A stretch of DNA of 64,000 bases from Psychrobacter sp. FME6 (GTDB lineage Bacteria; Pseudomonadota; Gammaproteobacteria; Pseudomonadales; Moraxellaceae). Shown here piece by piece: positions 1-64,000 of the stretch (the stretch's first letter is position 1; the number at the start of each line of letters is the position of its first letter). The notes under the pieces are model-generated. The model ran no database searches, had not been told where the DNA came from, and saw nothing but the letters and a program-made list of their open reading frames with translations. The position numbers and the translations under genes were made by a program. The DNA is taken from the NCBI RefSeq assembly GCF_014861365.1, contig NZ_RRYW01000004.1:1-64000 (forward strand), given 5' to 3'.

Positions 1-371
1 TTTGTGTCTTCATAACCTCAAATATATCATCTTGCTTTGGCTGTCACCCTCCTTTATTTCTTCAGCATACTTTCTGACACACCACCAAAGGATTTAGGTT
101 TTGATAACAATACCTTAACCACTATTGCTAAAACCGTTAAAAAGTATCAGATTTGCACAATTAATATATTCATTAGTAAACATATCGCAATCACACAAAA
201 TACGCCTTGCGTACTTAGCACACGCTTAGTATAGTAAAACGTAATGATATGCAGGACGTGGCGTACAGGTTGTTTTATTGACGGTATATACATAATTATC
301 AATCTCTGCATTATTTTTAATTCATTTTATAAAACCAAATCTACCTAATTATTAATTCAAAGGATATTTAT
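1..371. other. Leading intergenic region, no gene recognised
   Basis: AT-rich sequence upstream of the first Ter gene. A short open frame at 37-234 has no family features and no ribosome site, so I do not call it. The region presumably carries the promoter of the TerD-family gene at 372, but I cannot pick out a convincing -35/-10 pair. The ribosome site AAGGA lies just before the ATG at 372. Confidence 0.5.
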
Positions 372-947
372 ATGGCTATTAGCTTAACGAAAGGCGGCAA
401 CGTAAACTTATCAAAAGAAGCGCCTGGTTTAACCAATATCACAGTCGGTCTAGGCTGGGATCCGCGCGCGACCGACGGTCAAGAGTTTGACTTAGATGCG
501 ATTGGTTTTTTGGTCAATGAAGCAGGTAAAGTCCGTAACGATCAAGACTTTATCTTTTTTAACAACCTAAAATCAGATAATGGCGCGGTTGAGCATACCG
601 GCGATAACCGTACTGGCGAAGGCGATGGCGATGATGAAAAAATCAAAATCAATCTTGCTAATATCCCAGCTGATGTAAGCAAAGTCGCAATCTGTGCGAT
701 TATCTATGAAGGTCAAGCTCGCAATCAAAACTTCGGCCAAGTGGGTGAAGCTTACATCCGTGTCGTCAATGACAATGGCGACTCTGAAATTGCCCGTTAC
801 GACTTATCAGAAGATGGCAGCACTGAAACTGCAATGATTTTTGGTGAACTATATCGCCATAGTGGTGATTGGAAATTCCGCGCGGTTGGTCAAGGCTTCA
901 GTGGTGGTCTTGGTCCATTAGCGGGTTCTTACGGTGTGAACGTGTAA
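372..947 (+). CDS. terD: TerD/TerE family calcium-binding stress protein
   Basis: This 191-residue protein has the standard length and layout of TerD/TerE. It starts with the conserved Ser-Leu-x-Lys-Gly-Gly-Asn-Val segment, has GLGWD at about 26-30 and FDLDA at 39-43, and carries the acidic loop [13 protein letters not shown] at 77-89. In the family these acidic segments bind calcium. The ending ([14 protein letters not shown]) resembles TerE slightly more than TerD, so the letter is uncertain. The family is cytoplasmic and tied to tellurite, phage and colicin resistance and general envelope or DNA stress. The start is supported by AAGGA 6-10 bases upstream. It begins a run with a TIGR00266-type protein and TerZ, with a stem-loop separating it from the next gene. 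Confidence 0.93.
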
Positions 948-1012
948 AGTTAGCTATCACTTAATCGTTCCACAGGACAAATATCACCATCAGACATTTG
1001 ATGGCGATACAA

Positions 1013-1056
1013 AAAAGCCATCAAGTGTGCCCTTTTAACGCATTTGATGGCTTTAA
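1013..1056 (+). terminator. Stem-loop after the TerD/TerE gene, possible terminator or attenuator
   Basis: AAAGCCATCAA pairs with TTGATGGCTTT across a loop of about 20 bases. The run of T after the stem is short (TTTAAAC), so it may only partly stop transcription before the next Ter-associated gene. Confidence 0.55.
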
Positions 1057-1188
1057 ACTTAATGGGTTAGCTGAAAACACTCAAAATATAGCGTAGTTAA
1101 AAATAGTATAGTTTATAAAGACACAGAGTGTAGAGACACATATATTAAAAGTAGACTTTAAAGACAATAGAATAAGGATTTGTATCCC

Positions 1189-1941
1189 ATGGCCGCGACA
1201 TTCAGCTTAATCGGTACCATCGAACCTTTCCTCCATTGCAACCTTAAAAAAGGCGACTCAATCTACTGTGAAGCCAATGCGATGGTGATGATGGAGTCCA
1301 ACCTTGAGCTTAAAGGTAAGCTACAAGGTGGGTTGATGCAATCTTTAATGCGCCGCTTCGCTAATGATGAATCGCTATTTCAACAGCAAATAGAAGCCGT
1401 AAATGGCGAAGGTGATTGTCTACTTGCACCAACGCTAGACGGTGATATGCAAATCATTGATTGCGGCACGCAGCAATATACCTTGAGTGATGGCGCATTC
1501 GTTGCAGCACAGACTGGCGTCGATATCAGAGCCAATATTCAGCGTAACCTTGGCGGTGCAGTGTTCGGTGATACTGGTGGCTTCATGGTCATGCAGACCC
1601 AAGGTCAAGGTCAGGTGGTGGTATCGGGTTTTGGCTCCTTGTTTGAGATTGATGTCACCCCTGATAAAGACGTTATCATCGATAACGGTCATGTAGTCTG
1701 CTGGGATTCAAATCTGGATTATAAACTGTCGGTCTCGACCAGCAAGAAAAAAGGCATTATGAGTAACATTATCAACTCGGTCACCAGTGGTGAAGGTATG
1801 GTCTTAAACTTCTCAGGTAGCGGAAAAGTAATTATCTGCTCGCGTAATCGTGACAGTTATCAAGGCTGGTTGCAAAGCGTCTTAGGTACTAGCTCAGGTG
1901 GTCGCGGCGGTAGCGGTGGTTTTTTAGATAATATTTTATAA
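1189..1941 (+). CDS. TIGR00266 / AIM24 family protein
   Basis: This is a 250-residue soluble protein rich in short beta-strand segments. It matches the TIGR00266/AIM24 (DUF124) family: an N-terminal section around 'KKGDSIYCEANAMVMME', a Gly-rich centre at about 115-150 (LGGAVFGDTGGF), a Val/Asp segment (DVIIDNGHVVCWD) at about 161-173, and a short Gly/Ser-rich tail near 233-246. Members form trimeric beta-barrels and often sit beside Ter genes in bacteria; the biochemical role is unknown. A TTG lies three codons earlier, but ATG at 1189 follows AAGGA by about ten bases and is preferred. The neighbours are TerD-type genes on both sides in the same orientation, which suggests a shared Ter function. 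Confidence 0.85.
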   Translation: MAATFSLIGTIEPFLHCNLKKGDSIYCEANAMVMMESNLELKGKLQGGLMQSLMRRFANDESLFQQQIEAVNGEGDCLLAPTLDGDMQIIDCGTQQYTLSDGAFVAAQTGVDIRANIQRNLGGAVFGDTGGFMVMQTQGQGQVVVSGFGSLFEIDVTPDKDVIIDNGHVVCWDSNLDYKLSVSTSKKKGIMSNIINSVTSGEGMVLNFSGSGKVIICSRNRDSYQGWLQSVLGTSSGGRGGSGGFLDNIL

Positions 1942-2032
1942 CTAAAAGCTATCACTTAACTGAAAACACTTAGCTGAAAATTACTATTAGAAACTTAAGT
2001 GTTTCACTCACAATTATTATAAGGATTTTACC

Positions 2033-2641
2033 ATGGCAGTTAGTTTACAAAAGGGTCAAAAAATATCCCTAAGCAAAGAAGCTGGTGGCGATCTTACCCA
2101 AGTGAAACTGGGTTTGGGCTGGGACGTGTTTCAAGGACAGCAAGAGAAAAAAGGTGGCTTCTTGGGCAAGTTATTCGGCGGTGGTAGCGGCGGCGACTCC
2201 ATTGATTTAGATGCCTCATGCATTATGTTCGATAACAACAAACAAGCCGTCGATGCGATTTGGTTCAGTCAACTTAAATCAAAAGATGGCAGTATCGTTC
2301 ATACTGGCGATAATCGCACTGGTGACGGCGATGGTGACGATGAAGTCATCAATGTTGATTTATCTAAAGTCCCTACTAACGTCGTATCGCTGGTCTTTAC
2401 CGTCAATAGCTTTACTGGACAGACATTTGAGACCGTAGAAAATGCATTTTGTCGCCTCGTAAACGCCAGTAATAACGCTGAGGTAGCGCGCTACAATTTG
2501 TCAGCGCAAGGCGGTCATACGGCGATGATTATGGCAAAAATTTATCGCCATAATAACGAATGGAAGATGCATGCCATTGGTGAAATCGCTTCTGGTCGCA
2601 CCTTCCATGATCTAATGCCTGCTATTACACCGCATGCTTAA
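2033..2641 (+). CDS. terZ: TerZ-type TerD family protein
   Basis: This 202-residue TerD-fold protein resembles TerZ more than TerD/E. It has a Gly-rich insertion (about 36-55, KKGGFLGKLFGGG) before the metal-binding IDLDAS segment, the acidic loop GDNRTGDGDGDDE at about 92-104, the TerZ-like FTVNSFTGQTFE segment, and a C-terminus ending in 'GRTFHDLMPAI'. All the acidic residues expected to hold calcium are present. AAGGA sits seven bases before the ATG (NcoI-like CCATGG context). It closes the plus-strand Ter run and faces terA. Confidence 0.93.
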   Translation: MAVSLQKGQKISLSKEAGGDLTQVKLGLGWDVFQGQQEKKGGFLGKLFGGGSGGDSIDLDASCIMFDNNKQAVDAIWFSQLKSKDGSIVHTGDNRTGDGDGDDEVINVDLSKVPTNVVSLVFTVNSFTGQTFETVENAFCRLVNASNNAEVARYNLSAQGGHTAMIMAKIYRHNNEWKMHAIGEIASGRTFHDLMPAITPHA

Positions 2642-2647
2642 TTGATT

Positions 2648-2756
2648 TAATACCAAACCCAAAAAGTACGATTAGCTGTACCAAACTTGTTTAGTCTACA
2701 GTGCGTAGTACTTGCACTCGCTTTCCTTGCTACTCTAATTTTTATGAATGGTATTA
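2648..2756. repeat. Possible small intergenic element bounded by 8-bp inverted ends
   Basis: The segment between terZ and the palindrome that follows starts with TAATACCA and ends with TGGTATTA. The interior has a partial echo (GTGCGTAGTACTTGCAC) but no open frame. It looks like a decayed mobile repeat, though the 8-bp ends alone could be chance. Confidence 0.35.
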
Positions 2757-2817
2757 GGGCGCATCCTCAATCTGAGCATTAAGCTTTAAATGGGCTAAAA
2801 ATGAGGACACGCCCTAG
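2755..2817. repeat. REP-like palindrome (GGGCGTGTCC type)
   Basis: TAGGGCGCATCCTCA at the left is matched by the reverse complement of TGAGGACACGCCCTA at the right, with two mismatches. The element is about 62 bp and has no coding capacity. A related palindrome beginning AGGGCGTGTC occurs at 29580-29622, so this is a dispersed family and not a one-off hairpin. Confidence 0.6.
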
Positions 2818-2843
2818 TATTGTTTTTAAAGTTTTGAATACTA

Positions 2844-2886
2844 TAAAAAAATCAGCCCGTCTATAAATTAATAGACGGGCTGATTG
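2844..2886 (-). terminator. Rho-independent terminator of terA
   Basis: AATCAGCCCGTCTAT and ATAGACGGGCTGATT form a 15-bp perfect stem with a short AT loop. The run of seven A on the plus strand becomes a T run after the stem on the minus strand, so it terminates terA and is not a strong plus-strand terminator. Confidence 0.9.
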
Positions 2887-2912
2887 CTTATGAAGCGATA
2901 GCGTTAAGACCT

Positions 2913-4151
2913 TTATTTACGCCCACGTTTCCAACTAAAGCCCCAGTTAAAGGCTTTATCCATTTCTTGGTGACCTTTGAAATATTGGTTGATACGCTCA
3001 ACATTGATACTGCCTTGTTGGTTGACCAAACGCGCAATCGCACACATTGGCAGATTCCCCGTACCTTCTGTTAAACGGGTTTCAATCGGTGGCTGGTCTG
3101 GCACATGAATGGTGACTACCCCATCTGTCTGCGCCCAATTTGGCGCGCCTTCGTAGATGAAAGCAAAAATAAACACTTCCTCAATTTGCGACCACTGTTG
3201 GCCATTGATATCGAGCCATTCGCCACCACTGACTTGTCCCGTTCTGTCATCGGCACGCAAGCAAACATACGGCGCAGTTTGTAAGCTACCAAAGCGATCA
3301 CCCAGAGCCTGAATGAGGGTTTTTTCACCATTTTTCAGGTGAATCATGGCCCCAACATCAAGGTCAACACCACCAGCTTTATGCTGCTTAAACAAATCGC
3401 CTAATATGCCTTTTTTTGGTGCGGATTTATCGGCATTTGGGCGCTGATTCCAGTCTAAATTAACCCCAATTTTACCAAAATCATCTCGCTTCTTTAGATT
3501 GATGCTGGATTGGTTTTTGGTTAAGGTAACTTTGCTTAAATTAATCGAAGGACTAGCAGGAATGGGTGGTGGCGTGCTTGTTTGATTGGCACTACCCGCT
3601 TTTTGCGTATTGATTGGACGTTGAGTATTAATGGGTGGAACAGGCGCTTCATCAGCAATTTCAACACCGAAATGCTCAGATAAAGGTTTAAGGCCGCCTT
3701 CAAAACCTTGAGCAATAAAACGAAACTTCCAACTGCCTTGCCGACGATAGCATTCTGCTAAAATGAGGGCCTTTTCATTACGTCCAGCAGCAGCCAATTG
3801 ACAAGTCATCAATACTTGGCTGCCTTGTAATACTTGGATATCGACATCGCCAACTTGCGCGAGCGTTTGTGCGCTAGAAAACGCTAATGCAATTTTTTCA
3901 ATACTTGCAGGCTGCGTAGGTAAATTGATATCAAAAAACCCATCACTATCATGACCACGAAAGCTCACGCTACCGTCATCACTACGTGTCTGGCCATAAA
4001 ATATCATGTCGCCATCACCGCGTACTTTGCCATCGTTAGTCAGGCGATAAGCAGCACAGTCGATGGCGTTTTGGCTTAAAATACGAATGCTAATATTGTC
4101 CGTTGGCAGTGGCGCATTGGCACCAGCAATTAAGGCTTGAGGTTGGCTCAT
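2913..4151 (-). CDS. terA: TerA family protein with two TerD-like domains
   Basis: This 412-residue protein has an N-terminal TerD-like domain (about 1-170, including DCAAYRL, a VRGDGDMIFYGQ segment and GQGFEGGL-type text), a Pro/Thr/Asn-rich linker (about 175-205) and a C-terminal TerD-like domain with GVDLDVGAMI. It ends with the TerA signature around 'EMDKAFNWGFSWKRG'. TerA is a cytoplasmic partner of the Ter proteins whose biochemical role is unsettled. The acidic metal loop is weaker than in TerD and TerZ, as is usual for TerA. The start is set at the ATG at 4151, six bases after AAGGA; an in-frame TTG five codons upstream overlaps that ribosome site and is rejected. It converges on terZ and diverges from the ATP-grasp operon. 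Confidence 0.9.
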   Translation of the reverse strand: MSQPQALIAGANAPLPTDNISIRILSQNAIDCAAYRLTNDGKVRGDGDMIFYGQTRSDDGSVSFRGHDSDGFFDINLPTQPASIEKIALAFSSAQTLAQVGDVDIQVLQGSQVLMTCQLAAAGRNEKALILAECYRRQGSWKFRFIAQGFEGGLKPLSEHFGVEIADEAPVPPINTQRPINTQKAGSANQTSTPPPIPASPSINLSKVTLTKNQSSINLKKRDDFGKIGVNLDWNQRPNADKSAPKKGILGDLFKQHKAGGVDLDVGAMIHLKNGEKTLIQALGDRFGSLQTAPYVCLRADDRTGQVSGGEWLDINGQQWSQIEEVFIFAFIYEGAPNWAQTDGVVTIHVPDQPPIETRLTEGTGNLPMCAIARLVNQQGSINVERINQYFKGHQEMDKAFNWGFSWKRGRK

Positions 4152-4467
4152 GATATGTCCTTTCAATGATAAATAATGTCGTTATATTATTAGAATAGCT
4201 ATCGCCATATAGTACCATGAATGCCCTTAAACCTTAATGAGAACTGACGTTGTAGGATTCATCAGAGACACTTTATAAAATTTTTACAAATACCTAATAC
4301 TATCTAACCACAAGCATTTATAACCCCTAGCATTTGTATATAATAGAGCTTGTTATAGTAATGCAATTTATGGGCTTTTTCAGCCATGCATTAGGCTGCG
4401 AACAAGGTTGTGATGACGCTACCGAGTGATCTAAAACCCTATTATTTAAGAGAATGCTGAGAAAATT
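4152..4467. promoter_or_regulatory. Divergent intergenic region between terA and the Ter metabolic operon
   Basis: These 316 bases must contain promoters for both terA (leftward) and the ATP-grasp operon (rightward). A TATAAT at 4339-4344 is a plausible -10 for the rightward operon, but no good -35 stands 16-18 bases upstream. I see no clear operator palindrome. Confidence 0.4.
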
Positions 4468-5613
4468 ATGGATAACCCTGCTAATGATAGTCATCATATA
4501 ACCAAAACTGCGGCTTGGTTGGCTGAAGGTCAATCAAGCCAACGCGATATGCTTGCCAGCCTGCAGGCACTAAAAGCTCAATCTAGTACGCCCTTTCATA
4601 TCATCGCCTCACACCGTGACAATAGACCTGAAATTTTCGAATTTGCTGATAACTTTTATCGCGAACCCTCTAAAACTGGTGCAAATAATGATGAGCAAAC
4701 CACTCTTGAACCTGCTCTCCCTCGTTGGCAATTCGTTTTAGAACAAGCCAGAAAGAATAATGTAAAAGTATTATTAACCGGGCGAAATGGCATTGATTAT
4801 GAAGCCCAGCGGGAAGAGTTTGACGCCGCTGGTATTCGCTTATTGACTGGCGCGACCAACGTTGCAGCATTAGAATCCATCGATGATAAGTTTGCTTTTA
4901 TGCAGCAGTGCCATGAGCATGACATTCCTGTTGCTGATGCGTGGCGATTTGATACTGTAGCAGAGCTTGAAGCATTACTTGTCAAACACGGTCATCAGCC
5001 GTTATGCGTCAAACCCGTGACGGGTATTTTTGCCCAAGGGTTTTGGCGGCTGGATATGGGTAAAGAAAAAGACACGCAATACGACAGTTTTGAGCATTTA
5101 TACTTTACCGAAGAGAAAAAAATCAATACGGCGCAGTTTATAAATGCTTATAGCAACAGTTTGATGGTGCATGAGCGCCCTATTCCCATGCTGCTGATGC
5201 CTTATTTATCAGGGCAAGAGTACTCTATCGATGTCGTCTGTGAATATGGTGAAGTATTGGCCGCCATCACGCGCTATAAAACAGGGAAGATCCAGCATAT
5301 CGGTTATGAACAAGCGGTCATGGATGTGGTCATTCCATTGATTAAAGCGTTTGGCTGTGATGGTATCGTTAGCGTCCAAACTAAAGCCGATAATGACGGT
5401 CAGCACCGAGTACTTGAAATTAATAGCCGTCCCTCTGGCGGGATTGATTACACCACTCATAGCGGCGTGGACTTGACCCAAGTTGGTTTTGCCTATTGGC
5501 TCGGTCTAAGTGATAAACCAAAACTTACGGATATTGTGCAGCAGATCACGCCGTGCCAAGTACGTTCAATTATGGTGAGTGTTAAGATTGAAGAAGATCC
5601 TATCGAGCAATAA
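4468..5613 (+). CDS. ATP-grasp enzyme of the Ter metabolic cluster
   Basis: This 381-residue protein has the ATP-grasp layout of carbamoyl-phosphate-synthase-like ligases. There is a pre-ATP-grasp part with 'LLTGRNGIDYEAQREEF', then LCVKPVTGIFAQGFW at about 178-192 (nucleotide-binding strand and loop), MPYLSGQEYSIDVV near 243-256, and VLEINSRPSGG near 315 with the metal-binding Glu and Asn. The family joins a carboxylate to an amine or thiol using ATP; the substrate here is unknown. It is the first gene of a five-gene operon (then PRTase-TRSP, HAD, StiP, aldolase), a set seen in Ter islands and predicted to build a nucleoside-like compound. The spacing to the next gene is 118 bases. Confidence 0.85.
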   Translation: MDNPANDSHHITKTAAWLAEGQSSQRDMLASLQALKAQSSTPFHIIASHRDNRPEIFEFADNFYREPSKTGANNDEQTTLEPALPRWQFVLEQARKNNVKVLLTGRNGIDYEAQREEFDAAGIRLLTGATNVAALESIDDKFAFMQQCHEHDIPVADAWRFDTVAELEALLVKHGHQPLCVKPVTGIFAQGFWRLDMGKEKDTQYDSFEHLYFTEEKKINTAQFINAYSNSLMVHERPIPMLLMPYLSGQEYSIDVVCEYGEVLAAITRYKTGKIQHIGYEQAVMDVVIPLIKAFGCDGIVSVQTKADNDGQHRVLEINSRPSGGIDYTTHSGVDLTQVGFAYWLGLSDKPKLTDIVQQITPCQVRSIMVSVKIEEDPIEQ

Positions 5614-5731
5614 CGGTTAAAACCTCTCACCTTATTTGACATATAAACCGTGGGAATAAGTTATGACTAGTCGATTATTGGTTTAAAAAATAACTCTAAA
5701 ATTATAAAATAGAACATCCAGAGGAACTTGA

Positions 5732-7018
5732 ATGCCAAACAAGCAATACAGCACGACCATCACCCTACCTCGCGGTACGCTGGATTTAACCTATCAAACT
5801 AATACAGTTACAGATAGCAGTAATTCAGAAAAAAGTAATAGCTACGAATTAGAAGACTTGCTTGATTTCGCCCAGCGCATTAACCCAAAACGTGCATTTC
5901 TATTTGTCTCAAAAATCTTAGGTCGGCATATTCCAGTGGCTCCTAAGACCATGCGAAGTGCTTTTACTGATTTGGCAAATTTAGTACCCAATCACTTGCC
6001 TGAGCCAATTTTGGTCATTGGCATGGCAGAGACTGCCGTTGGCTTATCTGCTGGTGTGCATCAAGCGCTGCAAACGCGCTATCCGCAAGCACTACTATTA
6101 AACTCTACTCGTCATGCTCAACATAAAGGACTAGATACTGACGCTATCTTCACCACTTTTAGCGAAGATCATAGTCATGCCAGCCAGCATTTAATTTATA
6201 AAAGTAAAGACGAAAGCGTACAAAAGCAGCTGCTCGCTAGCAAAACGCTAATCATGGTCGATGACGAAGCTTCTACAGGCAATACTTGCGTCAATGTCGT
6301 CACCGCCCTTCGTAACGCCGGGATTGAGCACTTAGAGCAAGCACATCTCACCACTTTGGTTGATTGGTCATTAGATAAAAATCAGAATCCGAATCAGGGT
6401 TCTTCTGATGCCGATGATACGATTGCTAAACGCTTGCCAAATATTGACTTTCATCGTCATCACCTGTTATCTGGCGCTTGGACATGGACGGATGCGCCCA
6501 ACCCTGAGCCAATTATTATGCCATCGGTCGATACCACTGAGGCAGGCAGCCAGGTGTTAATGAATACGGGTAATTGGGGACGTTTCCCAACGCTAGATAG
6601 CACAGATGGCTTTGATAACTATCTTTTGAGCTTTCAAAGCGCATTTGCAGAATTTAGTAAGCAAACCCAGTTTGATAAAGAGCAATTACCACAGCGGATT
6701 TTAGTATTGGGCAGTAATGAATTTGTCTGGTTGCCGTTTCTATTGGCGGAATGGCTTGAACAAAACACTAATGTAGAGCACAGCAGTCACACCGTCAAAT
6801 TTAGTGCGTTGACCCGCTCGCCGATTGCACTGGGTGGCGGTATTACCACAATGTTAAGCTTTAATGATAATTACGGGCTTGGTATGACCAACTTTGCATA
6901 TAACGTGGAACTGAGTGAGTGGGATTTGATTGTATTGTGTGTGGAAACCGCTGCTGATAGCGTAGATAAGCTGTGGCAGGATTTGGATAATGTGTTGGTA
7001 GTGAGTCCGACGCTTTAA
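5732..7018 (+). CDS. Phosphoribosyltransferase with C-terminal TRSP domain
   Basis: This 428-residue protein has an N-terminal phosphoribosyltransferase domain. The PRPP-binding motif is clear at about 173-185 (LIMVDDEASTGNT: two acidic residues followed by a Ser-Thr-Gly turn). Upstream, 'ILVIGMAETAVGLSAGV' fits the first PRTase loop. The C-terminal third carries the diagnostic Thr-Arg-Ser-Pro of the TRSP domain (LTRSPIALGGG, about 359-369). The predicted role is ribosylation of a base-like substrate in the Ter-linked pathway. AGAGGAAC four bases before the ATG is a good ribosome site. Only 42 bases separate it from the HAD gene, so the two are surely co-transcribed. The product of the reaction is not known. 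Confidence 0.85.
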   Translation: MPNKQYSTTITLPRGTLDLTYQTNTVTDSSNSEKSNSYELEDLLDFAQRINPKRAFLFVSKILGRHIPVAPKTMRSAFTDLANLVPNHLPEPILVIGMAETAVGLSAGVHQALQTRYPQALLLNSTRHAQHKGLDTDAIFTTFSEDHSHASQHLIYKSKDESVQKQLLASKTLIMVDDEASTGNTCVNVVTALRNAGIEHLEQAHLTTLVDWSLDKNQNPNQGSSDADDTIAKRLPNIDFHRHHLLSGAWTWTDAPNPEPIIMPSVDTTEAGSQVLMNTGNWGRFPTLDSTDGFDNYLLSFQSAFAEFSKQTQFDKEQLPQRILVLGSNEFVWLPFLLAEWLEQNTNVEHSSHTVKFSALTRSPIALGGGITTMLSFNDNYGLGMTNFAYNVELSEWDLIVLCVETAADSVDKLWQDLDNVLVVSPTL

Positions 7019-7060
7019 ATCACCCTATGACGTTCAACTCTATTATTCACGGATAACTTA

Positions 7061-7882
7061 ATGACCATTCCATTTTTTCAAGCAGACTCAAACATTATTA
7101 AACCCTATGCCCTGATGGATTTGGACGATACGCTATTCCAAACCCAACGCAAAATAGATGCTTGGAATTTGCCGACTGCCGAAGCTAATAACTTAGTGTG
7201 CGCGAGCATAAATAAACAAGGTAAGCCGCTTAGCTTTATGAGTCAGCGGCAAGCGTCTTTATTTAACTGGCTACTTGCTAGCACTGAACTGATCATAGTT
7301 ACTGCCCGCGACCGTGATGAAATCAAGCGGGTTAAACTGCCTTTTGCTAGTTGGCAGGTTTTGACCCATGGCGCAATTATTTTGACGCCCAATGGTGAAC
7401 TGCTAAGCACGTGGCAACAGCATATGTATAGTGAGCTGGCACCATTGCAGGGTAAATTGAATCAACTGAGTCAATTGTTCGCCAGTTACAGTCAAAATGA
7501 TAGCAATCAGCTGGTATTTACCCCGCATATCGATAGCTTTAACAATGGTGATGCTGATGAAGAGTTAATCATTTATCTGGCTATCAAACATGCGCAAAAA
7601 GACCATCAAGCGTTAATAGAGCTAGCCGCACAATTACCTAAATTAATACGTGATTTTGATGAACATTTTTATGTACATGTTAATGCTAATAATTTAGCGA
7701 TATTGCCCCATGTAGTGCATAAACGGCACGCGGTACAGTTTTTATTAGACCACCATTTAAACCATCAACGTCCAAGTTTTGGCTTTGGTGACAGCTTGGC
7801 AGACTTACCTTTTCTACAATTATTAGACTGGTACGGTATGCCCAATCATGGTCAGCTGCATGAACGCCTTAGCTTTCGATGA
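7061..7882 (+). CDS. HAD-superfamily hydrolase of the Ter cluster
   Basis: This 273-residue protein has the HAD nucleophile motif DLDDT (Asp20 and Asp22) and the late acidic motif FGFGDSLADLPFL near 241-253 that binds magnesium. Between them, TARDRDE (near 87-93) is a fitting motif II (Thr). The domain size and the late GDSxxD motif resemble Cof-type or sucrose-phosphatase-like members. It probably removes a phosphate from a ribosylated intermediate made by its neighbours; that is inference from context. The gene is 42 bases after the PRTase-TRSP gene and 95 bases before the StiP gene. Confidence 0.85.
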   Translation: MTIPFFQADSNIIKPYALMDLDDTLFQTQRKIDAWNLPTAEANNLVCASINKQGKPLSFMSQRQASLFNWLLASTELIIVTARDRDEIKRVKLPFASWQVLTHGAIILTPNGELLSTWQQHMYSELAPLQGKLNQLSQLFASYSQNDSNQLVFTPHIDSFNNGDADEELIIYLAIKHAQKDHQALIELAAQLPKLIRDFDEHFYVHVNANNLAILPHVVHKRHAVQFLLDHHLNHQRPSFGFGDSLADLPFLQLLDWYGMPNHGQLHERLSFR

Positions 7883-7977
7883 CTTCAGACTTTTAACAAT
7901 TTCCAGCTATCCATAACTCTAAACTATCCATAATAATTATAATAACCACAGCAGCTTATAAAAGTAGAAAGCACCTT

Positions 7978-9147
7978 ATGATTCACTCTAACATTCAAGA
8001 ACCAGATAAATACGGCTCAGGCAGCTACCTTGCCAGCGATGTGACCGTGTTGCTAGATATCGTTGATAAAGACGCCGTTGCTGATGTGCCAGTCAGTCAA
8101 AAAGAAGCACTGATTCAAAGTGGGCAGCGCCATTATTCTGATATGCTGACCTTAGAGAGCGCGCCAAGCGCCATGCATGAGCAGCTCTATATACAGGCGC
8201 TAGAGCAAGGCTCCAATAGAACCGCGACTGATATTGCCAATTTAGCCTATACATTGCAGGATAGATTTCAACAAACCGTTAACAATGAACATCCGTTAAT
8301 ATTAATCAGCTTGGTACGCGCGGGTTTACCAATTGGTGTGTTGTTGCAGCGGGCGTTAGCGGACACAAGTTGCGCTTACACATTACCAAGTGTGCATTAC
8401 GGCGTCAGCATCATCCGAGATCGTGGCCTTGATCCCAATGCGCTACAGATGATATTGGATGCTCATCCAGACAGTCCTATTGTATTTGTCGATGGCTGGA
8501 CAGGCAAAGGAGCCATCTATCAAGAGTTAGCGCATAGTTTAGAAGCGTTTAGCGACCCTAACCACCCAAATTTTGCCAATATATTCCATCAAGGCGCAGA
8601 CGTCATTCCATTGCTAACGCTTGCTGACCCTGCTGGTGTTTCTTGGCTGGCTGCTAGTGAGGAAGATTGGCTAATACCATCAGGTTTATTAAACAGCACC
8701 GTTTCTGGGCTCATATCACGCAGCTTATATACTGAGCCTCAATTGGGGCTACATCGCAGTGTTTTTTATGATAACTTGATTGAAGTAGATCATAGCTTAG
8801 CATTTATCGATCATATTGACGCAGCAAGGCGCGCCTTAACTTTAGAATTACAACCCTTACAAACGTTTAAGCAGCCACGTTATCAGACGGCTGATTTAAT
8901 TGACACGCTGGCAGCAGAGTATAGTATTAACAATCGTAATCGTATCAAGCCGACCATCGCAGAAGCCACACGAGCGATACTTCGCCGTGATCCTGAGCGC
9001 ATTTTATTAGCGAGTGCTGAGCATCCTGATACCCTATTATTGCGACATTTATGTGCACAGCGAGATATCACTGTCAGTGTATTAGGTGATAAAATACTTC
9101 CCTATCAAGCGATTACACTTATTAAGCAGCGTACCACGGACTATTAA
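7978..9147 (+). CDS. StiP-family protein, PRTase-like with C-terminal PELOTA-like domain
   Basis: This 389-residue protein belongs to the family usually labelled 'cysteine protease StiP'. The sequence shows phosphoribosyltransferase-type motifs: ISLVRAGLPIGVLLQR near 108-123 and VFVDGWTGKGA near 168-178, which matches a PRPP loop. Only two cysteines are visible (in TSCAYTL and LCAQRD), which gives little support to a protease role. The last ~90 residues (about 297-389, with ILLASAEHPDTLLLRHLC) fit the PELOTA RNA-binding-like module described for this family. It sits in the Ter metabolic operon, so a role in making or handling the nucleoside-like product is more likely than proteolysis. Confidence 0.8.
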   Translation: MIHSNIQEPDKYGSGSYLASDVTVLLDIVDKDAVADVPVSQKEALIQSGQRHYSDMLTLESAPSAMHEQLYIQALEQGSNRTATDIANLAYTLQDRFQQTVNNEHPLILISLVRAGLPIGVLLQRALADTSCAYTLPSVHYGVSIIRDRGLDPNALQMILDAHPDSPIVFVDGWTGKGAIYQELAHSLEAFSDPNHPNFANIFHQGADVIPLLTLADPAGVSWLAASEEDWLIPSGLLNSTVSGLISRSLYTEPQLGLHRSVFYDNLIEVDHSLAFIDHIDAARRALTLELQPLQTFKQPRYQTADLIDTLAAEYSINNRNRIKPTIAEATRAILRRDPERILLASAEHPDTLLLRHLCAQRDITVSVLGDKILPYQAITLIKQRTTDY

Positions 9148-9219
9148 TTACTAGTCTCGTAATTGCATTTTTACCATACGCCATTTTCGCTACTATCATT
9201 TTCTTTCACTCTATTTACG

Positions 9220-10293
9220 ATGCCTATTATGTCAGACATGCCAAACAACGAGTCCAGCTTTTATAATAATACCCAGTCTTACGCGCATCTAATTACTGAG
9301 CGTCATGCCATGCTCAAGCCTCTAACGCATCACCCATATCAATTAGGGGCAAGTCTATACATGCCAGCGACTCGCCAAGATATCTGGCAGGTGATCAAGC
9401 GCGATAAACTGCCAACGATTAATAGTATTATTATTTGTTTAGAAGATGCCGTCAGTCATCATGACGTCGAGCTGGCGCTCGAGCGTTTGCAGACGCTGCT
9501 GGATACTTGGGCCGCTCATGTTGATAGCATCAATAACCCATCCCAACCGATAGATATTCAGACCGAGCAGCCAACGCGTCCGCTAGTATTTGTACGACCA
9601 CGTCATCCAGCCATGTTAGAGCTGCTATCAGATTTTGCGCATATTGATTTGATTGATGGGTTCGTCATGCCCAAAGTAGATATGTATAGCCTATCTAATT
9701 GGCGCATGGCCTGTCAAAACCTCAGTAGCGAGACGCTATTAATGCCAACACTTGAGACTGCTGCATTATTCAATCCACATCACAATCAAGAGCTGGCCAT
9801 TGGCTTTAAAGAAGCCTTTAGCCAACCAATTTTTGCGCTGCGTATCGGTGGCAATGATTTGTTTGCAGCGTTGCGTTTGCGCCGTCCAAAAAACAGTATC
9901 GTCTATGACACGCCCATTGGCACGCTCGCTTATCAACTGCTTGGCTGTTTTGTACCACACGGTTTTTATCTTTCAGCGCCCGTATTTGAATATCTGGATC
10001 AGCCCATGCTATTTATGCAAGAGCTTAACCGTGATGTCAATTTGGGGCTGGTCGGGAAAACCGTCATTCACCCCAGCCAAATCGCATTGGTACAACAAGC
10101 GTATTGTGTACCATTAAGTACTTTGGACGAAGCGCAAGCGATACTCCATAGCGAGGCCAAAGCGGTATTTAAATATAACAATGCCATGTTAGAGCCAGCC
10201 ACTCACCGCGCATGGGCACAAGAAGTGGTCAATCGAGCAGCAGTGTTCGGCACCATTAATGACGGTCATAGTGACTATAAACCGCTACTTTAA
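9220..10293 (+). CDS. HpcH/HpaI aldolase / CitE-like lyase of the Ter cluster
   Basis: This 357-residue protein has the CitE/HpcH TIM-barrel motifs in order: IIICLEDAV near 70 (metal-binding Glu-Asp), FVRPRHP, DGFVMPKVD (Lys), LMPTLETAALF (Glu), IGGNDLF near 209-215 (Asp) and GKTVIHPSQIALV near 278-290. Enzymes of this family split or join C-C bonds using CoA esters or oxaloacetate-like acids. Its place at the end of the Ter operon matches the predicted pathway. The frame is open back to a TTG at 9163, but that would add a hydrophobic leader unlike the family; ATG at 9220 or 9229 is preferred. No clear ribosome site precedes either. A terminator follows. Confidence 0.85.
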   Translation: MPIMSDMPNNESSFYNNTQSYAHLITERHAMLKPLTHHPYQLGASLYMPATRQDIWQVIKRDKLPTINSIIICLEDAVSHHDVELALERLQTLLDTWAAHVDSINNPSQPIDIQTEQPTRPLVFVRPRHPAMLELLSDFAHIDLIDGFVMPKVDMYSLSNWRMACQNLSSETLLMPTLETAALFNPHHNQELAIGFKEAFSQPIFALRIGGNDLFAALRLRRPKNSIVYDTPIGTLAYQLLGCFVPHGFYLSAPVFEYLDQPMLFMQELNRDVNLGLVGKTVIHPSQIALVQQAYCVPLSTLDEAQAILHSEAKAVFKYNNAMLEPATHRAWAQEVVNRAAVFGTINDGHSDYKPLL

Positions 10294-10339
10294 AGTCAAA
10301 TGCTAAACGTACCTTAAGACCATGAATAACTAAAATGAG

Positions 10340-10375
10340 AAAGCCGCTATCAAATCATGATAGCGGCTTTTTAAT
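10340..10375 (+). terminator. Rho-independent terminator of the Ter metabolic operon
   Basis: AAAGCCGCTATCA and TGATAGCGGCTTT form a 13-bp stem with a four-base loop, followed by TTTTT. It closes the five-gene operon. Confidence 0.92.
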
Positions 10376-10392
10376 GCAATCATCCAGTGCAT

Positions 10393-10423
10393 CACTAAGC
10401 ACTAAGCACTAAGCACTAAGCAC
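10393..10423. repeat. 7-bp tandem repeat, four copies
   Basis: CACTAAG is repeated four times without a break and overlaps the stop codon (TAG on the minus strand, 10416-10418) of the alpha/beta hydrolase. The stop lies in the unit closest to the gene, so changes in copy number would alter only the downstream sequence unless the first unit is lost. Confidence 0.85.
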
Positions 10424-11228
10424 AATTTACCAAGAATTTATTAATGGCTTTATTCACTTGCTCCGGCTCTTCTACAGTTGAGGTATGACCAGCGCCTTTG
10501 ATAACGGCAAGTTTAGAGCCTGCAATCGCAAAGTGCATGCGCTCAGCTTTGGGATAAGGTGTTGCCGCATCTTCATCACCAACGATAATCAATGTCGGCG
10601 TGATAATATCACCAAGCTGTTCATAAGTTCCTGTGCGCTCAATGACCCCCATTGTCGCTTTTATGACGCCACCCTTACGATTGCCTTGTAGCATCGTCAG
10701 CCATTGTTTACGATCAGATTTGCGCAGCTTGTCTGCCAAAAAAGTACTGCCAAACATAATCGGCATGACTTTATTGCTCACACGCCTAATACCTAGCCAG
10801 CGAATGGCTTTGATAAGTTTACGATACTGCGGTACGTTTTTAGGATCTTCAGGGTCGGCAGAGGTCTCTAATAAAATGAGTGATAATAATAGTTCGGGGC
10901 GCTTAAGGGCTATGCGCTGGGCGACAAAACCGCCCATCGACAACCCAAAAAAGTGACACTTAGTGACATTAAGGGCATCCAGTAGCGCAAGCGTATCTTC
11001 CGTTAGTGTCTCCATATCATAACCAGACTTAGCGATTTCTGACTGACCTTGCCCGCGGAAATCAAAAGCGATGCAACGGTAGTCTGCCTGAAAGCGCTCA
11101 ACTTGCTTGTCATACATCCGCGTATTCCATAGCAGACCATGAGCAAACACCATAACCGGCTTTTGCTTATCATGAGGCGCACTGTCTTCGTAATAAATAT
11201 CGATATTATTCACATTAATAATTGGCAT
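10416..11228 (-). CDS. Alpha/beta hydrolase
   Basis: This 270-residue single-domain alpha/beta hydrolase has the oxyanion HGLLWN segment (about 31), GLSMGG with the nucleophile Ser98, an acid in VGDEDAATP (Asp218/Asp220) and the catalytic His in GAGHTS (about 248). The layout is close to 3-oxoadipate enol-lactonases and small esterases, but no substrate can be fixed. There is no signal peptide, so it is cytoplasmic. The ATG at 11228 follows GGAAG by five bases; the GTG two codons upstream is too close to the ribosome site. It is a single gene, ending in the 7-bp tandem repeats. Confidence 0.88.
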   Translation of the reverse strand: MPIINVNNIDIYYEDSAPHDKQKPVMVFAHGLLWNTRMYDKQVERFQADYRCIAFDFRGQGQSEIAKSGYDMETLTEDTLALLDALNVTKCHFFGLSMGGFVAQRIALKRPELLLSLILLETSADPEDPKNVPQYRKLIKAIRWLGIRRVSNKVMPIMFGSTFLADKLRKSDRKQWLTMLQGNRKGGVIKATMGVIERTGTYEQLGDIITPTLIIVGDEDAATPYPKAERMHFAIAGSKLAVIKGAGHTSTVEEPEQVNKAINKFLVNCA

Positions 11229-11572
11229 AACCACTTCCTTGTTTTTACAAAAAAATAAACCTTTTAAAGCCTACCCATAAGATATGTCCTAGCATAATTC
11301 AACTGTCTTACCGTTGACAGCCTTATTTAGTAGCCTTATTTTGAATAGTAAGTTTTATAAGTTAATCAACTATATAGGTTCTTACTGCAATTTAGAAACC
11401 TTGCCAGCGTTTAGATGTGTCTTTAGCGCCCACAAAACCCGCTTTTATAATAAACCTAAACTGCTATAGTAATCGGCATTGCATTATTTGTTATATTTCC
11501 TACCAATAGCCAGTTTCCACAAATAACCTTTATATAGAAATCCCGTCTAACTCCTAAATAAGGATATCAACT
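11229..11572. promoter_or_regulatory. Divergent promoter region, no recognised element
   Basis: The 344-base AT-rich gap lies between the minus-strand hydrolase and the plus-strand enoyl-CoA hydratase. Promoters for both must lie here. I find no strong promoter match, operator or RNA gene. Confidence 0.4.
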
Positions 11573-12370
11573 ATGTCACAATCTCTCGTCGAATACCAAG
11601 CAGAAAACCATATCGCCACCATCACGATGAACGACCCAAAAACGCTTAACGCCTTTAGCACCGCACTCAAGAACGCCATGGTAGATGCGCTTGATAAAGC
11701 AGACACTGATGAGCAGGTTCGCGTCATTATATTACAAGGTGCAGGTGGCCACTTCTCAAGCGGTGGTCATATCGGTGAGATGTTAGAGAATGGCATGGAA
11801 AGCGAGGCGCTATCGAACAAGCTGAACTTTATGGTCGGCGAAGTGGCTGAGATCAGCCTAAAGTTGCGTAATATTCATAAGCCTATCATTGCCAAACTAG
11901 AGGGTGCGGTCGCAGGCGCTGGGATGAATTTGGCGCTAACTTGCGACTTTCGGATTGCCGCGGATAATGCTAAGTTTGTGCAAGCCTTTGTCAATATTGG
12001 GCTGATTCCAGATGCGGGTGGTATTTATCTGCTTAATCAGCTAATTGGTGTGGCAAAAACCACCGAGATGGTGATGCTGGGTGATAAGCTAAAAGCGGAT
12101 GATATGGCACGCTTAAACTTGGTGAATCAAGTGGTCAGCAACGAAGAATTAGAGGCAAGCGTACTGGCGCTGGCTACTCGCCTAAGCAATCTGCCCGGCA
12201 AAGCATTGGCATCAATGAAACACATGATTAATACCCATGCCTATATGGGCCTGAATGAAGCGCTCGATATGGAAGTAGATCAGCAAACGATGCTTGCCAA
12301 AACTGATGACTTTAAAGAAGGCATTACCGCATTTATGGAAAAACGTAAGCCAGTTTATCAGGGTAAATAG
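11573..12370 (+). CDS. Enoyl-CoA hydratase/isomerase family protein
   Basis: This 265-residue crotonase-fold protein has the length of the family. The two oxyanion-hole segments are visible: GGHFSSGGHIGEM (about 59-71) and GAVAGAGMNLALTCDFRIA (about 111-129). The 'LIPDAGGIYLLNQLIG' text (about 142-157) is like the PaaG/PaaB isomerase subgroup, where Asp replaces the catalytic Glu of classical hydratases. It should act on an acyl-CoA, adding water or moving a double bond; the exact substrate is not evident. AAGGATATC before the ATG is a good ribosome site. No other beta-oxidation gene is adjacent. Confidence 0.9.
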   Translation: MSQSLVEYQAENHIATITMNDPKTLNAFSTALKNAMVDALDKADTDEQVRVIILQGAGGHFSSGGHIGEMLENGMESEALSNKLNFMVGEVAEISLKLRNIHKPIIAKLEGAVAGAGMNLALTCDFRIAADNAKFVQAFVNIGLIPDAGGIYLLNQLIGVAKTTEMVMLGDKLKADDMARLNLVNQVVSNEELEASVLALATRLSNLPGKALASMKHMINTHAYMGLNEALDMEVDQQTMLAKTDDFKEGITAFMEKRKPVYQGK

Positions 12371-12419
12371 CCCTTCTTAACTATTTTGGGAAGCACTGCC
12401 AAATGCTAATATCACCTTA

Positions 12420-13451
12420 TCAAGGTTTGATATTAGCATTTGGCACCATTTCAATTCCTCGTTCACTTTCAAAATCAAGCTGATTACCCTTCATCTTTAC
12501 CCTAATCCCCCACTTAAGCCAGTTATGATCAAATGTAAAAGGTAACGGCGCATCTTCTGGTAACATCAACGTAAAAGGTATCGTTTCTGTCTGAGATGGC
12601 TTTAAAGATATTTTTGTATCAACCTTATAAGTATCTATGCCCTTACTATAGTACGAATAAGTGCTTTTTTTCCCCGAACCTTTTTCAGCACCCTCTAGAA
12701 GTCTTAAAGAAATACGAGCTCGTTCTATCGTTAAGACTTTACGGGGAGTTATGTTCAGCTCGCCTGTTATCTTTCCACTAGACGGTTGGTAGTTTTTGAT
12801 TTTAAGCTGAATTTGACCAAGTTTACGCTGCTGCCACATCACTGGTATAAATACCAACACAACCATAGCAACTACTATCGCTGGCACAAGGGTAAGGACA
12901 TAGAGAATCCACTCGACATCTTCACCAAAGATCAGAATCGATAACATTATGATAAGCACTATTGAGAAAACAACCACAAATACAATAGGCAGCCAAAGCG
13001 TCACTTTATTGATATTTTCGTCTAGTGTATTTACCCAAACAGCAGATTGCTGCGGAGAAATAACGGTAATTTTTTGTTGATTACCGATATCTGTAGCCCA
13101 CTTCATATCTAGTCGTGTACTTATAGCCCAAACAACAGTGGTATATCGACCTTCATAACTCAGTGGAATTGTATCGTCTGCCCCATCATCTGCTAATACC
13201 AAAGAAAACTCGAAGCAATATGTACCTGCTTCAAGCTTGCCACTATGAACCTTAATCTCCTGAATAACTTTGCTGTCTACTGAACCACGACCTTCGGTAT
13301 GATAGGACAAATCGACATAAATATTTCGAGAGTCTATCGCAGTATGGGCTTGAATAATGACTTCACCAGCTACCTTATCTCCTGGTCGTACTCGCAGGCT
13401 GGACTCACTCAGCTCAATATGTATCTCGCAAAGCGCCGGATTTGTAGCCAA
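12420..13451 (-). CDS. Membrane protein with arrestin-like domains split by a TM hairpin (paralogue 1)
   Basis: This is a 343-residue protein I cannot name. Residues ~8-132 look like an arrestin N-domain: a beta-rich segment with 'RVRPGDKVAGEVII', then IPLSYEG and WAISTRLDMKW before a DI...ITVIS end. Two hydrophobic helices follow (about 152-174 and 181-203), then WQQRKLGQ, and a second beta-rich domain (~215-343) with GELNITPRKVL and IPFTLMLPED. The next gene upstream is a clear paralogue with the same plan. By the hairpin, both domains should face the same side, most likely the cytoplasm. The start is TTG at 13451, the only initiator after an in-frame stop; its ribosome site (AGGAGAGG) is rather far away at about 16 bases, so the start is uncertain. 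Confidence 0.7.
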   Translation of the reverse strand: MATNPALCEIHIELSESSLRVRPGDKVAGEVIIQAHTAIDSRNIYVDLSYHTEGRGSVDSKVIQEIKVHSGKLEAGTYCFEFSLVLADDGADDTIPLSYEGRYTTVVWAISTRLDMKWATDIGNQQKITVISPQQSAVWVNTLDENINKVTLWLPIVFVVVFSIVLIIMLSILIFGEDVEWILYVLTLVPAIVVAMVVLVFIPVMWQQRKLGQIQLKIKNYQPSSGKITGELNITPRKVLTIERARISLRLLEGAEKGSGKKSTYSYYSKGIDTYKVDTKISLKPSQTETIPFTLMLPEDAPLPFTFDHNWLKWGIRVKMKGNQLDFESERGIEMVPNANIKP

Positions 13452-13555
13452 AGATAGTGATGAGATGTTCCTCTCCTATTATTTTTTCTATAAAGTAGAT
13501 GTTGTGATGCGGTGCAACTCTTATCCCAGCAGCACGGTTTTTTATAATGGATCGA

Positions 13556-14653
13556 CTATAGCGTAATCTCTATAGCCTGCTGACCCTCAAAAGCAATATC
13601 ATGGTTTTTTACTTTAACCTTAATAGACCAAGAAAGCTGATGGTTTTTTAATTTAAATGTGGGTGTCATATCAGTGGCTCGTGGCAAAGAAAAAGACAAT
13701 GATGTGGTTTGTAGTTTATTCAAGGGTATCGCTTCATCTATCTTATATGGCGCTATATCTTTGGCAAAATATAGTAATTTACTTTTTTCATTGATAAATA
13801 CTTCAACTTCCTCTATACGCTGTAGAATAACTTCTACTTGATCTAATACCAAACTTTTCTCAGGTATGATATTTATCTGGCCTTTTATCTGCTCTTTTTG
13901 TTGATCATCACTGACTTCGATGAAAACTTGACCCAACTTTCGACGTTGCCAAATTCTTGGTACTGCATTTTTTAGTATTCGTGCCGCTAGTAAGGTAAAT
14001 ACAGCGATAAACACATAAAACGGCCATGGCGTATTTTTGTTACTACTCACAAGTAATGACATAGTTCCAAGGATGATAAAAAAAACAATAGCGAATATAA
14101 AAGCCTCTATAAAATTAGATGGGTTAAGATTGGCGCTTGGCTCCGTTTGTCTAAGCTCACGTGCTTTTCTACTGATCACTACCAAAGGCTGCTTAGTTTT
14201 TATATCTAAGCCATGAGCAATATCGACTCTCACATTGATCGACCAGTTTATATCAAATAACTCACCGTGGTAGCTAATCGGTATTATATCGCTATTGCTT
14301 TCTTTATCCATTAAAGCGATAGAAAACTCCATGGAATGATTACCTGCACTGAGTCCATTAGTTGGAATATGAACGCTATTAATTCTTCTACTTTCTAGCC
14401 GCTTATGGTTTTCGATATCATAGCTTAAATCAATATAAACCCCTTGAGTGTCAATAGGATGAGATGTATTGATACAAAGGCTACCTTTTATGTCGTCGCC
14501 TACTTCTATCTGCTGTTGATTGGTTGGATCCAACTCTACTTTTATCTGATAAATCGGGGGTAAGTCTGAGCCTGTTATTAAATCATGCTCTTTTTCTATA
14601 GATTGTGCTGATATCTTAGACTGAGTTGATGGTGCTTTCATTAATAAACCCAT
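13556..14653 (-). CDS. Membrane protein with arrestin-like domains split by a TM hairpin (paralogue 2)
   Basis: This 365-residue protein is a paralogue of the gene downstream. It has a polar N-terminal extension (1-33), then an arrestin-like beta domain (~34-160) with 'IEVGDDIKGSLCI', IPISYHG and INWSINVRVD. Two membrane helices (about 181-203 and 209-227) come next, then WQRRKLGQ shared with the paralogue, and a second beta domain with GQINIIPEKSL and LSFSLPRA. The family is not one I can name; eukaryotic arrestins and bacterial Spo0M share this fold but lack the membrane hairpin. The two genes lie head to tail 104 bases apart and probably form an operon. No strong ribosome site precedes the ATG. 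Confidence 0.7.
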   Translation of the reverse strand: MGLLMKAPSTQSKISAQSIEKEHDLITGSDLPPIYQIKVELDPTNQQQIEVGDDIKGSLCINTSHPIDTQGVYIDLSYDIENHKRLESRRINSVHIPTNGLSAGNHSMEFSIALMDKESNSDIIPISYHGELFDINWSINVRVDIAHGLDIKTKQPLVVISRKARELRQTEPSANLNPSNFIEAFIFAIVFFIILGTMSLLVSSNKNTPWPFYVFIAVFTLLAARILKNAVPRIWQRRKLGQVFIEVSDDQQKEQIKGQINIIPEKSLVLDQVEVILQRIEEVEVFINEKSKLLYFAKDIAPYKIDEAIPLNKLQTTSLSFSLPRATDMTPTFKLKNHQLSWSIKVKVKNHDIAFEGQQAIEITL

Positions 14654-14691
14654 GGATTTTTACATGATTAAATAGGTAGTATAAAGCCAGC

Positions 14692-14832
14692 TATAGTTGA
14701 TTTACTTTAAAACCAATACAAGCGCTACTGGAGTAAATTTTTCGCAGCCTCTGTCACGCTGGCGATCCTCAAGCAAGAAAAATCAGCATCAGTAGCACGG
14801 GATTATTAACGTATCAATTTTATTTAGAACTA
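14692..14832. repeat. Intergenic repeat, diverged copy of the ~140-bp family
   Basis: The sequence begins TATAGTTGATTTACTTTAAA and ends near TTTAGAACTAG. In the centre, CGCAGCCTCTGTC matches the reverse complement of the core of the repeats at 50848 and 62371, and CAAGCAAGAAAAA matches their other core. It lies between acnB and the arrestin-like pair and has no coding capacity. Confidence 0.65.
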
Positions 14833-14855
14833 GGGCGTATTGAAGTTAGTTATTT

Positions 14856-14891
14856 AAAAAAACCCCGCATCATAACGATACGGGGTTTTCT
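14856..14891 (-). terminator. Rho-independent terminator of acnB
   Basis: AAAACCCCG and CGGGGTTTT flank an 11-16 base loop region. On the minus strand the stem is followed by a run of seven T, directly after the acnB stop. Confidence 0.92.
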
Positions 14892-14928
14892 GTTTTCTTA
14901 ATTCATTAAACGTTGTTGAGAATAAAAA

Positions 14929-17532
14929 CTAGGTCAACTGAGCCACGTTAATTTTATCTGCTTCTTCCGTATACTCTTCCATACGGTCAAAGTTCATGTA
15001 TTGATAGACTTCATCACCCATGCTATTGAGCATACCAGCGTACTGCTGATATTCGTCATTGGTAGGCAATTTACCTAGTACCGCTGCGACTGCTGCAAGC
15101 TCTGCAGAAGCCAAGTATACGTTAGCGCCTTGACCAAGACGGTTCGGGAAGTTACGCGTAGACGTCGATACCGCAGTAGAGTTCGGTGCGATACGCGCTT
15201 GGTTACCCATACATAATGAACAACCTGGCATCTCAGTACGAGCACCGGCTTGCGCATAAATGTTGTAATAACCTTCTTCCATCAACTGACGCGCATCCAT
15301 TTTCGTTGGTGGCGCAATCCATAGACGAGTTTTTAGGCTTCCTGCTGGGACGTCTTGTAGCAATTTACCAGCGGCACGGAAATGACCGATGTTGGTCATG
15401 CACGAACCAATGAATACTTCATCAATGGTATCACCAGCGACGTCAGCCAATGTTTTAGCATCATCTGGATCGTTCGGGCAGCAAAGGATCGGCTCTTTGA
15501 TCTCTGACATATCGATGGTCATATCGATTGCATATTCTGCATCTTCGTCAGCACGCATGAGGCTTGGATTCGCCAACCACTCTTGCATCTGCTCGATACG
15601 ACGGCTGATCGTACGTGCATCGCCATAGCCTTCTGAGATCATCCATTTAAGTAGCGTGATGTTTGAGTTTAAGTACTCAGTCACTGATGCTTCAGATAGC
15701 GTGATGGTACAACCAGCAGCACTACGCTCAGCTGACGCATCAGACAATTCAAACGCTTGCTCAGCGGTTAAGTCTTCTAGACCTTCGATTTCAAGAATAC
15801 GACCATTGAATTCGTTGATTTTGCCTTTCTTATCAACAGTTAATAGGCCATCTTTGATCGCTTGATAAGGAATAGCGTGTACAAGGTCACGTAAAGTAAT
15901 ACCCGCTTGGCGTTCGCCAACGAAGCGCACACGGACAGACTCAGGCATATCCAGTGGCATCACACCAGTTGCTGCTGCGAATGCGACCAAACCAGAACCG
16001 GCTGGGAACGAAATACCCATTGGGAAACGCGTATGTGAGTCACCACCAGTACCAACGGTATCTGGAAGGAGCATACGGTTCAACCATGAGTGAATGATTC
16101 CGTCACCTGGACGTAAGCTCACACCGCCACGGTTCATGATAAAGTCAGGTAGCGTATGCTGAGTCTCAACGTCAACTGGCTTTGGATAAGCGGCGGTATG
16201 ACAGAATGACTGCATCACTAGATCAGCTTGGAAACCTAGGCAGGCCAAGTCTTTTAGCTCATCACGAGTCATCGGACCTGTAGTATCTTGCGAGCCGACT
16301 GTGGTCATTTTTGGTTCGCAGTACATGCCAGCACGGACGCCGTCTAGACCACAAGCTTTACCGACCATTTTTTGTGCTAAGGTAAAGCCTTTGCCGGTAT
16401 CGACTGGCTCTTCTGGTTTAGCAAAGATATCTGAATGACCAAGACCCATATACTCACGAGCACGGTTGGTTAGGCCACGACCCACAATTAGTGGAATACG
16501 GCCGCCTGCACGAACTTCATCAAGCAAGGTTGGTGAGTTCAGTTTAAACTCAGAGATAACTTCGTCAGAGTCATGCTTAGTGATTTTGCCTTCATACGGA
16601 TAGATGTCAAACACATCACCCATGTTTAGGTTATCAACCGCGACTTTTTCGATTGGTAAGGCGCCAGAGTCTTCCATGGTATTGAAGAAAATAGGAGCGA
16701 TGTTATTACCTAATACTAGACCACCGCCACGTTTGTTTGGCACGTTAGGGATATCTTCGCCCATTAACCACAACACTGAGTTGGTCGCAGACTTACGGCT
16801 AGAGCCAGTCCCTACGACGTCACCAACATAAGCCAATTGATGGCCTTTTTTCTTAAGCTCTTCGATCTGCTTCATTGGACCGACAACACCCTCATCATCA
16901 GCAGTGATACCGTCGCGAGAGTTTTTGTGCATGGCCAATGAATGCAATGGGATATCTGGGCGGCTCCACGCGTCTTGCGCAGGAGACAAGTCATCGGTAT
17001 TGGTTTCGCCAGTGACTTTAAAAGTAGTATAAGTTGACTTTTTAGGAACCTCTTTACGGTTTAAGAACCATTCAGCATCTGCCCAAGATTGCACCACTTC
17101 TTTAGCGATGTCGTTACCGGCTTCGGCTTTTTCAGTCACGTCATTGAACGCGTCAAATACCAGCAAGGTCTTTTTCAATGCTTCAGCGGCGTCTTGTGCG
17201 ACATCTGCATCATCAAGAGCGGCAACCAATGGCTGAACGTTATAGCCACCTTGCATGGTGCCTAGGATTTCAACCGCTTTTTTCTTATTGATAAGCGGCG
17301 ATGATGCCTCACCTTTTAGGATAGCCGCTAAAAATGCTGCTTTAACGTAAGCTGCTTGGTCAACGCCAGCAGGAATACGGTTTTCTAGTAAGTTCATCAA
17401 GAACTCATCTTCGCCTGCTGGTGGGGTTTTTAATAGTTCAACCAACTCTGCTACTTGTTTTTCATTCAGTGGTAGCGGTACAGTTCCTAGCTCAGCACGT
17501 TCTTCGACATGTTTACGATAAGCTTCTAACAC
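14929..17532 (-). CDS. acnB: Aconitate hydratase B
   Basis: This 867-residue protein has the length and text of AcnB. It begins with the HEAT-like N-domain ([16 protein letters not shown]...), followed by the swivel domain ([21 protein letters not shown], near 176-196) and the catalytic part with the iron-sulfur cysteines in 'ACGLDG', '[16 protein letters not shown]' (about 709-725) and '[12 protein letters not shown]' (about 772-784). It interconverts citrate and isocitrate in the TCA cycle in the cytoplasm. No truncation is seen. It is a single gene with its own terminator and a 423-base upstream region. Confidence 0.98.
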
Positions 17533-17955
17533 AATAGTCGTCCTCGTCAGTTGGGGTTTAGCACATTACGTGGGTAGTCAGCATGACAGCCTGCGCCTAT
17601 GTGCTAGATGGAATAATTATCCATGCAATCATAGCTTAAATCACTCTAAATGTTAATGGCTCAGCCCTTAAAAGACGCATAATAAGGCCATATTGGACAT
17701 TTATTATAAAAATGGTCCCATCAATAATACCATTGAACGCCTTTTAACCATCGATACTTAACTTGTCGTTGTGGTCAAGTATTATCTGATTTATGGTTAA
17801 ATAAATGCCGCGTGACTGCTATACTCTTTTGTAAGATATTATTTTAGAAAATATCATCTTGATGATTCGGCTGTATAAGATAGCTTTTATCAGCTATCAG
17901 CAAACGCTAAAGGTGTAAATACCAAGGATGACGATACAACAAGGATGACAGAAAT
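17533..17955. promoter_or_regulatory. Divergent region between acnB and the CMD-like gene
   Basis: These 423 AT-rich bases carry promoters in both directions. Just before the plus-strand gene AAGGATGAC occurs twice, nine bases apart, the second copy seven bases or so before the ATG at 17956. I see no RNA gene, riboswitch or clear operator. Confidence 0.45.
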
Positions 17956-18351
17956 ATGAAGAATAACGCCAATTACGACAATGGCCTAAAGGTGCGCACC
18001 GAGGTCATGGGCGAACAACACGTAACACGCTCGCTCGATGGGGCGACCGGATTCACCCAGCCATTACAAGAGTGGATCATTGAACATGCTTGGGGCAGCA
18101 CCTGGCAAGATGACTCGGTATTGCCGCGCAAATACCGCTCATTAATCACCATTGCTTTTTTAATTGCTCAAAAAAGCCCGAACGAGCTAAAAGGTCATAT
18201 CCGAGGCGCGATCAATAATGGCGCAAGTGTCGCTGAGATTCGAGAAGTATTGATGCATAGCCTGCCATACTGCGGCGCACCTGCCACCCAAGAAGCGTTT
18301 CGTGCCGCCATAGAAATCCTGAATGAATTGAATATCGATATAGATATTTAA
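17956..18351 (+). CDS. Carboxymuconolactone decarboxylase / AhpD-like protein
   Basis: This 131-residue protein has the size and helical text of gamma-carboxymuconolactone decarboxylases. 'LIAQKSPNELKGHIRGAINNG' is followed by the family's VAEIREVLMHSLPYCGAPATQEAFRAA (about 94-120, stated here in parts: Glu-Ile-Arg-Glu, then His, then PYCGAPA). It lacks a CxxC redox pair of AhpD, since only one Cys is visible, so it is closer to PcaC-type than to peroxidase partners. The substrate is unknown and no protocatechuate genes are adjacent. The ribosome site is AAGGATGAC. Confidence 0.85.
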   Translation: MKNNANYDNGLKVRTEVMGEQHVTRSLDGATGFTQPLQEWIIEHAWGSTWQDDSVLPRKYRSLITIAFLIAQKSPNELKGHIRGAINNGASVAEIREVLMHSLPYCGAPATQEAFRAAIEILNELNIDIDI

Positions 18352-18513
18352 AACTATGGTAAATAGACGAATCGTAGTAGTCTTAAGCATACGAGTTAAA
18401 ACAAACGCCTAAGCAACCAACAAATCAATATCTGCTATAATAACGCCACTTCTAAAACATTCTAACAATCCCGTAAACCCTTATAATACAAAGAGCTAAG
18501 AGACAATATAATT

Positions 18514-19557
18514 ATGACAACTGCCGTACAAACACATACTCCTGCTGCTAGAGTAAGACCTAAAAAAGCCATTCAAGGTGAAAAACTACGTGGCTATGAC
18601 AAAGTTGCCCGTATCCCAATTAAAGTGATCCCGACAGTCGAGGCGAAGAAAAAGCCAGATTGGATTCGGGTTAAGCTGTCCTCACCTGCTGAAGTGGCAC
18701 GCATCAAAGCCAAACTACGCGAGCAAAAACTCTATACCGTCTGTGAAGAGGCCGCTTGCCCTAACCTAGCGCAGTGCTTTAGCGATGGCACCGCCACCTT
18801 TATGATTATGGGCGATATCTGTACCCGTCGCTGTCCGTTCTGTGATGTCGGTCATGGTCGCCCCAATGAGTTAGATAAGGATGAGCCGCGCCATACCGCT
18901 GAGACCATCTTAGGGTTAGAATTAAAATATGCGGTTATTACCTCGGTTGACCGTGACGACCTAAAAGACGGTGGTGCCAATCACTTCGTTGAAGTCCTTA
19001 ACGAATCACGCGCGCTTAGTCCTAATTGCTTGATCGAAATCCTAGTGCCCGATTTCCGCGGTCGTATGGATGTTGCCTTGGACTTATTGACTGAAACCGC
19101 ACCGGATGTGTTTAACCACAATATCGAGACGGTGCCGCGTCTTTATAAAGCCTTCCGCCCCGGTTCTGATTATCAGCATTCGTTAGACCTGCTAAAGCTG
19201 TATAAAGAGCGTCGTCCTGATATCGCTACCAAATGCGGCTTTATGGTCGGACTGGGCGAAACTGAAGAAGAGATTTATGCATTGCTCGATGACTTAAAAG
19301 CGCATAATGTAGATATGATTACGATTGGACAATATCTGCAGCCAAGTAAGAACCATGCCCCAGTTGACCGTTATGTGCATCCAGACGAGTTTCAGCGCTA
19401 TATGGATTATGGTAAAAAGATTGGTTTCTTTAACGTTTGGGCCGGCCCTATGGTACGTTCAAGCTACTTTGCCGATCGTCAATACTACGGTGAGGATTGC
19501 CCAGCGCCTATTCGTAGTAAAAAAGCGCTTGAGGCTGAAGGTAAATTGGGCTGTTAG
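18514..19557 (+). CDS. lipA: Lipoyl synthase
   Basis: This 347-residue radical SAM enzyme inserts two sulfurs into protein-bound octanoyl groups to make lipoate. Both iron-sulfur sites are complete: the auxiliary cluster Cys77, Cys82, Cys88 ([12 protein letters not shown]) and the SAM cluster Cys103, Cys107, Cys110 (CTRRCPFC). The C-terminal [12 protein letters not shown] contains the conserved Arg-Ser-Ser. An N-terminal extension of about 45 residues is common in this group. lipB is not next to it. A terminator follows within 40 bases of the stop. Confidence 0.98.
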
Positions 19558-19595
19558 TATCGAATTGATTACGTCAGTTTATTGCTAATAGTAAA

Positions 19596-19628
19596 CAAAA
19601 AGGAGACCTAAATAGGTCTCCTTTTTAT
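19596..19628 (+). terminator. Rho-independent terminator of lipA
   Basis: AAAAAGGAGACCTA and TAGGTCTCCTTTTT form a strong stem with a two- to four-base loop and a T run on the plus strand. It is symmetrical enough to act in both directions. Confidence 0.9.
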
Positions 19629-19635
19629 TTATTAT

Positions 19636-19905
19636 TAGGGGCTGTATAGAATTCATCTATTAGGACTGCTGATCGCTAAAATAATTCCAGACTAGGCGTA
19701 AATCGAAGGTAATGTCGAGACCTTAGCTAGATTTACAACAACGTCTGGGGCGATTTTAGCATCAGTCCGAAGGAACAGGACTATTTTTTGCCACTTCATA
19801 GCCAAAAATATCGCGCTTAGAATAACTAAACTTACTATTTTTGGCGTCGAATTGCCTAAAAAATAGTCTCTGTCAGTTCCTTAGCTGAATTCTATACAGC
19901 CCCTA
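19636..19905. mobile_element. 270-bp MITE-like element, copy 1
   Basis: The element is bounded by GGGGCTGTATAGAATTC and its exact reverse complement, with TA on each outer side, as if TA had been duplicated on insertion. It has no open frame of note. The inside folds as two imperfect hairpins: one from GGACTGCTGATCGC to its partner ending CAGTCC, the other from GGAACAGGACTATTTTTT to AAAAAATAGTC...GTTCC. A copy at 37586-37855 is its reverse complement with one difference that I could find in 270 bases. TA duplication is typical of the IS630/Tc1 group, but the mobilising transposase is not in the window. Confidence 0.88.
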
Positions 19906-20065
19906 GCTTTCATAAGCTTTTTTCTCTAAACCTTAACTCATTATTTTTTCTACGTAAAACGGTTACACTATGAAGTTAAGATAATGCTATATTTTTAAGC
20001 CTTAGTTTAAAAATAAAAATAGCAATAACTCTCGCACCCTTTTTTTATCACATAAGGATTGACCA

Positions 20066-20539
20066 ATGAGCAGCGAATTTACCCCACAGGAAGGCTCTTG
20101 CTCCTGTTATAGCAATACTTATACTATTAATGCTAAGCCTGTCGGCCGCTTTATCTGTCACTGCACGATTTGCCAAGAATATACAGGCCAAGCTTATAAC
20201 GATGTGACGGTATTGCTAAAGTCTGATGTGAGTCAATTAAACCTGATTAGAACCAAATTTCGCCGTTGGAAACTGCCGCCCAATATCAGTCGTGGGCTTT
20301 GTACTCGCTGTAATAAACCCAGTATAGAAATGGCAGTTGGTGGTACTCTCATGTTAGTACCGACATCGAATTACCCTGACGTCACCGCACTACCTGAGCC
20401 GTCCATGCATCTGTTTTATAATCGCCGCGTCGAAGACATCGACGATGATTTGCCTAAATATAATGGCTTTGTGCAAAGTCAGGCGATGATGGTTAAAGCG
20501 CTGGCTCAAGGATTGTATAAGAGAGTCAGTAAACGCTAA
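20066..20539 (+). CDS. GFA-family zinc protein
   Basis: This 157-residue protein matches the GFA/CENP-V fold. It has a first Cys pair (Cys12, Cys14 in CSC), then CHCTIC (Cys31, Cys33, Cys36) and a later CTRC pair that would hold structural and active-site zinc. The family is annotated as glutathione-dependent formaldehyde-activating, but most members have no proven activity. There is no formaldehyde dehydrogenase gene nearby, so the function stays open. AAGGATTGACC precedes the ATG. Confidence 0.82.
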   Translation: MSSEFTPQEGSCSCYSNTYTINAKPVGRFICHCTICQEYTGQAYNDVTVLLKSDVSQLNLIRTKFRRWKLPPNISRGLCTRCNKPSIEMAVGGTLMLVPTSNYPDVTALPEPSMHLFYNRRVEDIDDDLPKYNGFVQSQAMMVKALAQGLYKRVSKR

Positions 20540-20612
20540 TGGCTATGTTTGAACTCCAAATTTAGTATTCAACAGACTAATCTTTCCTTCACACACTCAT
20601 TTGGAAATCACT

Positions 20613-21506
20613 ATGATCTCAACAGTAGTAGAAGATACCGAGCACTTATCTGCTGACATCGCTATTATTGGTGGTAGCGGTCTCTATCAGATGGAAGCAC
20701 TAACCAACAAGCGTAATGTGAAAGTATCGACGCCTTATGGGATGCCGTCCGATGATATCGTATTAGGAGATCTCGATGGCGTGAGCGTCGCCTTTCTAAC
20801 GCGTCACGGTCAAGGTCATAAACTTACGCCATCAGAGGTGCCTTACCGTGCCAATATTTATGCGCTTAAAAATTTGGGAGTGCGCTATATTATCTCGGTA
20901 TCGGCGGTTGGCTCTCTACGAGAGCAACTTAAGCCGTTAGATATGGTCGTCCCCGATCAAATGATAGATATGACCAAACATAGAGCTACTACGTTCTTCG
21001 GTGATGGCGCAGTGGCTCATGTTTCTATGGCTGATCCGTTGTGCCCTGCGGTTGGCAAGATATTACAGCGCGCTTATGATAAAGCGACTATTAATGAGGG
21101 AAACTGTCATGCCACAGCGACTTATATTTGTATAGAAGGGCCTCAGTTCTCCACGCGTGCTGAGTCGCATTGGTATCGTCAAATGCAAGCGGATATCATC
21201 GGTATGACTAATATGCCAGAGGCCAAGCTGGCGCGTGAAGCTAGTATTGCTTATGCCACGCTAGCGCTAGTGACAGATTTCGATTGTTGGCATCCTACTG
21301 AGGAAGCAGTTAGCGCCGATTATGCGATTCAGAATTTGATGAAAAATGCGAAAAACGCGCAGCAGGTAATTAAACACGCTGTCACTCTACTCGCTGTTGA
21401 GCAGCCTAAATCAATCGCTCATAATGCCCTAGCTCAAGCGCTGGTTACACCTATTGATGCCATGAGTGATGAGGTTAAAACCAGACTGGCAGCTTTATTG
21501 CCGTAA
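20613..21506 (+). CDS. S-methyl-5'-thioadenosine / thioinosine phosphorylase family protein
   Basis: This 297-residue nucleoside phosphorylase of the PNP/MTAP family has IIGGSGLYQME near the N-terminus, phosphate-binding FLTRHGQGHKLTPSEVPYRANI, the SAVGSLRE turn and GPQFSTRAE...GMTNMPEAKLARE in the C-terminal half, ending in the DFDCWH segment. It splits methylthio-nucleosides from polyamine and quorum-signal synthesis into base and methylthioribose-1-phosphate. Base preference (adenine against hypoxanthine) cannot be settled by eye. An in-frame TTG lies four codons upstream; ATG at 20613 after TTGGAAA is preferred. The next gene is convergent. Confidence 0.9.
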   Translation: MISTVVEDTEHLSADIAIIGGSGLYQMEALTNKRNVKVSTPYGMPSDDIVLGDLDGVSVAFLTRHGQGHKLTPSEVPYRANIYALKNLGVRYIISVSAVGSLREQLKPLDMVVPDQMIDMTKHRATTFFGDGAVAHVSMADPLCPAVGKILQRAYDKATINEGNCHATATYICIEGPQFSTRAESHWYRQMQADIIGMTNMPEAKLAREASIAYATLALVTDFDCWHPTEEAVSADYAIQNLMKNAKNAQQVIKHAVTLLAVEQPKSIAHNALAQALVTPIDAMSDEVKTRLAALLP

Positions 21507-21566
21507 TTTACTGCTAAAGTGGTTTGGTATAATCGTTCGTTTGCTACAGTTTTTTTATTACTTTTG

Positions 21567-22208
21567 CTATAAGCAATCAAGCCAACCCACTGGTAAATGC
21601 GCCAAATCCGCTGGTTCATCGATGTCGGGTAGCGGCTCTAATAAAGCTAACGACCAGTTTAAGGCAGCGATGCGCTGCTGAGTGATCGATGCGACGCTCG
21701 CGGTGCTCCATTCAATATCTGAAAACAAACTCGCCTGCTCTCGTTTAAACCCAAACAGCACATACCCCCCATCTAAAGCGGGAATCATCACAGCATCGTG
21801 CGGCTCTAATTGCTGCGCGGCTTGTTTTAGTTTGGTGGCACTCAGACTAGGGCAATCAGCCCCCATCAACAGTACATTATCAAACTTAACTAACGCTTGC
21901 TGACTGGCAGTAAACATACGAATACCCAATTCGCCTCCAACCTGCGCTGACCATCGCAATGACTCGGATAGCTCAAGCGTCTGCCAGCAAGGATCAGACG
22001 GTGCTGGACTGACACATAGCTCAACGTTATAGCCAGTCGCTATCGCTTGCTCAATGCTATGTATTAGTAACTTGCGCGCCATCATCGCCGCCCCTGCAAT
22101 ACCAAGAGCCGGCTGCAAACGTGTTTTTGCCATGCCCTCAGCTGGGAATTTGGCAAAGATGATAATTAGCGTTGAGTCATTACTTTTAAGTTGCTTATCT
22201 ACAGGCAT
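21567..22208 (-). CDS. TIGR04282-type glycosyltransferase (arsenosugar cluster)
   Basis: This 213-residue protein begins 'IIIFAKFPAEGMAKTRL', the nucleotide-sugar loop of the TIGR04282 family (CofC/MobA-like GT-A fold), and has GADCPSLSATKL near 108-119 and ALDGGYVLFG near 137-146. In the family it is linked to arsenosugar biosynthesis with a TIGR04283 glycosyltransferase and ArsS, which both lie just upstream on the same strand. The actual donor and acceptor are unknown. The 116-base gap to the upstream gene holds a short repeat. It converges with the phosphorylase gene. Confidence 0.87.
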   Translation of the reverse strand: MPVDKQLKSNDSTLIIIFAKFPAEGMAKTRLQPALGIAGAAMMARKLLIHSIEQAIATGYNVELCVSPAPSDPCWQTLELSESLRWSAQVGGELGIRMFTASQQALVKFDNVLLMGADCPSLSATKLKQAAQQLEPHDAVMIPALDGGYVLFGFKREQASLFSDIEWSTASVASITQQRIAALNWSLALLEPLPDIDEPADLAHLPVGWLDCL

Positions 22209-22223
22209 AATGGTTCTTTTTGA

Positions 22224-22300
22224 TATAGCTGATTCACTTTAAAACCGATACGAGTGCTATTTATTTTATTACAATCGTATCGATTCTATTTAGAACTGCC
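22224..22300. repeat. Short internally deleted copy of the ~140-bp repeat family
   Basis: It begins TATAGCTGATTCACTTTAAA and ends TTTAGAACTGCC, matching both ends of the repeat at 14692-14832 (TATAGTTGATTTACTTTAAA and TTTAGAACTAG), but the central ~65 bases are missing. It lies between two co-oriented glycosyltransferase genes. Confidence 0.6.
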
Positions 22301-22324
22301 TATATTTAAATGATTGAAGTGATC

Positions 22325-23047
22325 TTAACTTTTATCATAACGCTGCTTAATGCTTTCAGCCGATACCCCGCGCCAATAGTCAAAACGCAGATGCCACATC
22401 AACCGTATTGTCCGCCATGTGCCATGCCGCTGCCATCGTCGCGGCGAAGTGCTTACTTTGTGCTTTAAGCAAAGCGGTTTTGCGATACTTTTAAGGTGTT
22501 TGCACAGCTCAATATCCTCCATCAACGGCTGATTAGGGTAACCACCGATCTGTTCAAATAGAGACTTTTTTACAAAAATTGCTTGATCACCAGTAGCAAT
22601 ACCTGTCACTCTTGAGCGCCCATTCATCATCTGACTGACTAGCCATAGCATCGGGTCATCGCTGTCTAACCGAACATCGAAACGACCCCACTCTGCTTTT
22701 GATGCGGATTGGACAATCTCATAGATAGCAGTTTTTGGTAGTTGCGTATCGGCATGCAAGAATAATAATATATCGCCAGTCGCCAACACTGCGCCCGCAT
22801 TCATCTGGGTAGCTCGACCAGCAGTCGACTCGATAACTTGCCCGCTAATGGTTGACTGTTTACTGTTAGACACGGTATCCATCAGCGCCTGAGCAACTCC
22901 CATTGAGCCGTCTGCCGAGCCACCATCTACTAATAATATTTGCGTTGGTAACGGGGTTAGGCTGGCAATATTTTCAAACAAACGAGGTAGGTTATCTGCC
23001 TCATTAAGTATGGGAATAATGATCGAAATAGTAGAAATAACCTTCAT
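22325..23047 (-). CDS. TIGR04283-type family 2 glycosyltransferase (arsenosugar cluster)
   Basis: This 240-residue GT-A glycosyltransferase opens with ISIIIPILNEADNLPRLFENI and has LLVDGGSADGS near 38-48, LFLHADTQLP (the DxD-like site) near 94-103 and the family's ATGDQAIFVKKSLFEQIGGYP near 151-172 (given in parts). In the family it is paired with TIGR04282 and ArsS for arsenosugar or related sugars. Its ATG is one base after the TAA of arsS, which points to coupled translation. Confidence 0.9.
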   Translation of the reverse strand: MKVISTISIIIPILNEADNLPRLFENIASLTPLPTQILLVDGGSADGSMGVAQALMDTVSNSKQSTISGQVIESTAGRATQMNAGAVLATGDILLFLHADTQLPKTAIYEIVQSASKAEWGRFDVRLDSDDPMLWLVSQMMNGRSRVTGIATGDQAIFVKKSLFEQIGGYPNQPLMEDIELCKHLKSIAKPLCLKHKVSTSPRRWQRHGTWRTIRLMWHLRFDYWRGVSAESIKQRYDKS

Positions 23048-23048
23048 C

Positions 23049-24023
23049 TTAAATAACGCTATCTTTTTCTTCTAAGGAGCCACCACAACTGCTACCTTGG
23101 CCCGCTGTACAACCATAGCAATGATCACCGATAGCGATATCGTCACCACTAGGATGCTGAGTCAGTAAGTCTCGTAAATGACGGCGCGACTTATTGGGCA
23201 CTGGCATCTCTAGTTGCTGATTAAAATCGCAATCGAACAATTCACCCAACCAATTGACACTTATCGTCTCACGGCACATCACCTCTTTTAAATTCTCAGC
23301 CTCATAGCTCGCTTTGAGCAAATCCATGTACGGATGAAACTCATTTTTGGCTAATAGTACCGCGCCAAAACGCTGAATGGGCATATTAGTTAATGCAAAC
23401 AATTGATTGAACTCAATATCGAAATGTTGTTTTAGCTCGTGCTTATAATCTGCTTCTAATTGCTGCTGATCAGGTGGTAACGTAGCGCCTTGTGGGTTAT
23501 AGACGAGGTTTAGAGTGAGATTTGAGCCAGACTTACCATAACCCAGCGCATTGAGCTTATGTAGCCCTAAAATACTGTCATCAAAGGCACCTTTGCCGCG
23601 CTGCTTATCCACGTTTTTGAGCGAATAACACGGCAAAGAAGCAATAATTTCTACTTGGTTATCTGCTAAGAACTGGGCCAAACCCTCAAACCCATCTTCC
23701 ATTAAAATCGTTAAATTGCAGCGATCGATCACTTTGACACCTAATGCCCGCGCCGCTTTAACCAAATACTTAAAATCTTCGTGCATCTCAGGTGCGCCGC
23801 CAGTCAAATCCAGCGTATGAATACCTTGTGCCTGTAGCACTTTTGGTATCAGCTCAACCAATTCACGCGACATCATCTCTGTGCGATAAGGGCTAGCCGC
23901 CACGTGACAATGCACGCAGGACATATTACATAAGTAGCCCATATTAACTTGTAATACCGTCAATTCGCGACGTTTGATCGCAGGAAAATCGGTGAACTCG
24001 AGTAATTCAATGGTAGATTTCAT
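23049..24023 (-). CDS. arsS: Arsenosugar biosynthesis radical SAM protein ArsS
   Basis: This 324-residue radical SAM protein has the SAM cluster Cys32, Cys36, Cys39 (CNMSCVHC), LDLTGGAPEMHEDF (Gly-Gly SAM-binding) and a C-terminal Cys-rich end, CYGCTAGQGSSCGG, that holds an extra cluster. This is the ArsS (rSAM_SeCys-like) layout. In arsenosugar-making bacteria ArsS adds the ribosyl part of SAM to methylated arsenic. The methyltransferase ArsM is not nearby, so the arsenic role is inferred from the family. An in-frame TTG 11 codons upstream is rejected in favour of ATG at 24023. It is translationally coupled to the TIGR04283 gene. Confidence 0.9.
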   Translation of the reverse strand: MKSTIELLEFTDFPAIKRRELTVLQVNMGYLCNMSCVHCHVAASPYRTEMMSRELVELIPKVLQAQGIHTLDLTGGAPEMHEDFKYLVKAARALGVKVIDRCNLTILMEDGFEGLAQFLADNQVEIIASLPCYSLKNVDKQRGKGAFDDSILGLHKLNALGYGKSGSNLTLNLVYNPQGATLPPDQQQLEADYKHELKQHFDIEFNQLFALTNMPIQRFGAVLLAKNEFHPYMDLLKASYEAENLKEVMCRETISVNWLGELFDCDFNQQLEMPVPNKSRRHLRDLLTQHPSGDDIAIGDHCYGCTAGQGSSCGGSLEEKDSVI

Positions 24024-24166
24024 AAAAGTATAGAACCCAGTTGGTTTAAGAGCCAATTTTTATAGTACGTCTTAAAAGATAAGAAGGATGACTTTATACC
24101 TGCTGTCTTATTAATATATAACCATATTAAAGTTTATCTAATCAATAATATTTGATTATATCGCTT

Positions 24167-25462
24167 TTATTTGGCATTGATAAAGCGCTTATCAATGTAT
24201 CGTTTGAGAGTCCAAACCCATCGACCTTGTAAACTATACTTACCCCAACTGCCGATGGCGTACTTATCGCCGCAAGAGAGTAAATATAACGTACGCTTTT
24301 TTGGCTCATAGCTTTGCAATGGCTCATAGCTTTGCAGGGGCTCATCTGCCAAATATGCCAATAGATTATCAGCTTCTACAATACCGCCAAACACGGCATG
24401 CACGCCAGAGTGCGCCATATCTTGATCAACACGCGTACATACATCGCCAACGGCAAATACGTTAGGGTGCGAGGTACTCTGCTGCACACGATTGACCGCT
24501 ATAAACCCATTGTCTATGGTTGCAATATCGGTATGCGCTGTCCATGCTGATCCTGTGACACCAGTAGCAGCAATGACAGCATCAACTGGCAAAGACGTCT
24601 GTGATGATTGCTGTGAAGAATGCTCAAACGAGGAAGTTGATGATGAGTCTGACAGCAGCAACCGCCCTTCAGCAAAGCCGATGGCTCTTGCAAAAACGAC
24701 TTCAATATCATGGCGTTTAAGCTGACCAATGACACGCTTTCTAAAACGATTATCAAATCCAGACAATAAATGCTCACCGCAGACCAAATAGGCTTGGTGA
24801 CTGGGGTGAATCTGCTGCAATATAACCTGCGCTGCCATCACTAATTCCATCGCCGCAGCGCCAGCACCAACGATAGCCAGTCGGTAATGGGTTGTTTGCT
24901 TTGCCGCCGCAATGATTTGTTGCCACTGCCGCGCAAAGTAATGTAACGGCCTGATAGCAATAACACCTTTTGTATCGGAGGTCTGTTTATAAATATTCTC
25001 TTTATCAGTGCTTTCTTTATCAATGCCCTCTTTATCAGCGATTTCTTTGTCAAAACGATGACGCTTGTTGGTCTCTAACCAGTCTAGATTGGTGTCAGCG
25101 CCCGTATTTAAGGACAGCACGTCATAATCATAGTTATAATAACAACCATAGCCAGCACCGCATGGTTTGTTGCCACTGGTGATGACTGTGCGAGAAGTAG
25201 CATCCACTTTCACTATCGGACGTTGAACAAAGCGCACACCTGCTCGCAAACAAAGCGACTTTACATCAATACAGATATCATCGAGTTGATAATGTCCCGC
25301 CATCCAACCAGGCAACATACCTGAATAAATCGTCTGTGGCTGCTCTGTTATCAAAGTAACATCAGTATTGATAAATATTGCATCGTCTGCGCGCTCATTA
25401 CTAAGGCGGCGTAACAAGCCAATATGAGCATGCCCCGCTCCTGCTAATAACAGTTTTTTCAT
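24167..25462 (-). CDS. FAD-dependent pyridine nucleotide-disulfide oxidoreductase, SelD-associated type
   Basis: This 431-residue flavoprotein begins LLLAGAGHAHIGLLRRL (FAD-binding GxGHAH form) and has IYSGMLPGWMAGHY. A second nucleotide site is LAIVGAGAAAMEL, and the end of the FAD domain is VFAVGDVCTR. These match the Nterm_to_SelD family (NDH-2-like), often near ArsS and glycosyltransferases. The electron partner is unknown. It contains two lineage-specific repeats: DKExx four times near 138-157, and PLQSYE twice near 394-405. The start codon region is triplicated at the DNA level (see the repeat at 25452-25497). The arsS gene lies 143 bases downstream in the same orientation. Confidence 0.85.
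   Translation of the reverse strand: MKKLLLAGAGHAHIGLLRRLSNERADDAIFINTDVTLITEQPQTIYSGMLPGWMAGHYQLDDICIDVKSLCLRAGVRFVQRPIVKVDATSRTVITSGNKPCGAGYGCYYNYDYDVLSLNTGADTNLDWLETNKRHRFDKEIADKEGIDKESTDKENIYKQTSDTKGVIAIRPLHYFARQWQQIIAAAKQTTHYRLAIVGAGAAAMELVMAAQVILQQIHPSHQAYLVCGEHLLSGFDNRFRKRVIGQLKRHDIEVVFARAIGFAEGRLLLSDSSSTSSFEHSSQQSSQTSLPVDAVIAATGVTGSAWTAHTDIATIDNGFIAVNRVQQSTSHPNVFAVGDVCTRVDQDMAHSGVHAVFGGIVEADNLLAYLADEPLQSYEPLQSYEPKKRTLYLLSCGDKYAIGSWGKYSLQGRWVWTLKRYIDKRFINAK
24990..25055. repeat. 15-bp in-frame tandem repeat inside the flavoprotein gene
   Basis: Four units of about 15 bases encode Asp-Lys-Glu-x-x on the minus strand (DKEIA, DKEGI, DKEST, DKENI). Unit length is a multiple of three, so copy-number change would keep the frame. 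Confidence 0.8.
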
Positions 25463-25497
25463 AGCTGGTTTTTCATAGCTGGTTTTTCATAGCTGGG
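25452..25497 (-). repeat. 14-bp tandem triplication of the start-codon region
   Basis: On the minus strand CCAGCTATGAAAAA is repeated three times. The three ATGs are at 25490, 25476 and 25462. The first two each open a five-codon frame, MKNQL, whose TGA overlaps the next ATG as ATGA; only the third opens the flavoprotein (MKKLLLAG). The best ribosome site (AGGAATGGA, around 25499-25510) is placed for the first ATG. Confidence 0.9.
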
Positions 25498-25674
25498 TTA
25501 TCCATTCCTATAAGCCTATTATTTGAGCATTAGGTAACGATTTTGTTATAGAGCCGCTTACACAAAGCAGACAACTACACAAATACGTTTGACCGTATAG
25601 GGCTTTGCCGTTAAATTGGTCATAATATCTATTTGAATATATAAATTTATTAAATGATCTTTGAGGATAGCACG

Positions 25675-27441
25675 ATGACGATAAGCACAATAATCAAGCC
25701 AACTTTACTAAGCCTTGGACTAGCGAGCATTATGGGCTGCGCCACTTCACCAACTGCCACCTCAGCCACAGTCAATCAACCAACCTCACAAACCGGCGAT
25801 TCCTCAGCGACAGTTTATTACAATGGCAATATCATCACCATGGAGGGTGATAATCCACAAATGGCAGAAGCATTGGTCACTCAAGCGGGTAAAATCGCTT
25901 ACGTTGGTACTCTAGATACTGCTCAATCAAAATATAACAACGCCGCACAAGTCAATTTGAACGACAAGACATTGCTACCAGGCTTTATCGATCCGCACAG
26001 CCATTTTGATATGGTGTCGAATACCATGGGACAAGTCAATTTAAACCCGCCTCCCGTTGGCAAAGTCGATAGCATCGATAAAATGCTAGCCGCACTAAAA
26101 GCCTATAAAAAAGACAATAATATCGCTGATGGCGAGTGGATATACGGTTGGGGTTATGACGAAAGCCAATTAACAGAACAGCGCCATCCAACCAAGGGTG
26201 AAATCGATAAAGCCTTGCCTAATAACCCTGTTTACCTACAGCATACCAGTGGCCATATGGGCGTGGCGAACAGTAAAGGCCTAGCAGCAATGGAGGTCAC
26301 TGCCGACAGTAAAAACCCAGAGGGCGGTAATATTGCACGCGTCAAAGGCTCTAGCGAACTCAATGGTCTGGTACAAGAAACCGCCATGTATCCTTTTGTG
26401 CGCCATATGCTCGAGGTATTAGAGCCCAATCAAGCCAAATTCTTTGAAAAAACGCAAGATTATTATGCCGAAAATGGTTTAACAACTGCTCATAATGGCT
26501 CCACAGCACGTAACACTATTGAGTTTTTCCAAAAGCAATCCGATGCAGGTAAGCTTAAAATAGATTTGGTCGCGCTTGCGGGCGTCAGTGATTTAGATGA
26601 AAACTTAGCCGATAAAGATTTTGTGTGGAAGACCTATCAAAACGGCTTTAAAGTGCAAGGCACTAAAATCGTTGCCGATGGCTCGCCGCAAGGTAAAACC
26701 GCTTATTTTAGTCAACCTTATATTACCCCAGTGCCAGACTGTGAAAAGGACTGCCGCGGTCTACCTAGTGTCAGCCAAGATGCGCTCAATGAGATGTTTG
26801 TCAAAGCTTACGCCCGCGACAATCAATTATTTATTCATAATAACGGCGATGGCGCGACCGATATGATTATCAAAGCGCACGAATACGCGGTGAAGAAAAC
26901 CGGTCAAGCCGCTGATAAGGATCGCCGCACTGTGCCTATCCATGCCCAATTTGCGCGTCCCGATCAGCTACAAGCTTTCAAAAAATATAATATGATGCCT
27001 TCGTTCTTTACCAATCATACGTATTTTTGGGGTGACGTCCATGTCGAAAATTTAGGCGAAAAACGCGCTAACTTCTCAAGCCCGATAGCCACTGCTGATA
27101 AAATGGGCCTGAAATACACCAATCATTCTGATGATACGGTGACGCCAGTTGACCCTTTATTTACCGTTTGGTCAGCGGTCAATCGTACGTCGCGTTCTGG
27201 CAAAATCATTGGTAAAGACCAACGTGCCAGCCCCTATCAAGCGTTAAAAGCCATTACCACCAACGCCGCTTATGAGTATTATGAAGAGGACAGCAAAGGC
27301 ACCTTAACCCAAGGTAAATTGGCTGACTTGGTGATATTAGACGCCAATCCATTGACCATAGCACCGAATAAGCTAAAGGATATTAACGTGGTAACGACCA
27401 TCAAAGAAGGCAAAACGATTTATCAGCGTCCAGCAAAATAA
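25675..27441 (+). CDS. Lipoprotein amidohydrolase, YtcJ-like
   Basis: This 588-residue protein of the amidohydrolase-3 type starts with a lipoprotein signal: MTISTIIKPTLLSLG followed by LASIMGC, with lipidation at that Cys. A Ser/Thr-rich spacer follows. The catalytic barrel shows the metal-binding His pair in PGFIDPHSHFDM, HAQFARPDQ and NHSDDTVTPVDP. YtcJ-like members hydrolyse formamides or related amides; the substrate here cannot be told. An earlier in-frame ATG (25654) lies before the ribosome site GAGGA, so 25675 is chosen. It should sit on the periplasmic side of a membrane. A stem-loop follows the stop. Confidence 0.88.
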   Translation: MTISTIIKPTLLSLGLASIMGCATSPTATSATVNQPTSQTGDSSATVYYNGNIITMEGDNPQMAEALVTQAGKIAYVGTLDTAQSKYNNAAQVNLNDKTLLPGFIDPHSHFDMVSNTMGQVNLNPPPVGKVDSIDKMLAALKAYKKDNNIADGEWIYGWGYDESQLTEQRHPTKGEIDKALPNNPVYLQHTSGHMGVANSKGLAAMEVTADSKNPEGGNIARVKGSSELNGLVQETAMYPFVRHMLEVLEPNQAKFFEKTQDYYAENGLTTAHNGSTARNTIEFFQKQSDAGKLKIDLVALAGVSDLDENLADKDFVWKTYQNGFKVQGTKIVADGSPQGKTAYFSQPYITPVPDCEKDCRGLPSVSQDALNEMFVKAYARDNQLFIHNNGDGATDMIIKAHEYAVKKTGQAADKDRRTVPIHAQFARPDQLQAFKKYNMMPSFFTNHTYFWGDVHVENLGEKRANFSSPIATADKMGLKYTNHSDDTVTPVDPLFTVWSAVNRTSRSGKIIGKDQRASPYQALKAITTNAAYEYYEEDSKGTLTQGKLADLVILDANPLTIAPNKLKDINVVTTIKEGKTIYQRPAK

Positions 27442-27484
27442 ATAACGGACTCTATGTAGAGTCATATGACAGATAAATTATAAA

Positions 27485-27525
27485 CTCTATAGTCGAATTC
27501 ACCTGAGTTCGACTATAGTTGTCTT
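27485..27525 (+). terminator. Probable terminator after the amidohydrolase
   Basis: CTATAGTCGAA and TTCGACTATAG form an 11-bp perfect stem with a loop of ten bases, followed by TTGTCTTT. The T run is broken, so the strength is moderate. Confidence 0.7.
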
Positions 27526-27630
27526 TAATGTTAGTTGTCTTTAATCTTTTTGAAATGGTTTTTTCAAAACCGTTTTTTCGCACTTTTTTATAAAAATCAA
27601 CATTATCACTAATATTACTAGGAATCGCTT

Positions 27631-28572
27631 ATGAGCACTGCTGAACAAATCACCTCATCTGACAATACCCATTATCTACATCATACTTTTTTTGAACCAA
27701 GTGACAATGAAACAGCTATTACGGCTACCTTACTCATCGTACATGGTATGGCGGAGCACAGCGGCCGCTATGCAGACTTTGCGCAGTTTTTAGCTGATAA
27801 TGGTATCGCCGTAGCCACTTATGATCAGCTGGGTCATGGAAAGACCATTAAATCAGAAGATGACTTTGGATTTTTTGGCGAAGAGCATCCGGTACAGTCG
27901 TTATTAAAAGACGTCATCGTGATGGCAGACAGTTTAAAGGAGCGCCATCCAAATGTGCCGCATTTTGTGATGGGCCATTCTATGGGCTCGTTTATTGTAC
28001 GCAACGTACTCAAACACCATGCACGCAACTTTACAGGTGCCATCCTAATGGGTACGGCAGACGCCAATCCATTGACCAAAGTATTGCTGCCCGTTAATAA
28101 ACTATTGGCAAAAGCTGCGCCTAAAAAGCCAAATGCTTTATTTGCTAATGTGATGAATAAAGTACTTAACAGCAAACTTGATAATCGTATTTCTTCCTCA
28201 CCGTTTGCTTGGATTAATGAAAACCCTGCTGCTATCGAAGCCTATGAAGCCGATCCATTGACCGGTTTTGATTTTACCAATAACGGCTTTATGACCTTGT
28301 TCACTCTAATGGAAGCGGGGTTGAATAAAAACTGGGCGACGACGATTGCTAAAGACTTTCCAATGTTATTGCTCAGTGGCGAAAATGACCCCATTGGTGA
28401 TATGGGCCGTGGCATTCGCAAAATTGCCAGCCGTTTAGACAAACAACATTTTAATCAAGTATCTGTACAGCTCTACCCTCATATGCGCCATGAACCGCTG
28501 CATGAAAAAAACAACAAGGTAGTTTATCAAGATATCTTAGAGTGGCTTGATAGTAATACCTCTGACCATTAA
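27631..28572 (+). CDS. Alpha/beta hydrolase, monoacylglycerol lipase-like (serine aminopeptidase S33 type)
   Basis: This 313-residue hydrolase has HGMAEHSGRYADFA (about 38-51), the lysophospholipase-type YDQLGHGKT, the nucleophile elbow GHSMGS (about 114-119), an acid in LLSGENDPIGD and a His in MRHEPLHE near the end. This matches monoacylglycerol lipases and PldB-like enzymes that cleave glycerides. There is no signal peptide, so it is cytoplasmic or loosely membrane-bound. It is a single gene between the amidohydrolase and dapD. Confidence 0.88.
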   Translation: MSTAEQITSSDNTHYLHHTFFEPSDNETAITATLLIVHGMAEHSGRYADFAQFLADNGIAVATYDQLGHGKTIKSEDDFGFFGEEHPVQSLLKDVIVMADSLKERHPNVPHFVMGHSMGSFIVRNVLKHHARNFTGAILMGTADANPLTKVLLPVNKLLAKAAPKKPNALFANVMNKVLNSKLDNRISSSPFAWINENPAAIEAYEADPLTGFDFTNNGFMTLFTLMEAGLNKNWATTIAKDFPMLLLSGENDPIGDMGRGIRKIASRLDKQHFNQVSVQLYPHMRHEPLHEKNNKVVYQDILEWLDSNTSDH

Positions 28573-28740
28573 CACCTGCACTGATGTTCGTACTGAACTT
28601 GTTTGCTAAAAACCGCTAAATTAGCGACAATAATACGGCAGGCCATTTTTTAGTTTAGACGATATCAGTTAATTAATTATAATATTTATATTTACTTACC
28701 TCTCATTTATTTATTTTTTTCATCAATTTTAGGAGGTTTT

Positions 28741-29562
28741 ATGTCATTACAACAAATCATCGAACAAGCCTTTGAAAGCCGCAATGAATATAGCCCCTCT
28801 ACCATGCCGCCAGATATTCGTGATGCCATCGAGCAAGTGCTTGAGCAACTCGATAACGGTCGCTTACGTGTTGCGGAAAAAAAGGATGGCGAATGGGTCG
28901 TCAACCAGTGGGCAAAAAAAGCGGTATTACTATCGTTCCGTTTAAACGACAATTACGTACAAGCAGCTGGCGAACACCTGCAATTTTATGACAAAGTACC
29001 GACTAAGTTTGCTGACTGGACTGAAGCGCAATTTAAAGAAGCCGGCGTACGTGTTGTACCACCAGCTGTGGCTCGTAAAGGCTCATACATTGCAGCAGGC
29101 GCAGTATTGATGCCGTCGTATGTCAATATCGGTGCTTATATTGATCAAGGTGCCATGGTAGATACGTGGGCAACGGTTGGTTCGTGCGCTCAAATCGGTA
29201 AAAACGTCCATTTATCAGGTGGTGTTGGTATCGGCGGTGTTTTAGAGCCGCTACAAGCCAACCCGACGATTATCGAAGACAACTGCTTCATCGGCGCGCG
29301 CTCTGAAATCGTTGAAGGCGTTATCGTCGAAGAAGGTGCAGTCATCTCCATGGGTGTCTATATCGGCCAATCAACCCGTATTTATGACCGCGAAACAGGC
29401 GAAATTCATCGCGGCCGTGTACCAGCTGGTTCAGTCGTCGTTCCTGGTACTTTACCTTCAAAAGATGGCACCCATAGCTTGTATGCTGCTATTATTGTGA
29501 AAAAAGTTGATGCGCAAACGCGTGCGAAAACTGCAGTTAATGAGCTACTACGTTTAGACTAA
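28741..29562 (+). CDS. dapD: 2,3,4,5-tetrahydropyridine-2,6-dicarboxylate N-succinyltransferase
   Basis: This 273-residue enzyme has the usual length. The helical N-domain ends about residue 100, followed by left-handed beta-helix hexapeptides ([20 protein letters not shown], then [21 protein letters not shown], stated as separate pieces) and the family's [19 protein letters not shown]. It transfers succinyl from succinyl-CoA in lysine and diaminopimelate synthesis. AGGAGG eight bases before the ATG is a near-perfect ribosome site. Confidence 0.97.
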
Positions 29563-29579
29563 ACACTTCATAGTGACGC

Positions 29580-29622
29580 GAGGGCGTGTCTTCATTTTGA
29601 AAACATTGGGGACGCCCCCTAA
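29580..29622. repeat. REP-like palindrome (GGGCGTGTC type)
   Basis: AGGGCGTGTCTTCATTTTG and the right arm GGGACGCCCCCT form an imperfect palindrome of about 43 bp. It belongs to the same family as the palindrome at 2755-2817. Confidence 0.55.
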
Positions 29623-29638
29623 TCATGGTAAGAAAATA

Positions 29639-29671
29639 AGATGCTGGGGTTTATTCCAGCGTCTTTTTTGT
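29639..29671 (+). terminator. Rho-independent terminator of dapD
   Basis: GATGCTGG and CCAGCGTC pair (one G-U) around GGTTTATT or so, followed by TTTTTT. Confidence 0.85.
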
Positions 29672-29834
29672 CGCTTAATAGCAGCTTAATAACAGACATT
29701 ACGTTATAATTCACTTTTTTATTTTCGCATCTTTTCGTATCGCTTAGCCTTCGCGCTATTCATACCATCACACTGTCTTTTATTTGATATATGCTTGTTC
29801 GCATTATCAATCTTCTAACTGTATTTGAAATATT

Positions 29835-30581
29835 ATGAGTGAGTTATCTTTACGCAGCGCGGCCATTCCTGTCACTGACCCTGAAGCAGGGTTACGTTTG
29901 ACTGAGATCTTTTATTCCCTACAAGGCGAAGCGCTTACCTCAGGCTTGCCGACGATATTTGTGCGCTTGACTGGTTGTCCGCTACGCTGTGTCTACTGCG
30001 ATACTGAATATGCTTTTAGCGGTGGCGAGCGGCAGTCGCTTGAGACCATCATGGCAACCATCGCAAGTTTTCCCTGTAAGCGCATCTGCCTCACAGGTGG
30101 CGAACCTTTAGCACAGCCAAATGCTATCGAGTTGATGAAGCGTCTACTAAACGATGGTTATGAGATTTCGCTTGAAACGGCAGGCGCGCTCACGGTCGAA
30201 AACGTACCGACAGCGGTCAGTAAAGTCATGGATCTTAAAACCCCAAGCTCAGGTGAAGCCGATAAAAATCTTTGGTCGAATTTGGATTATTTGACTCAAC
30301 ATGACCAAATTAAATTTGTCATTATGAACCGCGAAGATTATGACTGGTCGAAGACAAAACTGATTGAGCATAATCTCAATGAATTGGTCGGTACAGTTTG
30401 GTTTTCACCGATGTTCAATGTCGCGGACGATATCGATGCAGATGCTAGTAAAGAGATGAGCATCTCCGATGTACCCGTACTGGCGCGTGAACTGGCTGAA
30501 TGGATACTGGCCGATGCCCTACCGGTACGTTTTCAGTTGCAACTGCACAAAATCATTTGGGCGGATGCCAAGGGTAAATAA
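29835..30581 (+). CDS. queE: 7-carboxy-7-deazaguanine synthase
   Basis: This 248-residue radical SAM enzyme has the QueE layout. EIFYSLQGEALTSGLPTIFV is the substrate-binding opening (about 24-43), the SAM cluster is Cys48, Cys52, Cys55 in the CX3CX2C spacing, and ICLTGGEPLAQPN holds the SAM-binding Gly pair. It makes the 7-deazaguanine core for queuosine. No queC or queD lies in the window. Confidence 0.95.
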   Translation: MSELSLRSAAIPVTDPEAGLRLTEIFYSLQGEALTSGLPTIFVRLTGCPLRCVYCDTEYAFSGGERQSLETIMATIASFPCKRICLTGGEPLAQPNAIELMKRLLNDGYEISLETAGALTVENVPTAVSKVMDLKTPSSGEADKNLWSNLDYLTQHDQIKFVIMNREDYDWSKTKLIEHNLNELVGTVWFSPMFNVADDIDADASKEMSISDVPVLARELAEWILADALPVRFQLQLHKIIWADAKGK

Positions 30582-30678
30582 ACAATCAAAACTCTAAAAT
30601 AAAAAAATCAGATAGTCTGCACCAACCATTTGAAAAAACGAAACAAACAAATCGCAAGCTGACGGTAAGGACACAGGG

Positions 30679-31854
30679 ATGGTCAAATTAATTTTATTGG
30701 GCTTATTGGCGGGCGCATTTTTTAGCTCCACCTTTATTTTAAATGAGCTCATGAGTGACGCCGGTGGTCATTGGTTTTGGTCAGCGAGCCTGCGCTACAT
30801 TTTTATGTGGCTCATCATTACCGTCATTATCACCATGCAGCATGGCTTTGGTCGTATCAAAGAGTTGACGACTATTTTTCGGCAACACTGGGGCTTTTGG
30901 TGTGTCACCGGCAGTATCGGTTTTGGGGTATTTTATACCGGAATTTGTTATGCTGGTGACCATGTTGCAGGCTGGGTAGTCGCCGCGACCTTTATGTTTA
31001 CCGTGGTTACCAGTTTATTGGTATTACTGGCATTTGGGCAACGCTTCGACAAAAAGTTCATTATTTATGCTTTTCTAGTCTTTATTGGGGTGGTATTGGT
31101 CAACCTCAGCGAGGGTTTACGTGCTTCTGCTCTAGCTGATGCCAATACTGTACCAATGAGAGATATGATACTATATGGTGCACTGCCTGCGCTGGTTGCT
31201 GCTTTTAGTTATCCAATCGGTAATCAGCTGGTTTGGCAAGTGTCTCACAACTCCCGTAAGCATAGCGCCGAGCAACAACAGGCGAGAGAAAATGCGGCTC
31301 ATAAAAATGCTGCTCATAAAAACAGTATCGACGATCATAGCCAACCGCTCATATCAGAAGCTTACGATTTACCTGCCGCCAGCTATGATACAGCTAACAC
31401 CAATGCTAACGACGTTAACAGTGAAACCAATGCAGCTATAGCTGAGCCGACATCCGCCTTACAAAACCTCATCGCTCGCATTCCTGCTATCGAAACCACA
31501 CTACTGCAAAATGCCTTTAATAAAGTATGGCTCATGACCCTCGGTAGTTTGCCATTTTGGCTTATTTTAGGCGTGATAGTGCGCCCTGAGCAACCCGATA
31601 CTGCCCAAATCTTTAACACCTTGCTAGTGGCTATACTGGCAGGGGTGGCAGCGACGAGTATATTCTTATATGCGCGTGAAAAAGCGGTTACTTCTAGTGA
31701 GGTGGCTGGGGTCGACTCTACCCAAGCCAGTGAGGTGATATTTGCGTTAATCGGTGGCATATTATTGCTTAATAATGCCGTACCTTCTGCCTTGGGATTG
31801 GTCGGTATCGGGCTGATTATGCTCGGGCTGATATTATTTGCGAAAGATGGTTGA
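30679..31854 (+). CDS. EamA/DMT-superfamily transporter (multidrug efflux type)
   Basis: This 391-residue membrane protein has about ten hydrophobic helices in two halves. The first half starts LILLGLLAGAFFSSTFILNEL, and the second includes WLMTLGSLPFWLILG and the family end GLIMLGLILFAKDG. It fits the EmrE-like multidrug-resistance-efflux group of the DMT superfamily. Between the halves is a long polar insert (about 190-265) rich in His, Asn and Ala, with AAHKN repeated twice. The substrate is unknown. The TRIC gene starts 15 bases downstream, so they are probably co-transcribed. Confidence 0.85.
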   Translation: MVKLILLGLLAGAFFSSTFILNELMSDAGGHWFWSASLRYIFMWLIITVIITMQHGFGRIKELTTIFRQHWGFWCVTGSIGFGVFYTGICYAGDHVAGWVVAATFMFTVVTSLLVLLAFGQRFDKKFIIYAFLVFIGVVLVNLSEGLRASALADANTVPMRDMILYGALPALVAAFSYPIGNQLVWQVSHNSRKHSAEQQQARENAAHKNAAHKNSIDDHSQPLISEAYDLPAASYDTANTNANDVNSETNAAIAEPTSALQNLIARIPAIETTLLQNAFNKVWLMTLGSLPFWLILGVIVRPEQPDTAQIFNTLLVAILAGVAATSIFLYAREKAVTSSEVAGVDSTQASEVIFALIGGILLLNNAVPSALGLVGIGLIMLGLILFAKDG

Positions 31855-31869
31855 GGCTAGCAGATAGCA

Positions 31870-32505
31870 ATGATGAACAATTTTATCTTTCCTGATATTT
31901 TGCTATATCTCTTAGATATGGTTGGCGTCATTGCTTGCGCTATCGCCGGCACTTTGCTGGCGCAGCACAAAGGCTTTGATATTGCAGGCTGTATATTGGT
32001 ATCAATGGTCAACGCCATTGGTGGCGGTACACTACGTGACATGGCACTTGATCGCCATCCGCTATTTTGGATGACCGATCTCAACTATATTATCGTGATT
32101 ACTGTCACCTCGCTTGTTTTACAGATATTCTTTCATCTGTACCATAAGATTGATAATGCGCTCAAACTCTTTGATGCCATTGGACTTGCGGCTTTCAGTG
32201 TTATTGGATTTAACGTCGCGCTGGCACAAGATATGTCACCAGTCATTGCTATGATGATGGCCGTTTGGACTGCCATTATTGGTGGGTTACTACGTGATAT
32301 CATCTGCAATGAAATACCTTTATTGCTCCAGCGTGAGATTTATATTACCGCCAGTATTGTAGGATCGTTGACTTACCTAGTGCTCGATCACTGGGGTGTT
32401 GATACTGTTATTAATGAATTTATAATGCTGTTTGTCATTTTTACCGTGCGCATGTTGGCACTCAAATTTGACTGGCATCTTCCCTCCATACGCTTAGTGG
32501 ATTAA
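31870..32505 (+). CDS. TRIC-type cation channel family protein (YadS-like), copy 1
   Basis: This 211-residue membrane protein of the UPF0126/YadS family has two repeats, each of three helices: IACAIAGTLLAQHKGFDIAG with the GGGTLRDM segment, and FSVIGFNVALAQD with GGLLRDIICNEIP. Arg-Asp pairs after the Gly motifs are the family mark. Bacterial TRIC homologues form trimeric cation (mainly potassium) channels in the inner membrane. ATGATG at 31870 gives two possible starts one codon apart. Confidence 0.88.
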   Translation: MMNNFIFPDILLYLLDMVGVIACAIAGTLLAQHKGFDIAGCILVSMVNAIGGGTLRDMALDRHPLFWMTDLNYIIVITVTSLVLQIFFHLYHKIDNALKLFDAIGLAAFSVIGFNVALAQDMSPVIAMMMAVWTAIIGGLLRDIICNEIPLLLQREIYITASIVGSLTYLVLDHWGVDTVINEFIMLFVIFTVRMLALKFDWHLPSIRLVD

Positions 32506-32555
32506 CAGGTGCCTAACCTCTTAGCTGCCTGAGCACATTTTCTATGTGAATCTTT

Positions 32556-33404
32556 ATGATCAGTTTTATTAGCGTCGATGTTATTAGCGTCAGTGTCTAT
32601 GCCTGGCTAAATGCCTGTTGTGTGACTTTATTTGGCCAATCTTTTGACATGTTATTCGCCTCACCTTTAAACGTTATGGCCTCCTCTAGCGTTGCTGTCT
32701 CTGTGAGTCCAGCTGTTGATACTGTGGTGCAGAGTCCACTCGTTCTAACGCCCGAGTTTGTGACGCGATTTGAGCCAACCTCGTTTATGTTTTGGCTTGA
32801 GATGTTTGGTATTTTTGCCTGTAGTGTCTCAGGAACCATTTTAGCCAAACATAAGAACTTTGATGTGTTTGGCTGTATTTTAGTGGCAATGATTGCCGCT
32901 ATCAGTGGCCCTACCGCGCGTGATATTATTCTTGATCGCTATCCACTATTTTGGATGGTGAATATGAACTACTTACTTATTATTACGATCACTTCAGTTG
33001 GCTTTCAGATGTTTTGTAATCCAAAAGCACGACATGTGGACGGCTTATTAAAGCTGTTTGATGGCTTGGCGCTGGCTATTTTCACCTTAATCGGCATCCA
33101 AGTCGCACAAGAAATGGGCGCAAATATTCCTGTTTGTATCCTACTTGGGGTGTTGAATATTTTGTTTGGAACAGTCATTCGTGACATGCTATGTAATGAG
33201 ATTCCATTGGTATTGCAGCGCGAGATTTATGTGACCGCAGCGATTCTTGGCGGGATATTATATTTTGTCATGGAAGGTATGGGTTTTACGCCTTGGATAA
33301 AAGAATCCGTGACGATGATTACTATTTTCGTCATCCGCATGTTAGCAGTACGCTATGATTGGCATTTTCCAGATATTAGTTTGATGAAGAAAAATCATAT
33401 TTAA
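32556..33404 (+). CDS. TRIC-type cation channel family protein, copy 2 with N-terminal extension
   Basis: This 282-residue protein is a paralogue of the preceding gene. Similarity starts near residue 76 (FWLEMFGIFACSVSGTILAKHKNFDVFG, given here as the FGIFACSVSGT segment) and the same two-repeat plan follows, with SGPTARDIIL and FGTVIRDMLCNEIP. The first 75 residues are extra, partly hydrophobic and rich in Val and Ser. The start at 32556 has a poor ribosome site, and a shorter start (for example the ATGs near 32649 or 32676) is possible. The family term predicts an inner-membrane cation channel. A strong bidirectional terminator follows. Confidence 0.83.
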   Translation: MISFISVDVISVSVYAWLNACCVTLFGQSFDMLFASPLNVMASSSVAVSVSPAVDTVVQSPLVLTPEFVTRFEPTSFMFWLEMFGIFACSVSGTILAKHKNFDVFGCILVAMIAAISGPTARDIILDRYPLFWMVNMNYLLIITITSVGFQMFCNPKARHVDGLLKLFDGLALAIFTLIGIQVAQEMGANIPVCILLGVLNILFGTVIRDMLCNEIPLVLQREIYVTAAILGGILYFVMEGMGFTPWIKESVTMITIFVIRMLAVRYDWHFPDISLMKKNHI

Positions 33405-33477
33405 GATCGAATGTAAGCGTGCATTTTTATATTGAATTGGTACTACAATCGATAGTAAACACAACGTGTAAAATCAA

Positions 33478-33516
33478 AAAAAAGGGCGTCAATCATCAAG
33501 ATTAACGCCCTTTTAA
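33478..33516. terminator. Bidirectional terminator between the TRIC gene and recJ
   Basis: AAAAAGGGCGT and ACGCCCTTTT form a stem with runs of A and T on the two sides, between two convergent genes. Confidence 0.9.
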
Positions 33517-33539
33517 ATCAATAATCATGAGCAATACTT

Positions 33540-35354
33540 TTAGGTCTCAGTAATAACCGCCAAATCCTTAACCATTAATTGCAGACTTTGTTTGCCATTC
33601 CATTCATTAATATCTAACTCAAATAGAATATGTACGTTTTCGGCGCGATAGTCCCAAGCGTTGCTATCAAAATTAAATTGAATGGCCTCAATCGGATACT
33701 GGACCTCAGGATAACGCAGCGACAGCTTAAGGTGCTTGTCTTTTAATATCTTAAAGCTTAGCACTTCAAATACGCCATCAAATATCGGTGGCGCAAAGCC
33801 ATGACCCCAGATACTGGCATCGGCTAAATGCTCAGCGAACCATAAGCTAAAGTCACTCGCTTGTAATGCTCCATCGGTAAATTTTTGCTCAGCAAACACT
33901 TCATCATCCATTTGTGCCATGACTTCGTTAAATGCTGACACAAAACCCTCAAAGTTACGGCGTTTAATAGTCAAGCCAGCTGCCATGGCATGACCACCAA
34001 AATGGCTGATTAAATCAGGGTGCTGTTCGGCAACTTGTTCAATCGCATCACGAATATGCACGCCAGCGATAGAGCGAGCTGAGCCTTTAATCGCATCGTC
34101 GTCACCAGTACGCTCTGTATCTGCTGGGGCAAAGACGATACTCGGCAGATAATGGCTTTCTTTTAAACGTCCTGCGACGATACCGATAACGCCTTGATGC
34201 CAATCATCTTGATATAAAACGATGCTACGATTGCGATCGTCAATTATCTTTTTTTCAGGCTTATTCTGGACAATAAGCTCACTACTTTCATCACTATCAC
34301 TATCTGTATTAGTAGTAGCTAGCGCTTGCACAATACTATCCGCTTGCGTACGCATCTCGCCTTCGACATGACGACGAGTACGATTAAGCTGCTCAAGCTC
34401 TTGCGCCAGTCGTTGTGCGGTTGGCCAATCATCCGTTAATAAGCACTCGATACCTATACGCATGTTATCCATACGCCCAGCGGCATTGATACGCGGTCCT
34501 AAGACAAAACCAAAGTCTTGCGCATGTAACTGCTTGGGGTCGCGTCCTGCCTGCTCAAGTAACGCTAATATTCCTAGCGAGCAGCGCCCTTGACGAATAG
34601 CTGCCAGTCCATGATGTACGAGAATACGATTGTTTTTATCGAGTACACCCACATCAGCAATCGTACCAAGTGCCACCAAATCCAAATACTGGCTGACTTG
34701 GACGGTAGACTTGCTTGCTTCACGGCGTAATTTTGCCAATCGACCGAGGACATAAAACGCTACTCCAACCCCTACTAAAGCCTTACTAGTAAAGTGGCAA
34801 CCAAGCTGATTGGGATTGACCACAGCTTCAGCAGGTGGCGTTTCTTTAGTCGTGAGGTGATGGTCTGTAATAATGACGGTGATACCATCGGCTTGCGCGC
34901 GTGCCACACCTTCATGGCTTGAAATGCCATTGTCTACCGTGACAATCAAGTCAGGTCGATAGGTTTCGATACCCAATTCGACGATTTCTGGCGTCAAACC
35001 ATAACCATATTTAAAGCGGTCAGGCACCAAGAAATCGACCACCGCGCCCATCGCTGTCAGTGCACGCATCATCAGCGCCGTGCTGGTCGCCCCATCACAA
35101 TCAAAGTCACCAACGATAAGAATACGTTGCCCTTCATCAATAGCGACGTCCAATAAACGCACCGCTTCAGTGACACCCTGTAGCATCTCAGCAGGCAATA
35201 AACCGGACAGCTGAGTTTCAAGCTCATCAGGCTGCACGATTCCTCGACCCGCATATAGGCGAGCAAGGGTTAAGGATTGGGCGGCAAGCGGTTGCAACGC
35301 GGCGGGCAACTCGTCGATGCGAGTGCTGGTATAACGGGAGGTTAATTTTAGCAT
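33540..35354 (-). CDS. recJ: Single-stranded-DNA-specific exonuclease RecJ
   Basis: This 604-residue protein has the RecJ order: motif I in ILIVGDFDCDGATSTALMM (about 94-112), the DHH motif in VIITDHHLT (about 155-163), the motif with GPRINAAGRMDN and, in DHHA1, FGGHAMAAGLTI. It degrades single-stranded DNA 5' to 3' for recombination and mismatch repair in the cytoplasm using metal ions. There is an Asp/Ser-rich insert near 347-366 (TDSDSDESSE). It is a single gene. Confidence 0.96.
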   Translation of the reverse strand: MLKLTSRYTSTRIDELPAALQPLAAQSLTLARLYAGRGIVQPDELETQLSGLLPAEMLQGVTEAVRLLDVAIDEGQRILIVGDFDCDGATSTALMMRALTAMGAVVDFLVPDRFKYGYGLTPEIVELGIETYRPDLIVTVDNGISSHEGVARAQADGITVIITDHHLTTKETPPAEAVVNPNQLGCHFTSKALVGVGVAFYVLGRLAKLRREASKSTVQVSQYLDLVALGTIADVGVLDKNNRILVHHGLAAIRQGRCSLGILALLEQAGRDPKQLHAQDFGFVLGPRINAAGRMDNMRIGIECLLTDDWPTAQRLAQELEQLNRTRRHVEGEMRTQADSIVQALATTNTDSDSDESSELIVQNKPEKKIIDDRNRSIVLYQDDWHQGVIGIVAGRLKESHYLPSIVFAPADTERTGDDDAIKGSARSIAGVHIRDAIEQVAEQHPDLISHFGGHAMAAGLTIKRRNFEGFVSAFNEVMAQMDDEVFAEQKFTDGALQASDFSLWFAEHLADASIWGHGFAPPIFDGVFEVLSFKILKDKHLKLSLRYPEVQYPIEAIQFNFDSNAWDYRAENVHILFELDINEWNGKQSLQLMVKDLAVITET

Positions 35355-35648
35355 GCCAGTATTCTACTGACTTTGGTAAGCGGTCACAATGGTAATTTTT
35401 AATACTGCCGTATAAGGTTATCGATTGCTTACGGGCTCAGCATGACATAATTTATATTCAGGCGGGCTATTTACAAAAACGGTGCATAGCGACTGTATTT
35501 TTCTGCATTTTGCTACAAAGCAATGATTGTATGCCGCTTATAAATCCATAAAATAGATAACAACTGAGATATTCGCTATCTATTGGCCTATTTATATTTG
35601 AGACGTTATATCGTTTTTAATAAATTTGTTAACTTATAAGGAAACTTT

Positions 35649-36164
35649 ATGAAAACCACGCCAGTCGCTGAAAAACTACCCAACACTATTGATCCTAATC
35701 TAGACCTCGAAAAAGTCAAAAAAGAATGTCTGGGTCTGGTTAAAAAGCGCGCCAAGCTCTCAGCTGGTGTTGCTATCGTTCCTGTGCCATTTTTCGATGT
35801 GGCCGTTGATGCCGGTATGCTAACCATGCTGTTACCTGAAATCAGTGAACGCTTTGGGCTGTTGAAAGATCGTCAAGGCGCTGTTGATTTAGAGTCACGT
35901 GAAGTACATTGGGGTGCGCTAAAAGACCGTACTGTTGATTTTGCCGGTTTAATGGCGACACGTGGTATCGTTAAAAAAACGGTTCAAGGATTCGGTGGTC
36001 GTATCGCGGCCAAGCAGGTCACTAAATTTATTCCACTTGGCGGGCAATTGGTCGCGGCAACTATGGGTTATATGATTTTTAAGAAAATCGCCACTGACCA
36101 TATCAACGAGTGCTATAAATTGGCCAAAGACATTCAAACCAAACAGCATGGTAAAAATGTTTAA
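35649..36164 (+). CDS. EcsC family protein
   Basis: This 171-residue protein has the EcsC-like pattern: RAKLSAGVAIVPVPFFDVAVDAGMLTMLLPEI, Gly- and Val-rich hydrophobic stretches (IGGQ-like PLGGQLVAATMGYMIF) and a charged C-terminus. EcsC proteins are linked to the Ecs ABC transporter or to membrane stress, but this copy is short and alone. The role is unknown. AAGGAAAC before the ATG supports the start. Confidence 0.7.
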   Translation: MKTTPVAEKLPNTIDPNLDLEKVKKECLGLVKKRAKLSAGVAIVPVPFFDVAVDAGMLTMLLPEISERFGLLKDRQGAVDLESREVHWGALKDRTVDFAGLMATRGIVKKTVQGFGGRIAAKQVTKFIPLGGQLVAATMGYMIFKKIATDHINECYKLAKDIQTKQHGKNV

Positions 36165-36458
36165 AACCATTCAATATTAGAGTTCAATATTAGATAATGC
36201 CATTTATTCGAGACAGTCGTCTATTACTAGCCAGCTAAACATATTTGTCTTAGCTGGTTTTTTATGTTTACTGATACAGTCTGAGCCAATCATGGTTAAT
36301 GGTGTCATTGATAGGCTTTACTGATAATATACCACTTGTTTGGCAAAAACACCTGTCGACTAGAGCCTGTTCTCATTTTGAAAATAGTGATAAAAATGAG
36401 ATAAATAATAGCCAAACATAAACTTCAAAAATAAATAAAGACGTTAAAGGACTAACTT

Positions 36459-36848
36459 ATGAAAAAACGCTTGGCTTCAACCATAATGCTTGCCACTTTT
36501 GCTTTAGCTGGATGCACAACCACTGGCGGTATGAATAATAATGCAGACAATGCGATAGGTACTGCAAATGAGATTGGCATGAATGTTTTTAAATCTGCCA
36601 TCGACAATCAGTGCCGTAGCCAAATTGAAAAACAAAATGCTTGGCGTGTTGCGAGCGTGGCGATGACTGAAACGCAACAAGAAGCTGTGAAAAACAATGT
36701 TTGTGGCTGCGTTAGTGAGCAAGCGCCGCAGCAAGTCACTATCGTTGAACTGGGCAATGCCGCAATAGATGCACAATATCGCACACAGCTGGTCACCAGA
36801 GTCGTCGCCAAATCCCTACAAAGCTGCTATGCAAATTTCGCTAAATAA
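36459..36848 (+). CDS. Small lipoprotein of unknown function
   Basis: This 129-residue protein has a lipoprotein signal (MKKRLASTIMLATFALAGC, with lipidation at Cys19), a short Asn/Gly-rich spacer and a mature part with cysteines near 48, 77, 79 and 122. The even number could form disulfides in the periplasm. I do not recognise the family. A strong terminator follows. Confidence 0.8.
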   Translation: MKKRLASTIMLATFALAGCTTTGGMNNNADNAIGTANEIGMNVFKSAIDNQCRSQIEKQNAWRVASVAMTETQQEAVKNNVCGCVSEQAPQQVTIVELGNAAIDAQYRTQLVTRVVAKSLQSCYANFAK

Positions 36849-36924
36849 AGCAGTCGGGGTAAAAAATTAGGCTCATTAAGTGGCGCTTAGGTTTGATTGA
36901 ATTTAATATAGTTGTAAAATAAAA

Positions 36925-36962
36925 AAAGAAGGGTGCGTTATATATAACGCACCCTTCTTTAT
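36925..36962. terminator. Bidirectional terminator
   Basis: AAGAAGGGTGCGTTATATA and its complement form a near-perfect palindrome of about 35 bp, with A and T runs on both flanks. It separates the lipoprotein gene from the convergent small gene. Confidence 0.93.
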
Positions 36963-37010
36963 TATTGATTTCTTGCAGTATTTTCTACAATCGCATTAAT
37001 CTAAACTGGT

Positions 37011-37388
37011 TTACAGTTTATTTGTAGTATGCGGCTTAGACATTAAAGATGCGGTAGGCGCTAATGTTTTGTTATGGCGAAAGTACGTTGATTTACCATC
37101 AAGTATTTTACTTACCTCTTTGACTAAATCATGAATAATATCATCATAAACGCCATGATATAGCTCAGTTTCGAACGCCGTAAATGGATGCTTACGCGAT
37201 GCTGAGCTGACCTCTGTCACCCCTTGCTTGGTATAAAAAATATCAACTCGACCATCGCTATTGAGTACACAATTTAATAGACCGCCTTCTAGCTCCATCT
37301 CTACACGCTCAGGCATAAAAATGTAGTCATCCACATTGATGAGCTTTTTTTCTACTTCTCGTTTAAAAAATGATTTGATATCAAACAT
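37011..37388 (-). CDS. Small hypothetical protein
   Basis: This 125-residue protein is mostly alpha/beta and acidic in the middle. It has no signal peptide and no motif that I recognise. The frame could begin at a GTG four codons upstream, but that sits only two bases after AAGG, so ATG at 37388 is chosen. It is convergent with the lipoprotein gene and separated from uvrB by a MITE. Confidence 0.6.
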   Translation of the reverse strand: MFDIKSFFKREVEKKLINVDDYIFMPERVEMELEGGLLNCVLNSDGRVDIFYTKQGVTEVSSASRKHPFTAFETELYHGVYDDIIHDLVKEVSKILDGKSTYFRHNKTLAPTASLMSKPHTTNKL

Positions 37389-37585
37389 AACTATAGTCAC
37401 AACCTTAAAATTATAAAATACGTTAGCATGCCTGACTCTACGACCATTACTCAGCCTTGTTTACCTACTTAATAGAGCCTACTTTATTAGCTTATCCTAT
37501 AAGATGTATAACTGGTTTTTAAGATGGAATATGTAAAACTACGTTTGAGGTTGGTAAAAGCCTATATCAACCTTATACATCAGAC

Positions 37586-37855
37586 TAGGGGCTGTATAGA
37601 ATTCAGCTAAGGAACTGACAGAGACTATTTTTTAGGCAATTCGACGCCAAAAATAGTAAGTTTAGTTATTCTAAGCGCGATAGTTTTGGCTATGAAGTGG
37701 CAAAAAATAGTCCTGTTCCTTCGGACTGATGCTAAAATCGCCCCAGACGTTGTTGTAAATCTAGCTAAGGTCTCGACATTACCTTCGATTTACGCCTAGT
37801 CTGGAATTATTTTAGCGATCAGCAGTCCTAATAGATGAATTCTATACAGCCCCTA
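37586..37855. mobile_element. 270-bp MITE-like element, copy 2 (inverted)
   Basis: This is the reverse complement of the element at 19636-19905, with the same GGGGCTGTATAGAATTC ends and outer TA. By eye only one difference exists between the copies (within the CCAAAAATATCG segment of copy 1). It lies just before the uvrB terminator. Confidence 0.88.
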
Positions 37856-37857
37856 AA

Positions 37858-37884
37858 CGAAAAAAACGAGTCACCCTCGTAACC
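37858..37884 (-). terminator. Rho-independent terminator of uvrB
   Basis: On the minus strand ACGAG and CTCGT pair around GGTGA or so and are followed by TTTTTTT. The stem is short but the T run is good. It sits 35 bases after the uvrB stop. Confidence 0.65.
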
Positions 37885-37917
37885 CGTCCTCATTTTTTCA
37901 AACTTTAGCTTTATCCA

Positions 37918-40029
37918 TTAAATCAAATGTGCTTTTAACTCCAACACTTTATCACGAGTCTTCGCGGCTTCTTCAAACTTAAGATCACGTGACATCTGTT
38001 GCATTTGCTTTTCTAAACGCTTGATTTCTTTGGCAAGTAAATCAGGACTACGTAGGATATTGATATCTACATCGGGCAGATTACTTTTGACCGGAATCGC
38101 TTGATTATCATTGGCATCAAGGTCATCGCCTGTATCAATTTTATCAGTGATACTACGGCGCGCGCCTTTTGGGGTGATGTTATGCTCGATATTAAAGGCA
38201 ATTTGCTTTTCGCGGCGGCGATCGGTCTCATCAATCGCTTTTTGCATACTGTTGGTGATGCGATCGGCATAAAGGATGGCTTTACCATTCAAGTGACGCG
38301 CAGCACGACCAATGGTCTGAATCAACGCACGCTCAGAACGCAAAAAGCCCTCTTTATCGGCATCAAATATCGCCACCAATGACACCTCAGGCATATCCAA
38401 GCCTTCACGCAACAGATTAATACCGACTAACACATCATGCACGCCAGTACGCAATTCATGGATAATTTGCGTGCGTTCAACGGTGTCAATGTCTGAATGC
38501 AAGTACGCAACTTTGACATCGTACTCTTTCAAATAACTGGTCAAATCTTCTGACATACGCTTGGTCAAGGTGGTAATCAATACGCGCTCATCTTTTTCAC
38601 GGCGTTTGGTAATCTCCGATAGCACATCATCGACCTGCGTTAATACTGGACGAATCTCAATCTCAGGGTCAATCAGTCCGGTTGGACGCACCACTTGCTC
38701 GACCACTTGCTCGCTGTGTTCAAGCTCATATAATGCAGGCGTGGCACTAACATAAATAGTCTTTGGCTTGATACGCTCCCACTCTTCAAACTTCATTGGC
38801 CGATTATTCATCGCACTCGGCAGACGAAAGCCATAATTGACCAAGTTTTCTTTACGCGATCTATCGCCTTTATACATCGCCCCAATTTGCGAAACGGTCA
38901 CATGTGATTCATCGAGGAACAATAAAGCATCTTCTGGAATATAATCAAACAAAGTCGGCGGCGCTTCCCCCGATGGACGTCCAGAGAGATGCTGTGAGTA
39001 GTTTTCGATACCGTTACAGTAGCCGAGCTGTTGAATCATCTCAAGGTCATACTGCGTACGTTCTTTGAGACGCTGGGCTTCAACCAATTTATTATTATCG
39101 CGGAAATACTCCAAGCGTGGCTCAAGCTCAGCGCGAATGGTATGGCTAGCAGCTTCTAATTTATTACGCGGTGTTACGTAATGCGATTTTGGATAAATGG
39201 TAATACGCGGCACGCTACGCACCGTTTTTCCTGTTAAAGGATCAAACCACGTAATTTTTTCAACTTCATTATCAAACAGATGCACACGTACCGCCAACTG
39301 TTCAGACTCAGCAGGATAAATATCCAATAGCTCGCCGCGTAATCGATACGTACCGCGCCCAAAGTCCAGCTCATTACGAGTATATTGCATTTCGACCAAA
39401 CGCTTAATCGTCGCGGTACGGTCTATTTTGTCACCAACGACGACATGCAGTAGCATTTTAAGATAGCTTTCTGGATCGCCCAAACCATAGATACACGATA
39501 CCGACGCGACGATAATCGCATCACGACGCTCAAGGAGTGCACGCGTCGCTGACAAGCGCATCTGATCAATATGATCGTTAATGGCGCTGTCTTTTTCAAT
39601 AAAGGTATCACTAGCAGCCACATAAGCTTCCGGCTGATAATAATCATAATAACTGACGAAGTATTCCACCGCATTATTAGGGAAAAACGACTTAAACTCA
39701 CCATATAGCTGGGCAGCTAGGGTTTTATTATGCGCCATAATAATAGTCGGACGTTGGCACTCAGAGATGACCTTTGCCATCGTATAGGTCTTACCAGAAC
39801 CCGTCACCCCCAATAGCAACTGCTCGTCCATACCAGTGTTGATACCCTTGACCAGCTTTTCGATTGCTTGCGGCTGATCACCAGCGGGCTCAAAATCAGT
39901 GACCATCTCAAAGGCACGACTTGATATTTGCGTCCCAGACGCATTGACACCACTAATTTCAGCTTCACCCTGTAGCTGAGTGGCCAATTGGTTTAACTGA
40001 CGCGACGAGCGCGGTTCAGGCATTCGCAT
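37918..40029 (-). CDS. uvrB: Excinuclease ABC subunit B
   Basis: This ~703-residue protein carries the Walker [11 protein letters not shown], the beta-hairpin [10 protein letters not shown], the DESH motif and the C-terminal UVR motif (about the last 40 residues, [21 protein letters not shown] given in part). It finds damage with UvrA and guides UvrC in nucleotide excision repair. It has about 40 extra residues before the usual start ([14 protein letters not shown]-like text). The frame opens earlier at 40077, but ATG at 40029 after an AAGAAG site is favoured. Confidence 0.96.
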
Positions 40030-40410
40030 AATGGCTTTCTTCTTATTAAGGTTTATAACAATGTGGGGTCTAACCATCTATTTTTAAAGGACAATCAAGC
40101 GTTATTATCTAGCCTACCACTGGCGAAACATGCATTCTTAAATATGCTAACGCCTACTTTACTTTTGATAAAAAACATTAAAATAGTTATAAAAAATGCA
40201 CACAGCATCCGCTAAAATTACAAAGTCTTTCACGGTTAACAAAGTCATTACACGAGCACCCAATAAAGCCTAACACTCAATGCTACCAACATCGATTTAA
40301 GCTGCTATTATTGATCATGAATTAACAAGTAGTACATAAGCAAGAAACCAATAACAACACGTTAAACATTCAAATCAATAAAATAAACTTAATAAATAAC
40401 GGAGCAAAAT
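40030..40410. promoter_or_regulatory. Divergent region between uvrB and dps
   Basis: These 381 AT-rich bases carry promoters for uvrB leftward and dps rightward. Stress control of either gene is likely, but I see no clear OxyR- or SOS-type palindrome and no RNA gene. Confidence 0.4.
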
Positions 40411-40893
40411 ATGAGAGAACGTTACGCGAGTGGAATAGATAATGAAACTGCAAAAAAAATGGTAGATTTGTTAAACTCTAATTTAGCCAATCTGATTGAT
40501 TTAAGTATGGACAGTAAACAATGCCATTGGAATCTACAAGGTACTGGTTTCATTGGCGTTCATCAATTATTAGATGAGACCTATGATCGTTTGACTGAGG
40601 CTTTTGACACGGTCGCTGAACGCATTGTTATCCTCGGCGGTAAAGCCAATGGTATCTCAAAACGTGTCGTTGAAGACTCTATTTTAGAGACCTACCCTAC
40701 TGATATCACTAAAGTAGATGAGCACGTTCGTGAGCTTACCAATCGTTATAAAACCATTGCAGCTTCATTGCGTGAAGGAATCGATACTGCTGGTGACGCC
40801 GGTGACGAAGATACTGCGGACCTATTGACAGAAGTGAGCCGCACTATTGATAAAGATGCTTGGTTCATCGGTGCCAATGCGCCAAAGAAATAA
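40411..40893 (+). CDS. dps: DNA-protection ferritin Dps
   Basis: This 160-residue protein has every ferroxidase residue in the Dps spacing: His39, His51, Asp55, Asp66 and Glu70, with the family's HWNLQG. Twelve subunits form a hollow shell that oxidises and stores iron with peroxide and protects DNA. The short N-terminus has three Arg/Lys residues but no long DNA-binding tail. The start is supported by GGAGC upstream. A bidirectional terminator follows. Confidence 0.96.
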   Translation: MRERYASGIDNETAKKMVDLLNSNLANLIDLSMDSKQCHWNLQGTGFIGVHQLLDETYDRLTEAFDTVAERIVILGGKANGISKRVVEDSILETYPTDITKVDEHVRELTNRYKTIAASLREGIDTAGDAGDEDTADLLTEVSRTIDKDAWFIGANAPKK

Positions 40894-40965
40894 GACGATG
40901 ACTCATCGCTTGAAATAAAAAAGTCTTGAAACAATAAAGCCTTGAAATAAAAAAGTTTAGTAAAA

Positions 40966-40998
40966 AAATGGTCGTCTAATTAGACGACCGTTTTTTTT
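40966..40998. terminator. Bidirectional terminator
   Basis: GGTCGTCTAATTAGACGACC is a perfect 20-bp palindrome followed by eight T on the plus strand and preceded by A on the other side. It serves dps and the convergent transporter gene. Confidence 0.93.
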
Positions 40999-41044
40999 AC
41001 GCGGGTAGAAGCGGCACTTTATAACAAGCGCGTCTCTTTTACTT

Positions 41045-42181
41045 TTAACCAATCATATTAGTGTTACTGGCTTGGCTATTAGGCAAATGCAGAACTTCGG
41101 CATTGGGCACTGACAGCGTCAAAATAGCTTCTTGAAATATTGGATTGTCACGGAACTGGTTTTCGATATCTTCGATTTTTTGTGCGATCGTTTGCTCTTG
41201 TTGGTTACCAGCAATATCAACTGCTGCCACCATAAATATCTTTTTAGGCCCAACCCACTCTAAGTGTAGATAAGAGACACTATCGATATCCGGATGATCG
41301 AGCAGTTCGGTTAATACATAACAATGCATTTTGTCTGAGACTCTATGTCCTACCAGAAAGTCACGGTTACGACTGATTAAGAATATTGCAACCACACCTA
41401 GCAATATTCCTACAATAATCGACCCAAGTGCATCCCAAAACGGCTGTCCAGTATAAGCATGCATCCCCATCGCTGCTGCCGCTATTACCAAGCCAATCAC
41501 TGCTGCCAAATCCTCAAAAAATACGCCGCGTAAGGTTGGATTGGACGTATCAATGACATAACCGATAGCACTGACATTAAGCGCCTCACCTTGCTTTTTA
41601 CTCTGTCGATAAGCTTGCACCAAAGAGAAGCCTTCAAGCAAAAATGCAACCGCTAAAACAATAAAGCCAATGGTATAATTAGTCTCGGCTTCAGGCGCAT
41701 TCCATTCAGTAATACCGGTATAAATAGAGACAACTGAGCCTGCCATAAAGACACCAAAGGCGGCAATCATCGACCACACATACGACTCTTTGCCATAGCC
41801 TAATGGATGGCTTTTATCGGCGGGTTTGACGGGTTTGACGGCTTTCTTTTCTGCCACAATGAGTAAAGTGCCGTTGCCTGCATCTGCCCACGAGTGTGCT
41901 GATTCCGCAATCATAGAAGCAGAGCCGGTCATAAATGCAGCCACTGTTTTGGCGATGGCAATAAGAAGATTGGCACCCACTGCAATCAGCACAGTGATTA
42001 GTGAACCAGATTTTTTACTATTATTGTTAGGCGTAGGATCCGTATGAGGGGGAGTTTTAGTAGATGTATCGACTACAGCACTGAGGCTAATATCAGATTG
42101 AGAACCACCCGTACCGCGAGTATAGCTACCACGCGGTATGGGTTGAGGTTTTGAATCGGGTTTTGGTTTTTTTAAACTCAT
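41045..42181 (-). CDS. Cation diffusion facilitator family transporter
   Basis: This 378-residue protein has a polar Ser/Pro/Lys-rich N-terminal tail (1-58), six hydrophobic helices (about 60-280) and a C-terminal cytoplasmic domain with VLTELLDHPDIDSV. The family's metal site is present as SAHSWADAGN (His and Asp on helix 2) with FEDLAAVIGL on helix 5. It should export a divalent metal with proton exchange; the metal cannot be told. The long N-terminal tail is unlike the standard start near the first helix. Confidence 0.86.
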   Translation of the reverse strand: MSLKKPKPDSKPQPIPRGSYTRGTGGSQSDISLSAVVDTSTKTPPHTDPTPNNNSKKSGSLITVLIAVGANLLIAIAKTVAAFMTGSASMIAESAHSWADAGNGTLLIVAEKKAVKPVKPADKSHPLGYGKESYVWSMIAAFGVFMAGSVVSIYTGITEWNAPEAETNYTIGFIVLAVAFLLEGFSLVQAYRQSKKQGEALNVSAIGYVIDTSNPTLRGVFFEDLAAVIGLVIAAAAMGMHAYTGQPFWDALGSIIVGILLGVVAIFLISRNRDFLVGHRVSDKMHCYVLTELLDHPDIDSVSYLHLEWVGPKKIFMVAAVDIAGNQQEQTIAQKIEDIENQFRDNPIFQEAILTLSVPNAEVLHLPNSQASNTNMIG

Positions 42182-42364
42182 GTAAGTCTCAATCCATAGT
42201 GTATAGAATGGATAAACACAATTTAACTTTTTAACTTTAAGCGTTAACTGTCTTTACCCATCTTAATAACCATTAAATTTAGTCGAAAACCCGTTTATTA
42301 TCAGTAAGGTTTTCGTGAGACTTTGTTTAAGTTTTGGTTGCTTTAACTATTACAAAATTTCTTC

Positions 42365-42988
42365 TTAAAGTGTATCTTTTTTACTATTAGATTGATGAGT
42401 TGTCAGCTCTCCAACCATATATCCGTCAGCTGTGTCATGGTCAGTTTTATTTTTGCCGCCTAGGTCTTCACTAATCATTTCGTCGATGCCACAACTGGGG
42501 CGATGTGAGTCTTCCATGCGCATTTTTTTACGCTCTAGGCCTGCATCAAAGCGGCATTGCTGCATGGGGTTTTTAATCTCAAGCTCAGGTATTGGTGTTG
42601 GTTTGCCGTTATCATCAATGGCCACCATGGTAAAATAGCAGCTGTTGGTATGGCGCACAGTACGAGCGCGGACGTCTTCTGCCTCGACACGTATACCCAC
42701 TTCCATCGAGGTTTTACCAACATAATTGACACTTGCCGCAAAAGTGACTAATTCGCCAACGTAAACTGGCTCACGAAACATCACTTGATCGACTGATAAC
42801 GTCACCACATAACTACCGCTATACCGGCTGGCACAAGCATAGGCGACCTGATCCAGCATCTTTAGCAAATCACCGCCATGCACATTACCAATGAAGTTGG
42901 CCATATCGGGCGTCATTAGCACCGACATATATAGCTCATGGTTTAAAGGTGCTTTTTTAGCTGTGGAGCTGGTGTTGTATTGCGACAT
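42365..42988 (-). CDS. Acyl-CoA thioesterase, hotdog fold
   Basis: This 207-residue protein has one hotdog domain with NFIGNVHGGDLLKMLDQVAY (about 30-49), the HGG and Asp pattern of YciA/BACH-type thioesterases, then VTLSVDQVMFREPVYVGE and ARTVRHTNSCYFTMVAID. The C-terminal 50 residues are extra and charged. It splits acyl-CoAs in the cytoplasm. ATG at 42988 follows AAGGA by five bases, while the frame opens seven codons earlier. Confidence 0.88.
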   Translation of the reverse strand: MSQYNTSSTAKKAPLNHELYMSVLMTPDMANFIGNVHGGDLLKMLDQVAYACASRYSGSYVVTLSVDQVMFREPVYVGELVTFAASVNYVGKTSMEVGIRVEAEDVRARTVRHTNSCYFTMVAIDDNGKPTPIPELEIKNPMQQCRFDAGLERKKMRMEDSHRPSCGIDEMISEDLGGKNKTDHDTADGYMVGELTTHQSNSKKDTL

Positions 42989-43126
42989 AATATTCCTTAC
43001 CGTTATCAAAAACCTATTTATTCAGAATCTTATTTATACAGTAGCTTTTGAGATAGCGCAAATAAGTAGCCGATAAAAATAGTTTTTATGGGGTAAATAT
43101 AGAGTGTTCTATCAGACGACAGACCC

Positions 43127-43537
43127 TCAACTTAACCAGTGAAAACGGTATGCAAGCCAAGCCACAATTGTACTGACCGTTCCCGTTAATAACCCACCCC
43201 AGACAAAATCAACCAAGGCTGTATCTAAGGTATAGCCTTTATACAACGCCAAACTGGTAAAGTCATAAGTACCATAAGCCATCAGTCCTATCAAACCACC
43301 CAACAAGAAAATATGACCCAGTGAAGCGTTGGCTTTGATTTGTGGATAGAGAATAATGATACACAGCACCAGTAGATAAAACATATAAAACACGCCAGCG
43401 GCAATCATGTTAGGCTCATCGGCAAGCAAATGTCCGATACGTTTTTCATAAAAAAGACCGGTCATAGTCTTGAGCCAAACTGCATCAATACCTAAAAATA
43501 TGGCAACGGCTGCAATATAAATAAATACATAACCCAT
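43127..43537 (-). CDS. DUF2177 family membrane protein
   Basis: This 136-residue protein has four membrane helices and matches DUF2177: AIFLGIDAVWLKTMTGLFYEK near the N-terminus and YGTYDFTSLALYKGYT near 82-97 with a WGGLLTGTV segment. Its function is unknown. It is often in operons with cyclopropane-fatty-acid synthase, DUF1365 and a flavin amine oxidase, as here. AAGGATATTATT precedes the ATG. Confidence 0.87.
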   Translation of the reverse strand: MGYVFIYIAAVAIFLGIDAVWLKTMTGLFYEKRIGHLLADEPNMIAAGVFYMFYLLVLCIIILYPQIKANASLGHIFLLGGLIGLMAYGTYDFTSLALYKGYTLDTALVDFVWGGLLTGTVSTIVAWLAYRFHWLS

Positions 43538-43633
43538 AATAATATCCTTTTATAATGGTCGCTAAACATTCGGCACAGCGATGTAGATGTTTGGCTCAAT
43601 TTAACGACTCAATGAAGTGGTTATCTACAATAA

Positions 43634-45019
43634 TTAAATTGCCAATGGCAAGTCAGAGAAATGCATGATATCAATATTATCTGGCTTCACCGCTGTCAAT
43701 TGCACCACACCAATCGTCCGCTCCAAAAACCCACCTTCGCAGTAACAGAAGTAAAAATCCCACAAGCGGATAAACGTCTCATCATAACCAAGCGCGACTA
43801 TCTCTTCGCGCTGCCCCATAAAGGCAGCACGCCAATCCCGCAGCGTATGCGCGTAGTCAAAACCGTAATCATGTAGCTGCTTAATAACCATATCGGTCTG
43901 CTCAGTAAACTGATTGTTTAGTTCTTGATTGGACAGTAAGCAACCACCAGGAAAGATGTGCGTTTGAATAAAATCAACCGAATTTATATAATCTTGGTAG
44001 TTTTGGTCATTAAAAGTAATCGCTTGCAATACCATCAACCCCGTGGGCTTTAGGAGACTATTACATTTAGCAAAAAAAGTCGGCAAATACTCATGCCCAA
44101 CCGCCTCAATCATCTCGATACTGACCAATTTGTCATACTGTCCTGTCAGCTCGCGATAATCTTGTTTCAGCAAGGTTATTTTATCTGATAAACCTGCCGC
44201 TTTAACACGACTCTGCGCCTCTTCGTATTGGGCATCCGAGATAGTTGTTGTCGTTATTTGACAGCCATAATGTGTGGCGGCATAAATCGCAAAACCACCC
44301 CAACCTGTACCGATTTCGATGACATGATCATCAGCAGAGAGTTGCAACCGCTGACAAATGAGCGCCAATTTATGCTGCTGCGCTTCAGCCAATGTTGCTT
44401 CAGTATTTTTATAAACTGCTGATGAGTACATCATGGTATCGTCTAAAAAACGCTGATACATATCATTGCCCAAATCATAATGCGCTAAGATATTGGACTT
44501 AGATCCAGATTTATCATTTTTACGCAGTTGGTGCTTGGCTTTTTCAAACGCCTTACTCACCCCCGCAAAACGGCTCTCAAGCTTATTAAGTACCGCCAAG
44601 TTACGCGCCGCCAACCGAATCAAGCCAGTCAAATCATCCGTATCCCATTCACCACTGATATAGCTGTCTGCCAGAGCAATAGAGCCCCCAAGTAGCAACT
44701 GACGATAAACAGCACTATCATGAATCATCAAAGTGACATTTAACGAATGGCGGCCTACTGCTGAACTGCTTGCGGTGCTAGTAGTAGACACGCTTCCAAA
44801 GCTATTTGTTTTAGGCACTTGCTCGCCAAACGCTTCGATTATAGTCAGGCTACCAAACTGAATATGGTTTAAAGCACGAAATATCAGCTTTCTTGCGACT
44901 TGATTGATCCCATCACTGACAGGTTGTAAGATAGCGCTTTCATTGATCGTTTGGCTGATGCTAGTAGTCACCTTGGCTAGTGTTGAAGCGGGCGCTCTAT
45001 CGGTCGGTCGTACTGACAT
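43634..45019 (-). CDS. cfa: Cyclopropane-fatty-acyl-phospholipid synthase family methyltransferase
   Basis: This 461-residue protein has the Cfa layout: an N-terminal helical domain, then LAHYDLGNDMYQRFLDDTMMYSSA (substrate-binding opening), the SAM-binding VIEIGTGWGGFAIYAA (about 236-251), LVSIEMIEAVGHEYLP (bicarbonate/Glu region), and CEGGFLERTIGVVQLTAVKP near the end. It moves a methylene or methyl from SAM to a membrane lipid double bond. The family includes true cyclopropane synthases and relatives that make branched or furan fatty acids; which one this is cannot be read from the sequence. A Ser/Thr-rich N-terminal leader is extra. Confidence 0.9.
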   Translation of the reverse strand: MSVRPTDRAPASTLAKVTTSISQTINESAILQPVSDGINQVARKLIFRALNHIQFGSLTIIEAFGEQVPKTNSFGSVSTTSTASSSAVGRHSLNVTLMIHDSAVYRQLLLGGSIALADSYISGEWDTDDLTGLIRLAARNLAVLNKLESRFAGVSKAFEKAKHQLRKNDKSGSKSNILAHYDLGNDMYQRFLDDTMMYSSAVYKNTEATLAEAQQHKLALICQRLQLSADDHVIEIGTGWGGFAIYAATHYGCQITTTTISDAQYEEAQSRVKAAGLSDKITLLKQDYRELTGQYDKLVSIEMIEAVGHEYLPTFFAKCNSLLKPTGLMVLQAITFNDQNYQDYINSVDFIQTHIFPGGCLLSNQELNNQFTEQTDMVIKQLHDYGFDYAHTLRDWRAAFMGQREEIVALGYDETFIRLWDFYFCYCEGGFLERTIGVVQLTAVKPDNIDIMHFSDLPLAI

Positions 45020-45095
45020 CGTCTTCTTATCCTTGTTTAAATGGCATGTATTTCAATCTTAGGTGCTTAAACTTAGGTGCTTAAATTTTTGTGAT

Positions 45096-46121
45096 TTAGT
45101 GTTCAGTTTTTTCAACATCAGGTTTTTTATCAGCTTGCTGCTGGCTATCGGCTAGCTTTTCATCATAATTAATGTAGGGTACTTTTTTAATCGCATAAAG
45201 CTTAAAAGCATGCCAATAAATACGCGTTAACGAAGTCACATTCATCAATGGGTTTTTACGTAGGCTGTTGCGAATCATAGTCGCAGTCATTGGGACGCCT
45301 GACATTTTTACCCCTGTTTTTAACACCTTACCGCGCTCATCACTGATATCGATAGCAATACGAACTTGCAAGCCGTTATCTGGCTGGCTTTTTATCTTAA
45401 CTTGCCAACGATATAGCTGGTCAATCGGATTAAAGGGTGAGACATGGAAGTCTTTATCGTGACAGAACTCAGTGCTCTCCCCTGCTAATAAAAACCCATA
45501 ATAATGCCGCTTATCCCATGGCGTATTAGACACCTCAGCCAATAAATGAGTCGGCGTCTGCTGCTTATCAAAACCCAAATAAAAATTAACGGGGCTAAAA
45601 TAAATACCTGCATTGCGGCACACAACCATGCCAATGATATCGCCTGTTGGCTCACTACCTGTTTGTTCAGTAAATGCTTGGTTCAAACGATGACTAAGTG
45701 CTTGGATAGGATTTAAACGGCTATCGTCGTTTTCATTATTACTTAGGCTATTTGGTTGTTGTACATTTCGCCTTTGTGAATTTAACCCTTGTGAATTTAG
45801 TCCTTGTAAATAATCATCAGGACAGAATTGCTGCAAAGCTTTTTTCTTCGCTGAGAATAACGGTAGCTCTTTTAACCATCTATTTTTAACAAAATTAGCC
45901 TTACCAAAAATGGCTATACCTACCTCAGGAAGTACCTGCCCCGCTGCCAACGCGCTGATACTGATGCCCCAATAACGATATGGATAAGCAAATTTATGCA
46001 CACTTGGTAGCAGGCGACTGTGCCATGTTGTCCCATGAAATAGCTGATGGGGTAAGCAACTGTCAGATAAACCGTCTTCAGTAGACACAGCTTTCTCCTC
46101 ATTATTTACTTTAGTGCTCAT
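45096..46121 (-). CDS. DUF1365 family protein
   Basis: This 341-residue protein has the DUF1365 pattern: LFHGTTWHSRLLPSVHKFAYPYRYWG near 27-50 (shown in part), VCRNAGIYFSPVNFYLGFD near the centre, DKDFHVSPFNP and MSGVPMTATMIRNSLRKNPLMN. The role is unknown but it is always linked to flavin amine oxidases and Cfa-type methyltransferases. A low-complexity insert has QGLNS twice. The frame opens 81 codons earlier, overlapping the previous gene, but ATG at 46121 begins the conserved part, 31 bases after the upstream stop. Confidence 0.87.
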   Translation of the reverse strand: MSTKVNNEEKAVSTEDGLSDSCLPHQLFHGTTWHSRLLPSVHKFAYPYRYWGISISALAAGQVLPEVGIAIFGKANFVKNRWLKELPLFSAKKKALQQFCPDDYLQGLNSQGLNSQRRNVQQPNSLSNNENDDSRLNPIQALSHRLNQAFTEQTGSEPTGDIIGMVVCRNAGIYFSPVNFYLGFDKQQTPTHLLAEVSNTPWDKRHYYGFLLAGESTEFCHDKDFHVSPFNPIDQLYRWQVKIKSQPDNGLQVRIAIDISDERGKVLKTGVKMSGVPMTATMIRNSLRKNPLMNVTSLTRIYWHAFKLYAIKKVPYINYDEKLADSQQQADKKPDVEKTEH

Positions 46122-46152
46122 TGGTTTTACACCCAAATAAACCGCGCTTTTT

Positions 46153-47853
46153 CTATGGTTCGTAATCCTTATATGTTTCGTTATCGTTAACAGCAGACTG
46201 TAAATTCTCAACGTACTCAACCAGCTCCTGATTAGTAGTGGCCGTCGTGACCTTGCGTTTATTGATTTTGCGCGGCTTGGTATCTGCTTTAACTGGCAAA
46301 TCTCTATAGCGAAATGGCGTATGTGTACTATCGACATCAGGCAGATGGCTTGGTTCAACCTCATCTTTTATATCAATGTCATGGCCTAATGCCTGACAAA
46401 CACGTAGGCCGCTGCGTACACCATCTTCATGAAAGCCATTGAACCAATACGCGCCGCAAAAATGGGTGTGCAGACCATTACCCAAAATATTTGACCATTT
46501 ACTTTGGGCATCGATCATTGCCTTATCAAAAACAGGGTGGCTATAATCAATCTGCTTAATAATTTGATTCTCATCCACCTTGTGATTAAGCGTCACCAAA
46601 TAGTTATGCTTTTTGGTCAAGCGTTGCAAGATATTCATATGATAGGTCAATACTGGCTTTACTGCGGTTTGCTGCTCTTTAGCATTTTTAGTAGAGCTCT
46701 TAATAGAACCTTTATCCTCTATCAGGTAATTCCAACTGGCCCATGCCAATGGCTTTTTGGGCAAAACGCTGCTATCGGTATGCAATAATGCGGTATTTTT
46801 GGTAAAGCGGAAATGACTTAGCACCTCAGTTTCATCATAACCGGCATCTTGTAAAATCTTCAACGCGGTATCTGCATGGCAAGCAAAAACAACTTCATCA
46901 AATATAAGGCTTTCAACCTCACCGTTGATATTGTTTGTATCCTGAAGCGTTAGTATCACTTTGTCTTTATCCTGTGCGGCGTTACGAGTAACCGACTGCA
47001 CTGGGCAATTTACCTTTATCTTGCCGCCAGCTTTAACAAATCGAGTGACCAGTTTATTCACATACTGTTTTGAGCCGCCCTGAATCGTGAACCATTGCGG
47101 GCGATTGACCACATCGAGCAAGCCATGGTTATCAAAGAACTGGGCAAAAAATACCAATGGAAAATCTTCTACCTCGCGTAGGCTGGTTGACCAAATAGCA
47201 GAAACCATTGGCAGCAGATAGTTATCCATAAAAAGCGTACTGTAGCTTTGTTTGCTGAGATAACTACCCAGTGTTTGCTCAGTGAATTTGCTGATATCTT
47301 GTCCTTGCGCACGAGTCTCTTCATAATCCTGGCGTAGCTGCTTGATATGCTTATTGAACTGTAGGATATCTTTGATAAATTGCCAAAACTTTGGGTTGAG
47401 CACATTCTTTCGCTGCGACAATAAAGTATTGAGCGTATGACCATTGTATTCAAAATGACGCGCGGTATTTTTTACCGAAAAACTCATGTCTGTTGCTTGA
47501 AAAGGTACTTGCAGCTCATAAAGCAGACGAAAAAAGTTGGGATAGGTGCGCTCATTGAAGACGATAAAGCCAGTATCTATCGCACTTCTCTCTACTTTAC
47601 TAGGTTTCGCCTTTTTACCATCTTGTAATGTCACGTCGATGGTGTTTACATGACCGCCAATATAATCATTGGCTTCAAACACCGTCACCTCATGTTGCTT
47701 GACCAAATAATGCGCACAAGTTAAACCCGAAACGCCTGAACCGATAATGGCAATACGCTTTTTCTCTTGGACAACGCTAGGCTTTCTTGACACACTACTA
47801 GCCTCAGTAGAGGCGGTTTTTGCATTTTTACGTTTACGGCGGATAAACGACAT
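46153..47853 (-). CDS. FAD-dependent amine oxidase family protein
   Basis: This 566-residue flavoprotein has a Rossmann start IAIIGSGVSGLTCAHYLVKQHEVTVFEA with VNTIDV near 70, then the family's IDTGFIVFNERTYPNFFRLL and a C-terminal HFCGAYWFNGFHEDGVRSG. It is the 'NAD/FAD-binding protein' of Cfa-DUF1365 operons. It likely oxidises or desaturates a lipid-bound substrate for the methyltransferase; this is inference from neighbours. A Ser/Arg-rich leader precedes the Rossmann fold. AAGGAACG lies before the ATG. Confidence 0.88.
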   Translation of the reverse strand: MSFIRRKRKNAKTASTEASSVSRKPSVVQEKKRIAIIGSGVSGLTCAHYLVKQHEVTVFEANDYIGGHVNTIDVTLQDGKKAKPSKVERSAIDTGFIVFNERTYPNFFRLLYELQVPFQATDMSFSVKNTARHFEYNGHTLNTLLSQRKNVLNPKFWQFIKDILQFNKHIKQLRQDYEETRAQGQDISKFTEQTLGSYLSKQSYSTLFMDNYLLPMVSAIWSTSLREVEDFPLVFFAQFFDNHGLLDVVNRPQWFTIQGGSKQYVNKLVTRFVKAGGKIKVNCPVQSVTRNAAQDKDKVILTLQDTNNINGEVESLIFDEVVFACHADTALKILQDAGYDETEVLSHFRFTKNTALLHTDSSVLPKKPLAWASWNYLIEDKGSIKSSTKNAKEQQTAVKPVLTYHMNILQRLTKKHNYLVTLNHKVDENQIIKQIDYSHPVFDKAMIDAQSKWSNILGNGLHTHFCGAYWFNGFHEDGVRSGLRVCQALGHDIDIKDEVEPSHLPDVDSTHTPFRYRDLPVKADTKPRKINKRKVTTATTNQELVEYVENLQSAVNDNETYKDYEP

Positions 47854-47910
47854 AAAGGCGTTCCTTATTGTTTTTTTAAAGCGCTATTCTTTACTCTATT
47901 TTCGGAACTA

Positions 47911-48657
47911 TCACGATTGGCTATTTTTATTTATTTTTTCACTGACCTGTTGCCAGATTAAATCTGGTAACGTCCCTAGCGCTTTTAATGGTAAGGTCAG
48001 TTTTTTGGGAAATTCAATCACCTCATGACCGTGTTCAATACCATGACGAATGGCTTGACTTGCCTGTTCTGGGGTTTGTAAAAACGGCATCGGAAAGTCG
48101 TTTTGTTTGGTCATTGGCGTTTCAACAAAACCAGGAACGACTAAGCTGACCGATACACCGTGCGGTGCAAGGCTAATCTGTAGGGTTTTCATTAAATAAT
48201 GAATGGCGGCTTTTGAGCTGCCATAGGCTTCGGCACGAGCAAACGGCACATAAGCAGACGCCGAGCCGATACCGACCAAGCGACCCTTCGAGACGATGAG
48301 CTTTGGTAATACTCCTTCGATAGCGTGCGATAACGTGCCCATATTTACTGACATGACTTTCATAAATGCCGCACTATCAAAGTTTGGCATATCCAGATAC
48401 TCACACATGCCAGCACCGCAAATCGCCAAATCAACGTCATTTATCTTATCAAAAGCCTCAATGACTTTATCTCGATCCATGAGGTCTAAGTCAATGGTTT
48501 CTGCGCCCAATGATTTAAGTTCAGCCAATGCATCATCATCACGGCCAACGACATAAACATGCTGGCCTTCGAGGAGATAGTCTTTTGCTAACTGCTTGCC
48601 AATACCAGACGTCGCTCCAGTAATGAGAATGTTTAATTTTCTGGTAGAATCTGTCAT
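47911..48657 (-). CDS. Short-chain dehydrogenase/reductase
   Basis: This 248-residue SDR has the cofactor motif TGATSGIGKQLA (about 14-25), AICGAGMCEY, a Ser in GIGSASAYVP and the catalytic Tyr-x-x-x-Lys in YGSSKAA (about 159-165). It should reduce or oxidise a carbonyl or alcohol with NAD(P). It is the first gene of a minus-strand run with the flavin oxidase (57 bases downstream), DUF1365, Cfa and DUF2177. The ribosome site is AAAGGACG. No other SDR is near. Confidence 0.88.
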   Translation of the reverse strand: MTDSTRKLNILITGATSGIGKQLAKDYLLEGQHVYVVGRDDDALAELKSLGAETIDLDLMDRDKVIEAFDKINDVDLAICGAGMCEYLDMPNFDSAAFMKVMSVNMGTLSHAIEGVLPKLIVSKGRLVGIGSASAYVPFARAEAYGSSKAAIHYLMKTLQISLAPHGVSVSLVVPGFVETPMTKQNDFPMPFLQTPEQASQAIRHGIEHGHEVIEFPKKLTLPLKALGTLPDLIWQQVSEKINKNSQS

Positions 48658-49150
48658 GATAAACGTCCTTTTAGTTATTTTTAATTTTATTGAATTTACA
48701 ATTTATCTCATATTTAAATCTTGATTATTGTTTTTATTTAACTATTTGCATTGACTGCATTTAATTAACGTAGCATCCGTTTTATTTATAAAATCTAAAC
48801 AATCATAGCGCAAGATTATCAGCCTATTGTTGTGGTTTCGCAATCAGCCAGTGTTTCAAACTGCTCAATATTTGGTCATAGCGCGCATAGAACGGCTGTT
48901 TCTCTCGTTATTTTAAATTACGAGCTCTATAATTTACGAGCCCTATAAGACAGCGTAATAGCTGCATGCTACAATAAAGCCAAAAGCGCTTTTGGTTGAG
49001 CGTCAATTATCTCTAAAAAAGTTTAAAGTGGCAGGTTTTCAATCTGCCTGAACTGTTTTTAAACTGTCTGATACACATTCTGATAACATCTAAACGCTAT
49101 ATAGCGAATATTATATTTTACCCACCCCACTCCATAAGAAAGGATTTCTC
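48658..49150. promoter_or_regulatory. Divergent region between the lipid operon and the aminotransferase
   Basis: The 493-base AT-rich gap should hold the operon promoter leftward and the aminotransferase promoter rightward. A direct repeat of about 15 bases (ATTTACGAGC...CTATAA type) occurs near 48925-48952. I find no RNA gene and no clear operator. Confidence 0.4.
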
Positions 49151-50353
49151 ATGAGCGAACTGCAACTGTCTGACCGCGTCAATAACATCAAACCATCTCC
49201 TACGCTAGCGATTACCAATAAAGCCACAGAGCTAAAAGCAGCAGGTAAAGATATCATCGGTTTGGGCGCTGGCGAACCTGATTTTGATACACCAGAACAC
49301 ATCAAAAAAGCGGCTATTGATGCCATTAATGATGGTTTTACCAAATACACCGCTGTCGATGGCACACCAGAACTCAAAAAAGCCATCATTAAAAAGTTCA
49401 AACGCGACAATGACATCAGCTATGAGCCAAATGAGGTTTTAGTATCGGTCGGCGGTAAACAATCATTCTTTAACCTTGCCCAAGCCTTTATCAACTCAGG
49501 TGATGAAGTTATCATTCCAGCACCTTATTGGGTCAGCTACCCTGACATGGTCAAAATCGCAGAAGGCGTGCCAGTCATCGTCAAATGCCCAGCTGAGCAA
49601 GACTTCAAAATCACTGCCGAGCAATTAGAAGCCGCTATCACCGATAAAACCAAAATGTTGGTACTGAATAGCCCATCGAATCCAACTGGCATGATCTATA
49701 CCTTAGATGAGCTAACAGCTATCGCTGAAGTGTTGAAAAAACATCCAAAAATCTATGTTGCCTCAGATGATATGTACGAGCACATTCGCTGGACAGGTGA
49801 TAAATTCTATAATATCTTGAATGCAGCGCCTGAGCTGAAAGACCGCGCCATTATTTTGAATGGCGTCTCTAAGGCCTACGCGATGACCGGTTGGCGTATC
49901 GGTTATGCGGGTGGCCCTGCCAAATTGATCGGAGCGATGAAAAAAATACAATCGCAGTCCACTTCATGCCCCACGTCTATCAGCCAAGTCGCAGCAGAAG
50001 CCGCTATCGATGGCGACCAAAGCGTACTCGAGCCTATGGTAGAAGCTTTTGAAAAGCGTTGTGATTTGGTCGTTGATGGTTTAAATGCGATTAAAGGGAT
50101 TACTTGCCTGCGTCCTGATGGCGCGTTTTATGTTTATCCTGACATCAAACCTTTAATTAAAGCGGCGGGTTTATCATCCTGTACTGAGTTCTCGGAATGG
50201 TTGCTCGATAAGGTTGGCGTGGCTGTTGTACCGGGTGATGCATTCGGTCTTGGCGGCTATATGCGTATCTCTTACGCTACTGATGAAGCCACACTAAAAG
50301 ATGCTTTGTCACGTATCGAAAAGGCGGTTGCTGATTTGGACGTGGCTGAATAA
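49151..50353 (+). CDS. Aspartate/aromatic-type aminotransferase, class I PLP enzyme
   Basis: This 400-residue aminotransferase of the aspartate aminotransferase Iγ/Iβ group has FDTPEHIKKAA near 38, SNPTGMIYTLDEL near 176, ASDDMYEHIRW and the PLP Lys in NGVSKAYAMTGWRIGY near 237-252, and ends with GYMRISYATDEATL. Both Arg residues that bind the substrate carboxylates look present. It should make aspartate or related amino acids with 2-oxoglutarate. AAGGATTTCTC precedes the ATG. A bulged stem with TTTTTTT follows the stop. Confidence 0.94.
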   Translation: MSELQLSDRVNNIKPSPTLAITNKATELKAAGKDIIGLGAGEPDFDTPEHIKKAAIDAINDGFTKYTAVDGTPELKKAIIKKFKRDNDISYEPNEVLVSVGGKQSFFNLAQAFINSGDEVIIPAPYWVSYPDMVKIAEGVPVIVKCPAEQDFKITAEQLEAAITDKTKMLVLNSPSNPTGMIYTLDELTAIAEVLKKHPKIYVASDDMYEHIRWTGDKFYNILNAAPELKDRAIILNGVSKAYAMTGWRIGYAGGPAKLIGAMKKIQSQSTSCPTSISQVAAEAAIDGDQSVLEPMVEAFEKRCDLVVDGLNAIKGITCLRPDGAFYVYPDIKPLIKAAGLSSCTEFSEWLLDKVGVAVVPGDAFGLGGYMRISYATDEATLKDALSRIEKAVADLDVAE

Positions 50354-50389
50354 GTCTTTAAAAAATCATTCTAAACAACCTCTCTATAA

Positions 50390-50428
50390 CAAGACGCTCC
50401 ATAATATTTATGTGGGCGTTTTTTTATT
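50390..50428 (+). terminator. Terminator of the aminotransferase gene
   Basis: ACGCTCCATAA pairs, with one bulge and G-U pairs, with TTATGTGGGCGT, followed by TTTTTTT. Confidence 0.75.
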
Positions 50429-50512
50429 CACCTCGCCATTGCTAAATTTTGGTGAAAAACCTCGGATTGTGCTATTAATACAATAATCTTTACTAATTAT
50501 GCAAAAAAGGCT

Positions 50513-50540
50513 TGACGTATTTTTTATCTTTGCTAGAATA
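50513..50540 (+). promoter_or_regulatory. Promoter of tRNA-Asn
   Basis: TTGACG (50513-50518) and TAGAAT (50535-50540) are 16 bases apart and followed by a GC-rich ACGCCCC discriminator. That discriminator is typical of growth-rate- and stringent-controlled stable RNA promoters. Confidence 0.8.
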
Positions 50541-50611
50541 CGCCCCACTTAGCAAGAACTCGTTAGAGACTTCTAAGGCTCGTTATAAGGTTTTAAACGC
50601 TTATAGCTTAT

Positions 50612-50687
50612 TCTCCAATAGCTCAGTTGGTAGAGCAACGGACTGTTAATCCGTGTGTCCCTGGTTCGAGCCCAGGTTGGAGAGCCA
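50612..50687 (+). tRNA. tRNA-Asn, anticodon GTT
   Basis: The 76-base cloverleaf has the acceptor stem TCTCCAA/TTGGAGA, the D-arm AGCTCAGTTGGTAGAGC, the anticodon loop CTGTTAA, the T-arm CTGGTTCGAGCCCAG and an encoded CCA end. GTT reads Asn codons AAC/AAU. Confidence 0.98.
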
Positions 50688-50740
50688 CATTTTAGTTGTA
50701 AATTTTTTGAATTATATTTAATTCAATTATGGCATTTGCC

Positions 50741-50773
50741 AAGACCCTCATCACTTTGATGGGGGTTTTTTTA
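50741..50773 (+). terminator. Terminator of tRNA-Asn
   Basis: ACCCTCATC and GATGGGGGT form a stem around ACTTT, followed by TTTTTT. It lies 55 bases after the CCA end. Confidence 0.88.
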
Positions 50774-50847
50774 TGGCTGCTGTTTTTTTTCGTTTGGAAT
50801 GGATTTTTTTGGCTGGCGGTGTCTATGCAAACAGAAGCTGCGGAACC

Positions 50848-50985
50848 TATAGTCAGTGAAAAGTAAAATCGATACATCACGCACTGCAGGTACCGTTTTT
50901 TCTAGCTTGCTGTGCCTACGCAGACAGAGGCTACAAAAAAACTATACCAGCAGTATCGTAGCGTTTTTAAAGTATTTTAATTATA
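50848..50985. repeat. 138-bp intergenic repeat, copy A
   Basis: It begins TATAGTCAGTGAAAAGTAA and ends TATTTTAATTATA. It is about 92% identical to the 138-bp copy at 62371-62508 in the same orientation (about 11 mismatches by eye). Its core CTGTGCCTACGCAGACAG is palindrome-like. A more decayed echo of the core (GTGTCTATGCAAACAGAAG) lies just upstream at about 50820-50838. There is no coding capacity. Confidence 0.85.
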
Positions 50986-51058
50986 TGTTTAAAAACAAGC
51001 ATCCCAGCAGCACGGTATTCTTTTGCAAGTGGATTCGCGGTATGGTTATCAGCAAACG

Positions 51059-51871
51059 CTAGGGTAAAAATATTGAAATATGCGCTTGCTCTTTGTTTTC
51101 CTGAATAACATTGTCGTATGCCGAGAGCTGCTCATTTGAAAAGCTATTGGTAAACTGCCACATGGTGGTAAATATCACGGTCAATAACACTGCCATGACG
51201 GCAAGGATAACCCATAATGGCGTCTCGCTAGTAAGCGTGTGCTTGATTTGGTCAGGAATTGCCCAAAACGGTGAGAACGCGTTTTTATTGCCGCGTAGAT
51301 GCTCAATCTCATCGCCCAAACGCGAGATAAGATAGCGAATTTTCTCTGGTGCTTCTAAACGATACTTACCTTGAAAGCCGAGCAGCATCGCATAATGATA
51401 CACCTCTAAAGCAGGTAGGCGCTTCTCTCCTTGCTCACGCAAACCATCTAAACGCTCAAAGAACTCATTGCCCGCGATTTGCGAACCAAACAAATCCAGT
51501 TGCAAAGGATTCATCTCCCAAGCATCTTTTAGGGTTTGAAACTCTGGGTCCTGCGTGGTCATGATGGTCTCATCAATCAGCGCACAGTAAGCGTATTTTG
51601 CCTCATGAATGTCTTCTGACAAAAAACCTTTTTTGCGAGCATCAACTTCGAACTTGTCCAAAAATGCGTATATCTTTTGCCGAAAACTACGCGGCTCACT
51701 ACTAAAATAATGATTACGCAGCAGGAATACCAAATAAAAGCCGTCATACATAATATCGACCAGCGACTGGCTGCTGATACGTTTATCCAGTCCCGCTGCT
51801 GAGACTTTTGATGCTACCTCACCCGAATCCAATAGTGAGGGCGCAGAGCCCACTGAATTATTCCCTGACAT
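51059..51871 (-). CDS. tssL: T6SS protein TssL (DotU/IcmH family)
   Basis: This 270-residue protein is the short form of TssL. The cytoplasmic helical domain has the DotU text (ARKKGFLSEDIHEAKYAYCALIDE given in part, WEMNPLQLDLFGSQIAGNEFF, and EVYHYAMLLGFQGKY), followed by one membrane helix (about 222-243) and a short periplasmic tail. It lacks the C-terminal OmpA domain found in longer TssL; the separate OmpA-family protein at 62603 could supply this. It joins TssM and TssJ to form the membrane complex of the secretion system. AGGA precedes the ATG. It is the last gene of the minus-strand operon. Confidence 0.95.
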   Translation of the reverse strand: MSGNNSVGSAPSLLDSGEVASKVSAAGLDKRISSQSLVDIMYDGFYLVFLLRNHYFSSEPRSFRQKIYAFLDKFEVDARKKGFLSEDIHEAKYAYCALIDETIMTTQDPEFQTLKDAWEMNPLQLDLFGSQIAGNEFFERLDGLREQGEKRLPALEVYHYAMLLGFQGKYRLEAPEKIRYLISRLGDEIEHLRGNKNAFSPFWAIPDQIKHTLTSETPLWVILAVMAVLLTVIFTTMWQFTNSFSNEQLSAYDNVIQENKEQAHISIFLP

Positions 51872-51955
51872 GATTGTTCCTAATGCTTATTGTTTCAAAT
51901 ACTATTTAGTGTCTATTGATCTTTCAACCTTAGCACCACTAGAGACGCGGCATAA

Positions 51956-53302
51956 CTACTGTACGATGGCCATCAGCTCAATTTTTAAATCATCAAAGCC
52001 ATTTGGCACATAAATACAAATAGATTCAGACTTTAGCATCTCGTCATACAGCTCACCTACTGGCTCGATGGTAAAGTAGCTAAAGCCTGGTCTTACCGGT
52101 ATCGCGCTAGGTACTTGGGTGACGTGCGAAACAGGAGAGCCTGGCAGCGCAGAGAGAACACGTTTTTCTACTGAGTCAGGGGTCGCAACCTTGAAGCGCC
52201 GTGGCACGATGTCGATTAACTCGTGCATCGGTAGCGATGAGCTAACAGACAGATACAGCTGTGAGCCGCGCGTGATTTTGTCACTACTGAGATCACCTGT
52301 GTAGTAAGACGGTTTGGTCTGACGTAATGGAATTGAGATAAAGTTGCTGGCAATCACCGTATTGAGCAGCTCACGTATGATCGAGATAATACCGACAAAC
52401 GATTCGTTGGCATTGTCATGATGATAAGAAGGCAAATCCCCTACTTTATATAATGAGCTAAAAGTAGCCAACTGACTGGCAACATTTAATAGCGCCTCAT
52501 AAAGCCGTTCTGGGTGTAGTTTGGCATTATTATATAAATGGCTGATCTGAGAGTATGCGGTATTCAGCGTATGCAGCAGCCAAAAAGACGCAATATCTGA
52601 AGAGCGAAACTCTAACAAGTCATTGTTAGATTGACGATGATGGTCATACAATGAGGTGGACTTGGTATTAATCATGGTCATCAAACGATAGACTTGCCCA
52701 ACGAGCGCAGCGTTACTGGTAATATGCACACTCGGGACGATATAATCATTATCGACTTGATAAACGCCTTGGGTGGTACGCACGAGCTTAGCGATCAATA
52801 AAGACACCGTATCTTGACTGGGCACTTGCGCAGAATGGCTTAATTGCAGACTTGGCGACAGCTTAATCACATCGATGACCGCTTCAGCGGCTTGACTATA
52901 TAGGTCTTGCGCCTCAACAGCACCTTTGACATAGCGCGCTGGATTATCACTGTGATCCGTCTGAATATTACTGCCACCACCATGAACAATTTCTAAGCTT
53001 AAAAATACAAAAATCTCATCACCATTATCTTGAGTATCTAAGGTAACTGCTTTTGGCAATGCATCGGTGCGAGGTGCTTGGTATATTGTACCATCGGGCA
53101 ATACTGCATAAATACTCTGAAAACTTAATAAATGACTTTCTAATAATTGCTCATCGATCTGAACCTCAGATACCCCATAAGCATAAGGGTGCGCCAGCAT
53201 CATACTTAATGCTCGCTGCGAGTCATGATAAGTGTCTTGAATCTGAAAATGCTGAGGACGCAAAAACAGCCCTTCGCCCCACAATACTCTATGTTTGCTC
53301 AA
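51956..53302 (-). CDS. tssK: T6SS baseplate protein TssK
   Basis: This 448-residue protein begins VLWGEGLFLRPQHFQIQDTYHD, the TssK opening, and has the C-terminal FSYFTIEPVGELYDEMLKSESICIYVPN region (given in part). TssK links the T6SS baseplate to the membrane complex. The start codon is TTG, with AGGAG six bases before it; the conserved beginning starts immediately after, so this non-standard start is real. The tssJ-like stop lies ten bases upstream. Confidence 0.95.
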   Translation of the reverse strand: MSKHRVLWGEGLFLRPQHFQIQDTYHDSQRALSMMLAHPYAYGVSEVQIDEQLLESHLLSFQSIYAVLPDGTIYQAPRTDALPKAVTLDTQDNGDEIFVFLSLEIVHGGGSNIQTDHSDNPARYVKGAVEAQDLYSQAAEAVIDVIKLSPSLQLSHSAQVPSQDTVSLLIAKLVRTTQGVYQVDNDYIVPSVHITSNAALVGQVYRLMTMINTKSTSLYDHHRQSNNDLLEFRSSDIASFWLLHTLNTAYSQISHLYNNAKLHPERLYEALLNVASQLATFSSLYKVGDLPSYHHDNANESFVGIISIIRELLNTVIASNFISIPLRQTKPSYYTGDLSSDKITRGSQLYLSVSSSLPMHELIDIVPRRFKVATPDSVEKRVLSALPGSPVSHVTQVPSAIPVRPGFSYFTIEPVGELYDEMLKSESICIYVPNGFDDLKIELMAIVQ

Positions 53303-53311
53303 GACAATCTC

Positions 53312-53998
53312 CTACGAACAGCTGACTAGTGGCTGCTGATAATATTTAAGTTTGGTACTAAATGTAGGCACCAGCGCCGGGTCGATACCCTCAGTAATAC
53401 TGACATCGCATGCACCTATATTCAGCGTAAATGGCGTATCAAAATTGAGACTGGCAAGTGGAATAAGAAACTGTGAGCGCTTTTTGGTATATCTTAATCC
53501 CACTTTAATGGCGATAAAACGTGCATCTTGCGGAATATTTACCGTCAGACTGGAATCACGATTTGGAATCACACTGACTTCTTTGGCAGCCAATTCTTCA
53601 ATATCACTGAACTCACTTTCTTCTTCTAAGAACGCAATATAAGCGGTGCTTGCTGTCCCTAGTTTGGCACGTCCAGCATTAGCGTTGGCAGCGGGTTTAA
53701 TATGGAGTGTTATCTGCTGACGCGTTAGTTTTTCTTGTAGTGCTTGCTGCTCGGCACTCATGGTCGCAAGCTGCTGTTGCTGCTGCTCTAACTGCGCTTT
53801 CAAGCTTTGCAAATCGGCACTGTTTTTGCCACTACCAACGATATTACTCATGGCATTTCCAATAGGAGATTCGCCTGCCAGTGCCGACACCTTGTCATTT
53901 GATTTGCTCAATTTATCAGTGCTACATCCAGCGAGCACACCGCTTAGCAAACAACCAGTGGCTATTAATGCCATCGGCAATGTCATACATCTGTCCAT
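53312..53998 (-). CDS. tssJ: TssJ-like lipoprotein of the T6SS membrane complex
   Basis: This 228-residue lipoprotein has a lipobox LSGVLAGC (lipidation near residue 24). It has a coiled-coil-like Gln-rich stretch (about 65-92, with LEQQQQQLATMSAEQQ) and a C-terminal beta domain with ITLHIKPAANANAG, VNIPQDARFIAIKVGLRYTK and FTLNIGACDVS that fits the TssJ fold. The match to TssJ is by pattern and by its place between tagX and tssK; the coiled coil is not a usual TssJ feature. It would be in the outer membrane facing the periplasm and contact TssM. A second possible ATG lies four codons in. Confidence 0.68.
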   Translation of the reverse strand: MDRCMTLPMALIATGCLLSGVLAGCSTDKLSKSNDKVSALAGESPIGNAMSNIVGSGKNSADLQSLKAQLEQQQQQLATMSAEQQALQEKLTRQQITLHIKPAANANAGRAKLGTASTAYIAFLEEESEFSDIEELAAKEVSVIPNRDSSLTVNIPQDARFIAIKVGLRYTKKRSQFLIPLASLNFDTPFTLNIGACDVSITEGIDPALVPTFSTKLKYYQQPLVSCS

Positions 53999-54028
53999 AT
54001 TTTAAATTTACCTTAAATCTTATTGTCA

Positions 54029-55093
54029 TTATTGACTGGTCAAAATCTCTGCCATTTCTGGGCGACCAAGCACCCCTTTTTTACGCAGCTCGACATGGCC
54101 AAGATCCATCATACGCCAATCACCACCCCACACAAGTCCAGCAGATTTGGCTACTTTACCATATAATTTATAGCCTCGCATCGCCCAAGGATCCTTTTCA
54201 CTGATGACAATCTTACCATTTCTAATAAAGGCACTATCACCTGCCAAACCAAACTGATGATAGCTTTTATACGACCCCGCCTTGGTTACGTGAGAGCCTT
54301 TTCTGAGCAGCCTTGCTTGCCTTGCTGGGCTACGATAGCCTTCTAAAAGCACCATGTCATAGCCATACTGATCACTCATTACTTTATACACAGTCAACAG
54401 CCGTTGAACAAACTCTGAGTTCATTTTTTTCCAATTACGGTCAGCATTTTTGATATTGATATGGCCATTATTTAGATGTGAGGCCAGCATATCACCCGAA
54501 TAACCCGTACTGTGATCTTGCGTATTTAGCTCAGACAAGTCAGGCTCAGGCAGCATCAGCGGTCTGCCAGCTTGAGGCACATTCGTTTGATTTTCAGGCC
54601 AATAGCCTTCCTCCGCTTTATCGGCCTGATAGCTTGCAACTTCGGCCTCTAACTCAGCGAACAACGCCTCAGGCGGCGCTGGCGGCGGTCTCAGGCGCTC
54701 TCCTATTAACAGCTGGCTGATTTGTGCGCTTGTAGTGCTGGGCCGCGTATCTTTTGCATGATACACCTCAAGTGAATGACTAGTAATCAAGGCATAACAC
54801 AGCCCAGCCGTCGCCATGATAATCAACAGTGATAATGCCGATATCACTGGGAGTCGCGAAACATCTATTTTTGCAATAAACCGCCCAAACTGCTTGATAC
54901 GATAACTAAATGGCTGCTTAGGTGGTTCTGTTGATGAATGCTTGGGTAATGAATGCTTAGTTCTGGGGCTGAATAATCGTTGAAAATAGATCGCAATCTT
55001 GCCCAATAATCGCGCGCACAGCTGCCGATCAAAGAGCATGACAATCATCATAATCGATAGCAACGTAAAGAAAGAAACGATCACATACATCAT
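54029..55093 (-). CDS. tagX: M15-family peptidoglycan peptidase, TagX-like
   Basis: This 354-residue protein has an N-terminal hydrophobic helix, a second helix near 82-105, a Pro-rich linker and a VanY/M15 peptidase domain at about 215-354. The zinc residues are visible: His in YKSYHQFGLAGDSAF (with its Asp) and His in DLGHVEL. TagX of Acinetobacter is an L,D-endopeptidase that opens peptidoglycan for the T6SS. Its place in the T6SS operon supports the same role. Two ATGs in a row (55093, 55090) are possible starts. It is the first gene of the minus-strand operon. Confidence 0.88.
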   Translation of the reverse strand: MMYVIVSFFTLLSIMMIVMLFDRQLCARLLGKIAIYFQRLFSPRTKHSLPKHSSTEPPKQPFSYRIKQFGRFIAKIDVSRLPVISALSLLIIMATAGLCYALITSHSLEVYHAKDTRPSTTSAQISQLLIGERLRPPPAPPEALFAELEAEVASYQADKAEEGYWPENQTNVPQAGRPLMLPEPDLSELNTQDHSTGYSGDMLASHLNNGHINIKNADRNWKKMNSEFVQRLLTVYKVMSDQYGYDMVLLEGYRSPARQARLLRKGSHVTKAGSYKSYHQFGLAGDSAFIRNGKIVISEKDPWAMRGYKLYGKVAKSAGLVWGGDWRMMDLGHVELRKKGVLGRPEMAEILTSQ

Positions 55094-55506
55094 AAGACGA
55101 TAAAACCAAAACGACGAAAAAAGACAAACAGGCGTTGGTAATTACTATTTTGTCAGTATTATATAGATAAAACATCTTCGTTGGAAATAAAGCCGACTTA
55201 ATTATGCTATTTTCTTATTCTCCTGCCTTGGTTTTATTAATGCTGACGGGCTTTATACGAACGATTTATTATTAATATTGACTTAATAACGTGATAGACC
55301 TTATTAGTTCAGCTATTTATTAAAAAAATATAAAATTATCATTTCTACTTATTGTTGAATACGATCTTAGTAAAATAATATTAGTAAAATAAAGTCATTA
55401 AATTTAGTAGAAAGAACCTTGTAAATGCCATAGAATACTGCCTATAAATTTTGTAAACATAGTCATAAATACAATAAAAAACCAAACAAACAAGAGGTTT
55501 AAATAA
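55094..55506. promoter_or_regulatory. Divergent T6SS promoter region
   Basis: The 413-base AT-rich gap lies between the tagX operon (leftward) and the 585-residue ORF/tssM set (rightward). A direct echo AGTAAAATAA occurs twice near 55368-55392. I see no clear operator or sigma-54 box. Confidence 0.45.
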
Positions 55507-57264
55507 GTGGGCGCAAAAAAAATACTGTCTTATGGCCGCTTTGTTGTCGTGATGCTCTTAGTGGCTTACCTGATTTTGGTCTGGATGTACTTTAAAGACA
55601 ATGCTCGACAGCTTACCTCGTCCGGTTTGTTACTGTGGTTTGTTGCTATCCCCCTATTATTTGTTGGCGTTATCATGATGCTGTTGTGGTGGCAAAAAAG
55701 ATTAAACAGCCAAGAAAGAGAAGCGTTAGATAGCACTGGGGCAAAATCTGATAAAAAAGCCCCCGTCAAACTGCCTGATACTTATCAGTTGTTTATCTAT
55801 AGCCGTGTTTGTTTGCCCGAGGGGAATAGCTGGTCTGATGTGGTAGACAACGATGAAGACCTGACAGTATTAAGCGAAGATCTGATGGATATGGATGGGC
55901 TGCCAATACTGACCAAACCCATCGCCAGACTCACCGATGCTGCCTCCTTACCCTATGCTTACCTTTATGATGATTCTTTAGCAGACTCGGATTTTGATGA
56001 TAACGAAGATACGCATACAGAGCACATGCCAGCGTTAAATGATGTAACTTTACGCTTATGCTCATTGGTTTATGAGCAGCTTGCGTCAAGCGATGAGATA
56101 TTGTATATCCTCGCCGAGCACTTCCATCAGTACCATAAAAATAACAATACCCAACCCAACTCAGCCATTGATGTCCATCCTGAGTGGCAGCAGCATTATT
56201 TAGCTAGCGCCAGTGAAGAAAACAGCCAACCAGATAATGAGTCAGCCAATGACTCAAGCAACGATGACACGCTTTCTGTCTCTGCAGGTACATCGCTCGC
56301 CAAGCTACCCATTTATTTGTGCCTCCCTGCCAGCGCCGACTCAGCGTTACTTATTGCAGCCATCAAAGAGCAACTAGCGACCTACGGTATTCCTGAAGCA
56401 CTACTCTCTATTGAAGTCATCTCGACTGATGACGCTACTATAAAAAATAACGTAGAAGATAGTATAGAAGATAACGTTGAGCTTGATGGTAGTCATGGCA
56501 TTCATGAACCTAGCAAGTTTATTAACCGACATCTGATTCCATTGTCTCAGTCATCCGCCCCTGAGCTTTGCTTAATGCTCATTGCTGACTCACAGATAAA
56601 TGAAGAATGGTTAGATGCTCATATGTACTCAAGCTCTGCTTCTAATGTCATTCCTACCGAAGCTGGTGCGCTGTTGGTGTTTTCTAATCAAGCGGCTCAA
56701 GATGTACTCAATATCGATTCCAGTGCCAGTATTTTATTGACTGAGATTTGCGCCCCAAGTCCTAAAGATAGTGACGTTAAAAACAACAATAAACGCAGCT
56801 ATTTCCAACACCTAACGGCTATCAAAAATCTATTGATAAACAATAACCTCTCACTGTCACCGACCGATACGACCGCGCTAAAAACCACTGATAAACCGAC
56901 AACAAAACCAAAAAAAGAATCGTCTGACATCAAAGACAAAACTAATAACAAGACTAATGTCTCTCTAGCAGATATGAGTATTACCACTATTTCAGACATT
57001 AATCCATTAAAACAACCTTATGACCTATCAACGTATATGAACTTTCTCGAAGCATTTATAGCAAAAGGCGCTCTAGTAAATGAACATCATTTAGGGCATT
57101 ATATGCCATTAAATAATTGGTTAACACCATTTATCAGCTTATCACTGTTTGTTAATATGGCAGAAAAAAATCAACAAGAGTCAGATGAGATATTTTTAGT
57201 TACCCAACATAAGCACTGCTCTATGCTTTGGTTAGCAGACTTTTCTCAGACGCCTGAATCATAG
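55507..57264 (+). CDS. Uncharacterised T6SS-linked membrane protein upstream of tssM
   Basis: This 585-residue protein is not one I recognise. It has two N-terminal membrane helices (about 12-30 and 41-63), then a large soluble region that is acidic and Ser/Asp/Asn-rich. That region holds ordered parts (YQLFIYSRVCLPEG, PIYLCLPASADSALLIAAI, LCLMLIADSQINEEW) and a Thr/Lys-rich low-complexity stretch near 450-485. The gene begins with GTG after AGAGG. Its stop is 66 bases before tssM. A similar-sized unnamed gene stands before tssM in Acinetobacter T6SS loci, as I recall, so it may be an accessory part of the membrane complex. Confidence 0.8.
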   Translation: MGAKKILSYGRFVVVMLLVAYLILVWMYFKDNARQLTSSGLLLWFVAIPLLFVGVIMMLLWWQKRLNSQEREALDSTGAKSDKKAPVKLPDTYQLFIYSRVCLPEGNSWSDVVDNDEDLTVLSEDLMDMDGLPILTKPIARLTDAASLPYAYLYDDSLADSDFDDNEDTHTEHMPALNDVTLRLCSLVYEQLASSDEILYILAEHFHQYHKNNNTQPNSAIDVHPEWQQHYLASASEENSQPDNESANDSSNDDTLSVSAGTSLAKLPIYLCLPASADSALLIAAIKEQLATYGIPEALLSIEVISTDDATIKNNVEDSIEDNVELDGSHGIHEPSKFINRHLIPLSQSSAPELCLMLIADSQINEEWLDAHMYSSSASNVIPTEAGALLVFSNQAAQDVLNIDSSASILLTEICAPSPKDSDVKNNNKRSYFQHLTAIKNLLINNNLSLSPTDTTALKTTDKPTTKPKKESSDIKDKTNNKTNVSLADMSITTISDINPLKQPYDLSTYMNFLEAFIAKGALVNEHHLGHYMPLNNWLTPFISLSLFVNMAEKNQQESDEIFLVTQHKHCSMLWLADFSQTPES

Positions 57265-57330
57265 CTTTGACAACTCTTTATCGTTGTAAATACTCGCTTT
57301 ATTATCTTAAGACCACACTAGGTAGCACGC

Positions 57331-60300
57331 ATGTTTTCAAGGTTTTTTCATCTTATCTACAACCCAAGGGTATTATTAGCATTGGGTATCATAGTCGCTC
57401 TGGTCTTTTTGTATGACTATGTGAGCATCAAAACCTTTTTTATTATTGTTGGCATTTTAATCACATGCACGGTGTTGGGGCTGCTGACCTATTATCTGTG
57501 GAAAAAACGCAAGGCTGCTTCAGATGAGCTGGCAAATTTGGTCGAAGATAATGACAATGAGAGCCCAAGTGAAGATAGCACGCACCTAGCAAAAGATGAA
57601 AACGCCCAAGAGGTGCAAGCGCTACGACAGCAAATGCAAGATGCCATTAAAACCATTCGCAAATCAAAGATAGGCGATCAAACCGGTAAGGCAGCATTAT
57701 ACGAGCTACCGTGGTATATGGTGATCGGTAATCCAGCGGCAGGCAAAAGCTCAGCAGTATTACACTCTGGCTTAAAATTTCCATTCATGGATCAAACCAA
57801 TAAGCTATCCGTTAAAGGCGTTGGCGGTACACGTAATTGTGATTGGTTTTTCTCCACTGAAGGTATTTTACTCGATACCGCAGGACGCTACTCCGTTTAT
57901 GAAGAAGATCGCTCAGAATGGTTGTCGTTTTTAAACTTGCTCAAAAAGAATCGACCTAAAGCACCGATTAACGGCATTATTATCGCGGTCAGTATCGCTG
58001 AGCTTACCAAAAACGACCCAAGCTATGCCTTGGATTTGGCCAAAAACCTACGCAGTCGTGTGCAGGACTTAACCGAACAGTTAGAAGTCTATGCGCCTGT
58101 CTATGTGGTCTTTACCAAGATGGATTTGATTTCAGGATTTCGTGACTTCTTTAATGACTATGAGCAAGAAGAGCGCAGCCAAGTATGGGGCGCGACCATT
58201 CCCTACCCCGAAGACCCAGAAGACATCAATATTACTGACGTATTCGAAGAGCATTTTGGCGTCTTAGTCAACGGTCTAAAAGATTTAAGCACTACTAAGC
58301 TATCTTTGCGTCATCAGCGCACCGTATCTCCTAGTCTCATGACCTTTCCCATGGAGTTTCAGTCATTACGTCCGATGATACGGACGCTGATGCATGCTTT
58401 ATTTGAAGACAATCCTTTTCAATTTAAGCCCATATTGCGTGGATTTTACTTTACTAGCGCCTTGCAAGATGGCCAAGTTAGTAGCCAAATGACGTTGCAA
58501 ATGGTACAAAATTACGATTTGCACCCACCAGCTATACCACTTAACGCCCAGCAGGAATCCGCTGACAAGCCTTACTTTTTACAAGACCTATTTTCCAAGG
58601 TAATTTTAAAAGACAAGCATCTGGTTAAGCAGCACAAAAACCGAAACAAACGCAGTCATCGCGCACTTGCTACCCTAGCTGCTGTTGTCACTTTGTGCAC
58701 GGTTGTCGGATTGTGGACTTGGTCGTATGCCAATAATAAACAGCTCACTGAGCGCGTCGTGGCCGACTTACAACAAGTCGCAGCGCTGCAAAAAAACTCT
58801 AATGGAGATCTACAATCCCAGCTTGAGTCACTCAGTATTTTACAAAGTCGAATCGAGCAGCTCGAAGGCTATCAAGACGACAAGCCGCTGTCTCTGAGAT
58901 TTGGCCTTTACCAAGGCGATAAACTGAAGCAAAAACTGTTAGCAGAATACTATAACGGTATCCGCATCATCGTCTTAACACCGACCAAACAAAACATCGA
59001 AACGTTTTTGACCGAAGTAAACACCAACGCCGACCAGTTAGAAGTGCGTACAGAGGATTCGACCACTGACAACACCTCTGATGCTGCCGTTAATGATGCT
59101 TATATTCAGTCAGACCCTACGGACGTCGAAGATGCTTATAATGCGCTCAAAGCTTATCTCATGCTTGGCAATCATGACAATTTAGAGACCAGTCATTTAA
59201 GCGATCAGATGACCCGGTTTTGGCGTAACTGGCTCGACGCCAATCGCGCTGATATGCCACGTGACAAAATGATTCGCCAAGCTGAGCGTATCTTGAGTTT
59301 TACGTTGGCTCATGTCGGCGACCCCACTTTTCCATTGATTCAAAATGACTTAGGGTTGATAGACAAAACACGCGGTAATTTATCAAAAGTTAGCAAAGGC
59401 CAGCCTGCTCGTGAGCGTGTTTACTCTGAGATTAAAATGCGTTCATCGGCCCGTTTCCCATCTGTCACAGTCGCTCAAATCACCCAAGGTACAGCCAACG
59501 AAGCGCTACTTGGTAGCCATGTCATTTCAGGCACCTTTACCAAACAAGCGTGGGAGTCGTTCGTCAGTGATGAGATTGATAAAGCTGCCACTACTAGAAT
59601 AGTCGCCGATGACTGGGTATTGGCAACCAGTAGCCAAGACGACCTCACCTTGACAGGTAGTCCTGAACAAATACGGCAGTATTTGGTCAGTCGCTATAAG
59701 CAAGAATATATCAGTGAATGGAAGCGGTTTTTATCTCAAGTTTATCTTCGCGATAGTAAAGACTTCGATGACCATGCGGTCTTATTAAATCAGCTGTCTA
59801 ATGCCACAGAATCACCGCTAAAAACATTATTTGAGACCGTCGATCGCCAAACTCAGTGGGATAACAAAGCGGCCAATCAAGCGGTTGGCAATGGCGGGGA
59901 ATCTCGTCGTTCATTTGTGAATTGGTTTAAGCAAACCATTCTGCGTCAGAGCCCCGCTGAGCTGCGCCAAGCAGAAGCGACCATGAATAACGGTCGTAGT
60001 GCTAGTAACACCGCTGCTGTAGCACCAGCAAGCTCAGGTGTGATTGCTCAAGAATTCTCTTCTATACATGCTTTAGTAACGCCGCGAGAAGACAACCAAG
60101 ACCTGTCATTATTAGACAATTACTTGGCAAGCTTAGGCGACATTAGAACGCGATTTAATAATATCGCTCGTAGTGATGATATCGGCCCTGATGCACTGTT
60201 GTTTGCCTCGCAAACCCTCAGCCCCGAAGGCTCAGAACTGACTAAATCTCTACAGATATTAGATGAGCAAATACTCAGCCAAGCCAATTCTGAAATTAAA

Positions 60301-61383
60301 CAGCTGGTTCGCCCCTTATTGAGTGAGCCTTTGACACGCTCCTTCAATATGCTACTGACCCCCACTAAAGCAGAGATTAATAAAGTCTGGAAAGCACAAG
60401 TACATAAGCCTTTCCTAGATAATTTAGAAAAAAAGTATCCCTTTACCGCCAATGCTAACCTAGAGGCGACGCCTGCTGAGATTGGTCAATTCTTTGGCGA
60501 AGATGGCTACGTGGCGCGATTCGTCAACGAAACATTATCGCCCTTTATCATTCGCCGCGGTGATCAAATCTCCAGTAAAATCTGGAATGGCGCAGGCATA
60601 GGTCTTAACCCGAAATTTGTCGCTGATTTTGGGCGCTACTTTACCAATTATACTGGTAGTAATAGTACTGGTGGTGGTGCTGGTAGTAGCGCGGCCAATC
60701 AAACCACCTTTCAAATCATGCCCTTACCCGTCAGCGGCTTGACCGAATATACGATTGTGGTCGATGGTCAACAGCTACGTTATCGCATGGGTAGCCAAGC
60801 TTGGACAACGTTTGTATGGCCCAATCCAAGCAGCCAGCCTGGCGCCAGTATACGAGCCAAGGATTATGATGGCAGAGACTTTACTGTCTTTGAGGAAGCA
60901 GGTAGCTTTGGTGTAGAACGCCTTATCAATAGTGCACGTCGTACTGAACTTGGCAATGATATCTTTGAGATGGCATGGTCAGGTGATGATGTCACTATCT
61001 CTGTGCGCTTTAGAATCATCAGTGGCAGTGGTAGCACCACCACCGATCAAGGGCGCTCAAACAATCCATTTACTGGTATGAAATTACCAGATGAGGTTAT
61101 CGCTCTGGGCGTTACACGTACAGCAAGGCCAATTTCTGATAGTAATGCAGTCGATGGCGAGGCTCCTACTGCCAATATCGGTTCTGACACCAATCAGACA
61201 GTACCAACTGTCGAGCAAGATGCAACTAGCGCTACGCCACCAGCCAATGCAACCACTGTAGCTCCTAGTACTAATAGCATTGCCAATAATGAGAGCCTTC
61301 TACAAGCGCAACCGCCTACTGATAACGCGACGACAACTAATGACAATTCAGCCGTCACTGAGCAGCAGGAGCAAACACCATGA
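57331..61383 (+). CDS. tssM: T6SS membrane complex protein TssM (IcmF family)
   Basis: This 1350-residue protein has two N-terminal membrane helices (about 10-55) and a cytoplasmic GTPase-like domain with Walker A GNPAAGKSS near 133-141 and LDTAGRY near 185-191. A third helix is at about 447-465, followed by a long periplasmic part ending in the beta domain (NQTTFQIMPLPVSGLTEYTI, given in part). The last ~75 residues are Thr/Asn/Pro-rich and not typical. TssM forms the trans-envelope channel with TssL and TssJ. Walker A looks intact, though ATP use differs between systems. The stop overlaps the tagF start as ATGA. Confidence 0.96.
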   Translation: MFSRFFHLIYNPRVLLALGIIVALVFLYDYVSIKTFFIIVGILITCTVLGLLTYYLWKKRKAASDELANLVEDNDNESPSEDSTHLAKDENAQEVQALRQQMQDAIKTIRKSKIGDQTGKAALYELPWYMVIGNPAAGKSSAVLHSGLKFPFMDQTNKLSVKGVGGTRNCDWFFSTEGILLDTAGRYSVYEEDRSEWLSFLNLLKKNRPKAPINGIIIAVSIAELTKNDPSYALDLAKNLRSRVQDLTEQLEVYAPVYVVFTKMDLISGFRDFFNDYEQEERSQVWGATIPYPEDPEDINITDVFEEHFGVLVNGLKDLSTTKLSLRHQRTVSPSLMTFPMEFQSLRPMIRTLMHALFEDNPFQFKPILRGFYFTSALQDGQVSSQMTLQMVQNYDLHPPAIPLNAQQESADKPYFLQDLFSKVILKDKHLVKQHKNRNKRSHRALATLAAVVTLCTVVGLWTWSYANNKQLTERVVADLQQVAALQKNSNGDLQSQLESLSILQSRIEQLEGYQDDKPLSLRFGLYQGDKLKQKLLAEYYNGIRIIVLTPTKQNIETFLTEVNTNADQLEVRTEDSTTDNTSDAAVNDAYIQSDPTDVEDAYNALKAYLMLGNHDNLETSHLSDQMTRFWRNWLDANRADMPRDKMIRQAERILSFTLAHVGDPTFPLIQNDLGLIDKTRGNLSKVSKGQPARERVYSEIKMRSSARFPSVTVAQITQGTANEALLGSHVISGTFTKQAWESFVSDEIDKAATTRIVADDWVLATSSQDDLTLTGSPEQIRQYLVSRYKQEYISEWKRFLSQVYLRDSKDFDDHAVLLNQLSNATESPLKTLFETVDRQTQWDNKAANQAVGNGGESRRSFVNWFKQTILRQSPAELRQAEATMNNGRSASNTAAVAPASSGVIAQEFSSIHALVTPREDNQDLSLLDNYLASLGDIRTRFNNIARSDDIGPDALLFASQTLSPEGSELTKSLQILDEQILSQANSEIKQLVRPLLSEPLTRSFNMLLTPTKAEINKVWKAQVHKPFLDNLEKKYPFTANANLEATPAEIGQFFGEDGYVARFVNETLSPFIIRRGDQISSKIWNGAGIGLNPKFVADFGRYFTNYTGSNSTGGGAGSSAANQTTFQIMPLPVSGLTEYTIVVDGQQLRYRMGSQAWTTFVWPNPSSQPGASIRAKDYDGRDFTVFEEAGSFGVERLINSARRTELGNDIFEMAWSGDDVTISVRFRIISGSGSTTTDQGRSNNPFTGMKLPDEVIALGVTRTARPISDSNAVDGEAPTANIGSDTNQTVPTVEQDATSATPPANATTVAPSTNSIANNESLLQAQPPTDNATTTNDNSAVTEQQEQTP

Positions 61384-62360
61384 TTCCTGACTCCTTACCT
61401 TTAGTTTATTTTGGCAAACTGCCTGCTCGCGGCGATTTTGTACGGGCGCGTGCTCATATCTCAGAGACCAACGCCATTGACGAATGGGTCAGCCAAGCAC
61501 TAGCGGTGTCGGAAAGCATATTTAGTGAAAGCCTCGTAGATAAAGCAAATTCCAATAACATCGCTTTTTTGAATTTCAGTCATATCGATACTAAATCTAA
61601 TGAGATTATCACTGGTGTCCTCATTCCCAGCCATGATAGTAGCCATAGAAACTATCCACTGATAGGCTTTGGCGTGATTCATCTAGATAAACCAAAAAAC
61701 TGGATGAACTATCTGCCCGTCAAGTCAGCAGCGCTTTGGGATGACACTTATGAAATCTTGAGCATGGCCAAGTCCAAAACTGACAACGCCGATCTTATGG
61801 AGTATCTCAATGATAGCCAGCTCACCATCAATAACAACGCCAGCACTCACTATTACGACTTTATCAACACCACCACGTTGCATGATATAGCGGTATTAAT
61901 GAACATCGACAAATCGCAACTGATACAGCAAATCATCGCCACTGGCTTATTATTTTTGCCTACCTTTACCAAGGGTTTTAACGGTTTAAATAAGGCCATC
62001 TGTTGGTCACTCACCTCTGATAGAGAAAGCTCGATACACATAGCGACCTTTTGGCACGATCTCATCAATGGTTTTTATCAGCCGCATCAGCTCTCCCTGA
62101 ATACTTACTTATACCGCGTTGCTAATTGCTATCGCCTGTTATTGAGTTTCAACAAACCCGATGGACGTATACTCGAGCAAATATCAGAAAGTGAAAAAAC
62201 TTATCCTGAAGACTGGGTGGTTATCGCTAATAGCGACTGGACAAAAGGCTATATTGATGAAGATATTGGGCTGACCCGTTTCAATAAAGTATTGTTACAA
62301 GATAACTTATACCTGTATGATACTAGGCAATTGTTTAAAAAGACCTTTTTGGCACAATAG
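61380..62360 (+). CDS. tagF: T6SS-associated protein TagF (ImpM family)
   Basis: This 326-residue protein opens LVYFGKLPARGDFVRAR, the ImpM/TagF signature, and has FLNFSHIDTKSNEIITGVLIPSHDS (given in part) and YPLIGFGVIHLDKP. TagF is a post-translational repressor of T6SS assembly in Pseudomonas. The C-terminal half (about 150-326) is longer than in many ImpM proteins and has no recognised domain. ATG overlaps the tssM stop by four bases, so the two are translated together. Confidence 0.92.
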   Translation: MIPDSLPLVYFGKLPARGDFVRARAHISETNAIDEWVSQALAVSESIFSESLVDKANSNNIAFLNFSHIDTKSNEIITGVLIPSHDSSHRNYPLIGFGVIHLDKPKNWMNYLPVKSAALWDDTYEILSMAKSKTDNADLMEYLNDSQLTINNNASTHYYDFINTTTLHDIAVLMNIDKSQLIQQIIATGLLFLPTFTKGFNGLNKAICWSLTSDRESSIHIATFWHDLINGFYQPHQLSLNTYLYRVANCYRLLLSFNKPDGRILEQISESEKTYPEDWVVIANSDWTKGYIDEDIGLTRFNKVLLQDNLYLYDTRQLFKKTFLAQ

Positions 62361-62370
62361 TGGTTCATAA

Positions 62371-62508
62371 TATAGTCAGTGAGAAGTAATATCGCTACAT
62401 CACGTACTACAGGTACCGTTTTTTCTTGCTTGCTGTGCCTACGCAGACAGAGGCTGCAAAAAAACCATACCCGCAGTATCGTAGCGCTTTTAAAGTATTT
62501 TAACTATA
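62371..62508. repeat. 138-bp intergenic repeat, copy B
   Basis: It begins TATAGTCAGTGAGAAGTAA and ends TATTTTAACTATA. It is the same orientation and length as copy A at 50848-50985. The two copies bracket tssL through tagF. No coding capacity. Confidence 0.85.
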
Positions 62509-62602
62509 ACTACTGATTCATAATAGCTAATAGTAATCGCCATGCATCATATCTTTGCCACTAGTCACTGCTCAATAATATCAAGATTAAAAAGGTACTT
62601 GA

Positions 62603-63436
62603 ATGAAAGTCCTCTCCAAAATATCCAAACCTAGGCCAACAAATCGCATGAAAAATTTGCTATTAGCCGTCGCTATGACCCTTCCTATCAGCGTCGTTGT
62701 CTTTGCAGCACATAACGATGCTCATGTGACCAATGACGCACAAAATATCCCCGTGGTCATCAAAGGTGTGGTCGCCACTAGCTCGGACAAGCAGCAACTC
62801 CTGGAAAAGCTCAAAGCGCAATACCCTAATAAACCAGTTCGAGATGAAATTGAAGTGCGCTCAAGCATTAATATACCCACCAACTGGCAACAGATAGCCA
62901 CGACTATCATCGACAGCGATATCTCTAACATTCGCCAAGGGCGTATTGATATTCATGGTACGACCATTAGCTTACATGGCAAAGTCAGCAGCATTGAACA
63001 AAAACAAGCCATTCAAAACCGTATTCACTCACGGCTAACCGATCTCTATCAATTAGAAAACCAGCTGGTCGTAGTAGAAGAGGAACAACGCCTCATTGAT
63101 GATACTTTGGGCGATCGTATCGTCGAGTTCGAATCTGGCAGTGCTAACTTGACGCCAACGGGTCTGGGCATCTTAGACGATATCGCAGGCGTATTACAGG
63201 GCCTCGGTAATAAGGCAGTCACCATCACGGGCCATACTGATAATGTTGGCAATCCTACTGCCAACCTAGCCCTATCAAATGAGCGTGCAGAAGCGGTCAA
63301 AAAATACCTGATAGATCAAAATATACATGCGGCGCGGTTCAGTACCACTGGTAAAGGGGACACTGACCCCATCGCTAGTAACGATGACGAAGAAGGACGC
63401 ACCCGTAACCGCCGTATCGAATTTACCCTTAACTAA
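62603..63436 (+). CDS. OmpA-family peptidoglycan-binding protein of the T6SS locus
   Basis: This 277-residue protein has a signal peptide (MKNLLLAVAMTLPISVVVFAA-type segment near 17-37), a middle part with repeats resembling BON-like domains (IRQGRIDIHGTTISLHGKVSS near 112-132, given in part), and a C-terminal OmpA domain (about 170-277) with VEFESGSANLTPTG, TITGHTDNVGNPTANLALS and ERAEAVKKYL. It should anchor the T6SS or outer membrane to peptidoglycan. It may replace the OmpA domain lacking in this TssL. AAGG lies seven bases before the ATG. The same-strand vgrG follows 112 bases later. Confidence 0.88.
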   Translation: MKVLSKISKPRPTNRMKNLLLAVAMTLPISVVVFAAHNDAHVTNDAQNIPVVIKGVVATSSDKQQLLEKLKAQYPNKPVRDEIEVRSSINIPTNWQQIATTIIDSDISNIRQGRIDIHGTTISLHGKVSSIEQKQAIQNRIHSRLTDLYQLENQLVVVEEEQRLIDDTLGDRIVEFESGSANLTPTGLGILDDIAGVLQGLGNKAVTITGHTDNVGNPTANLALSNERAEAVKKYLIDQNIHAARFSTTGKGDTDPIASNDDEEGRTRNRRIEFTLN

Positions 63437-63548
63437 TAACATCACTATGTATGATGATAACGGCAAATAATCATCAATCGTCACCTGCTGATAGTTGTCA
63501 TGAAATTGCTCAAAGAGATGCCATTGCTCAAAGAATAGGGATATGACT

Positions 63549-64000
63549 ATGTTACGCTTGACCAATACCGTGCTGCCCATGCATCCAGATCGGCTTTATG
63601 CTAGCGAAGGTAGCACTCAAGCGCCCTATTCGAGCGCGCGCCAAGATATCGATGCTTATCGATTGTGGCAAGATAAGCTCATGCATAGCTTTGATGAAGC
63701 CGACATTATTGCTCAACTAAATCCCAATGGTAATCGCCAACATCAGCAGCACGGTATCGATATCTATGTGCTGCACGTTTATATCCATGAGCGGCATCAT
63801 CCACCCTTTACGCCATTAACCAATCTCATCGGTAGCCCTTTAACCTTGAGCTTTGACACTCCACGTGGCCTAAGCTTTCGTCACCTGTATATAACAGCGG
63901 TACATCAGCTAGACCATGATGGCAGCTACGGTTATTATCGTCTGCTCGCCCAGCCCATCAATTATCGCTTGCATCAGCATTTACGCAGTCATATTGATAC
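63549..64000 (+). CDS. vgrG: VgrG (TssI) tip protein, N-terminal part only
   Basis: An open frame runs to the window end without a stop (about 150 residues seen). LIGSPLTLSFDTPRGLSFR and the following DHDGSYGYYRLLAQPINYRLHQ fit the first domain of VgrG (gp27-like), where the beta-barrel text 'GSPV..F....R..HGYV' and 'YRL...P' occur. VgrG is the spike of the T6SS tail. The first 55-60 residues before the domain (including a Ser/Gln-rich piece) are unlike most VgrG. Two ATGs (63543 and 63549) are possible; 63549 is eight bases after AGGG and is chosen. Confidence 0.8.
   Translation, partial: MLRLTNTVLPMHPDRLYASEGSTQAPYSSARQDIDAYRLWQDKLMHSFDEADIIAQLNPNGNRQHQQHGIDIYVLHVYIHERHHPPFTPLTNLIGSPLTLSFDTPRGLSFRHLYITAVHQLDHDGSYGYYRLLAQPINYRLHQHLRSHID

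Follow-up and report, generated by a model that had tools for sequence, protein, structure and literature searches.

The locus

The window analyzed here is a stretch of 64,000 nucleotides from Psychrobacter sp. FME6 (positions 1 to 64,000 of contig NZ_RRYW01000004.1). The genome it comes from has 3.36 Mb in 268 contigs. The features which concern us are listed in Table 1. The main gene codes for a pyridine nucleotide-disulphide oxidoreductase, which reaches the Pfam cut-off for its domain. Its best NCBIfam match is TIGR03169, with 256.8 bits, under the curated cut-off of 310. Arsenosugar-type genes follow on the same strand. The upstream neighbour is a divergent gene coding for an amidohydrolase, and the oxidoreductase gene is thus the first on its side.

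Table 1. Features of the oxidoreductase locus. Positions are those of the window; an asterisk in a peptide marks a stop codon.
Feature	Position	Strand	Basis
Array, three perfect 14-bp units CCAGCTATGAAAAA	25455..25496	-	Sequence, tandem repeat scan
Minicistron 1, ATG1 at 25490, MKNQL*, TGA/ATG2 overlap ATGA	25473..25490	-	Sequence
Minicistron 2, ATG2 at 25476, MKNQL*, TGA/ATG3 overlap ATGA	25459..25476	-	Sequence
ATG0 (25505-25503) to ATG1, in frame, at a distance of five codons	25488..25505	-	Sequence
Strongest candidate ribosome site AGGAATGGA, positioned for ATG1 (-5.9 kcal/mol)	25501..25509	-	Anti-SD pairing
Main gene from ATG3, 431-aa pyridine nucleotide-disulphide oxidoreductase (Pyr_redox_2)	24167..25462	-	Profile search
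Next gene, arsenosugar-type radical SAM protein ArsS (TIGR04167)	23049..24056	-	Profile search
Arsenosugar-type glycosyltransferase TIGR04283	22325..23047	-	Profile search
TIGR04282 family protein, arsenosugar-type gene group	21567..22208	-	Profile search

The oxidoreductase gene is present in 38 of the 105 Psychrobacter genomes of our genus set, which contains one genome per species. All 118 residues which are invariant across 36 relatives are kept in the array-bearing protein, and gene decay may be ruled out on this count. The protein has 431 amino acids, the compared part of the 36 relatives has 364-409. Inside the gene lie three more tandem repeats (24302-24345, 24599-24624 and 24986-25052), whose periods (12, 15/30 and 18) are each divisible by three. 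In another genome, G015, only a stretch corresponding to residues 2-55 of the oxidoreductase lies before arsS (L065, C2:318125-318286).

A tandem repeat over the start codon

The start of the gene is formed by 3.0 perfect head-to-tail copies of a 14-bp unit, as the earlier note on this DNA had reported from the sequence. With up to two mismatches, the unit is found at five places of the window, of which three are perfect and lie side by side; the maximum in 100 shuffles is three. The flanks of the array do not extend the unit, so no microhomology is left at its boundaries. Each unit contains an ATG, and the last one, ATG3, opens the 431-codon gene. The two others open identical minicistrons, each with a stop codon overlapping the next ATG, exactly as described in the same note. 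A fourth ATG is found upstream of the array. With three units, this ATG0 reads MDNPAMKNQL* and ends at the stop of the ATG1 reading frame. The two added copies represent 28 bp, which places both ATG0 and ATG1 out of the frame of the gene. The gene itself remains open because every copy supplies an ATG, and it is clear from the sequence that the last one is always in frame: The claim that any number of units keeps the gene open holds.

The array is the only perfect repeat (at least two copies, period 7-40) over the ATG start of an ORF of at least 100 codons in 258 kb of its own genome and 400 kb of another genome, G090; the same scan found one 7-bp array over a TTG start. The array sequence AGCTATGAAAAACCAGCTATG, with up to two mismatches, has no match outside the array and is present in 1 of the 105 Psychrobacter genomes. 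A search of plasmids gave no match. A search for promoter-like sites found none on the minus strand, and the single match on the opposite strand is at chance level. Elsewhere in the window, the heptamer CACTAAG is repeated 4.4 times at 10393-10423, in a position beyond an ORF or just at its edge.

Initiation sites

The four ATGs differ in their pairing with the anti-SD sequence: -3.3 kcal/mol for ATG0, -5.9 for ATG1 and -0.8 for both ATG2 and ATG3, compared with a median of -4.2 for 46 ORFs of the window. The ribosome site thus suits ATG1, as previously proposed. In other Psychrobacter species, the candidate ATGs of the oxidoreductase gene have values from +1.4 to -4.0 kcal/mol, with -2.3 in the largest clade. 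Since the ribosome sites of these relatives are also weak, direct initiation at ATG3 would be possible.

In both minicistrons the stop overlaps the next start as ATGA, which agrees with the spacing (-4 or -1 nt) of ORFs coupled by termination-reinitiation and is a geometry favourable to this process. Their five sense codons correspond to the 15 nt reported to be sufficient in E. coli. For two gene pairs of this species, the final 15 nt of the upstream gene were enough for reinitiation, a threshold determined with the terminal part of a longer, fused ORF, and a gap of 14 nt brought a loss of 40-80% (PMC10666635).

The position of the start in homologous genes gives some indication about the origin of the array. 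In 26 of 36 distinct Psychrobacter homologues, an ATG precedes the conserved AGAGHAH motif by 11 or 12 codons. None of the 36 starts six codons before the motif, the position of ATG3; three betaproteobacterial homologues do begin there. With a single unit, ATG0 would be placed 11 codons before the motif, reading MDNPAMKKLLLAGAGHAH. Because most Psychrobacter starts lie at 11 or 12 codons and none at six, the unit most likely arose near codon 6 of an older gene beginning at ATG0. It is also possible that ATG1 was the older start, because its ribosome site is stronger than that of ATG0 (-5.9 and -3.3 kcal/mol) and the betaproteobacterial genes start at six codons. The array had been presented as a triplicated start codon. 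An ATG-bearing unit is indeed present three times, but the spacing of homologous starts suggests that the older start was probably ATG0.

Oxidoreductase leaders in related species

A second genome, G072, has an imperfect 14-bp duplication in its oxidoreductase leader (L005), which codes for MKKYL* and is joined to the homologous start through an ATGA overlap. These two genomes are the only ones with a coupled unit among 37 Psychrobacter homologues. Coupled minicistrons of up to 15 codons are found upstream of 37 of 421 genes, and on this comparison we have rejected the idea that they are enriched at the oxidoreductase as such. Some relatives have imperfect in-frame duplications of 15 and 18 bp near the start of this gene. 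Genomes G081 and G082 (L031 and L029) differ by one 11-bp unit ATGAACCAATA, about 20-55 nt upstream of the oxidoreductase start, and are otherwise identical across 170 aligned bases; the copies of this unit encode MNQ*. A short-window tandem score of at least 6 is found in 9 of 37 oxidoreductase leaders, related pairs included, compared with 23 of 423 start regions. The raised scores are only suggestive, since these leaders are A-rich.

Trains of 14 nt upstream of other genes

The pattern ATGA N10 ATGA N10 ATGA has matches in 85 of the 105 Psychrobacter genomes. The reversed pattern is likewise common, and a periodicity of 14 nt is thus general in itself. A pattern with variable gaps was found at 339 places, about 100 of which were listed; they do not enter any of our counts. 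The array genome contains six distinct trains, and three of them end at the ATG of a real gene: the oxidoreductase (431 codons), moeA (431) and holC (161).

For holC, we have set aside 15 of the 105 genomes, whose matches were divergent or split, and no start was found in 11 of the 90 leaders fetched. An ATG exactly 14 nt upstream of the start is present in 40 of the 79 parsed leaders, in runs of one to four (leader L142 has one unit), and the other 39 have no unit. The distance between the pepA stop and holC is 7 nt in 23 of the 79 leaders. Among 51 gaps of 8-80 nt, 38 equal 7 or 8 modulo 14 (19 each), with sizes of 21, 35/36, 49/50 and 63/64 nt, though close relatives account for most of the 16 gaps of 36 nt. 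Of 46 distinct spacers (9-80 nt), 21 have a complete stepping path from the pepA stop to holC, compared with 1.7 expected from shuffled spacers, an excess which is no proof of selection, as shuffling also destroys repeats; the other 25 spacers have no such path. In the array genome the gap is fully tiled by stops and starts which overlap: the pepA stop is followed by MS*, MKTNL*, MKTN*, MKISL* and HolC (L134/L130, G000:C152:4635-4680 and upstream).

For ispD (TIGR00453), we have read 31 loci, from the best 30 of 104 genomes and L326. An ATG at -14 is found in 26 of them, which have as many as three units, and the remaining five have an in-frame ATG 24 nt upstream. For moeA, the unit is present in 20 of 29 parsed leaders from the best 30 of 104 genomes, one of which could not be parsed. 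The moeA train of the array genome is broken in its third unit, which reads ATGG. This genome has two moeA-like genes, G000:C87:11926-13218, with the 14-nt train, and G000:C226:8887-10176. Over the holC, ispD and moeA leaders the number of units goes from zero to four, and parsimony on quick trees of 30 species each indicates at least 11 changes in unit number at holC and at least 7 at ispD.

We have also considered the other genera of the family. A family-wide search for holC returned loci from Psychrobacter only, and it was replaced by a comparison of ispD: none of 21 parsed loci, from 30 chosen genomes of other genera, has the 14-nt unit.

Some trains are found in other contexts. An array of MIRKL* units, which does not lead into a gene, contains 14 ATGs in G052 (L325) and four in G010 (L324). 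In the array genome, an 8-bp array (L340, G000:C68, about 3065-3100) has five ATGs in ATGA-coupled MSI* units, the last ATG opening 20 codons.

Properties of the units

A premature in-frame stop, in codons 2 to 4, is found in none of the 65 distinct units of holC, ispD and moeA, a count which, like the others for these three genes, overstates independence and frequency: The genes were picked by a pattern search and their units are kin by descent. The two other frames of the same units have stops in three and nine cases. As a control, 4 of 51 units from trains opening no gene have a premature stop; they were drawn from the fetched trains without a gene, a subset of the 85 matching genomes. In 55 of the 65 units, TTA or CTA stands at codon five, and we have called these units MxxxL* for this reason.

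As self-duplication would predict, the units have more bases in common with the start of the gene they precede than shuffled units do. Out of 11 bases, the average likeness is 6.9 for holC (3.4 when shuffled) and 5.3 for ispD (3.2), with a slight difference for moeA (4.3 against 3.0, seven pairs). The array in the window has 8 of 11, a value without shuffling.

A general rule for leaders of 14 nt must be rejected. Among 1033 genes of three genomes, coupled upstream ATGs are found at 5 nt (15 genes), 8 nt (6), 11 nt (13), 14 nt (9), 17 nt (7) and beyond, with no peak at 14 nt. Three of the nine 14-nt cases are the oxidoreductase, holC and moeA.

Discussion

We propose that a stretch of 14 bp carrying an ATG was expanded in tandem in this lineage only, which gave the array. 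As 14 equals 2 modulo 3 and each copy has its own ATG, all copies but the last would become five-codon ORFs with a TGA over the next ATG. Ribosomes would enter at ATG0 or ATG1, near the ribosome site, terminate at the ATGA overlaps and reinitiate stepwise until they reach ATG3, even though ATG2 and ATG3 have hardly any ribosome site of their own; some of them may start directly at ATG3. Translation of the minicistrons and any effect on expression are predictions. The oxidoreductase array may be considered as one case of the Psychrobacter MxxxL* trains directly upstream of holC, ispD and moeA, in which units are gained and lost between species with the coupling geometry retained. The earlier interpretation had this geometry right, but it overlooked ATG0. 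The reading we prefer, with a probability of about 0.58, is a recurrent, frame-tolerant duplication of start codons which is read by termination-reinitiation, with some contribution from the coupling. The geometry, the recurrence, the changing number of units, the lack of premature stops and the intact main protein are the observations on which it is based. A stronger proposal would see the 14-nt trains as an initiation device specific to the genus, which loads ribosomes and leads them by serial reinitiation onto holC, ispD, moeA and, newly, the oxidoreductase; its units would arise as copies of the start itself, and selection would retain the coupled frame alone. We put it forward tentatively, as less likely than not.

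The preferred reading must be weighed against neutral, tolerated duplication, which we take seriously even if we do not favour it. Short tandem duplications near Psychrobacter starts would be frequent, and whenever one copied the ATG, the last ATG would still stand before the gene. Those equal to 2 modulo 3 (coupled) or 0 modulo 3 (in-frame extension) would be harmless and persist, ATG3 would be used directly and the minicistrons would be idle. This would agree with the lack of a genome-wide preference for 14 nt, with the weak ribosome sites used by the oxidoreductase relatives, with the imperfect in-frame duplications in some of them, and with the fact that 17 of 19 further trains picked from the genus list open no ORF of 100 codons. 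Start duplications, of which ten have periods equal to 0 modulo 3, two to 2 and none to 1, also fit a filter against overlap out of frame, a point weakened by the mid-gene control, where 43 of 46 duplications equal 0 modulo 3. On the other hand, the units of holC, ispD and moeA have diverged and still contain no premature stops, the holC spacers are clustered at 14-nt steps, and the ispD units are found in most Psychrobacter loci and in none of those parsed from other genera of the family.

Two other explanations start from the repeat itself. The array was originally seen as a tunable leader, in which slippage within a population alters the number of units and sets the level of expression. The perfect copies are consistent with this, as are the different unit numbers between species, the single 11-bp copy which distinguishes G081 from G082 upstream of the oxidoreductase, and the MIRKL* arrays of G052 and G010. 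Simple-sequence contingency loci have tandem repeats at the 5' end of genes, and our array has the same location, but the gene is open at any unit number, so there is no on/off switching of the frame. The copies are also few for a hypermutable locus, and genes coding for enzymes are not the usual targets of contingency. We consider such a switch improbable. The second explanation is frameshift rescue: The array would have displaced the old start, and ribosomes from ATG2, which is one base out of the main frame, would regain it by -1 slippage at GAAAAAC, with no reinitiation. The frame of the gene is in fact open for eight codons upstream of ATG3, back to the TGA in the first unit. Nevertheless, the heptamer G AAA AAC is poorly suited to slippage and ribosomes have ATG3 at their disposal, which makes this the least credible of the explanations considered, with very little probability.

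Start-codon duplication read by termination-reinitiation, the reading we favour, may be compared with several known systems. Overlapping genes coupled by termination-reinitiation (ATGA, TGATG) have the same overlap of 4 or 1 nt between stop and start, and five codons give the same 15 nt as in the two E. coli pairs (PMC10666635). The known cases join real genes, in contrast to the Psychrobacter array, with serial five-codon ORFs before one gene and reinitiation predicted from their arrangement. The nearest precedent we have found are the mycobacterial interspersed repetitive units (MIRUs), as described in PMC12548453: They are apparently mobile elements, present in many mycobacteria, which insert at start codons, and their inner ORF is coupled to the gene at -4 nt. 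The minicistrons of the array are likewise coupled by ATGA at a start codon. In contrast to a MIRU, the unit has only 14 bp, resembles the start of its own gene and has no match elsewhere in the genome. We have therefore rejected a MIRU or any other dispersed element, which should be present in several copies: There is no second genomic place. The same source indicates that a short leader ORF may bring the ribosome to the start of a coupled gene (PMC12548453). Our array is similar in having short upstream ORFs, and it differs in that they are serial, derived from a repeat and changing in number. The literature matches listed (titles and the beginnings of abstracts) include no work about start-codon trains of 14 nt or about leaders of this kind from Psychrobacter, which does not prove that there is none.

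By itself the array is a modest curiosity. Its recurrence upstream of holC, ispD and moeA makes it a testable form of coupled leader, linking a mutational process, the tandem duplication of start codons, to a translational one, serial reinitiation. There is a practical aspect for the annotation of start sites, as the homologous starts of genes with trains can be shifted or buried in the train. In addition, related species with zero to four units ahead of one and the same gene provide a natural series for tests of how often a ribosome can terminate and restart in a row.
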